Positions 1 through 38,548 of a stretch of DNA of 38,548 nt are shown in pieces. The notes beneath the pieces were generated by a model. That model was not told where the DNA came from and searched no databases. It saw only the letters and a program-made list of their open reading frames with translations. The translations under genes were made by a program, and so were the position numbers. Source of the DNA: a virus; the IMG/VR virus record IMGVR_UViG_3300007541_000060, positions 1 through 38,548 of that record. One strand, written 5' to 3'. The stretch's first letter is position 1. Each line of letters begins with the position of its first letter.

Positions 1-492
1 ACAGTGGTAGATGCTCTTAAGCAATTAGGATATAGAGTAAAGCAATCTGATTTAAAGATTGGTGTAAAGAAAGAAAGACTATATGATCTAATCACTCTTA
101 ACGGAGAACTCCTGTGTTCTTCATCTGACTATGCTCAAATGGTAAGTTCGATTCAGAATGCTGTAAAGGATAATCCAGAGAAATATGGTTTGGATCCTAA
201 GGCATTTGAACAGTTTGTCAATGAAGCTGTAAACCCAGCAGCATATGTAAAGGCTGGAAAATTAGGTTACAATGACCAGTTCTTAGGAAGACAATCTCTT
301 TCTAAAACATTATCATTAGATTTAGGATTCGACAAGAAGAATGAATTTGGTGGTGGAGACTGGATTGGATTTGACCATGTATCAATGTATGCAACAGGTA
401 AAAAAGGCGGAACTATCCTTGATGATGCATTAACTGGAAACTACACTTACGATGAATTAAAATCAGCTGCTGCAAAACATTTCGGCATCTAA
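1..492 (+). CDS. Unknown protein, 5'-truncated by window edge
   Basis: The frame is open to the left edge, so the gene very probably starts upstream; the GTG at position 4 is unlikely to be the true start. The visible 163 codons end in a TAA just before a strong hairpin terminator, so this is the last gene of its transcription unit. The protein is soluble-looking, with no membrane segment or signal peptide. Its C-terminal half is glycine and lysine rich (GGGDWIGFDHVSMY, then TGKKGGTILDD) and ends in a short helical stretch with Phe-Gly-Ile. I do not recognise the family. Position before metabolism genes and a baseplate cluster does not decide between a structural and a non-structural role. 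Confidence 0.7.
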   Translation, partial: TVVDALKQLGYRVKQSDLKIGVKKERLYDLITLNGELLCSSSDYAQMVSSIQNAVKDNPEKYGLDPKAFEQFVNEAVNPAAYVKAGKLGYNDQFLGRQSLSKTLSLDLGFDKKNEFGGGDWIGFDHVSMYATGKKGGTILDDALTGNYTYDELKSAAAKHFGI

Positions 493-528
493 GAAGATTG
501 ATTTAAGTATCGTTGAATTAAACTTTTT

Positions 529-560
529 AAAAAGCTCATGTATAACACATGAGCTTTTTT
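529..560 (+). terminator. Rho-independent terminator, probably bidirectional
   Basis: A perfect 13-bp inverted repeat has arms at 529-541 (AAAAAGCTCATGT) and 547-559 (ACATGAGCTTTTT) with a 5-nt loop, followed by one more T at 560. The A-tract on the left arm is matched by the T-tract on the right, so the hairpin should also work on the opposite strand. It follows the stop codon at 492 by 36 nt and lies only 12 nt before the dCMP deaminase start, which leaves little room for a separate promoter between them. Confidence 0.9.
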
Positions 561-572
561 ATTTTAAAGAAT

Positions 573-1079
573 ATGCCAAGAATTGCAATTGAAAAGATAT
601 ACATGCAGACCGCATACCAGTTCGCTAAGCTCTCTTACGCTAAGCGACGCAAGGTAGGTTGCGTGATAGTAAAAGACAAACAGATTATTTCATTTGGCTA
701 CAACGGTATGCCATATGGCTTTGATAATGACTGCGAAGAAGATCAAATCAGATACTATGATAACCCGGACCATGCAATGACATTAATGGACAAAGGTTAC
801 GAATGCGCTGATGGATGTTGTAGTAAAGTCGTTACCAAGCGTGAAGTTATGCACGCAGAATCTAATGCAATCATGAAAGTTGCTAAATCAACTATGAATT
901 GTGATGGTGCTGAACTCTATACCACAACTTGCCCGTGTTTTGATTGTGCCAAGCTGATTATTCAAGCCGGCATCTCAAAAGTCTACTACTCAGAAGACTA
1001 TCGTGATATGAGTGGTGTAGAACTACTAAAGAAAGCTAATATTGACGTTGAAGAAGTTATCTGTTGGAACGACCTATAA
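573..1079 (+). CDS. cd: dCMP deaminase (zinc-dependent)
   Basis: Predicted to convert dCMP to dUMP, feeding dTMP synthesis for phage DNA. The 168-residue protein has the full zinc deaminase signature: His94-Ala-Glu96 (catalytic Glu) and a PCxxC motif with Cys122 and Cys125 as further zinc ligands. The N-terminal GYNGMPYGFDNDCEE segment (42-56) matches the substrate-binding loop of the T4-type family. Cys78, Cys82 and Cys83 could form the second, structural zinc site known in T4 dCMP deaminase. I chose ATG 573; an in-frame ATG at 549 lies inside the terminator hairpin and would add eight unsupported residues. The helicase gene overlaps its 3' end by 16 nt. Length is normal for the family. The symbol follows T4 usage. 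Confidence 0.93.
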   Translation: MPRIAIEKIYMQTAYQFAKLSYAKRRKVGCVIVKDKQIISFGYNGMPYGFDNDCEEDQIRYYDNPDHAMTLMDKGYECADGCCSKVVTKREVMHAESNAIMKVAKSTMNCDGAELYTTTCPCFDCAKLIIQAGISKVYYSEDYRDMSGVELLKKANIDVEEVICWNDL

Positions 1080-2794
1080 AAGACATAATAGACCACGCGC
1101 TAGAAACTAAAGTTTTTGGTGAAGACTTCTCTTTCAGGAGAGGTCAACGTGAAGTGATTGAGCAGATTGTAGCTGCTTATCAAGAAGACCCAGAATCTAC
1201 GGTGGTGATTGATGCACCAACTGGAACTGGTAAGTCACTGATTGCAATGTGGAGCTCATATATCTTAAAGGAGATGGGCAAACGTGGCTATCTAGTTACA
1301 TCAGATCTAGCACTTCAAGATCAGTATGAGAAAGACTTTAAGCGTCTTAATCTAAACTGGCCAAGTATTCGAGGTGTTGACAATTACGAATGTTTTGTCA
1401 ACGGACTACCTTTTAGTCTTGGTGACTGTAAGATGAAAGGCATGGGTTACGAACAAGCTGAACAACTTTCATGCTACGGCAATTGTACTTATCTACAGAA
1501 TAGACGCCGTGCAATCGACCAGCCAATCTCATTACTAAATTATTCATTCTGGCTTATTCAGCGTAATTATGTCCAGACTAGAATGGACGAACAAGAGCGT
1601 GAAGCTCCTTTTAAGAAACGTGACTTTGTCTTCTTTGATGAGGCACATAAAGTTGATGAGATTGTACAGAACCATTTTAGCGCGCGCATTGACGAGTCTG
1701 TAATTGACCGAGTAGTTTACCTTAACCGGTTTATTAGTCGCCATAATATACCAGCTGAAACTCAGACTAAAAATAGATTACAGTCGGTTGTACATGATCT
1801 AATGACAACTAAAGGTCGTGAGCCACTCTTTAAAGCTATTCAAGAGTTTAGAGGTATTGCTATTACATACCGAGCTGCACAAGATATTGCTAAGAAGACT
1901 GCTAAGAAGCGTTTTGGTCAGAAAACAATACCGAGTGATTGGGCATCCGCATTTACCGCTTTCGACCGCCTTAAGGACATCTACTGTAAGTTTGATGACT
2001 ATGCTGACTTAATCAAAGATGTTGGCTTAGAAGCCATGGTAATAGACCAGCGTGAAGATGAGGCTAGATTTACATGTGTTGAAGAGGCCAAGATGATTCA
2101 GAAGTATCTACACGAACAAGCTGGCTTTAAAGTTTTCATGTCAGCGACAATCGGTGACCCAAGAGCTTATGCTAGAATCATGGGCATCAAAGGTGCTCGT
2201 TTCATCAGAATGGACAACACGTTCAACTTTGATAAGTCGCCGGTTATTTTTGTCAACCGACATAAGTTGACTTATAGAGAGCGTGAAGCTTCGCTGCCGA
2301 AGGTAGTGAAGATCCTAGATCAAATTATTAAGAAACACAAAGGTCAACGTGGTATCATCCATACAGGTTCATACCAGTTTACAAACTATATTAAACAGAA
2401 TTCAATGCATACATTTAGGCTAATGGACTATGAAGGTTCTAAAGAGAAGGCCGAGACGCTTGAGTTGTTTGAGCGGAAAGAAGATGCAGTTATCATGGGA
2501 CCTTCATTGCTAGAAGGTCTAGATTTAAAAGACGGCATGAGCAGATTCCAGATCTTCTTTAAAGTACCTTATCCGAGTTTAGCAGATCCACTGATTAAAG
2601 CTAAGCTCAACGTTTCAAACGACTGGTACAACTGGAAGACTGGTGTTTCGGTAATGCAAGGAGTTGGCCGTAGTGTCAGAAGTGAAGATGACTGGGCGAT
2701 TACATATGTGATTGACGCTAGTTTTATGAGCTTGATAAATAAACCAGACTTCTTCCCGCCTTCATTTAAAGAACGTATTAAGATAGTAAAATAA
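1064..2794 (+). CDS. DinG/XPD-family superfamily 2 helicase with Fe-S cysteines
   Basis: Predicted ATP-dependent DNA helicase of the Rad3/XPD/DinG group, 576 residues. Visible motifs in order: Walker A APTGTGKS (51-58); four cysteines at 110, 122, 137 and 141, spaced as in the Fe-S domain that lies between motifs I and II in this group; DEAH box (192-195); MSAT (359-362); EGLDL (484-488) followed by a PYPSLADP segment typical of the family; and motif VI QGVGRSVR (532-539) with the arginine finger. The start is TTG at 1064 (or the adjacent CTG at 1061), because a stop at 1049 closes the frame upstream and the first ATG is already past Walker A. It overlaps the deaminase gene by 16 nt, suggesting translational coupling. 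Likely role is unwinding during phage replication, recombination or repair; polarity and substrate cannot be read from sequence. Confidence 0.92.
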   Translation: MERPIKDIIDHALETKVFGEDFSFRRGQREVIEQIVAAYQEDPESTVVIDAPTGTGKSLIAMWSSYILKEMGKRGYLVTSDLALQDQYEKDFKRLNLNWPSIRGVDNYECFVNGLPFSLGDCKMKGMGYEQAEQLSCYGNCTYLQNRRRAIDQPISLLNYSFWLIQRNYVQTRMDEQEREAPFKKRDFVFFDEAHKVDEIVQNHFSARIDESVIDRVVYLNRFISRHNIPAETQTKNRLQSVVHDLMTTKGREPLFKAIQEFRGIAITYRAAQDIAKKTAKKRFGQKTIPSDWASAFTAFDRLKDIYCKFDDYADLIKDVGLEAMVIDQREDEARFTCVEEAKMIQKYLHEQAGFKVFMSATIGDPRAYARIMGIKGARFIRMDNTFNFDKSPVIFVNRHKLTYREREASLPKVVKILDQIIKKHKGQRGIIHTGSYQFTNYIKQNSMHTFRLMDYEGSKEKAETLELFERKEDAVIMGPSLLEGLDLKDGMSRFQIFFKVPYPSLADPLIKAKLNVSNDWYNWKTGVSVMQGVGRSVRSEDDWAITYVIDASFMSLINKPDFFPPSFKERIKIVK

Positions 2795-2801
2795 TATATT
2801 T

Positions 2802-3011
2802 ATGGGATTCAATAAACTAATAGTTCCGGCAATCGAGAACTTAGAAGAGAGTAAAAATAAGATGGGTGAACATGAGTTCGGTATGCATTGGCATAGAAGG
2901 CTAATGAAGACCGATGCAATCATTGGAGACCCTCTGTCAGTTGAGATGATTAAACAATTTGCAGAAAAGGCATATAATGTTCAGAAAGATAATCAAAAAG
3001 ATAAAGAATAG
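2802..3011 (+). CDS. Small unknown protein (69 aa)
   Basis: A short ORF starting seven nucleotides after the helicase stop, behind an A/T-only leader like those of its neighbours, and ending one nucleotide before the next start. The protein is charged, with a His-rich patch (HEFGMHWHRRL, about 24-34) and a helical lysine-rich C-terminus; no membrane segment is seen. I do not recognise the family. Tight packing in a co-directional row is the main evidence that it is real. Confidence 0.7.
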   Translation: MGFNKLIVPAIENLEESKNKMGEHEFGMHWHRRLMKTDAIIGDPLSVEMIKQFAEKAYNVQKDNQKDKE

Positions 3012-3012
3012 T

Positions 3013-3639
3013 ATGTCTACACAAGTTAAAGACAAGCAACAAGAAATCTGGTACGTTTGGACTAAATCTGAACGTGTTGGTGATATTGTACAGCCTGCTG
3101 AAGTACAAGACGATGCTAAATGGCTTAAGTTTACAGATGGTACTCAGATCAACAAGAGTATCGTTAAAGAATTCTTAATGCCGGCTAAATCTGAGCAAGA
3201 GGCTAAGGTTTATTCACTAGACTTAAACCCAATCGGTTCAAGCGTTAATACAAGTGCTAAACCAGCTCAAGTACAGCCTGGAGCACCAAAGCAAGAGCGT
3301 AGAATTACCGATGGCAAATCAGCACCAGATCCTGAAATCAACGTGATGATGGAAATGCTGAAGAAGATCAGCAAGAAGAACAAGGCTGCAATGCCAGTTG
3401 AGGTTAACATTCCAGCAAAAGAGGTCTATGAAATGCTACAGGATCAAATGGACATGGAAGCAGCAGAACTGAACGAACAGATTGGACTGCTTGTAGAAAG
3501 CCAGATAGATAACCTAAGAGAACAACTTAAAGAACAAATCGAAACTTTTATTTCTAATTATTATACAAATGAGTCAAGAAACAACAAACGAGCAAAATCA
3601 AACTCAAGTAACGCCACAGGCACAGATGCCTCTGAATAG
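3013..3639 (+). CDS. Unknown protein with C-terminal helical region (208 aa)
   Basis: The start at ATG 3013 sits directly after the preceding stop; the frame is open further upstream to 2959 but that would overlap the previous gene by over 50 nt. The N-terminal third (EIWYVWTKSERVGD, then a KWLKFTDGT segment) looks like a small beta domain. A Pro/Gln/Ala-rich linker follows near 70-105, then a long charged helical region (about 113-190) rich in Glu, Met and Leu that could form a coiled coil. The tail is low-complexity Asn/Ser. Family not recognised. An oligomeric scaffold, chaperone or minor virion protein would fit the composition, but nothing decides this. Confidence 0.75.
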   Translation: MSTQVKDKQQEIWYVWTKSERVGDIVQPAEVQDDAKWLKFTDGTQINKSIVKEFLMPAKSEQEAKVYSLDLNPIGSSVNTSAKPAQVQPGAPKQERRITDGKSAPDPEINVMMEMLKKISKKNKAAMPVEVNIPAKEVYEMLQDQMDMEAAELNEQIGLLVESQIDNLREQLKEQIETFISNYYTNESRNNKRAKSNSSNATGTDASE

Positions 3640-4000
3640 ACGTCAGAGAAGATACATGATGAAGCAGAACGGAATGCTTAAGTATTTAAGCAAGCTAAGC
3701 TTTTTCCACCCAACAAGAGCTGCAATTAGACGACAGAACATGGAGAACGGGCGTAAAATTCAGGAGGCTAGACTTGATGCTGCTGAAAAAGCTCAAGCTG
3801 AAAGACTTGAGGCTGCATTAGAAAGAATGAAAGAGACTTGGTCTAACATTGGCTACAACAAAGAAGAAATGACAATGCTAGAAGAAGCTTGGGCTTTGAC
3901 TGCAATCAAAGACAGAGAAACTTACCGAGCTGATGTGAAGCAGTCTAGAAAATTGATGAAAGAGGCTGCAGCTTCATTGGCAGCTAGAAACAATAAGTAA
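3569..4000 (+). CDS. Unknown highly charged helical protein (143 aa)
   Basis: With the ATG at 3569 this gene overlaps its upstream neighbour by 71 nt in another frame; an in-frame ATG at 3626 would cut the overlap to 14 nt and give 124 residues. I keep 3569 because its leader (an A/T-rich run ending TATACAA) resembles other starts here, but the choice is uncertain. The first 20 residues are Gln/Thr-rich low complexity. A basic NRRQRRYMMK motif follows, then a long Ala/Glu/Arg helical region (about 60-95) and a helical C-terminus. No membrane segment. Family not recognised. Confidence 0.72.
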   Translation: MSQETTNEQNQTQVTPQAQMPLNRRQRRYMMKQNGMLKYLSKLSFFHPTRAAIRRQNMENGRKIQEARLDAAEKAQAERLEAALERMKETWSNIGYNKEEMTMLEEAWALTAIKDRETYRADVKQSRKLMKEAAASLAARNNK

Positions 4001-4003
4001 GAT

Positions 4004-4324
4004 ATGATTACAGTTAGTATTGAACCTGCTGATAACGGGGTCATCAAATATGTTGTTGATGATAATGTTAACGGCGGCGGAGAAGAACATGTGTCTCGAG
4101 TTGTCTATGATTTAGACAACGATGAAGAAAGAATAAATCTAGTCAACCTGGTCCAAGACATTATCTTGGACCTAGGGCTAGAAACTGGAACAGAAATTGA
4201 TAAGCATATGTTCAGTGTTAAAACTGAATGGGGTACTAAATACAACCCGTCAATTAAAGAAACAAAAGAGAGAATCAAAAAGCTTGAAGCTGAAATTGAA
4301 AGACTCTCTGCGCAACTAAAGTAA
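4004..4324 (+). CDS. Unknown acidic protein with C-terminal coiled coil (106 aa)
   Basis: Starts three nucleotides after the preceding stop and ends in TAATG, sharing one base with the next start, a typical coupled arrangement. The N-terminal 45 residues look like a small beta-rich domain with many Asp, Glu and Gly. The middle (about 48-60) is hydrophobic-helical, and the last 25 residues (KETKERIKKLEAEIERLSAQL) have clear heptad spacing and probably mediate self-association. Small acidic proteins of this general kind are common in T4-like phages of marine bacteria, but I cannot name the family or function. Confidence 0.75.
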   Translation: MITVSIEPADNGVIKYVVDDNVNGGGEEHVSRVVYDLDNDEERINLVNLVQDIILDLGLETGTEIDKHMFSVKTEWGTKYNPSIKETKERIKKLEAEIERLSAQLK

Positions 4325-4731
4325 TGAATTTTAAGATAGAAGGCGTTTGGTGTAAAACAAGAACGGAGTTCGATAAGTTGTATAGGTCTAATGGTCATGA
4401 CCTTGCAATATCTTACTCTGATATTTACAATAGACTGATGAAGAGCGACCCGTATAACGAGGAGCCTTCTGATGTTATCATTACGCTTTATATCCGTAAA
4501 ATGATTATGAGAGCACTCAACTCTAAAATAGAGAGTGAGTCTGATGAGTTTTCAATTGCTTATATGTTCAACAGCTTAAATCAAGATTCAGTTACTGGCG
4601 TTCATGATTTTATGTCTGAACTATTTGAATCTGAAATTGAACTTAATCTAACCGTAATCAACAGATCTGATTACCCGAAGCAGGGCGTCTTAAGTAAATT
4701 CGACAATGTAAAATTCATTGACAATGATTAA
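4324..4731 (+). CDS. Unknown protein (135 aa)
   Basis: The start ATG overlaps the previous stop by one base (TAATG), which supports the start and suggests coupled translation. The protein is mixed alpha/beta by eye, with a helical centre (about 55-70, VIITLYIRKMIMRAL) and an acidic Asp/Glu/Ser-rich segment after it. No signal peptide, membrane segment or known catalytic motif is seen. The gene overlaps the next by eight nucleotides. Function unknown. Confidence 0.75.
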   Translation: MNFKIEGVWCKTRTEFDKLYRSNGHDLAISYSDIYNRLMKSDPYNEEPSDVIITLYIRKMIMRALNSKIESESDEFSIAYMFNSLNQDSVTGVHDFMSELFESEIELNLTVINRSDYPKQGVLSKFDNVKFIDND

Positions 4732-5323
4732 GCACAAACTTTTTGCAAAAGGTGAAAAGATACATGCGCTAATCTCAACTACACAGAAACCAAACGTACT
4801 TTTCCCAGTCAGAGCTATCATTTATGACGTCAAGTTCGACGACATCAATCCACAGTATCAGATTAAAGTACTTAAGTTCTACGATCAGATCTACTTTTTA
4901 AAGCAGAATCTGTTTGGTGGCCGATTCATTAGAGACTTTGAAGGCCATGACACAAAGATCAACCTTAAACGTGAAAACTATTCTAAAGTAAAGACCTTAG
5001 AAGATGAGGTCTTTGGTGGCCAGAACTGGCAAAAGTATCTGCTTGTTGTTGACTCTGTCTTTTGCACAAGGACTAGAGCAGAACAAGAAGAACTCTTCAA
5101 TAATATCCAATCATTTCATATTGAGTTAAAACTGAAAGAGCTCTATGAACTGGTTAATCGTACTGTCTATTCTAAAGGCCCATACTATTTCCATACTCGA
5201 GGCGAATATATTAAAGCATTAGAGAAGTTTTTAGGAGATAGATACTCTAAGCAAAAAGACTGGGTAGACGAATTACTCTACCGCCCAGATACATCTGAGC
5301 TGGACAACTCTGAGTGGGTTTAA
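4724..5323 (+). CDS. Unknown protein (199 aa)
   Basis: I prefer the ATG at 4724 over the in-frame TTG at 4718; both overlap the previous gene slightly. The protein is rich in Lys, Tyr and Phe, with a beta-rich N-terminal half (for example LFPVRAIIYDVKFDD near 27-41, then a QIKVLKFYDQIYFLKQ segment) and a helical C-terminal half (about 115-190). It ends in an acidic tail. No known motif was recognised. It is the last gene before a promoter-like box and the baseplate cluster, so it probably closes the preceding operon. Function unknown. Confidence 0.77.
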   Translation: MIKHKLFAKGEKIHALISTTQKPNVLFPVRAIIYDVKFDDINPQYQIKVLKFYDQIYFLKQNLFGGRFIRDFEGHDTKINLKRENYSKVKTLEDEVFGGQNWQKYLLVVDSVFCTRTRAEQEELFNNIQSFHIELKLKELYELVNRTVYSKGPYYFHTRGEYIKALEKFLGDRYSKQKDWVDELLYRPDTSELDNSEWV

Positions 5324-5331
5324 GTATAGCT

Positions 5332-5341
5332 GGATATATAT
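5332..5341 (+). promoter_or_regulatory. Putative phage late promoter box (GGATATATAT)
   Basis: In the 38-nt gap before the first baseplate gene, GGATATATAT is followed by an A-run and lies about 20 nt before the ATG at 5362. The same GGATATATA core recurs at 13496 and 14834, and a related TATATAAAAAA at 28617. This resembles in style the single -10-like late promoters of T4 (TATAAATA). It does not match the Bacteroidota housekeeping promoter (TAnnTTTG). Function is inferred from recurrence and position only. Confidence 0.5.
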
Positions 5342-5361
5342 AAAAAAAGAATAGTGATTTA

Positions 5362-7134
5362 ATGGCTTACCAATATTTAGACACCTTCGGTCCGGAAATA
5401 CACTTTGAAATAATAGAAACAGGTTTTAAAGATAGCACTTTTGCAGGTGCACCTGGCGGCAAACCTATTACAGGTTCAGATGGACAGTACTATCTTTTTC
5501 AAGAAGATCCATTTAATATATTATATGGTTATACTCCACCTGAGCCAGAGCCAGAGCCAGCAACTCAAGGTAATACTACGGTTGAAGAAGAACCTGTTGA
5601 TAATACTAGTGTTTATGGTAAAACATTAGTCCAGAGTAGAAAGTATAAAGCACCGGAAGGTGATAGCAGAACTGAGGGTATTCATGAAGGTGAAGCTGTT
5701 CGATCATATTTCAATAAATGGACTCTTTTTAAGTACAAGAACATAAGTGGTTTAAGTGAAAACTCACAAGGTTCTGAAGTTTCTGACAGGTATAGCACGG
5801 TTGTTAACTCAACGTCACCATATATTGCACCTACTGCTAACAATATTGTACAATATGCTGATAATATTGATTCTCTAGCTTTTAAGTACAGCTTGACTGA
5901 TTTTATCCAATGTGAACACTATGGTCAAATTTCTAATAATTACATGGTGACCTTAAGGCGCTTTGGTTATCCAATTGCAGATGACCTCATTGCGCCAAGA
6001 CAAATAGGGCCTGGTGGTGATCTTATCGATACTACACAGCCAGATATAGCGCGTGCGATTACATGGTTGAGTCCTGCATTGGGTAATGATCTAAAAGAAA
6101 TACTTAAGTTTAACGTTAAGATACCGTGGAAAGAAGAAGAGTCTGCAGTTCAAACTATTCAAGCGGGTAAGGCGAATAGAGGTGCCGTTGGCGCAATGAT
6201 TGATGGTAGCCCTATTTTTCAGGCTATTGAAAATGGTATAAACGGTTACGGCGCAGATCAAACACAGCGTGCAAATGCGGAAGGTAGTGGATTTGACCCG
6301 CTTAAGGAGACATATCCAAATACTGTTTATGGTCCTCTTAACGTGATTAAAAATATTATGGCTAGAGAACAGGGTTTAAAGTTTGAGCAAGAGTTTAAGC
6401 TAACTTTTCACTATGATTTACGCGGTTATCCTAATACAAGCCCTAAGGTTGCTTTTATGGACACTATGGCAAACTTATTAGCATTGACATATAATAATGC
6501 TCCTTTCTGGGGTGGTGCTGTTAGGTATACCGGTAGTGGCTCTCTTGGTAAACCATTTGGTGATTATAGCAAATTAGCAGCGGGTGATTATGATGGTTTC
6601 TTAAAGGGATTAGGTACTCAAATAAGTAATGCTGTTTCTACCGGTTTTGCCGATATATCTAAAGCCTTTGAAACCGGAAATCTAGGAGACTCTAAGATCT
6701 TAAACAACATTATTGGTGGAGGTCTTATGAAATTACTTAATGGACCACAAGGTGGCTCAATAGTTAACTCACTTTTAACTGGAGATCCTACTGGACAATG
6801 GCATTTAACAATCGGTAACCCAATGAACCCGATCATGATGGTTGGTAATCTAGCATGTACTGATTCTAGCTTCTCGTTTGAAGGACCATTTGGTTACGAA
6901 GATTTTCCTTCTAAATTAAAGGTTGAAATTACACTTAAACCTGCTAGAATGCGCGATAAGGGTGAGATCGAGAGTATGTTTAACGCTGGAAAGGGTAGAA
7001 TGTATCTACAGCCAGAATATGGTGCAGACATAGACAATCTTGTAAATGTATCTGCATATGGAAATAAAGATAGACTAGCTCAAGGCTTTAACGAAGACGC
7101 TATACAAAAATTGTCTGACATGACAGCTGGATAA
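5362..7134 (+). CDS. Baseplate tube-initiator-like protein (gp48/gp54 type)
   Basis: A 590-residue virion protein opening the baseplate cluster. The N-terminus contains a PEPEPEP linker (about 65-71). Residues near 180-215 carry the HYGQISNNYMVTLRRFGYP segment. The C-terminal part (about 480-560), with NPMNPIMMVGNLACTDSSF, FEGPFGYEDFP and a following VEITLKPARMRDKGEIE stretch, resembles the tail-tube-fold domain of proteins that cap the hub and start tube polymerisation. Between them lies a Gly/Asn-rich region (about 395-460). T4 gp48 and gp54 have this job but are shorter (about 320-360 residues). A partner of similar type is encoded at 9624, so the pair may be the gp48/gp54 equivalents. The start follows a promoter-like box. 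The structural role is fairly sure; the exact T4 equivalent is not. Confidence 0.7.
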   Translation: MAYQYLDTFGPEIHFEIIETGFKDSTFAGAPGGKPITGSDGQYYLFQEDPFNILYGYTPPEPEPEPATQGNTTVEEEPVDNTSVYGKTLVQSRKYKAPEGDSRTEGIHEGEAVRSYFNKWTLFKYKNISGLSENSQGSEVSDRYSTVVNSTSPYIAPTANNIVQYADNIDSLAFKYSLTDFIQCEHYGQISNNYMVTLRRFGYPIADDLIAPRQIGPGGDLIDTTQPDIARAITWLSPALGNDLKEILKFNVKIPWKEEESAVQTIQAGKANRGAVGAMIDGSPIFQAIENGINGYGADQTQRANAEGSGFDPLKETYPNTVYGPLNVIKNIMAREQGLKFEQEFKLTFHYDLRGYPNTSPKVAFMDTMANLLALTYNNAPFWGGAVRYTGSGSLGKPFGDYSKLAAGDYDGFLKGLGTQISNAVSTGFADISKAFETGNLGDSKILNNIIGGGLMKLLNGPQGGSIVNSLLTGDPTGQWHLTIGNPMNPIMMVGNLACTDSSFSFEGPFGYEDFPSKLKVEITLKPARMRDKGEIESMFNAGKGRMYLQPEYGADIDNLVNVSAYGNKDRLAQGFNEDAIQKLSDMTAG

Positions 7135-7136
7135 TT

Positions 7137-8081
7137 ATGAATTTAAAGACATTTATAAATAAAACATCTGATGGTATTAGGTATATCCTAACACAACCAA
7201 CTATGATCTTTGCTAACAAGGAAAACATTACACTGCTTAATCCAGAGCATGTTGTTAATGCTGATCAAGCTGCAAGGCCAGATCTAATTGCATTGAAGTA
7301 TTATGGAAATCAGAGTAAGCTTGATATGATCTTAAAATGGAACTCTATTTCAGATCCATTTTCAATTAACGAAGGTGATGTCTTAGAAATTCCACATGCA
7401 AATGCTCCCTTCTACAAGCTAGAAAGACCGAAAGAATTTGATGCTACAAACAATCCGGTTAAACTACAGTTTGTTTCAGGTAAACGCTTGAGCAAAAAGG
7501 ACCAGCGTAGACTTGATGCTTTAAAGAAGAAATATGGTAAAGAGAATCTGTTACCTCCGAACGTAATACCGGTTGGTAAAAAGAATTATGAATATGTGGG
7601 CTCTCAGATTAGAATGGGTGCTCAAGCACAAACCGATGCTGTAGTTGATGCTATTAATAGAAATCTTGATGCAGATTCAGGTGATGAGATTAACACAGAT
7701 CTTCTAGGAGATGCAATTACAGTTGGCGGTGAAAACACAGGCTCTCAATTTGAGAAGATTCCAGGTGGAGTATGGAGCTGGACTGGTGCCTCTTGGGTTG
7801 CTGTTAATCCGGACCTTGCACAGGAAGTTGCAGGCTCACTCTACGGTGAATATGGAAACCCTAATGGTAATATTAAAGGTTCATTCGAAGGTCAACTCTA
7901 TTTTGATAAATTAAGAGATACTGGTGCTGGAAACGGTATTGGTGCCGGTACTTCAGGTACAAGTGGCCAAAATGCAGATGAAACCGGAGATAATAACAAC
8001 GATGGTGGAAATCCGTCAGGTGGTAATAACTCAAACACCGGTAACACCGGCGGGACTGCAGGTGCTGGTAACTGTGGCTAA
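7137..8081 (+). CDS. LysM-like baseplate protein (T4 gp53-like) with Gly/Asn-rich tail
   Basis: The N-terminal 95 residues contain a LysM-like segment (about 45-88): DLIALKYYGNQSKLDMILKW, then SISDPFSINEGDVLEIP. This is the pattern seen in gp53 wedge proteins and in tail protein X-type LysM domains, which in baseplates act as structural clamps rather than as peptidoglycan hydrolases. The rest of the 314 residues is an extension absent from T4 gp53 (196 aa). It includes a basic linker and ends in about 50 residues of Gly/Asn/Thr/Ser low complexity with a GTSGTSG unit and a final Cys-Gly. It starts two nucleotides after the previous stop. The low-complexity tail may be a flexible tether; its role is unknown. 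Confidence 0.78.
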   Translation: MNLKTFINKTSDGIRYILTQPTMIFANKENITLLNPEHVVNADQAARPDLIALKYYGNQSKLDMILKWNSISDPFSINEGDVLEIPHANAPFYKLERPKEFDATNNPVKLQFVSGKRLSKKDQRRLDALKKKYGKENLLPPNVIPVGKKNYEYVGSQIRMGAQAQTDAVVDAINRNLDADSGDEINTDLLGDAITVGGENTGSQFEKIPGGVWSWTGASWVAVNPDLAQEVAGSLYGEYGNPNGNIKGSFEGQLYFDKLRDTGAGNGIGAGTSGTSGQNADETGDNNNDGGNPSGGNNSNTGNTGGTAGAGNCG

Positions 8082-8089
8082 ACTAAACT

Positions 8090-9610
8090 ATGAATCTAGA
8101 CAATAACATATTAGCGGTCGTTGAACCGGCAATTATGCCTACTGCAATTGAGATTGAGGGGCTAGGTGAGGCTGAAGAAGATGGTGGTGCAGATCGCCAG
8201 ACTAAAGCTATTGGTGTTGATTTACCATTTGTGCTCTTAAATAATTATCAATTCATGCAGAAAGACATACAGAGTTTCTCATTAGATAACTCTGGATTTT
8301 TGCCTGAGATGAGGATCCGCTTAGTTGACAGAAAAAATACGTTTGGTGTTGATTCATTTCCAAGAGATGGTGATGTGATTACAATATTGCTAACTAGTAA
8401 AAACTCTTCTACGTTTAAGAGTATTCACATGGATTTTGACATTACGGGCATTACTAGTAAACAGGCCAGCGAAGGTGATTTTAATGCAATTACTGTAGTT
8501 GGGACAGCTAAAGTGCCAAGGCTTTACAGCGAAGAGTGTAGAAGTTTTGAAGCTGCAGGTTCGTTAGATCATCTAGAAGAAGTTGCTAGGGATTTACAGC
8601 TAGGCTTAGCTACAAATATTGAAAACACTGACGATACTCAAATTAGAATACAAGCATACACGTCTACTCTTGACTTTATAAAGGAAACTGTAGACACCTC
8701 TTATATTTCAGACGACTCATTTCAAAGGTTTTATATAGATCAATACTATTATTTAACATATGTTGATGTGAATAGGGTTTTTAATTCTCCTAATCCACCG
8801 ATAGGTGATTTACAGGCCTCTTTTGCATCAGCAATATACAGCACGGCAGAGGATAAAGAAACACCTGAAGAAAGTGATGATATTGAAGCACCTTTAATAC
8901 TTACGAATCACAGAAACACTAAAGGTACAAATATGTTTATTGGTGCTTTTAATCTAATAAATAATGCTAATGATATAAGTACCGCATATGGTTACACTAG
9001 AGATGTTGTTATTTATGACGATAACTCAGAAGCCGGTGAAAGAGTTCAAGAATTTACAATAGAAGCCTTGAACTCAGAGGAAATGATGGACTATGAAGAG
9101 CCTCTAAAAGGCAGACGCGGTGAGGATAGATATGACACTCATAAGAAGCATAAATATATTGGTAGACAGGATGTTGGAGAAGGTGATATTGGTAACGTAC
9201 ATCCAAGCTTAAATTTTGCTAAATTACACCAGGCGCAAAACTTAGCTGAGATAGAAAAGGTTAAACTTAAAGTCTCTCTAGAATCTTTTAACCCATCGAT
9301 TTATAAGTACCAGAAGATTCCAATTCTTATTTACGAATACAATAAAGAGCGCGTTGCGGCAATGCTCAAGTACAATAAATTGTTAGATGAACAAGGTTTT
9401 TCTGATAAGTTTTTGGATATAGATCCGGGTGTTGCTGAAGAAGATAATGAAGATTCTAAACCAGACCAGGTAGTTAACAGATTCTTAAGCGGTTTTTACG
9501 TAATTGAGAATATTAACTACAAATACAACATTGATAAAGGTGGAATAGTACAAGAGGTTACTCTTATTAGAAGAGAATGGCCAGGTGGTTTTACTAACTA
9601 CGTAGAATAA
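8090..9610 (+). CDS. Baseplate central hub protein (gp27/gpD-like)
   Basis: A 506-residue protein with the features of hub proteins that join the tail tube to the spike. An acidic N-terminus is followed by a beta-rich tube-like domain (about 45-150, including PEMRIRLVDRKNTF and DGDVITILL). Residues about 160-230 contain DHLEEVARDLQLGLATNIE and a DFIKETVDTSYISDDSFQRF stretch, as in gpD/gp27 proteins. Near the C-terminus are GFYVIENINYKYN and a TLIRREWPGG ending. An acidic insertion (about 250-270) is not typical. Flanking genes encode LysM, tube-initiator and spike proteins, the expected hub neighbours. T4 gp27 is 391 residues, so this version is expanded. Confidence 0.75.
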   Translation: MNLDNNILAVVEPAIMPTAIEIEGLGEAEEDGGADRQTKAIGVDLPFVLLNNYQFMQKDIQSFSLDNSGFLPEMRIRLVDRKNTFGVDSFPRDGDVITILLTSKNSSTFKSIHMDFDITGITSKQASEGDFNAITVVGTAKVPRLYSEECRSFEAAGSLDHLEEVARDLQLGLATNIENTDDTQIRIQAYTSTLDFIKETVDTSYISDDSFQRFYIDQYYYLTYVDVNRVFNSPNPPIGDLQASFASAIYSTAEDKETPEESDDIEAPLILTNHRNTKGTNMFIGAFNLINNANDISTAYGYTRDVVIYDDNSEAGERVQEFTIEALNSEEMMDYEEPLKGRRGEDRYDTHKKHKYIGRQDVGEGDIGNVHPSLNFAKLHQAQNLAEIEKVKLKVSLESFNPSIYKYQKIPILIYEYNKERVAAMLKYNKLLDEQGFSDKFLDIDPGVAEEDNEDSKPDQVVNRFLSGFYVIENINYKYNIDKGGIVQEVTLIRREWPGGFTNYVE

Positions 9611-9623
9611 GAATATATAGTAC

Positions 9624-10928
9624 ATGGCAGACTTTGGTAAGATAAACGAATTTAGAAAGACAACTCAATTAAGGAAGATCAATGAGGATCCGACTTACTT
9701 GAGCTTCTTCTTTTTGTTTGATTCTTCTCGTGAACATTCACCTCTACTATCAGGAGTTGCCGAGGAATATTTAAGAAATGTAGTTAAAGATGAGGAAAGA
9801 GCTGATCTATTAGCTCGTTTTGTTAAACTTTTAAAGAAGATTAATTTAGAACTACCTTGGTTTTGGCAAAGCGTATCCGGGCTTGAAGCTACTAGAAAGT
9901 ATGGTAAGATGCAAGATCCTTGGTGGGGAGGCGAATCACCGAAGCTAGAGATCGAATGTCTAGAGAATATCGAACTTACTGCTGCGACTCTAATTGACTT
10001 ATATAAAAGAGCTGCATTTGATTTTAACAGATGGGTTGAAGTAATACCGAAGAATTTACGCCATTTTCAGTTGGACGTGTGGGTAACTGAAGTTAGAGGC
10101 TTTCAACAAACAACTGACGCAGGACTTTTAAATTCAAAAAATGTAGATACATCAAGGACTGAGATTAGAAATCCAGACGAAACTAACCCCGGTAACGCTA
10201 CTAACACTGAGATGCACGTTGACGCTAAACCTCTTTTTGTAACTAGATTAGGCCACTGTGAATTCGATATAGAATCTACTAGTGATACGTTTGCTGATCT
10301 GAGTAAATCGCCAGAAATGGCAAAGTCTAAAATCATGATACACTGGCTCACAGCTGAACAACAGTCGCAAAGGTACGGTGCAAACTTAAACGCCAATCAA
10401 GACAACAGTATAGCGTTCCAAAGAGATCCTGATCCTAGATTAGAGGAATATAATCCATTTGACCCTATTAACCCTATTGATAAACTCAAAGAAAGAGCGA
10501 AAGATCAATTAGATGGTGCTATTGCTGGTGTAACAAATATATTAGGTGGACTTCCAGGCAATAGAGGCGCTTTAGGTAATGCACATGGCTCTCTGTTAAC
10601 AGGGCAGCTTGGGCAACTTGCTAATTCTGTAGTCGAAGGTGCACTTGCACGACTTCTACTTGGCAACGTACATGGTATTAACGCAGCATCTACAATTCAA
10701 GATGCAATAAACGCTGGTAGTTTAAACGGTATAGCCAATGCAGCTGGGCAATTATTTAATCAGTCTAACCAGCCTTCAGGTGGAAACGACAATGATGTAA
10801 TCACTCCGAAAAAGATCTACCCAGATGTAGCGATAGATAGTTCACAAGGACCAATTAACGAAAGAGTATACGAGCCGGGGGTGGACAGTACACCAGACGG
10901 CAACTTAAACCAGAACGTACATGAATAA
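9624..10928 (+). CDS. Second baseplate tube-initiator-like protein (gp54/gp48 type)
   Basis: A 434-residue protein with an Arg/Lys-rich N-terminus, a helical region (about 45-135) and a tube-fold region in two parts: FQLDVWVTEVRGFQ (about 151-164) and FVTRLGHCEFDIESTSDTFA (about 203-222) followed by KSKIMIHW. These resemble the tail-tube domains of T4 gp48/gp54 and of tube proteins, where a long loop between strands packs on the neighbouring ring. The last 180 residues are Gly/Ala/Asn-rich with amphipathic stretches (about 310-375) of unknown role. It overlaps the spike gene by eight nucleotides, which suggests coordinated production of hub, initiator and spike. Function is confident only at the level of a hub/tube interface protein. 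Confidence 0.68.
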   Translation: MADFGKINEFRKTTQLRKINEDPTYLSFFFLFDSSREHSPLLSGVAEEYLRNVVKDEERADLLARFVKLLKKINLELPWFWQSVSGLEATRKYGKMQDPWWGGESPKLEIECLENIELTAATLIDLYKRAAFDFNRWVEVIPKNLRHFQLDVWVTEVRGFQQTTDAGLLNSKNVDTSRTEIRNPDETNPGNATNTEMHVDAKPLFVTRLGHCEFDIESTSDTFADLSKSPEMAKSKIMIHWLTAEQQSQRYGANLNANQDNSIAFQRDPDPRLEEYNPFDPINPIDKLKERAKDQLDGAIAGVTNILGGLPGNRGALGNAHGSLLTGQLGQLANSVVEGALARLLLGNVHGINAASTIQDAINAGSLNGIANAAGQLFNQSNQPSGGNDNDVITPKKIYPDVAIDSSQGPINERVYEPGVDSTPDGNLNQNVHE

Positions 10929-11637
10929 CAATGAACTTTATAGAGATAATCTTAGAGATGCGCATTGGCTTGGTGAAGTTGTGGTTAACGAAGACCCACT
11001 TCTAAAAGGCAGATGTCGTGTCAAGGTCTTTGGTAAATTTGATCTGCTGACAGACGAAGCTATTCCATGGGCAACTCCAATGAACAGAGATGCTGTAGGG
11101 TCTCACCATGTACCTAGAGTTGGTGACATTGTTGCGGTTCGTTTTGATAATGGTAACATCTATCACCCAGAATACTGGTTTCAAGTAGATCAGAATGATG
11201 ACCTTAAGACTGATGTTCTTGAGGCCTCAGACGCACCACAGGACGTCATAAGTTTAGTCTATGATGCCGAAAGAAATTTAAGAATATATCACTCACCGGA
11301 AGACGGTCTTGTCATCACGCGTGGTTCTGGTGCCAAAGAGAGACCGATGATTCAGATCGACGAAGAGGGTTTTATTAAGATCTCAACTGATGCTAAGATG
11401 TTCTTAGACTGCGGTGACATTTTTATTTCAAACGAAGGTGAAGCTGGAGCAGATGAGACTGAACCTGCAGTCCGTGGTCAATCCTTACAAGACTGGTTGC
11501 AAAAACTATTGGATGACTACAATACACACATCCACCCAACCGGAGTTGGTCCTAGCGGCCCACCAATGCCGCCAACACCAGTTACCGTTGGAGAACTTAC
11601 AGCTACTCATATTAACTATCAACAAAAAGGTAAGTAA
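10921..11637 (+). CDS. Baseplate spike protein with gp5/VgrG OB-fold, no lysozyme
   Basis: The 238-residue protein starts with an OB-fold like that of T4 gp5 and VgrG (about 14-88): HWLGEVVVNEDPLLKGRCRV, then IPWATPM and VPRVGDIVAVRFDNGN. A beta-rich needle-like region follows (about 108-175). Near the end is a helix plus NTHIHPTGVGPSGPPMPP (201-218). The HIH element recalls the metal-binding HxH at the tip of some phage spikes, although here a further 20 residues follow. T4 gp5 (575 aa) has a lysozyme domain after the OB-fold; none is present here, so peptidoglycan cutting must be done by another protein or not at the tail tip. It overlaps both neighbours (8 nt before, 1 nt after), consistent with a coupled hub operon. 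Confidence 0.85.
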   Translation: MNNNELYRDNLRDAHWLGEVVVNEDPLLKGRCRVKVFGKFDLLTDEAIPWATPMNRDAVGSHHVPRVGDIVAVRFDNGNIYHPEYWFQVDQNDDLKTDVLEASDAPQDVISLVYDAERNLRIYHSPEDGLVITRGSGAKERPMIQIDEEGFIKISTDAKMFLDCGDIFISNEGEAGADETEPAVRGQSLQDWLQKLLDDYNTHIHPTGVGPSGPPMPPTPVTVGELTATHINYQQKGK

Positions 11638-13484
11638 TGCCAGCACTGTGGCCTAAATTCATAACAGACGTTAGTAGTTACATTGCGAACGGCGATGCAA
11701 ATGCAGGTGGACCCGGAGTTCTAAAGGGTCAAGATCGACCAGGCGCTGAGATTAACGCTAACTTTGACGTTAAAACATATGTACCTCTTGTAACACCAAG
11801 TGGCCGTAGAGACTTCGGTGAAGCTCTAGCCGGCTTCTATCTAGATGCAATTAAGACTGCACAAACACCTTACGGAGCAACACACACTGAATCACCAGCC
11901 GCACAGATCTTTGTTAAAGCATATGGTGAAATCTTTGAGCAGATCTTTAGAAACGGCGAACCTTATCTAGTAGATCAGAAAGACGCAGACGGTAATGTTA
12001 TCGAACAGGGCAAAGAATCTCTTGAGCCTTATGATGAAATGTCAACTGAGATTCCAGACCCACCGACTGAAGAAGAACTAGAAGCCGAACGTGAGAAGAA
12101 GTTCTGTCAGTTCTTAGAAGAAGAGGGCTCAAGACTCTACACCTTCTCTTATTTCGAGTTTCACTGTATTGAGCCCAACGACACACAGGCTCAGATTGAA
12201 GATATGTTTGCGAACAGGCTCTTACAGCAATTTGAGAAGATCAGCAGTCCGAACGAACGCTGGAGTTTCTTTGAATGGGTTTCATCTTTAGGTAAAAGAG
12301 AATATCAAGGCTTTAACTTTAGTACTGTTAATTTGGGCAGTGGCTTTAGTGCACCTTATATTAACGTACATGACACTGTTAAAAGAGGAATTGCAGCTGC
12401 TGGTTATAACTGGCAAACGCTGATTGATAACGTTTCAAACAAAGTAAGAAATGCTATTATAGCGGCACATCCTGTTAATAGTTTTGGCCTGTTTAGTCCT
12501 TTTGGTAATGTTGCAAATGACGATAATATCGAATTTGCAATTAAAAGACCTGCTGTTAATCCAATTCAAAAACCATGGCCCTTTGTAGATGATAGGCCAG
12601 AAAAAGAATTAAACCCAAAACGTATCCAAGTTTCTTATGATAGAGAAAGTGGTACATATGAGGCTATTGGTGACGACGGTCAACCTAGAACAGAAATAGT
12701 TGAAAGTAAAAGGCCTAAAATATTGACAGATGCTGTTGTTGCCTTCTTTTCATGGAGGCCAGATGTAAGAGTTTACTTACCATCTACCTTTACAGAGACA
12801 TTAGCCGATGGTACAATTAGAATCCTAAGCAGATGGCAGAAAACTCCAGATTATGTAGAATCAACATATGTGGTTACTGAATATGAAAATAACTGGGTTA
12901 GAACACCAGAACCACAGCTAGAAGCTTTAGGTGAAAGCAGTACATTCGCAGACATTAAAATTCTTAGCGGTGGCACTCTATTTGAGTTTGTTAAATGGCA
13001 AGGTGAACAGGCTGAAAATAATGCAGCGGCATGTGAAGAAGCGCCTACAGATCTACCGTTTGACTATAGTTGCTATTCAGGTCTATCTATGGACAACGGT
13101 CTATTTAATACGGATGATGGTACAGATCCATGGAAACAACTTGCGCTAGCAACAATAGCATACTGGTATAGTACATTAATACAACCCTTTAAAGTTTCAC
13201 CTTCCGCACTACCAGCTCTTATTCCAGCACCTCTTGGTGGTATCTATATTCCAATTTATTACGGTAGTGTAAATCTACTTGCTAATAATTTAAGAAGAGC
13301 CATGCATATGGGTCAGACTTTTTCACAGTTGCCGGCCACACAACCGCCTGCATTAGCCGTTGCTTCGGCACTTGCAGCAACTTACGCAATTCATCTACTT
13401 GAGTTTAAACTAATCTACCTTGGTGGTATACCAACGCCAGTTGGGCCAGTGCCAATGCCTGGTTTTGTGCCCGTGGTTTTTTAA
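11637..13484 (+). CDS. Unknown baseplate-region protein (615 aa)
   Basis: The start overlaps the spike stop as TAATG. The N-terminal 130 residues (FITDVSSYIANGD, LVTPSGRRDFGEALAGFY) look globular. A Glu-rich segment (about 140-165) and a Cys-containing stretch (EKKFCQFLEEEGSRLY) follow. The last 110 residues are hydrophobic and proline-rich, including PSALPALIPAPLGGIYIPIY and PTPVGPVPMPGFVPVVF at the very end, without a clear single transmembrane helix. I do not recognise the family. Location between the spike and the S1-like gene suggests a tail-tip or hub-associated virion protein. The hydrophobic Pro/Gly C-terminus could insert in a membrane or pack in a tube lumen, but this is speculation. 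Confidence 0.72.
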   Translation: MPALWPKFITDVSSYIANGDANAGGPGVLKGQDRPGAEINANFDVKTYVPLVTPSGRRDFGEALAGFYLDAIKTAQTPYGATHTESPAAQIFVKAYGEIFEQIFRNGEPYLVDQKDADGNVIEQGKESLEPYDEMSTEIPDPPTEEELEAEREKKFCQFLEEEGSRLYTFSYFEFHCIEPNDTQAQIEDMFANRLLQQFEKISSPNERWSFFEWVSSLGKREYQGFNFSTVNLGSGFSAPYINVHDTVKRGIAAAGYNWQTLIDNVSNKVRNAIIAAHPVNSFGLFSPFGNVANDDNIEFAIKRPAVNPIQKPWPFVDDRPEKELNPKRIQVSYDRESGTYEAIGDDGQPRTEIVESKRPKILTDAVVAFFSWRPDVRVYLPSTFTETLADGTIRILSRWQKTPDYVESTYVVTEYENNWVRTPEPQLEALGESSTFADIKILSGGTLFEFVKWQGEQAENNAAACEEAPTDLPFDYSCYSGLSMDNGLFNTDDGTDPWKQLALATIAYWYSTLIQPFKVSPSALPALIPAPLGGIYIPIYYGSVNLLANNLRRAMHMGQTFSQLPATQPPALAVASALAATYAIHLLEFKLIYLGGIPTPVGPVPMPGFVPVVF

Positions 13485-13495
13485 TATAATTGAAC

Positions 13496-13504
13496 GGATA
13501 TATA
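13496..13504 (+). promoter_or_regulatory. Putative phage late promoter box (GGATATATA)
   Basis: A second copy of the GGATATATA core, in the 49-nt gap before the S1-like gene and about 29 nt before its ATG. It is preceded by TTGAAC and followed by an A/T-rich leader. The same core occurs at 5332 and 14834. If functional it would let the S1-like gene be transcribed apart from the upstream hub operon. Confidence 0.5.
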
Positions 13505-13533
13505 ATATGTTACACTTTTAATCTAAAAAATAC

Positions 13534-14817
13534 ATGTCAAACAAAAACAAGCGTACTCGCATCGGAACGACGACCGACAGCGAAGTTAAAAGAGAGCAAT
13601 CTACTCAAAACGTCGAATCAAACAACATTTCAGAGGAGCCAAAATTTGAGCATAGTGAATTCTATGACAAAGATGGTAATTTTATGTGGGATGCCTATGG
13701 GGCTTCATGTCCTTCACATAGAAGAAAACCAAACCCACATGTTAAAACCAAGGCCGGACACAGAGTTTATTGTAGAGAGTCCTACGCACAGGAAATGTAC
13801 AATTTACTAGAAAGCTTTGAAGTTAACCATGCTATCAAATCCAATATCAATGTTGGTGAAATTCACGAAGGTATTATATATGCAGTAACTCAAGATACTA
13901 TTACTGTTGATATAGGTTATAGAGAACTAGTCTACGTGAAGTCTGATAAAGAACCTCAACGTATTAAAGAACTTTCGCCAGGTGAAGAAACTGCAGTTTT
14001 AATTACTAATACCGATAATGCCTTTATTTCAGGCTCAATTTCAGGTGGTGTTAAACAGAAAGTCTTCATGGACCTTAGAGCTGGTGTTGAAGCAGGCGAT
14101 ACTGCTTGGGTTGGCCTAGTTAAGGAAATGATTGAGAACGGCGGTTATGTTGTTGAAGTACAAGGTATTGAATGTTTCATGCCAGGTTCACTTGCGGGCA
14201 TTAACAAGCTTGCAGACTTTGAGTCAATCATCGGCCAAGAACTCTATGTGGTACCAGTATCTTTCTCAGCAGGTAGAGGCACAATAGTTGTTTCACACAG
14301 AAAATACTTACAGGCCTTAATTCCACAGGAGATTGAGAAGATTAAAGAGAATGCCGGTGAAGAAATCACAGGTAACGTAACAGGAACTGCTAAATACGGC
14401 GTCTTCGTTGAATTTAATAGATGTTTGACAGGTATGATTCACAAGAATGATTTAGATCCAGAAACATTCGAGAAGTTTAAGAAGCGTGAAATTATGCCGG
14501 CGGATGAAGTTACCTTTAAAGTAAAGGATGTTATCTCGAACACTAAGATTACTTTAACTCAGATCGATAATGTACAAACTAGCCCATGGGATGATATTAC
14601 ATCAAGGTACAAGATTCCAGCTGTTGTTAAGGCTCAAGTAAAAGCCAAGAAAGACTATGGCCTTTTTGTTACAATCGAGGACGGTGTTACTGGACTGCTA
14701 CACGTTAGTGAATTAGGTGAAGATGTAATGAAAGTCTTTAACCCAGGTGATGAAATCACGGTTAAGATAACTCGAATTGAAGAGGAGACTCAGAAGGTCT
14801 TTCTTAAATTACCATAA
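13534..14817 (+). CDS. Ribosomal protein S1-like protein, four S1 domains
   Basis: A 427-residue RNA-binding protein. Four S1 (OB-fold) repeats are visible: about 105-170, 187-256 (ending IVVSHRKYL), 276-345 (GNVTGTAKYGVFVEF, then GMIHKNDL) and 360-427 (AQVKAKKDYGLFVTIEDGV, then GLLHVSEL). The order and the IECFMPGSLAG and VVSHRK elements match ribosomal S1 rather than RNase E, PNPase or Tex, which have single S1 domains. The N-terminal 100 residues are hydrophilic; a GNFMWDAYG segment (48-56) resembles the motif preceding domain 1 in Bacteroidota S1 as I remember it. Two Cys (59, 80) and nearby His could bind metal. Cellular S1 has six repeats, so this is shortened. It has its own promoter-like box. 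Likely role: recruiting phage mRNAs to ribosomes or displacing host S1 (inference). Confidence 0.88.
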   Translation: MSNKNKRTRIGTTTDSEVKREQSTQNVESNNISEEPKFEHSEFYDKDGNFMWDAYGASCPSHRRKPNPHVKTKAGHRVYCRESYAQEMYNLLESFEVNHAIKSNINVGEIHEGIIYAVTQDTITVDIGYRELVYVKSDKEPQRIKELSPGEETAVLITNTDNAFISGSISGGVKQKVFMDLRAGVEAGDTAWVGLVKEMIENGGYVVEVQGIECFMPGSLAGINKLADFESIIGQELYVVPVSFSAGRGTIVVSHRKYLQALIPQEIEKIKENAGEEITGNVTGTAKYGVFVEFNRCLTGMIHKNDLDPETFEKFKKREIMPADEVTFKVKDVISNTKITLTQIDNVQTSPWDDITSRYKIPAVVKAQVKAKKDYGLFVTIEDGVTGLLHVSELGEDVMKVFNPGDEITVKITRIEEETQKVFLKLP

Positions 14818-14833
14818 GCTACTTATTTGAGCC

Positions 14834-14842
14834 GGATATATA
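14834..14842 (+). promoter_or_regulatory. Putative phage late promoter box (GGATATATA)
   Basis: Third exact GGATATATA core, in the 50-nt gap before the amidoligase gene and about 25 nt before its ATG. It overlaps the left arm of a small inverted repeat (14838-14859). Recurrence ahead of three separate gene groups is the basis for calling it a promoter. Confidence 0.5.
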
Positions 14843-14859
14843 TTCAAACAAGAATATAT
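14838..14859. repeat. 8-bp inverted repeat before the amidoligase gene
   Basis: Arms ATATATTC (14838-14845) and GAATATAT (14852-14859) are separated by AAACAA. There is no U-run after it, so it is not a standard terminator. It overlaps the promoter-like box and ends eight nucleotides before the start codon, next to a CGAGCTCG palindrome (14860-14867). It could be an operator or an RNA hairpin masking the leader in read-through transcripts; it may also be a by-product of A/T-rich sequence. Confidence 0.35.
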
Positions 14860-14867
14860 CGAGCTCG

Positions 14868-16178
14868 ATGAATAAACTAAGTAGACAGTCTACAAGAGAG
14901 TCAATTCTCAATGCAGCCTTAATGGGCATTGAATTTGAATTCTATTCAAAAAAGAACCTAGAAGAAACTCAAAAAATGCTTGAGGATCTTCTAGGTTTAC
15001 CTATTAGTCTAGAAGAAAAGGCACACTCTGACTTTCAACCAACAGACAAACACTTTAAGATGGAGCCTGATATGTCAGGTGGTTCAGGCTTAATTGAGCT
15101 TGTGACTGGTGCGATGCCTTATCGTAATGCTAGGATTGTTGTTATTAAGATGTTGGGCTGGATTAGAGAACATGGTTACACAACGGATAGAGCTTCAATC
15201 CACCTAAACTTATCGTTTGATAAGAAGTATCTTGAAGATCCGATGATGGTATCAAAGATGAACACTCTTAAGTTTATCTTGACTTTTAATGAAAAACAGG
15301 TCTATAAGTTCTTTCCAAATAGAGAGAACTCGGTTTATGCAAAGTCAATTAAGTTCGTGATGCCAAAACATGAGGCTGCTCATTTTAGCGCTGAACATGT
15401 TAACCCAATGAACTTTATATTTCCAGACACTAAATACTATGGTGTTAACTTCTTAAAGAAAGAGAAGAACTACCTAGAGTTCAGGTATATCGGCGGTAAA
15501 GATTACGAACAACGCCAAGATGATATACTTTATATGTCTGAGAGGTTTCTCTTACAACTATTTAAAGCATGTTCTCAGCCAGAATTTACAGCTGAAGATA
15601 AAATTGAGCTTAAATATATCTTAAATAAGAACTTACCTATTTTTGAGGCTTTAAAAGACCATAGGAACTTAAATAAACACTGGCCGAAGATTAATATCTT
15701 AGTAGATCTACAAGATGACTACCAAATTATTAAAGTACATTGGGATAGAATTAAAAGAAGGGTAATGGACTTAATTATCCATGGCTCTCTAGAAGAAGGT
15801 ACAATTAACTATGATTCTGACTTCTCTTCGATTCAGGTTAAAGATGGTAAGATGCCAACTTGTTTCGCTGCTGAAAATTACGAGTTTATTACGTCTGAAA
15901 TTAGAGGTAATTTAATTAACTGTGACTTTTACGCTTGTAAAGTTGAAGGCTCAGATCTACAATATTGTAATTTTTATCAGTCAACTGAGATTAAAGAGTC
16001 TAAGGTCCAGTCTTCATATGTACATGGTAGCTGTAGCGCTGTTAACTGTTATGTTTTCGGTAGAGACGGTATCTTTAAAGGCAGAATGATAGGTGGTATA
16101 TTTAGAGAGGGTAATATCGGCCCTTATGCTAGATTTGACGATACGGAAATCGTAGTAAGTAAAAAAATAAATTCATAA
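14868..16178 (+). CDS. Putative COOH-NH2 amidoligase with pentapeptide-like C-terminus
   Basis: Residues 1-300 carry the signature of the amidoligase family of the glutamine-synthetase-like COOH-NH2 ligase fold: GIEFEF (20-25, the ExE pair expected to bind metal-ATP), EPDMSGGSGLIELVTG (67-81 region), ASIHLNLSF (109-117) and LEFRYIGG (203-210). Such enzymes use ATP to form amide or peptide-like bonds. The normal HxH in the third motif is HLN here, so one metal ligand may differ. Residues about 340-425 form short repeats with Cys/Asn-Phe/Tyr spacing (NCDFYACKVEGSDLQYCNFY) like pentapeptide repeats or a small beta-helix, perhaps for target binding or oligomerisation. It sits between S1 and baseplate genes and ends one nucleotide before the next start. 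The substrate is unknown; peptide tagging of a protein or cell-wall chemistry are possible. Confidence 0.75.
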   Translation: MNKLSRQSTRESILNAALMGIEFEFYSKKNLEETQKMLEDLLGLPISLEEKAHSDFQPTDKHFKMEPDMSGGSGLIELVTGAMPYRNARIVVIKMLGWIREHGYTTDRASIHLNLSFDKKYLEDPMMVSKMNTLKFILTFNEKQVYKFFPNRENSVYAKSIKFVMPKHEAAHFSAEHVNPMNFIFPDTKYYGVNFLKKEKNYLEFRYIGGKDYEQRQDDILYMSERFLLQLFKACSQPEFTAEDKIELKYILNKNLPIFEALKDHRNLNKHWPKINILVDLQDDYQIIKVHWDRIKRRVMDLIIHGSLEEGTINYDSDFSSIQVKDGKMPTCFAAENYEFITSEIRGNLINCDFYACKVEGSDLQYCNFYQSTEIKESKVQSSYVHGSCSAVNCYVFGRDGIFKGRMIGGIFREGNIGPYARFDDTEIVVSKKINS

Positions 16179-16179
16179 A

Positions 16180-17022
16180 ATGAGTGAAATTAGAAGTGGT
16201 AATGAAAGTGGTTTAACAACTCCTAGAGATTTTAGCAGTGATTGTTTAAACGAGTTTCTAGATGAGATCGGTGATGAGATTACCGGTGCTTGTATGGTAC
16301 CTGTTAATCTACCTAAAAAGGAGATCATCAACATTATCAAGAGAGCTAAAAAATGGTTCTACAAGAAATATGAAGACTCTGTTAAGGAGAACTATTATCA
16401 TATCCCGAAAGAGATTTTTGAGACTGAATATTTTAAGAAGCATAGATGTTTGACTCTACCAGATGCTGCGGCTGATGGTGCGGGCAAAGTCTACTCAGTA
16501 TACGGTGTTTATGACCTTGCGAGTGGCTGGAACAACATGGGTGGGGGCCTAGACTTAAGATTCCAATCCGGTGCTGACTTTGCACTTGAAAAAATGTTAT
16601 TCAGAAGAATGTACGATGGTTCAGGGCCAGCGCAAGCAGCTGAAGAATTACAGTATTACGTGCTTAACGCTTCACTTGCTGATTTATCAAGACAGATTCT
16701 TGAGAATCCGATCTCTTTTCAGTACTCAAGATTAACTGGTGATTTAAAGTTCATGGGTGATACACCAAAGGGTGGTGTTATTCTAGAGGTTTATGAGACA
16801 ATTCCAGACTGCGCACTCTATGATGATGAGATCTTCTTTAGATACATTAGTGCTAAAATTAAACAGTCACTTGGTGCTAAGTTAGGTATCTTCAAGTTTG
16901 CTCTGCCAGGTAATGTTGACTTCGATTATGATGCTATTAAATCAATGGGCGATGATGAACTTGCTGCTATTGAAGAAGAAATCAAGGGTGATGAAGGTGT
17001 GGACTGGATGTTCCATAGCTAA
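16180..17022 (+). CDS. Probable virion structural protein, family unknown (280 aa)
   Basis: Starts one nucleotide after the amidoligase stop, so the two are probably co-transcribed. The protein has a helical N-terminal region with a basic stretch (about 48-70, IIKRAKKWFYKKYED). The centre has GGGLDLRFQSGADFALEKML and a beta-rich part (PISFQYSRLTGDLKFMGDTP, then VILEVYETIPD). Near the end are a KIKQSLGAKLGIFKFALPGN segment and an acidic tail ending in Trp-Met-Phe. I associate this layout with a conserved structural protein of large myoviruses, possibly a connector, neck or baseplate component, but cannot fix which. Position directly before the gp25-like gene favours the baseplate. Confidence 0.75.
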   Translation: MSEIRSGNESGLTTPRDFSSDCLNEFLDEIGDEITGACMVPVNLPKKEIINIIKRAKKWFYKKYEDSVKENYYHIPKEIFETEYFKKHRCLTLPDAAADGAGKVYSVYGVYDLASGWNNMGGGLDLRFQSGADFALEKMLFRRMYDGSGPAQAAEELQYYVLNASLADLSRQILENPISFQYSRLTGDLKFMGDTPKGGVILEVYETIPDCALYDDEIFFRYISAKIKQSLGAKLGIFKFALPGNVDFDYDAIKSMGDDELAAIEEEIKGDEGVDWMFHS

Positions 17023-17039
17023 AAGAGATACATATAAAG

Positions 17040-17396
17040 ATGGAATTGTACATTAAATATATAGGAGATCCTAACTATGATCCAAATCAAGTTCATGTTG
17101 AGAATGAAGTACAACAACTTATAACTCAAATTGAAACTATTCTTTTTACTGATAAAGGAGAAGTTTTAGGAGCTCCTGGATTTGGCTGCAATTTAGAAGA
17201 TTTGATATATTCATTAGGTTACAATGAACATCAATTGAAATCAACAATAGAAGGTCAGATAAACGCGTATTGTCCACTGGCTAAAAAATATAACGTGAAA
17301 ACCAAAATTAGCTTTTTACGAGGTACTGTTAGAGATGTTGCTTATATCGACATCACGGTCGATAGCAAGTATCTTGTGCAGGTTTACGTAAATTAA
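17040..17396 (+). CDS. Baseplate wedge protein, gp25/GpW-like
   Basis: A 118-residue protein with the hallmark of the gp25-like family at 37-57: TDKGEVLGAPGFGCNLEDLI. In T4-type and P2-type tails this small protein sits at the inner end of each wedge, contacts the gp6 dimer and provides the template for the first sheath ring. Its length is normal (T4 gp25 is 132 aa). The following gene encodes the gp6/J-like partner, the expected neighbour. It starts 18 nt after the previous stop behind an A/T-rich leader. Confidence 0.92.
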   Translation: MELYIKYIGDPNYDPNQVHVENEVQQLITQIETILFTDKGEVLGAPGFGCNLEDLIYSLGYNEHQLKSTIEGQINAYCPLAKKYNVKTKISFLRGTVRDVAYIDITVDSKYLVQVYVN

Positions 17397-17409
17397 ATAA
17401 ATAAAACGG

Positions 17410-19236
17410 ATGGCAGATCTTAAATTTTTAAATAAGCTTAGAGTAACAGGTGCTCAGATTAAACAGGATGCAAGAACGTATATTTCTCGTGTCTACAATC
17501 GCGCAGGTACCTTGTTCACTGACGCCTCTCCTTTCGCACAGCTCTTAAATGTAATGAGTGAGATGAGTGAATTGATTATGTTCTACGTAGAAGATTCTTT
17601 AGTGGAACAGAATATTTACACGGCCCAACAAGCCGAGTCAATTTACGGTATGTCAAGACTAACTGGACATGATGCAACTAGAGGATATGCTGCTTTTGGT
17701 GAAATTGAGTTTAGGTGGAAACCAGGCGCTGATTTTGTTAAAATTGCAGGTACTGGTCTAACATTTGACGGTAGAGCTGTTATTAAGTTCGACTCAAATG
17801 GTCTAAAGTACACTGTTCAAACACCAAGAGAAAGATTTAGAGTTGAGAAAAGCAATAAGAATAAATTTACATGTGAAATTATACAGGGTGAATATGAATC
17901 ACAAACTGTAACTGGGACTGGAGAGAATCTACAGTCTTATAATATAAACGTTAGAGGATTAACCGACCATAATAAAATTACAGTCTACGTAAACGGTGAA
18001 GTATGGACTAAACATGTTTCACTCTATGATATGAACGCTAACGAAAAAGCTTACATGGTTAAGACTGGAATTAGCGGCGGATTAGACGTTTACTTTGGTA
18101 ACGGTTCTTTTGGTATGCCACCGGCAAATGGTGCCACAATCGAGATTGAGTATATTAAACACAGTGGCTCTAAAGGTAATTTGCCTGATGGTTCAGATCT
18201 AACTGTAAAATGGGAAACGGAAGGTGAAGATTCAATTGGAGAACTACATGACCTAAATGAATTCTTTGATGTAACAGTAACATCTTCTCCGAAGATGGGA
18301 GCAGATCGTGAATCAACTGATTTTACAAGGATTCTAACACCACTTGCAAGTAAGTCATATGTGTTGGCCACTCCAGACAACTATGAGTACTTCTTATCTA
18401 AGTACAATCAGTTTTCATATATCGATGCATATAGCCGCACAGACGACCAGTATTTAGACGACGACAATGTGGTTTACATCTTTGCAATGCCAGACTTTAA
18501 GAGAAAGTTAACGGCAGGTATGGATTATTTCTCGCTGCCACAGCAAGAGATGTTCTTTACACAAAGCGAATATGATGCAATGTATCAAGTGCTGCAAAAC
18601 TCAGGCCAGATGATGATGGCTGCTGAAGTTAAATTCGTAGAACCAATTGTCAAGAAGTATAGTATGGATGTTGCAATCAGATACTTTGATGGCTTTAGTA
18701 AACAAGAGATTGCAAACGATGTAAGAGCTGCTATCTCAAATTATATGCTTAACATTACGAGAAGAGATAAGCTGCCTAAGTCAGACATTGTCTATATTCT
18801 TGAAGAGATTGAAGGTATTGATTCGGTTAACGTAAGGTTCATTAGTCAGAAAGAAGAAGATGTGCTTAGATTGGGTTACTATGAGACTGTAACTACAACT
18901 ATCCAGCCACAAGAACCAGTTACTCTTGAAAATATTGGTAACGGTAAACAAAAGTATGTGTTCTTCCAGAAGATTGAAGAGTCTAATCTAGTTAGAATTA
19001 ACCCAGGAGATTCTATCCCAGACTCAGTTAGAGGCTTAGATCAATGGGGCGATATTGTAATGGGCAAAGATGAAGTTGCTATTTTTAGAGGTGGTTGGTT
19101 AGACCGTGATGGTGATCTTGTTGATGACGATGTAAAATTAAATGAAGAGGCTGCACTGAGTATAAACTTTGATGAAGCTCCTGTGCCTAGAACAATTTAC
19201 ACTAGAGTACAAGCTGGAAATAGAAAAGCGTTATAA
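17410..19236 (+). CDS. Baseplate wedge protein, gp6/baseplate J-like
   Basis: A 608-residue protein that should form the ring of wedges around the hub. The N-terminus (SPFAQLLNVMSEMSELIMFY, about 39-58, then AESIYGMSRLTGHDATRGYA) matches the start of gp6/J proteins. The centre is beta-rich, with DGRAVIKFDSNGL and GLDVYFGNGSFGMPPANGA. The J-like C-terminal half has YSMDVAIRYFDGFSKQEIAN, ISNYMLNITRRDKLPKSDIV and EEIEGIDSVNVRFI, as in T4 gp6. Residues 565-575 hold an acidic DRDGDLVDDD loop that could bind calcium. T4 gp6 is 660 aa, so the length agrees. It lies between the gp25-like gene and a gene in the gp7 position; the next ORF overlaps its stop by one base. Confidence 0.9.
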   Translation: MADLKFLNKLRVTGAQIKQDARTYISRVYNRAGTLFTDASPFAQLLNVMSEMSELIMFYVEDSLVEQNIYTAQQAESIYGMSRLTGHDATRGYAAFGEIEFRWKPGADFVKIAGTGLTFDGRAVIKFDSNGLKYTVQTPRERFRVEKSNKNKFTCEIIQGEYESQTVTGTGENLQSYNINVRGLTDHNKITVYVNGEVWTKHVSLYDMNANEKAYMVKTGISGGLDVYFGNGSFGMPPANGATIEIEYIKHSGSKGNLPDGSDLTVKWETEGEDSIGELHDLNEFFDVTVTSSPKMGADRESTDFTRILTPLASKSYVLATPDNYEYFLSKYNQFSYIDAYSRTDDQYLDDDNVVYIFAMPDFKRKLTAGMDYFSLPQQEMFFTQSEYDAMYQVLQNSGQMMMAAEVKFVEPIVKKYSMDVAIRYFDGFSKQEIANDVRAAISNYMLNITRRDKLPKSDIVYILEEIEGIDSVNVRFISQKEEDVLRLGYYETVTTTIQPQEPVTLENIGNGKQKYVFFQKIEESNLVRINPGDSIPDSVRGLDQWGDIVMGKDEVAIFRGGWLDRDGDLVDDDVKLNEEAALSINFDEAPVPRTIYTRVQAGNRKAL

Positions 19237-19508
19237 TGGAAGCACCTTTTAAAGATTTATTAAGGTATAAACGTGTAAAGATTTACGATGTTGCAAAACA
19301 CCGTAAAGACTCTAGACTTAATACTGGTTACGATTATAAGGACAGTCTTTTTAATCTGATGACCTCGAAACACATTCGTAGAAATCAGATTATTAAAGAG
19401 TTTATGCTCTTTCTTAATGATTATTTTTACAATATTATTAAAGGCGTTAAACACCTAAAAACGTTTAAAAATTACACGGTAGAAAAAGACGATACTAATG
19501 TACGATAA
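19236..19508 (+). CDS. Small basic protein between gp6-like and gp7-position genes (90 aa)
   Basis: Start overlaps the gp6-like stop by one base (TAATG) and the end overlaps the next gene by 11 nt, so it is almost certainly translated as part of the wedge operon. The protein is very basic and aromatic (KDLLRYKRVKIYDVAKHRKD at 6-25) with a hydrophobic helix-like stretch (about 54-68, EFMLFLNDYFYNIIKG) that is too charged to be a clear membrane segment. T4 has no equivalent at this position. It may be a small linker or assembly factor of the wedge; family not recognised. Confidence 0.72.
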   Translation: MEAPFKDLLRYKRVKIYDVAKHRKDSRLNTGYDYKDSLFNLMTSKHIRRNQIIKEFMLFLNDYFYNIIKGVKHLKTFKNYTVEKDDTNVR

Positions 19509-22275
19509 GCTAAGATTTTTTAAAGGGTTTGACTATGACATGAACATGGTCAAAGATGCTGATGGTATCTGGCAAGGTAACGTCTATCTAGATGAAGTAT
19601 CTGTTGGTCTCTATGAAACGGCTAACATTTTCTTATTAGAGGAGACCGGCTACTACTATGCGGGTCAGACTACATCTGCTACACTGCCAGGTTTGATTCA
19701 ACCGATTGAAAATTCAGTTGGTTCAAAACTAGTTTGTAGATGGATTGATGAAAAAGGAACGTCTAGTGATATTTTTATCTACGGTGCGGAAATGAAGAAT
19801 GGTCAGCCTGTCGTTACACACCATAAAGAGTTAACATTAGAGCCGCAGCTACAGTCGGTTGCACCTTATAATGTTGTTGATGGTGTTAAGTATTATGAGA
19901 AGCTGGACTTTAAAAAACTGAGCAACCAAGCACTACAGCTAAATGTAGCTTTAAGATCTAATGCTGACGGACCACACAGACGCGTCTTAGGTATTTATGA
20001 TGTAGTTAATGGGATTGAGACACAAGTTGCTCAGATTACATTCTATGGCGAGGTGGTTGCCGAAGATGAAAGACTTAGAACCTTACTACAAAATTTTGGC
20101 GCAACTCTAGATGAAGGAGACTTCCTACTCTTTAAAGAGCACGACATCTCGGAACAAAGCCCAGACTATAAACTCTTAAACAGAAAGCGTAAAGAGCTCT
20201 TACTAGAGCTACATAATATTAAACCCTTCGTTGGTACTTACAAGGCAATCTTAAATGCGATTGACTTCTTTGGTTATAGCAATATAACACTAAAAGAATA
20301 CTGGATGAGTGTTGACAAGAGCAAGCCTTCTTTTGGTAAGCTCTTTGCAATTCCAGTACCTAACTCTTCAGTGCGAGGTGAGATGTTGCGTAAGAAGTTG
20401 ACGGTGCAGATTCCTTCGAGTACAATGAAGAAGACTAATCGTTTTAGCCTAGTCTACAGATTAAACGAACCGAACGGTGGTGTTGACCAGTGGGATATTC
20501 CAACCGTTGATGAGATATTTGAGTATACACCGGATGAAATCTTAATCAAGCTATATGGTTTAAAGCAGAAATTACAGCGTGAATATCTGCCATTAAACAC
20601 TAAGATTGTAGATATTACAGCAGAAGGTGACTACTTTACTCAGAGAAACTTAAATGTATGGAACGTTCAGAATGAGATTGGTTTTATAAGTGAGGGTCAT
20701 GATATTAAATTTAAGGTTGCACCAGAAGGCAGAACTCTCTTTATTGAGGATTTAGGTCTAGTGCTACAGACTACATTAGATAAAAATAGTATTGACTATC
20801 AAACATATTTAGGTTTTACACCAGCTGATTTTGCAACAGCAACCACATCTCAACTACAAGAACTCGAAGATATTTACAATGAGTTCTATGATTATTATAT
20901 TGAAAGAGACTTAAGGACGTTTAACCAGGATATTCCAGTTGGCTGTCCGGTTATCTTAGACGGTAGTGAAACTTTTAGAGACACTTGGTTCGACGGTGAT
21001 TTTACATGGGATGATGCTATTGACCCGAACTCACAGCTCTTAGTAACTTGGGATAACTGGTGGAAACGCTGGGTTTATGAAGTTGAATGGCTTGTAACTG
21101 GACCTAATGGTTTTATCTTTGAAGTTCGCGGTGATATTGACAACTATCTAACAATGCCAATTATAGTACCTTACGAAGGCAGCTATACAGTTGAGATGAG
21201 AGTTTATGACCTTTTTGGCCATCGATCACACTATAGAGAAAGAGATCTTTTTCAAGTTGAACTAAAAGACGTTGAACTCTATGGAGTCTATAAGTGGTTA
21301 GACTCAGCCAGATGGAATGATAAAGGCTTAACTTGGAACAAGTCGGGTGGCTATTGGGATAGCGCACAAGACAGTAGTGTAACTATAGATCAGGCAATTG
21401 CAAGTCTATATGGTACTCTAGACAGGGCTAATTATTTACACGATGAAAGCCAAGGTGTTAGGTTTTCAATGGTAAGAAGGTATAGTGACTCGTTAACTGA
21501 AACTGGTTTTTCAGAGACTACGGGGCCATATCAACTCAATGAATGTAGATTTAGATGGAGAGACACTGAACACCTTTCTTGGAATGCAACTAGAGTGGGT
21601 AGTGATTTATCAGCCTCTTTTAAAGTTTACGACATAGAGAATGGCGATGAAATTGCGATTGACTTTAAAGATCCAAATACTGGAGTTATAACAACAGGTT
21701 CACACGTGATTACAAGCCCAACGCCAAGTTCGGCGATTAACACGGCTCAATATGAAGATGAATGGGAAGCAATTAGAGATGAATTAAATAACTCAACCGA
21801 TCCGATCATTCAGAAGTTTAACTGGAACGCAGTTTTTCACGATACCAACGGTGACGGCTATGCTGATACATTTTTGTATATGCTGGCTGTAGGTAAAGAG
21901 TACTCTAAGAACTATGACTTTGAGAGTGTTACCGTAACGCAAAATGGCGCAAGTACTATTTCAGTTGATGGAGAATTACACGTGGTTCACTATAATCCAG
22001 GTTTTGACGATACTAAGATTTTTAGAGAATATACTGAGGTTGAAAGATCAACTCACGTTACAATTGCAGCTGATGCTACTAACATGCCGGGTATTAAAAA
22101 CCCAAAGTGGGGCATTGTAAACAGAAGCAACCCTGAAATAAATGATATATACTATGATAGTATGTGGTTAACCTACATATTCCAAGACCCAGGTACTTAT
22201 GAGATTACACTTGAGGTTGAAGATACTAATGGTAACCACAACGTCGTCAAACGTAATATGATAAATGTAAAATAA
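19498..22275 (+). CDS. Large baseplate wedge protein in gp7 position, with PKD-like domains
   Basis: A 925-residue protein following the gp6-like gene, the place of gp7 in T4 (1032 aa). Residues about 233-267 (LELHNIKPFVGTYKAILNAI, then FFGYSNITLKEYW) resemble the tail-protein-I region that pairs with gp6/J in simple baseplates. Around 480-580 is a PKD/Ig-like domain (GCPVILDGSETF, then EGSYTVEMRVYDLFGH). A second lies at the C-terminus (about 855-925, DPGTYEITLEVEDTNGNHN). Residues 782-790 (DTNGDGYAD) form an EF-hand/dockerin-like calcium loop. PKD-like domains usually mediate protein or glycan contacts and are not part of T4 gp7, so this version has added surface modules. The start overlaps the previous gene by 11 nt. 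Confidence 0.75.
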   Translation: MYDKLRFFKGFDYDMNMVKDADGIWQGNVYLDEVSVGLYETANIFLLEETGYYYAGQTTSATLPGLIQPIENSVGSKLVCRWIDEKGTSSDIFIYGAEMKNGQPVVTHHKELTLEPQLQSVAPYNVVDGVKYYEKLDFKKLSNQALQLNVALRSNADGPHRRVLGIYDVVNGIETQVAQITFYGEVVAEDERLRTLLQNFGATLDEGDFLLFKEHDISEQSPDYKLLNRKRKELLLELHNIKPFVGTYKAILNAIDFFGYSNITLKEYWMSVDKSKPSFGKLFAIPVPNSSVRGEMLRKKLTVQIPSSTMKKTNRFSLVYRLNEPNGGVDQWDIPTVDEIFEYTPDEILIKLYGLKQKLQREYLPLNTKIVDITAEGDYFTQRNLNVWNVQNEIGFISEGHDIKFKVAPEGRTLFIEDLGLVLQTTLDKNSIDYQTYLGFTPADFATATTSQLQELEDIYNEFYDYYIERDLRTFNQDIPVGCPVILDGSETFRDTWFDGDFTWDDAIDPNSQLLVTWDNWWKRWVYEVEWLVTGPNGFIFEVRGDIDNYLTMPIIVPYEGSYTVEMRVYDLFGHRSHYRERDLFQVELKDVELYGVYKWLDSARWNDKGLTWNKSGGYWDSAQDSSVTIDQAIASLYGTLDRANYLHDESQGVRFSMVRRYSDSLTETGFSETTGPYQLNECRFRWRDTEHLSWNATRVGSDLSASFKVYDIENGDEIAIDFKDPNTGVITTGSHVITSPTPSSAINTAQYEDEWEAIRDELNNSTDPIIQKFNWNAVFHDTNGDGYADTFLYMLAVGKEYSKNYDFESVTVTQNGASTISVDGELHVVHYNPGFDDTKIFREYTEVERSTHVTIAADATNMPGIKNPKWGIVNRSNPEINDIYYDSMWLTYIFQDPGTYEITLEVEDTNGNHNVVKRNMINVK

Positions 22276-22285
22276 ACAAACAAAA

Positions 22286-22858
22286 ATGGCAAACATTACA
22301 CAAATCTTAGGAACAGATTCTATCTCATCTTCTAGGCCAGTTATTAATAGTAACTTCCAGCTGGTGAATGATGATATTACTGATCTACAAGGATTTCTAA
22401 ATCCTACAAACCGTACTATTCAGAATATTTCATCTGCAACAGTAGAGTCATTAACAGTACTTAACGGTACAACAAACATTGCTACATTTACAACAACAGG
22501 TATTGATTTAGAAGTTGATGTTGAATTTGCTAAAAGAACTACGATGGCTGCTGAAATTGTAAAGTCTGGTATCGAGGGTAGCGTTATCGCTCCGGTTGCA
22601 ATAGCTCTACCAGCTGGGCAAGCCCCTGCTGAATCAACTTACCTTGTTAATATTAACTTTAACTTACCTACAGGTATCGAGGGTCAAGAAGTAACCATTA
22701 TCAACGTTAGTACTAGTGCTGTTACAGTTGGTGTTCAAGCAGGACCAACCCTAGGAGCAACTTCTATTAGCTTAAATGGACAGAACTCAACAGTAACATT
22801 AAGATACATCGGTACAGTTTGGTATGTGATCTCATCACACGCTGCAACTATATCGTAA
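22286..22858 (+). CDS. Small tail appendage protein (190 aa)
   Basis: The N-terminus (NITQILGTDSISSSRPVINS, then NFQLVNDDI) is similar in pattern to the start of the collagen-like fibre at 35516 (an I-x-x-I start, an acidic D/S stretch, then Asn-Phe). It is of a type I associate with baseplate-attached appendages in T4-like phages. The rest is beta-rich, Thr/Val/Ser heavy, with a C-terminal sandwich-like part (about 115-185, including EGQEVTIINVSTSAVTVGV) suggestive of a trimeric fibre or tip. It starts 10 nt after the gp7-position gene. It is probably a fibre or fibre-attachment protein; the receptor is unknown. Confidence 0.7.
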   Translation: MANITQILGTDSISSSRPVINSNFQLVNDDITDLQGFLNPTNRTIQNISSATVESLTVLNGTTNIATFTTTGIDLEVDVEFAKRTTMAAEIVKSGIEGSVIAPVAIALPAGQAPAESTYLVNINFNLPTGIEGQEVTIINVSTSAVTVGVQAGPTLGATSISLNGQNSTVTLRYIGTVWYVISSHAATIS

Positions 22859-22880
22859 GCAATAAATTAAAAGAATATAA

Positions 22881-24815
22881 ATGGCAACTCCGTTAGTTAG
22901 AATACCTCAACCAAGAGGCGGCACGATGTACGCTTTTGCGTCTTCTGCTAGAGATATGACTAGGGCGTTCAATAACCCTGACTTGAACTTTGAGTTCAGT
23001 CGCTACGCGTTATTGGATTTACCTGACTTCACACAATCCACAAATGGTGCAAATACAATTAACTTTAGTTTAAACCTGGTTAATGCATCTGGAAGTGCTT
23101 ATTCTGCTGGCGCGCCAAACATTGATTTTGCACAGACTTTTCAGAATTATGCATTAAATGCTGAAGAGATCTTATTACAAGATGACGATTACGATCCAAT
23201 AATTCTACAATCAGACGCTGAAAAATTATTCTTTAAATGGTTAAGTAGTTTAGGTGCTATTAGATTTAGAACAGCGGACTCAAATGAGGCTACAATCGGC
23301 GCTCTAACTGAAGAGAACAATTCAATTCAGACGGGTGCTGTTTATGATCGAGTAGTTAAGTACATTGGTACAATTGACGCTGAGAACGATATTGCCTATA
23401 AAGGTAATGCATATCATGAAGTTTATATTAACGTGCCAACTTCGGTAGGTTCAACGCCAACTGTTCTTTTCCAGCCTAGACAATATAACACAACAGCAAC
23501 CAAACTCTATGCTGATAATGTAATTGAAGGCAGATCAGGTCAAAACCACCCAGATCCAAACATCAACCTATTCTCAGTTGTAGACACTTACGACGTAGGT
23601 ACAGGTGAGGCCTATTACAATATTGATCCAAATGCAACCGATAGCGTACAAATTGTATTCAACGATACCGCATATGCTCAGATTGCAAATGTATCTGATG
23701 TTGAGAATTTATTAGACTTTGCTAAAACAGGTCAACAGTTTACTTTCAATGCCATTTTGGTTTACTATGACTTATATAGCGCTTCTAATCCTTCACAAAG
23801 GGCGACTAACTTATATGGTATTCTAATCTTAGATGAGATTCAGTCTACCGGCGGAACTGGTTCTAAGATTCACGAACAGATTAAATTCAAGCCAAATGAA
23901 GTAACAGGACTTAACGGTAATGCCTTCTCTTTGAAGCTTAACCTTAAGTTTAACTCTTCTCTAGATAATGTTGGTGTTGAGACTTCAGTAAATGACTTTA
24001 CTACATTCTCAATGGATCTGTTTATGGATACGACGACTGCTCTTGAGAATGCAACTGAGTTATTAATTGAAGCTAACAGAAGATACGGTTATCTAGCAGA
24101 GAGGCTGGATAGCGTAGAGAATCTAGTGGTTGGTAGTCAGGAGAACGATGAACTAGTTGCTAGAATAGCTGAAATTGAAGAGCAGATGCAAAACGCATCT
24201 CTACAGCTACAAGACTCAGATTCTCTGTTACAACTTATTACTAAAGCACACGACCGTATCAATTCAATGATCGACGGTACTATCCCAACTGAGATCCAAT
24301 ATAATACTGACGTAATCTTTGCTGGTGCAGGTACAAGAATTGATAAGTCTAATCCTGAAAAGATTAAGATTATAAATGATGTAAACGGTTACTCTATCAC
24401 ACCTGCATTTACATGGGATCAAGTTGGTACTCCGACCTTGATTACTACTAGCAGCCCGTTTGACGTTGGTGCATCAGGCCAAGGCGCTCAAGCTTTTGGT
24501 ATTTATGCTAAATTATTAAACTATACAAATAGGCTAAGTTTACAGAACTTATTAACCAATGACCCTAATGATGACCTAGATATATACATTGACGATGGTT
24601 CATTTGCATGGAAAGCTGGTCAATTATTTAAGATCTCTTTCGATACAATAAACATGGGTGGTAACTCAATTAACATATATACAGGCCGCGCTACTGAGTA
24701 CGATAAGACAATTGCAACTCTACAGCCGGTACAGCTTATTAGTGATAAGCCATATATTGAGGTTGTGTGTATCGACCCTATAAACTACATATTTGAAGTG
24801 GATATATTAAGATAA
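22881..24815 (+). CDS. Large virion protein with central coiled coil (644 aa)
   Basis: The N-terminus (MATPLVRIPQPRGGTMYAFA, then SARDMTRAFNNPDLNFEFS) matches a conserved start I recall in virion proteins of large marine and Bacteroidota myoviruses. The next 350 residues look beta-rich. A coiled coil spans about 383-460 (NATELLIEANRRYGYLAERL, later ARIAEIEEQMQNASLQLQDS). The C-terminal 170 residues are a second beta-rich domain. The layout, globular head plus coiled coil plus globular end, fits a trimeric peripheral baseplate protein; gp8 to gp10 of T4 occupy this relative position. No catalytic motif is seen. It ends one nucleotide before the next gene. Confidence 0.72.
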   Translation: MATPLVRIPQPRGGTMYAFASSARDMTRAFNNPDLNFEFSRYALLDLPDFTQSTNGANTINFSLNLVNASGSAYSAGAPNIDFAQTFQNYALNAEEILLQDDDYDPIILQSDAEKLFFKWLSSLGAIRFRTADSNEATIGALTEENNSIQTGAVYDRVVKYIGTIDAENDIAYKGNAYHEVYINVPTSVGSTPTVLFQPRQYNTTATKLYADNVIEGRSGQNHPDPNINLFSVVDTYDVGTGEAYYNIDPNATDSVQIVFNDTAYAQIANVSDVENLLDFAKTGQQFTFNAILVYYDLYSASNPSQRATNLYGILILDEIQSTGGTGSKIHEQIKFKPNEVTGLNGNAFSLKLNLKFNSSLDNVGVETSVNDFTTFSMDLFMDTTTALENATELLIEANRRYGYLAERLDSVENLVVGSQENDELVARIAEIEEQMQNASLQLQDSDSLLQLITKAHDRINSMIDGTIPTEIQYNTDVIFAGAGTRIDKSNPEKIKIINDVNGYSITPAFTWDQVGTPTLITTSSPFDVGASGQGAQAFGIYAKLLNYTNRLSLQNLLTNDPNDDLDIYIDDGSFAWKAGQLFKISFDTINMGGNSINIYTGRATEYDKTIATLQPVQLISDKPYIEVVCIDPINYIFEVDILR

Positions 24816-24816
24816 G

Positions 24817-27800
24817 ATGAATACAAACAACTCAATTTCTAGCACGGTTAAGAAACTTCTCGAGATTAATACTAACTCGTTGAAGACCTTCGAACGTATA
24901 AACGAAGCGATTACAACACAAGAGAAGAACGTGCCACTTGAAATCTTAAATGATGAAGGTGGGACAACAACTGTTTATGTGCCTTCTTTTGGCTACATGA
25001 AACGTGAACTTGAGCGTTTAGATACTAATCTTAAAGCCCTAAGCGGTCTTGGTAAAGGTAATACTAAAGTAAGGCTTTCAGATGGTACTTACCAAAATGT
25101 AATTACATCTAGACTTAAGAGTCCAGCTAACGATATTAGAACATTTACAAAGCCGGATCAATTTAAAGTAAAGTCTAACTACTTTTTTGAAGACTTTTTG
25201 AACCCGCTTTTATCAGTTTCATTTAATGTTACAAATCAAATTCCAAGCGATACTGAGCGAGTTCTTGTAAAAAGAATTCTTTTTGACAATACTAGCCAGG
25301 CTGCTGTTGACTTCTTTAACGAGAACTTCTTAAACCAAGAAGAAATTGACCATGCACAGGCAATTAGAGATATTAACAACAATAACATTTCATATCAAGT
25401 TGACGAAGAATTAAGAGACATGCCTTATCAGAGTGTTCTCTACTTTGGTTCTTTCGATGTATTAGCAATAAATGACTCTAAGAGAACAGTAACTGTTGAC
25501 GGTCAGACTAAAAGAAAGGCAGTTAAAAGATACCGACTAGACAAGCTAACATATACAGATTCTAACAAAGACGTTAAAGATACCGAGGTCTTAAAAGAAG
25601 GTGATGAACTTATCGTTAATACTGGTAAGATGACCACTAAATATAAGGCTACTAGAGTGGACGGTTCGACAAGAGAGGTTGAACTAGAGCTTGTAGAAGG
25701 CTTTGAGGCTATTAGGATTGGCGCTAACGCACTTAAAATTTATAAGAATACAAACATTCAGCTGAATGTAGAAATCAACGTAGGGTTCAACGAACGCGTC
25801 CTAGTGTTTGTTAAAGCAATTGACCCGGATTCTAAAATTCTAGCTGAGAACTGGTCACCTGGTGTTGGCTTCTATACTAATGACCTGAGTAGAGTTGATG
25901 AGGACGGAAACGTTATAACTCTTGCAAATTATTACAAAGAAGAAGTTGCTGACTTTGGTCAATTTATTAGAGCGCTGAAAGAGGACTCAATCCCACCTTC
26001 AACTGAGGGTATTACGCCAGATGCGCCGACACTTGACGCTGCAAACTTTAGTGTTGTACAAATTAACAGACACTTAACTGATAATGATGCTGCTAACAAG
26101 ATTAAGCAGTTGTCAAGAGATAAAGTTGCAGTAGAAGAGGCGATCAAGAAATTAGACGATACAATTGTTAAGAAGAGATCTGAAATCTCGACTAAAAAAT
26201 ATACATCAAAGATTGAGTCTGATAAAGACAGAAACCAGTTAGCTAGCCTAGTTGAACAGAGAACTTCTGAAACTAGACTATACGGTTCTATTGTAAACCA
26301 GATTCAAAGCCTTTCTTCAGATACTAATGTTACTAACGTAACTCCTAAATTTAGAATTAGAGGTTTCTGGTCTATTCCAGCCGATAAAAAGGTTGCCTCA
26401 ACTACAGATCAAAGAGTTGTACAGTTTGTTATTCAGTACAGATACCTTTCAACTAGCGGTAAAGCGCCTGAAGTTTCTCAGTTGACATTTACCGAAGATG
26501 CTAGAGAGAAAACAGCAGTCTTCTCAAACTGGAATGAAGTTAAAACACCAGTTAGAGAAAGAGCTAAAGATCCAGTGACTGGAAAGTTTGTATGGCAAGA
26601 CTCTTTAATAGAGGACGGTCAGAAAGTTAACTTTAACCAGCTTGACATTCCGATTCAACAGGGTGAAATCGTTGAGTTTAGAATCAAGTCTGTTTCTGAA
26701 GCTGGCTTCCCAGCTAATCCAATCATGTCAGACTGGTCAGCTCCGATTACAATTGCATTCCCAGATGCTGAGTTAGATACAACTGATCTACAAGATATTG
26801 TTGATCTGAACAAAACCGAGCTAACAAGCGTTAGACTAGCAGAAGAGCTAGACTCTAAAGGAGTTTACACACACGTTGGCGACTCATTTACTGCTAACGA
26901 GAGCTACTATGCGCACGTTGCAACTAATCTGGCTTCGGGCTTTTTATCACCTGAACAAAAGCCAATTTCAGTTTACGATAAACTGGCTGAACTACAGCAG
27001 AAAATTGAAGCGTTACAACAACAAATTGAAAATGCCAAAGGTGAACTTCTAGTTAAACTTATTGCTGAAGACGGTACAGTAACTATTATTAACAAGAATA
27101 CTAATAATAAGATCTTTGCTGGCTATTACGTAGATGAGGTTGCTGAAATTTCAATTAAGAAAGGCCACATTGTAACTAAGACATTTAAACTCTTACTAGA
27201 GAATACTAAAGCAACTCAACTTGAATTAATTTCGAGAATTGCCGGTGAAAGAACAAAACCAGCTTACAGATCTTCTGCAAGTGGTTCTGTTGCAGGTGTA
27301 AATAGCTTTGGTAACGTAAGTAACGACCAAGGTGTTAATGATGTTGATGATAAGATCGTATCAGACATTTATTACACAAGCAAAGGTAAATATGATCTTG
27401 CGCCTATTCTTTACCAAAACTTAACAGGTACCGAATTAACAAGCTATGATCTATTACAACCGGCACCATATCAGTCTGCTCAGAGAAGAGGTCAATTCAT
27501 TTACTCAAGGTATATGGATATTGCTAACGTTGAGCCTCTGTATGCTGTGAATGCAGTAACAAACCAGAATATTTCAAGCACTAACTTTAGCTTCTATGAA
27601 CATACGTTAAGTTACGGTACGTTTGAAGGTAGTGATGCTAACTTCTTAACGCCTGATGGTGATGCTGATTCAACAAATTATATTTGGGCAGGTTCTTTCG
27701 GTAGATACTGGTCTTCACAGAATGGCTCAGCAGCGATCGATTTCCAGAACTGGAGCGGTTACGACCCGGAAGTTGTTGACTGTACTGCAATTACAAGTAT

Positions 27801-28560
27801 TAATACTTCTACATACAACAATGGTATCTTTATGCATAAGGACCATCCAGATATTGAAACATTCTGGAAAAGTACATATCCACAAGCTGCTTCAAGTACA
27901 TCAAATTTACAGGACAGTGAACAAGTACAGGCACTACAGGCTATTGTAGACAGCGGTATTTACACTATGCCGATCACGGCTAATATCCCGAATGGAGCAT
28001 TGACAAGTACACATCAAGGTTTAGCTAGTTATGCTTTAAAACAACTTGGCTTTAGAGATACTAATAATATGATTACGGCTGACAGAAGAACATTTAAAAT
28101 GTCTTTCGATGCCAATGATCAGTATCTACTAGGAGGTCGCTCTTGTGGTGCTTTCTTATACATGTCGCCAATTAACTTATTCTCACTTTCAATTGATGGT
28201 GATAATGACCTTTCTAGAAAACACTTAAATAAGGGTGATGCTAATGCTATTGCAGTTGATATTGTATTCCAGTACAGAATGACGGATTATGCTGGTAACG
28301 ACGATACAACTGATATTGGTAATATTGCAGGCCTAAGAGGTTCTAGCGTTTCTAACATTACATATTCTAAGAAAATTGGACTGGATATATTTGACGAAGG
28401 TGATGACCAGTTCTCATTCGACTTAGAAGTATTTGCGAAATACTCAGCAAAAGGTAGCAATATTAACTCGATTAAAGCTGCTCAACTAGTTGCAAATACG
28501 GCTACAGGTAATGGTGTTTCGGCTGCATCTCCAATCTCACCACTAGGCTTTACTCTTTAA
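24817..28560 (+). CDS. Very large peripheral baseplate/fibre protein (1247 aa)
   Basis: The N-terminal 60 residues are helical (SSTVKKLLEINTNSLKTFER), probably an oligomerisation or attachment segment. Beta-rich domains follow. Two coiled-coil stretches are visible, about 425-500 (KIKQLSRDKVAVEEAIKKLD) and about 725-755 (LAELQQKIEALQQQIENAKG). Between them a fibronectin-III-like domain is suggested by QFVIQYRYLST and EIVEFRIKSVSEAGFPANPI with the following DWSAP. The C-terminal 400 residues are a large globular region with many Asn, Ser and Tyr. It starts one nucleotide after its upstream neighbour; a near match to the promoter-like box (GGATATATT) overlaps the end of that gene. Probably a structural arm of the baseplate; no enzymatic motif seen. 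Confidence 0.75.
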   Translation: MNTNNSISSTVKKLLEINTNSLKTFERINEAITTQEKNVPLEILNDEGGTTTVYVPSFGYMKRELERLDTNLKALSGLGKGNTKVRLSDGTYQNVITSRLKSPANDIRTFTKPDQFKVKSNYFFEDFLNPLLSVSFNVTNQIPSDTERVLVKRILFDNTSQAAVDFFNENFLNQEEIDHAQAIRDINNNNISYQVDEELRDMPYQSVLYFGSFDVLAINDSKRTVTVDGQTKRKAVKRYRLDKLTYTDSNKDVKDTEVLKEGDELIVNTGKMTTKYKATRVDGSTREVELELVEGFEAIRIGANALKIYKNTNIQLNVEINVGFNERVLVFVKAIDPDSKILAENWSPGVGFYTNDLSRVDEDGNVITLANYYKEEVADFGQFIRALKEDSIPPSTEGITPDAPTLDAANFSVVQINRHLTDNDAANKIKQLSRDKVAVEEAIKKLDDTIVKKRSEISTKKYTSKIESDKDRNQLASLVEQRTSETRLYGSIVNQIQSLSSDTNVTNVTPKFRIRGFWSIPADKKVASTTDQRVVQFVIQYRYLSTSGKAPEVSQLTFTEDAREKTAVFSNWNEVKTPVRERAKDPVTGKFVWQDSLIEDGQKVNFNQLDIPIQQGEIVEFRIKSVSEAGFPANPIMSDWSAPITIAFPDAELDTTDLQDIVDLNKTELTSVRLAEELDSKGVYTHVGDSFTANESYYAHVATNLASGFLSPEQKPISVYDKLAELQQKIEALQQQIENAKGELLVKLIAEDGTVTIINKNTNNKIFAGYYVDEVAEISIKKGHIVTKTFKLLLENTKATQLELISRIAGERTKPAYRSSASGSVAGVNSFGNVSNDQGVNDVDDKIVSDIYYTSKGKYDLAPILYQNLTGTELTSYDLLQPAPYQSAQRRGQFIYSRYMDIANVEPLYAVNAVTNQNISSTNFSFYEHTLSYGTFEGSDANFLTPDGDADSTNYIWAGSFGRYWSSQNGSAAIDFQNWSGYDPEVVDCTAITSINTSTYNNGIFMHKDHPDIETFWKSTYPQAASSTSNLQDSEQVQALQAIVDSGIYTMPITANIPNGALTSTHQGLASYALKQLGFRDTNNMITADRRTFKMSFDANDQYLLGGRSCGAFLYMSPINLFSLSIDGDNDLSRKHLNKGDANAIAVDIVFQYRMTDYAGNDDTTDIGNIAGLRGSSVSNITYSKKIGLDIFDEGDDQFSFDLEVFAKYSAKGSNINSIKAAQLVANTATGNGVSAASPISPLGFTL

Positions 28561-28567
28561 TCTAGTC

Positions 28568-28588
28568 AAACTTGTTTATCTCAAGTTT
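28568..28588 (+). other. Weak hairpin in the gap before the giant tail gene
   Basis: Arms AAACTTG (28568-28574) and CAAGTTT (28582-28588) form a perfect 7-bp stem with a 7-nt loop, eight nucleotides after the stop of the 1247-aa gene. The stem ends in three Ts but lacks a longer U-run. It may be a weak terminator or a transcript 3'-end stabiliser separating two transcription units. Confidence 0.4.
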
Positions 28589-28614
28589 CAGTCTATGATA
28601 TATAGATTGCAGAA

Positions 28615-28627
28615 GCTATATAAAAAA
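28615..28627 (+). promoter_or_regulatory. Putative late promoter box (GCTATATAAAAAA)
   Basis: GCTATATAAAAAAGAA lies about 12-24 nt before the ATG at 28639, similar to the TATATATAAAAAAAGAA found before the gene at 5362. A second TGATATATA lies at 28596-28604. The gap follows a small hairpin, so this is the best candidate start of a new transcription unit in the fibre region. Confidence 0.42.
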
Positions 28628-28638
28628 GAAGGCAATAG

Positions 28639-31600
28639 ATGGCATTACAATCAATTAGTTTATATTACAAATGGGGAGTATCTGATCCGTGTAACGAAGG
28701 CGGTCAGGGTACATTAGGCATTTTCTATTGGGATGATGGGGGTTTTCCAATACCGAATACTTTAGATGTTATTGCAACTAATAGCATACCGATCTTCGCG
28801 GATGCCACACTAATAGATCCCGCACCCGACGGTTATTATTATAGCGGTCCTTTCCCGGATTCTATCATTACTGAGCCTTATAAATGGGATAGTTCAGGTG
28901 GTTGGGGTAGCCTGTTTCAATGCCAAGCTTCAACTACAGCTTCAATTACAGTTTACTATAAAGACCCTGATCAATTAGCCTCGGGCGAAGCGCCAGAGGA
29001 TACGAACCCTTGCGACCCTATTGTCAGCGCATCACAGAAAACAATCTACTATGACTCTACTGCCCAAGGTGGAGTAGGCTTTGGTTTAACTCTAGAACAG
29101 GCTATTGACTACAACGTAGACGTTTTTTCTGATTTTACACTGAGTCAAACACTAAATGACGGTTGGTACGCTGACGATGATTTTCCAGATTCTGTAAATG
29201 ATGTAAACGTTTATCTTTTTTTAGGGGGCGAGGATTATGAAAATCTAAATACTAACGGTTATATTAAATGCGAAGCAACGGGAGGGACTAGTGGAACTAG
29301 TGGAACTAGTGGAACTAGTGGAACTTCTGGAACTGCAGGTACTTTTTCATTAAAAGTAGCCAATAATGATGATAAAGCACTGTGTCAAGATGTTGCAGAT
29401 GATGATCCTAATTCAATAATTCCTTTCAGTAATATATACTATTGGACATCTAGCGGCCCTTTAACACTAGCTCAAGTAGCTGCTGCAAATATATTTATTT
29501 TCTCAGATCCTGGTGCTGCTGCTAACTATGGCCTTCAGGTTCAGAATGGACTTCCACCAACATATGACGGTATTGTTAAGGTTAGTAGTTACTATAGAGA
29601 ATTTAATCAAAGTGGTATATTCTATTGGAATTATAATAACTCTAATCCGCCGAATTCTAAGTGGATTCCCGAATTGCAAGACGAGTGTGAGCCTATTCCA
29701 GAACCAGAGGTTAGGTCTATAACTCTCTACCATGATAATACATTATCTGATCCAGATAGTATTTCAGAATACTGCTGTAGCAATAATGCTACTACAGATC
29801 TCTATTATTATTATAGTGTAACCGTATATCCAAATCTATTAACTTTAGCAAATGCTGGCGTTTTACTCTATAAAGATGTAGATGCAGCTGAACTTATCCC
29901 ATTTGGTATATGGGGAGATGAAACTGGCCTTGGCACTGATAAACTGCTTAAATTTAGACTTAATAATGATGGTCAACCAGCATGGTTCGGTCTAGACGAT
30001 AGTGATACGGAGACAGAGAGCCCTAACATCACACAATATTTTAACTGCGCTGATTTTACTCAGCCTGCTGGTAGCCCGAATACCAACATACAGAGTACAA
30101 GTCCTTTTGCGAACAAAGTATTTTATGCTTTTCATTCATGTGAACCAACAGCGGGCGAACATATTCTACATGTAGTCGACGGGCAGCATTTTGATAACGT
30201 TGATAACTTTATGAGTAACTTCATAGAAACTCTAGTTACCAATGGTTATCCAACTATTGAAACTGGCGTTATTGGCTGTCAAACATATAAACATAGAGTT
30301 GTTGCAGAGAGTATTGAAGAAGCAGTACAACTTTTAAAAGCAGAAGAGTCTGCCGGTGTCTTTTATTATGATGCTGTACAAGAGTCTGAGCTAAGTGATT
30401 TAGGTATTGGTGATGACGTAATTCTTAGTATTTACGCAGACTGCTGTGATTGTATACAAAGATTAAACAGTAGTAGTTATCAGTTTGGTGAAACTGGTGT
30501 TGTTCAACCAGCGGGCCTAGGGCCTAACTTTGCAGTAGAGAGAAATGCAAAGCTGGATAACGTTGCTAAACCTCTTTTAAGAACTAACCCTAAGTTGACA
30601 ACCAACGTTAAACTTGTTGTTAACTCAAGAGATGAACTATATCTTGATTCGATCAGTGCAACTGATGATTTAGCATCTGCTAATTACAAGAAGTTTCCAA
30701 TTAACCCAAGAGGATCTTACGCGTATGATCTGACTAGATTCTACACTAAGAATAAAACACCACTTGAGATAGTTTACACAACTAAGAGGCGAGATTCTGA
30801 CTTCTCTGTTTTCTCTGAGTATGAGAAACAGATCGAAGAAGATTACCACTACGGTACGACAATGAACTATTCTAAATTATATGACGAGGAGTTTAGAATG
30901 TTTGCTCCGATCTATGTTGATCTAAATATGCCTAAGAAGTTTGTAATCTACAGGATAAACGACCCTAAGGACAACACTTCTTTTACAGATAGTGCTCTTG
31001 GCAATGAGGCTAGAATTAAAAAATTAATTGAGAAATCTGAGATCGTTAAGGTTTTTGATCTGACTAAGAAGAGTAATATCGGTAAGTACTTAAGAAATTA
31101 CGTACAAGATCAAGCCTTTCCAAAGGCTCCGATTACATTCTCATTTGAAGAGAATGAAAAGACTACATATAACGGTATTGATCTGATTAAGGGCGGCTTC
31201 ACTAAGAAAGCTGAATATATACATAGCGATTTTATACTTAAAGATAAGCCCTTAATAGCTGCTAATGACTTTATTACCGATGGTTTTAGAAGAAATAACA
31301 TTGCAGCTGCAAACATCATCAACATGGAATTCCTGTTCGATGACCCACATGCAAATACTTATTCGGTTAACAGATACATTGGTCTTTACGTAGATGACAT
31401 TGAGACTGGTTCTGGTCGAGTTTCTTCGATTAGAAATGGTAACATTATCTTTAAGAACGTGAACTCTAACATGAGCTCTACGTTTGACTACGCGGCAATA
31501 CCTTCTTATAAAATGTTAACTGAAATGCCAATTTTAGCCTATGCTAGAACTGGTGAAAATTACTATAAGCTAGACAACACAAAGAGATACGACCACAGTA

Positions 31601-34600
31601 GACTAGAGCTTAGAGTCCAAGACCCTAGAAATGAAATACCTGCACAGTTGGGTATACAGTACAAAGGTCAAACGATTGATATAAAGGCTAGTCCCAGCAG
31701 AGGTTTTGACTTTATTAAAGTTAAAGTTGTTGATATTCCAAACCACAATGATAAAATTGCACTAGCTACAATAAAGAATGAGTCTTATAGATTTACATTT
31801 GTTAAGTTTGTAGCTAATACTATTGTTCAAATCGATGATTCTGTTGGAAATACAATATCTTTTAATACTGGCACTAATATTAATACGGCTCTTTCTAATT
31901 TAGAAGCTGCATATGCAGCTCCTTTTGCAGATGTTTATAGTCTTGAATTATTAGATAATGGCTTTATCTTAACCGAGAAGTTAGCCAATCTACTTAATCT
32001 AGCACCAGAAGTTACTATATCAAACGGTAACGTCTTTAATAGAAAGGAGATCTATACAAACGTTGAGATACCAAACAGATCTTATTATGCCGCAGATCCA
32101 AATCCTGCAAGTCCTAATTACTTAACCAAAGGAACTTTCAGCGGACAATACTTTTCTGCTGCTGGTAATACTAGAGATGTTGCTATTGCTTTAACTAAGT
32201 TAATTAGAGAAAGAGGAGACTTTGATGCATTTAACATCGGTGATGAAATTTACGTGAGTGTTAAAATACCGGGTTATAAAATCATGCAGCAAGCATTCTT
32301 AGTTAACAGGAACAATACACTACCGTTCTTGGAGTTTGAGGCTATTAACATAGACTCTGATAACGAATTAGAGCTAGGAGACTTAGCTATCGGTACTTCT
32401 GGCAACTGGGATGCGTATTTCTTTAAAGGTGGTAATTTAGAGAATAAGAGTATTTTAGTGACTAAAGAAACTGCTCCAATTATAAGTGTAGGTGAGTATT
32501 TACCAACTGCATATAAGGGGCGTTATAATAGAGTCGTAGATATTGTTCAAGATATTACAGACCCTGCTGGTGATTACTTAAAGGTTATATTATCTTTGGA
32601 AAATTCGGTTAAGGATGGAGAGGTTAGAGTCTTTGTAGAACGAGACTTAACGATGGGATTATTCTCGGCTTACTCGATTTACGATATGGACTTTGACTTC
32701 CACGATACCGCTAATTCTAATCTTAAAGAACTGGACTATGAGACGACAGATCAGATAGTTTATGAACCATACGATACTGCTAAGCAGAATATAAATCCAG
32801 TTGCTGGTGATCTTCTAACAACCGATATTCTAAGTGAAGATTATGAAGTTTCACCGGATAAGTATTTCGCTAATTTACAGCCACTTCTTGGTAATGAGGA
32901 TATTGATGATGTAGATTTAGAATCTATAGGAAGTGAATATGATAGACTTTTTGAAAATGAGATTAAAGAGTTTGCAGTTGGTTCTAGGGTAGTGCCTAAC
33001 GTTAACAAGTGGGTTTTAAGAAACGGGAACACCGTAAGAGAGGAGCCTTATCACTTGAATGCGAATAGTGCTTTTGGTAGAACAAACTTTGCTCCAGATC
33101 TTGAAGTTACAGAACGTGATAGGAAGGCATTTACTCACGAGTGGTTCTATGTTGAGAACTTACCTGATTATCTAAGGTTCTGGCAGATTAACAATACGTT
33201 TAGTTACATTAACTTTATTAAAGGGTTTGATCTAACTAAAGACCTATTTAAGAGAGTTGACTACGACTACTTCGATATGTTTATGGTAGGTGAAGGTCAC
33301 GAAATTGATCTTTATAATGAAGATCCACTTGAAAGAGATTCGAGCCTTTTCAATATTAACAGCTACATAAAATCTAATCTACGTAAGAAATATACCATTA
33401 TCGATAATGGTTCTTCTGAAACTTTTGCGAATACTATATTTAAGGGCTTAAATGTAACTCTTAAATCTAGAAAGGAGTTTGTTAATAACGTGGCTTCAGA
33501 ATTTGTAAAGAATACTGAGTTTAACGGTTATAAGTTTAGTATAATGGTTAAGGTTAACAACCAAGCTTCTAACAATTCAATTGATTTTGAGGTTATTCAG
33601 AATAAGAAGTTTAAATTTGTAATCTTCTATATTACGTTGAATACAGGTGATGTTTGGGCATCAGATCTGAATAGAAAGCTATTCTATGAACTTAAACACC
33701 AACTTAACTATAACACGGTTACTAATAAATACGTTTATGCTGACATAAACATTGGCGGCGCATTAAACTTAAAGGCTATTAATTTTAATGGTTTAGGCCC
33801 TTACCGAGTTTATGGAATTGACCATGCGGATGGATCAGTTCCTAATTTTGATTCTCAAATATCTAAGAACACTTCAGGTACTTATAATAACATTGTAATT
33901 GACTTAGGTGCTATTGGTGAATATCAAGTACAAGTCTTCTCAGTAGAATCTGATGGTGAACTTTTCGTACAAGGTAGACCTACTAAAGTCGGAGGGTCTG
34001 TTAGTGACCCAGACTATTATTTAGATACAGTTGCTTTAAATATTGCTGATCTTAAGAACGCAACATATACTTATATTGGTGGCGGTTTTAACGCACAACA
34101 ATTGATACTTAATGAATTAACTGCCGGTAATGTCGCTAAAGTACTTAACAACAACGATGACAGAGTTACTTATACAACTATCGAGAGTGATGGTACTGTA
34201 AATAATAATAGGTTTACTATTAACTTTAACGACGGTAAAGAGATTGTCAAGAAAGTAGATCTGACTACAGTTGAAGATATTGATAATCCAAAAAGCTATA
34301 AGCTGTTAAGTACTGATATTACAGCAAAATTATCAGGAGATACGACAAGCTATATTGAAGCTTATGATAAGTCTAAGAAAACAATAGGCTATAATATTGT
34401 AGCAACCAATCCATACTATGCGTTTATGGTAAGGCACTCAGGTGATTATACTGTAGATCTAGAACCTGTAGTTACTTTTACAGATATTTATACACACTTT
34501 AAAACAAATAGAAAACACTCTACTCTAGATTTACGTGAACAACTATTTGAGACACCAATGTACAAACATAGTTTGACGAGTTCAACTGAGATTAACATTG

Positions 34601-35514
34601 CTAGATCTTATTACAATAAATTTAATAGATGTGGTGTTGCATTTAACGTTGGTTTTATTAAAGACTCAAACGTAATGAAGGTGGTTCAAGGCGAAGCTAT
34701 TGTGCCTCAGGCGGCAACACATGATTTAGGCTGGGGCAAAATTAAGAACCATTACTACCATAAGGTTAATGAGATTAATCCGAATGGCGTATTGAAGCTA
34801 ACTAAAGGTGGAGACTTCTTGCCAGTTTACCCAATGATTGACGAGATAGCAATCGACTACAAAGATGTTAATGTCTTTAAGTCTTCTTGGGAAGATGGTT
34901 ATTACACAAGGTCTCTAGCTGGTGGTAAAAAGGTCAATGTTGCCGGTACTTTTGACACTGCAGAAGAAAGATCTTATCTAGGTTCTACTGTGATGAAACT
35001 ACAAGAAGCTTATTTCTTAACAGAGTTTACAGTTCAGTTTGCGAACTCAGAAGAAGAGCTAGACGATATTCTAAGAACTAACAACAACGAGAATGATGTT
35101 GTAATTTATGAAGACGACCAGACACTAATTGCTGACTTCTACATGAATGACGTGGTCTATCAAAAATTAAGTGATCTTGGTGCTTTAAGCACACTGTCTC
35201 AGTTTATTGATCCTGCGAAGTCAATTGGTGACAAAACTACACTAAGCGATGACATGCAGGACTACGTAAATAAGAACTTGATTCAAGCGTTTACAATTGA
35301 CCAGATTGACCTTTGGGTAAGTAGATTTAAAGGATCTCAGTCTAATATATTAAGTACTTCAAGCCTAGAAGGTTTAGATGATGGTGGTTTTACAAGGGAC
35401 CAAAGCTTTACTTATAGTTTACACGGTGACACGCCGCTAAACTTCAGGTTGATATATAACAAAAGGCTAGGATATTCTTATAACATTAGACCTATGATAA
35501 AAATACAGTCATAA
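28639..35514 (+). CDS. Giant tail protein (2291 aa) with four Cys-bounded N-terminal repeats
   Basis: The largest gene in the window. Residues about 4-95, 102-211, 235-350 and 358-470 look like four diverged copies of a beta domain of roughly 100 residues: each begins with an SITxYY or IYY-like strand, contains an IF(A/S)D or LYKD strand, and most end near a Cys. Copies two and three are joined by a Gly-Thr-Ser linker (215-235). A Cys-rich segment (CCDC, about 595-598) closes the repeat region. The remaining about 1,690 residues form an unrecognised mostly beta protein with many Tyr, Asn and Asp and no catalytic motif. It is preceded by its own promoter-like box. The next gene, a collagen-like fibre, starts two nucleotides after its stop. 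Most likely a long tail fibre or whisker-like arm, or a large baseplate shell; which end contacts the host is unknown. Confidence 0.78.
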   Translation: MALQSISLYYKWGVSDPCNEGGQGTLGIFYWDDGGFPIPNTLDVIATNSIPIFADATLIDPAPDGYYYSGPFPDSIITEPYKWDSSGGWGSLFQCQASTTASITVYYKDPDQLASGEAPEDTNPCDPIVSASQKTIYYDSTAQGGVGFGLTLEQAIDYNVDVFSDFTLSQTLNDGWYADDDFPDSVNDVNVYLFLGGEDYENLNTNGYIKCEATGGTSGTSGTSGTSGTSGTAGTFSLKVANNDDKALCQDVADDDPNSIIPFSNIYYWTSSGPLTLAQVAAANIFIFSDPGAAANYGLQVQNGLPPTYDGIVKVSSYYREFNQSGIFYWNYNNSNPPNSKWIPELQDECEPIPEPEVRSITLYHDNTLSDPDSISEYCCSNNATTDLYYYYSVTVYPNLLTLANAGVLLYKDVDAAELIPFGIWGDETGLGTDKLLKFRLNNDGQPAWFGLDDSDTETESPNITQYFNCADFTQPAGSPNTNIQSTSPFANKVFYAFHSCEPTAGEHILHVVDGQHFDNVDNFMSNFIETLVTNGYPTIETGVIGCQTYKHRVVAESIEEAVQLLKAEESAGVFYYDAVQESELSDLGIGDDVILSIYADCCDCIQRLNSSSYQFGETGVVQPAGLGPNFAVERNAKLDNVAKPLLRTNPKLTTNVKLVVNSRDELYLDSISATDDLASANYKKFPINPRGSYAYDLTRFYTKNKTPLEIVYTTKRRDSDFSVFSEYEKQIEEDYHYGTTMNYSKLYDEEFRMFAPIYVDLNMPKKFVIYRINDPKDNTSFTDSALGNEARIKKLIEKSEIVKVFDLTKKSNIGKYLRNYVQDQAFPKAPITFSFEENEKTTYNGIDLIKGGFTKKAEYIHSDFILKDKPLIAANDFITDGFRRNNIAAANIINMEFLFDDPHANTYSVNRYIGLYVDDIETGSGRVSSIRNGNIIFKNVNSNMSSTFDYAAIPSYKMLTEMPILAYARTGENYYKLDNTKRYDHSRLELRVQDPRNEIPAQLGIQYKGQTIDIKASPSRGFDFIKVKVVDIPNHNDKIALATIKNESYRFTFVKFVANTIVQIDDSVGNTISFNTGTNINTALSNLEAAYAAPFADVYSLELLDNGFILTEKLANLLNLAPEVTISNGNVFNRKEIYTNVEIPNRSYYAADPNPASPNYLTKGTFSGQYFSAAGNTRDVAIALTKLIRERGDFDAFNIGDEIYVSVKIPGYKIMQQAFLVNRNNTLPFLEFEAINIDSDNELELGDLAIGTSGNWDAYFFKGGNLENKSILVTKETAPIISVGEYLPTAYKGRYNRVVDIVQDITDPAGDYLKVILSLENSVKDGEVRVFVERDLTMGLFSAYSIYDMDFDFHDTANSNLKELDYETTDQIVYEPYDTAKQNINPVAGDLLTTDILSEDYEVSPDKYFANLQPLLGNEDIDDVDLESIGSEYDRLFENEIKEFAVGSRVVPNVNKWVLRNGNTVREEPYHLNANSAFGRTNFAPDLEVTERDRKAFTHEWFYVENLPDYLRFWQINNTFSYINFIKGFDLTKDLFKRVDYDYFDMFMVGEGHEIDLYNEDPLERDSSLFNINSYIKSNLRKKYTIIDNGSSETFANTIFKGLNVTLKSRKEFVNNVASEFVKNTEFNGYKFSIMVKVNNQASNNSIDFEVIQNKKFKFVIFYITLNTGDVWASDLNRKLFYELKHQLNYNTVTNKYVYADINIGGALNLKAINFNGLGPYRVYGIDHADGSVPNFDSQISKNTSGTYNNIVIDLGAIGEYQVQVFSVESDGELFVQGRPTKVGGSVSDPDYYLDTVALNIADLKNATYTYIGGGFNAQQLILNELTAGNVAKVLNNNDDRVTYTTIESDGTVNNNRFTINFNDGKEIVKKVDLTTVEDIDNPKSYKLLSTDITAKLSGDTTSYIEAYDKSKKTIGYNIVATNPYYAFMVRHSGDYTVDLEPVVTFTDIYTHFKTNRKHSTLDLREQLFETPMYKHSLTSSTEINIARSYYNKFNRCGVAFNVGFIKDSNVMKVVQGEAIVPQAATHDLGWGKIKNHYYHKVNEINPNGVLKLTKGGDFLPVYPMIDEIAIDYKDVNVFKSSWEDGYYTRSLAGGKKVNVAGTFDTAEERSYLGSTVMKLQEAYFLTEFTVQFANSEEELDDILRTNNNENDVVIYEDDQTLIADFYMNDVVYQKLSDLGALSTLSQFIDPAKSIGDKTTLSDDMQDYVNKNLIQAFTIDQIDLWVSRFKGSQSNILSTSSLEGLDDGGFTRDQSFTYSLHGDTPLNFRLIYNKRLGYSYNIRPMIKIQS
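29284..29343 (+). repeat. 9-bp tandem repeat encoding Gly-Thr-Ser linker
   Basis: About 6.7 copies of a GGAACTAGT unit, with the first four nearly identical and the last three degenerate (TCT or GCA in place of AGT; final GGTACT). It encodes GTSGTSGTSGTSGTSGTAGT in the giant tail protein. The near-identical units suggest recent slippage expansion. Flexible Gly-Thr-Ser linkers are frequent in fibres of marine phages. Confidence 0.93.
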
Positions 35515-35515
35515 A

Positions 35516-37510
35516 ATGGCAATCAATATTAAAGAAATATTTCAAAACGACACTGATTCGGATAAGGTAGACAAGACGAATTACAACTTTGACCAGCTTG
35601 TTGCTAACGGCGGTGGACCGATCGGGATTAAAGGCCAGAAAGGTGAACTCGGCGGAATTGGTACAACGGGAGCAAAGGGTGAAAAAGGAGATCAAGGAGC
35701 AAAGGGTGATACTGGAGCAACTGGTGCTGATGTTAACAATTGGGGTAGAATAAGTCACAGCAACGTTGACCCTCCAGACGCTGATATATTAAAACCAAAG
35801 AGAGATACTAATACTGATGAACCTGTTTCTATTATTCTAGGCGATGAAGGTTATGAAGATGGTGTAACAGATGGTATTGACGATCCAACCGCATGGTTAA
35901 ATATAGTTTTACCTGATAGTTCAAAATACAGTAATTATGCTAGTTTTTTAAACGGCACTACTTCTGTTTTAAACCTTTCAAGTTCACCTCAGTCAGGCGT
36001 TGATACTTACCAGATTAGCCATGGAACTTCTACAAATAATGTGGACTTTAAGATAGACATTAAGAATAGTTTATACTTAATTGGACCTGATTTAGTGCAG
36101 ATTACATCTAATACTGCGATTAAGCTTAATGCTGCTAACAACCCTATTACATTAGGGCCAGATACTGGTACTTCTTCAGGTCAAATTGATCTAAGATCTG
36201 ACAGCGTTATCGCTAGAGGTAATTTAACAGTTGAAGGTACATCAGCTGGTTATATCAAAGTGCCAAATGGTAATACAGCTAATAGACCAACTGGTGCTTA
36301 CGGTATGATCCGCTACAATACTAACTTAAATGTTGGCCATAGCGGTAATTTAGGTAGCTTGGAGACCTTCGTTCAGCACCCAGATGGAGATTACTGGAAG
36401 CCTTTGGGCAATATGGTAGACGCAGACGGCGATACTTTTATTACAGTAGACTATGCTGATAACGATGGAACTGATAATGTGATTAGACTTAATGTTGGTT
36501 ACGACACTGGAGGTTCAGTTTTTACAACTGAAGTTGTTGGTACTTTTGGTGAAACTATTGGTGATGGAACAACAGATCTTGATAGAGTATTTACGTCATA
36601 TAAAGTTATTTATGCAGCTGATGATATTTTAGTAAATAACGGTTCTGGTTTAAGGATAAGAGAGAGCTCATTAGTGCCAGGCGCTAGTCAAGTTGCTGCA
36701 CAGAATAGCGGAGCCACAGCTGCCAATAGAACTTTAGCAGATTACTTTTATAGAGAAAGTGCATTACAATATGACGTTGATACATTTAATGATACTACTC
36801 CATTTAGCAGTGGTACATCCGGTGTTTCTCTTATAACTGCTAATTATAGATATACAAATCAGGTTATAAAAGCACTTGGTTGGGATCCGGATGTTGGAGC
36901 TACTCTATCAAGCGAAAACGTAGCTATTATCATTGACCACAATAAAACAAAAATGTCTTATGTTAAAGTTGGGCATATGGTAACGGTTTGGGGAAGAATA
37001 GATTATTTCCCATACTCAATAGCTAGTACTAACTTAAGCTCAGAGACTCCAGATATTAATTTTGATGGCACTAGCAACGCAGCTTCTATTACTACAGCTT
37101 CTAGAAGAGCTGCATTTGCAATCGGTAAACCAGCTACTTTCCCATATACTTCTGCTCTTACTTCTACTAGAGTTGTATTCCCAATAGCCGTTAGTTTAAA
37201 GGCACAGGACGGTACTGCATCTGAAGTTAATGTTAGATATTTTGGAGTTATTGAACCAGGTATGAATGTGTTTACAATTATACAAGTAGATGATAGTACT
37301 GGTTTTATACCGGGTAAAGAATCAGAACTAACTAATGAGCATTATGCTAAGCATTTAGATATTGATGATTTAAAATTAACTACAACGTCACCGGGTGAAG
37401 TTATTACACTAGAGTATAGCTTTAGCATGCCTACAGATGTTAATTCATATGACCTTGGGTCTTACTCGCTTAGCATGTACACCGAAGAAGATGACACAGC
37501 AACATCATAA
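35516..37510 (+). CDS. Collagen-like tail fibre protein (664 aa)
   Basis: Starts two nucleotides after the giant gene. The N-terminal 30 residues (INIKEIFQNDTDSDKVDKTN, then YNFDQLV) share a pattern with the small appendage protein at 22286 and probably anchor the fibre to the baseplate. Residues 34-71 are 13 perfect Gly-X-Y triplets with many Lys and Asp/Glu (GEKGDQGAKGDTG), which should fold as a collagen-like triple helix and make the protein a trimer. The middle is beta-rich (about 150-260), as in trimeric shafts. Near 468-490 IIIDHNKTKMSYVKVGHMVT with a following VWGRIDY resembles fibre-tip domains. The C-terminal half is likely the receptor-binding part. No chaperone domain is seen. Confidence 0.88.
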   Translation: MAINIKEIFQNDTDSDKVDKTNYNFDQLVANGGGPIGIKGQKGELGGIGTTGAKGEKGDQGAKGDTGATGADVNNWGRISHSNVDPPDADILKPKRDTNTDEPVSIILGDEGYEDGVTDGIDDPTAWLNIVLPDSSKYSNYASFLNGTTSVLNLSSSPQSGVDTYQISHGTSTNNVDFKIDIKNSLYLIGPDLVQITSNTAIKLNAANNPITLGPDTGTSSGQIDLRSDSVIARGNLTVEGTSAGYIKVPNGNTANRPTGAYGMIRYNTNLNVGHSGNLGSLETFVQHPDGDYWKPLGNMVDADGDTFITVDYADNDGTDNVIRLNVGYDTGGSVFTTEVVGTFGETIGDGTTDLDRVFTSYKVIYAADDILVNNGSGLRIRESSLVPGASQVAAQNSGATAANRTLADYFYRESALQYDVDTFNDTTPFSSGTSGVSLITANYRYTNQVIKALGWDPDVGATLSSENVAIIIDHNKTKMSYVKVGHMVTVWGRIDYFPYSIASTNLSSETPDINFDGTSNAASITTASRRAAFAIGKPATFPYTSALTSTRVVFPIAVSLKAQDGTASEVNVRYFGVIEPGMNVFTIIQVDDSTGFIPGKESELTNEHYAKHLDIDDLKLTTTSPGEVITLEYSFSMPTDVNSYDLGSYSLSMYTEEDDTATS

Positions 37511-37520
37511 CACAACCGCT

Positions 37521-38351
37521 ATGATAACATTAACATACATACTAGATAAATTAAAAGCTATTTGGCAGAATAAGCAACTCAGGAACTTCTTGGTAATTGT
37601 TCTTGTTGCTCTATTATTCTTAAAACAATGTAATCAAATCTCTAATCTAAAAAGAGAAGTAGATCAAGTTGAAGAAACTGCAAATAGAAACTTTAATAAT
37701 TACAAGGCAGCTCAAGATACAGTTAGACTTTTAGAACTTAACAATGGTAAGCAAGCTGCTACGATTAAGAGTTATGAGTTTGATATTGCTAACCTAGAAG
37801 AAGAACAAGAAAATTTAATAGCTAAGTACAAAGGTATTTTAGATATTAATAAGGACTTGAACAAGGTTAACGCTCTTCTTTCTGCAGATATTAAGATTAA
37901 AGATAGTTTGCTAGCTGCTATTTCTGTAGAAAGAATAGACTCAATTACTGAAAAAGTTACGTTTGATAGATTTGATGACTTTGGTCATGGCAATACTAGG
38001 AATTTAGCCGGTAGTATGTTTGTTTATAGGGATGGAGATAATCTACTGTACAGGGACGCTATCTTTTCAATTCAACAGGAAATGAGCCTTTATGCTGCGA
38101 TTGAAGATGCTGATGGAGATGGCCAAGATGAGATTAAGATTACAACGGACTATCCTGGCCTTATAATAACAGACATTGAAAATATAAACCTGATAAATAG
38201 TAAGTTGAACCAGAAGTATGAGAAGAAATCTGGCTGGTCTATAGGCTTAGGCGTTGGGTATGGAGTAAATTTAAACAATAACCAAGTAATTAGCTATGGC
38301 CCTAGTCTAGGCATAGGTCTTTTCTGGTCACCTAAATGGTTAAGATTTTAA
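37521..38351 (+). CDS. Membrane-anchored coiled-coil protein with OMP-like C-terminus (spanin-like candidate)
   Basis: I chose ATG 37521, 10 nt after the fibre stop; the frame is open upstream but overlaps the fibre gene. The 276-residue protein has one N-terminal membrane segment (22-36, NFLVIVLVALLFLKQ) after a basic N-terminus, then a long coiled coil (about 38-135). Residues 196-204 (DADGDGQDE) form a calcium-loop-like motif. The last 38 residues (GWSIGLGVGYGVNLNNNQ, then SYGPSLGIGLFW) look like a beta-hairpin of an outer-membrane protein, ending in Phe like the C-terminal signal of such proteins. Bacteroidota phages often encode short proteins of this architecture. It could span inner and outer membranes as a one-piece spanin, or be a different envelope protein. 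No holin or endolysin is seen in this window. Confidence 0.72.
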   Translation: MITLTYILDKLKAIWQNKQLRNFLVIVLVALLFLKQCNQISNLKREVDQVEETANRNFNNYKAAQDTVRLLELNNGKQAATIKSYEFDIANLEEEQENLIAKYKGILDINKDLNKVNALLSADIKIKDSLLAAISVERIDSITEKVTFDRFDDFGHGNTRNLAGSMFVYRDGDNLLYRDAIFSIQQEMSLYAAIEDADGDGQDEIKITTDYPGLIITDIENINLINSKLNQKYEKKSGWSIGLGVGYGVNLNNNQVISYGPSLGIGLFWSPKWLRF

Positions 38352-38352
38352 T

Positions 38353-38548
38353 ATGGCACAATCATCAAGATATTTTAGAATAGACGACGACGTACTTTTA
38401 GAGTTCATCTATCACGATCAATCTAATCCAAACGCATATGAGATTGACGTAGACGATAATGGCTCTGAGGTTATGTTCTTGGATACGGACCGAGGCAACC
38501 CATTTGCGCAAAGACACCTGATCTCTGAATTAGGCGGTGACGTTGTCA
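38353..38548 (+). CDS. Probable virion protein, 3'-truncated by window edge
   Basis: An open frame from ATG 38353, one nucleotide after the previous stop, runs to the edge (65 codons). It begins MAQSSRYFRIDDDVLLEFIY and continues with acidic segments (EIDVDDNGSEVMFLDTD). I associate this start with conserved structural proteins of large marine myoviruses, but the family is not certain. The tight spacing and A/T leader support a real gene. Confidence 0.72.
   Translation, partial: MAQSSRYFRIDDDVLLEFIYHDQSNPNAYEIDVDDNGSEVMFLDTDRGNPFAQRHLISELGGDVV

Follow-up and report, generated by a model that had tools for sequence, protein, structure and literature searches.

A ribosomal S1 homologue encoded among the baseplate genes of a large phage belongs to an old huge-phage family and probably acts at translation initiation

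We analyzed a 38,548-nucleotide stretch of viral DNA (positions 1 to 38,548 of IMG/VR record IMGVR_UViG_3300007541_000060, henceforth the window). The window carries a gene for a protein with tandem S1 domains, henceforth phage S1, that lies among genes for tail structure. The features of this region are as follows.

10921..11637, + strand: baseplate spike OB protein (Phage_base_V, gpV), by Pfam and PHROG
13497..13504, + strand: GATATATA box, a recurrent phage promoter-like element, 29 nt before the S1 start
13506..13522, + strand: S1-specific leader TATGTTACACYTTTAAT, 17 nt, between box and start
13534..14817, + strand: phage S1 gene, 427 aa, ATG start; predicted bS1 OB1-OB4 plus a ~105-aa N-terminal extension
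14868..16178, + strand: protein with a predicted glutamine-synthetase (GS) fold, amidoligase-like; next gene after S1
16180..17022, + strand: "head-tail adaptor Ad2" protein, by PHROG
17040..17396, + strand: gp25-like baseplate wedge protein
17410..19236, + strand: baseplate wedge protein, gp6-type
5333, 14835, 28597 and 35451: further GATATATA boxes, 21-57 nt upstream of the genes at 5362, 14868, 28639 and 35516

An earlier reading of this DNA by eye (the sequence-only reading) had placed the S1 gene inside a baseplate cluster, and the annotations agree: the gpV/spike, gp25 and gp6-type wedge genes flank it. Genes for a dCMP deaminase (549-1079) and a PHROG 2488 DNA helicase (1064-2794) lie at the edge of the structural block. 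The 436-aa product of 14868-16178 has a GS fold in its structural model (pLDDT 90.7; Foldseek match to GS at 1.5e-5), contains the motifs G.EFEFYS and EPD.SGG..EL.TGP and has no Pfam match above the cut-off. It is probably an amidoligase-like enzyme.

Within the S1 gene we distinguished four OB domains and two N-terminal elements.

13681..13698, + strand: FMWDAY codons (residues 50-55), an N-terminal motif common to Bacteroidota bS1
13777..13812, + strand: ESYAQEMYNLLE codons (residues 82-93), a predicted helix just before OB1 and candidate uS2-docking helix
13849..14037, + strand: OB1 (residues ~106-168)
14101..14301, + strand: OB2 (residues ~190-256)
14353..14562, + strand: OB3 (residues ~274-343)
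14611..14811, + strand: OB4 (residues ~360-426)

The entire protein matched Pfam S1 at 4.2e-26. Domain by domain, OB3 and OB4 were above the cut-off, OB1 (20.5 bits) was just under it, and OB2 had no match to this single-domain model. Pfam finds S1 domains only, and the bS1 architecture is visible because whole-protein comparisons were used. Residues 106-425 are colinear with residues 19-345 of E. coli S1, which are domains 1-4 (phmmer against the PDB, 2e-41), and NCBIfam S1 models match with values up to 5e-47. None of the NCBIfam rpsA equivalog cut-offs was reached (best 160 bits vs 524; 145 vs 577), and the same cut-offs shut out many Bacillota S1 too. The AlphaFold2 model, built with 80 phage sequences, reaches a mean pLDDT of 84.5 and contains a helix at residues 85-93 besides four OB barrels; its best Foldseek matches are bS1 on the 30S in mRNA-delivery complexes (1.8e-26). 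With four OB domains in this model and not the six of E. coli, phage S1 is without OB5-6; Bacillota genomes also hold short bS1 forms, which cover only model positions ~1-350. By sequence and by model, the product of 13534-14817 is identified as a full homologue of bS1 OB1-OB4 in the E. coli order. The sequence-only reading, in which four S1 domains denoted ribosomal S1 and not a nuclease, is borne out by the PDB search, AlphaFold2 and Foldseek, and the profile-level match runs over tandem OB domains in bS1 order. We rejected a single-S1 nuclease of the RNase R or PNPase kind, as the protein consists of the N-terminal extension and four OB domains, with no catalytic domain.

The S1 gene is under purifying selection, with dN/dS of 0.10-0.16 against near relatives and differences mostly at silent sites. 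Its start codon and 5' leader are kept in relatives. The promoter-like box earlier attributed to the gene is real. It is GATATATA at 13497-13504, which recurs before other genes and is not a sigma-70 promoter; a scan for sigma-70 promoters and terminators around the S1 gene found nothing above chance. In two large relatives, 27 of 33 and 26 of 32 copies of GATATATA fall in intergenic DNA, which makes up 11%, and most of them lie 19-34 nt ahead of a gene. From this distribution we read GATATATA as a putative phage promoter element and candidate promoter class, and we infer that it is a late promoter. The leader TATGTTACACYTTTAAT occurs once per locus, only before S1, and is kept in many relatives with diverged coding sequence. 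Hairpin autoregulation of S1 is unsupported because the leader is unstructured: RNA folding gave no stable structure (z -0.21). The window had no Rfam match. An imperfect palindrome (14831-14866) surrounds the GATATATA box before the GS-fold gene and may be an operator or an RNA hairpin; the window sequence is more foldable than its shuffled versions (z -3.1), and relatives show little covariation.

We searched for relatives of phage S1 in viral and cellular genomes. A first viral scan found 49 S1 loci (26-92% identity), and alignment-based IMG/VR scans retrieved at least 496, at least 581 and at least 586 relatives. The family is common in huge phages, and a multi-domain phage S1 is not as unusual as had been supposed. 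These scans used alignment queries; the single-sequence queries with LR745206 and LR756500 S1 gave one relative each, owing to unlucky peptide patterns. S1 homologues are present in Lak megaphages (three OB domains), LR756500, LR756501, LR756502, LR756504 and LR745206. Phage S1 carries the FMP(G/N)(S/T) signature of OB2 and groups with the Lak and LR7565xx S1. A search of 84,980 bacterial and archaeal species genomes with the same signature returned one relative only, encoded on a Lak-like contig of a MAG; this speaks against a host gene. The MAG is labelled Clostridium, and the contig with this Lak-like, apparently TAG-recoded S1 (L060) is probably a misbinned phage contig.

The alignment and tree against Bacteroidota and other S1 that the sequence-only reading had proposed yielded a separate, long-branched phage clade. 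The tree comprised 89 phage rows and 33 reference rows and was built by a quick method that does not fix the attachment of the phage clade within the bacterial part; the tested members of the family, 88 clusters with Lak and further huge phages among them, are set off by a branch of 100% SH-aLRT support as one clade, far from bacterial S1. Phage S1 does not group with Bacteroidota bS1 in this tree. Descent from a Bacteroidota gene is unsupported because the OB body, which is very diverged, is not nearer to the bS1 of Bacteroidota than to that of other bacteria (PDB phmmer, tree and HH alignment). We rejected recent capture from a host because of the long branch of the clade, and host rpsA as assembly contamination because of the separate clade and the conserved phage synteny. 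The phage belongs to an old and widespread huge-phage S1 family.

The motif F.W..[FY] is found in the N-terminal tail of 6/6 Bacteroidota bS1 (four labelled records, one unlabelled fecal contig and PDB 9zcd, with Bacteroidota references taken from plasmid records) and of 0/26 other bacterial S1, 22 of which are Bacillota-type sequences cut 40 residues ahead of the match. It is carried by 48/88 phage clusters (0.2% of other phage ORFs), and the shorter F.W by 57/88 (7% of other phage ORFs); the FxW motif is absent in the LR745206-like clade and some other clades. In HH alignments the phage profile matches Bacteroidota bS1 from residue 45, with GNFMWDAY opposite EDFNWDAF, and Proteobacteria and Chlamydiota S1 from residue 85. 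The resemblance of GNFMWDAYG to Bacteroidota S1, first noted by eye, therefore held in both the motif counts and the alignment. The OB2 motif that had been cited beside it (IECFMPGSLAG/VVSHRK) turned out to be mostly generic bS1. Because no special closeness to Bacteroidota is seen outside this segment, FxWDA(Y/F) may stem from shared ancestry or may have arisen as the protein adapted to the same site of docking.

We also assessed conservation at the contact positions published for E. coli bS1 (PMC10123108). The segment ESYAQEMY resembles the E. coli docking helix ESFAQLF (ESFAQLFEESL), with some uncertainty in the exact register; the uS2 contacts of that helix are described in PMC10123108. 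R130 in OB1 takes the position of E. coli Lys43, which goes into the uS2 zinc pocket (PMC10123108); this position is K/R in 62 of 89 phage rows and Gly in 24. In OB2, Y205 and F215 correspond to the mRNA-contact positions F120 and F130. Every one of the 89 phage rows has Y or F at the F120 position, F at the F130 position and P at the P132 position. The RNA-contact set of OB3 (Y288, F291, H303) is nearly invariant among phages, and OB4, with the counterpart residues Y375, F378 and H390, varies more. By this comparison, the ribosome- and RNA-contact residues appear largely kept in phage S1.

We examined translation starts, counting only those where the upstream gene ends nearby. Shine-Dalgarno (SD)-like tetramers precede 0/20 starts in the window, and 3.0% and 3.4% of starts in two large relatives versus 11-12% at internal Met codons. 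In the window and these two relatives, A at -14 to -11 occurs at 56-67% of starts. Six S1-bearing clades show the same SD-poor, A-rich trend, and a small Bacillota control of 12 starts had 58% SD. In Bacteroidota, initiation is helped by A at -12/-13, and a model puts OB4 of bS1 at -12 to -15 (PMC6847099). The SD-less, A-rich starts are the Bacteroidota pattern. The rarity of SD sites in huge phages with rpS1 has been noted before (PMC7162821). The source phage is large and probably infects Bacteroidota, a host phylum that we infer.

Genes for other translation factors are found in large relatives, whose contigs are fragments, so that absence means little: bS21 is present in 5 of 15 and IF3 in 5 of 14, two of which have bS21 too. 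Neither bS21 nor IF3 was found in the window itself. Three large relatives of the window (G022, G023 and G025) encode a 71-codon bS21. In near relatives this bS21 is Flavobacterium-like: the best PDB match of the G022 and G023 proteins is 7jil, which we take to be the F. johnsoniae ribosome and which shares its bS21 chain with 9zcd. In E. coli, bS21 links OB1 to 16S rRNA (PMC10123108), and phage bS21 has been proposed to work in late replication (PMC9723584).

We consider it likely that phage S1, as a phage-lineage bS1, works at translation initiation on the 30S subunit of its host, most likely a member of the Bacteroidota. The N-terminal extension (FxWDAY and the ESYAQEMY helix) and OB1 would dock near uS2, OB2 would lie beside the mRNA exit channel, and OB3-OB4 would grip the mRNA where it is single-stranded and A-rich, around -14 to -11. 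Host ribosomes would hide their anti-SD, and phage S1 would favor SD-less, A-leadered phage mRNAs. It would replace or supplement host bS1, with phage bS21 in near relatives and IF3 in others. A phage promoter of its own would probably drive its synthesis, in step with that of the structural proteins and presumably late. We hold replacement of host S1 to be less likely than action on the ribosome in initiation. Replacement and mRNA selection would both fit the SD-less, A-rich starts and the presence of bS21 or IF3 in relatives. At the sequence level there is evidence that phage S1 is fitted to Bacteroidota-type initiation. The model is weakened because the absence of SD sites would follow from a Bacteroidota host alone; the missed equivalog cut-offs, the divergence of the OB body, the clades without FxW and the Gly rows at the Lys43 position also count against it. 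In a further proposal that we offer tentatively and regard as doubtful, an ancient, phage-only bS1 with bS21, with or without IF3, would remake the mRNA exit site into a phage-specialized Bacteroidota ribosome, in which FxWDAY would take the seat of host bS1, OB4 would read the A-rich -14 to -11 stretch and the TATGTTACACYTTTAAT leader may allow self-regulation.

S1 domains are generic RNA binders, the curated bS1 cut-offs were missed, and the OB3/OB4 contacts are kept, whereas the Lys43-type residue and the FxW motif are missing from some clades. These observations would suit a protein that works away from the 30S, either coating, protecting or unwinding phage mRNAs or titrating a host factor. 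We nevertheless think this unlikely, as the whole family keeps OB1-OB2, which in bS1 serve the ribosome and not free RNA (PMC10123108), and among the bacterial S1 compared the N-terminal motif is confined to Bacteroidota bS1. Quite improbable, in our view, is an inhibitor or decoy that fills the bS1 site and, without OB5-OB6, blocks host translation instead of aiding that of the phage. Such a protein would be short with docking parts retained, as here, and a dominant block would help the phage too if its mRNAs were S1-independent; however, the RNA-contact residues of OB3-OB4 are conserved, the A-rich, SD-less phage starts are of the kind attributed to bS1, and the promoter box is apparently common to S1 and structural genes, when translation must go on.

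The position between spike and wedge genes would fit a virion or baseplate component. In about 216 of 258 loci, of which some share a contig, the GS-fold gene comes immediately after S1, and contigs that extend far enough continue with the adaptor, gp25 and gp6 genes. In the LR745206-like clade, however, S1 follows tail-fibre genes and the GS-fold and gp6 genes are elsewhere, tens to hundreds of kb off, so S1 is separable from the baseplate block; S1, GS-fold and gp6 genes lie at 470, 311 and 285 kb in G035 and at 156, 236 and 179 kb in G036. The best fold and sequence matches are all ribosomal S1, and RNA-contact residues are conserved. S1 is probably not a baseplate part, and we give a structural role very little weight. 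A subunit of a phage RNA polymerase or recombination complex, for which host S1 in Q-beta replicase is a precedent (PMC13157829, PMC10123108), is hardly credible, as we saw no tie to polymerase genes and the gene context is structural.

We compared phage S1 to known systems. It is a member of the already known huge-phage rpS1, of which both the kind and the ribosome-hijack idea were published in 2020 (Al-Shayeb et al., PMC7162821). The Lak and LR7565xx proteins are homologous to it, with the same proposed role and the same link to missing SD sites, and LR756500 has S1 in the same gene block as the window. Whereas that study described S1-domain proteins in a few genomes, here they form one clade of 88 clusters. 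New relative to it are the Bacteroidota N-terminal motif, the synteny, the promoter box and the S1-only leader. Our analysis also adds the largely kept contact residues, the A-rich stretch at the SD-less starts of this phage, and the bS21 or IF3 genes of its relatives. Phage S1 is thus old and widely inherited in huge phages, not a stray capture, and it accompanies bS21 or IF3 in several lineages.

Bacteroidota bS1 (Parabacteroides, Bacteroides, Prevotella and PDB 9zcd) has the same OB1-OB4 order and the N-terminal FxW..(F/Y), whereas phage S1 is without OB5-OB6, has ~20 extra residues inserted between the motif and the helix, and stands apart in the tree on a long branch. E. coli bS1 (6h4n, 9gut) aligns across its residues 19-345 and its uS2-docking ESFAQ resembles ESYAQ, but identity in the fold match is 27%, and phage S1 lacks OB5-OB6 and has a longer N-terminus. 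The bS1 of jumbo cyanophage PhiMa05 (PMC13157829) is also short and phage-encoded. It was traced to a Vampirovibrio-like host (PMC13157829) and, unlike phage S1, lies among Bacillota-type S1 in our tree, on a long branch; because of this placement we regard it as a separate acquisition. Bacteroidota ribosomes work without Shine-Dalgarno pairing, which raises the question of whether bS1 recognizes their A-rich leaders (PMC6847099). As a minimal test protein one could use a compact natural OB1-OB4 bS1 such as this, from phages with A-rich SD-less starts.

The bS21 of Bacteroidetes phages (PMC9723584) belongs to the same site on the ribosome, and a comparable hijack in the late phase was proposed for it; bS21 is found here in near relatives too. 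It is a different protein, described in a study that included transcript data and mentioned no further ribosomal protein genes. The window has no tRNA genes; among the bS21-bearing relatives, G022 has an array of 25 tRNAs at 135.7-140.2 kb of its contig (L310-L311) and G025 has 15 tRNAs.
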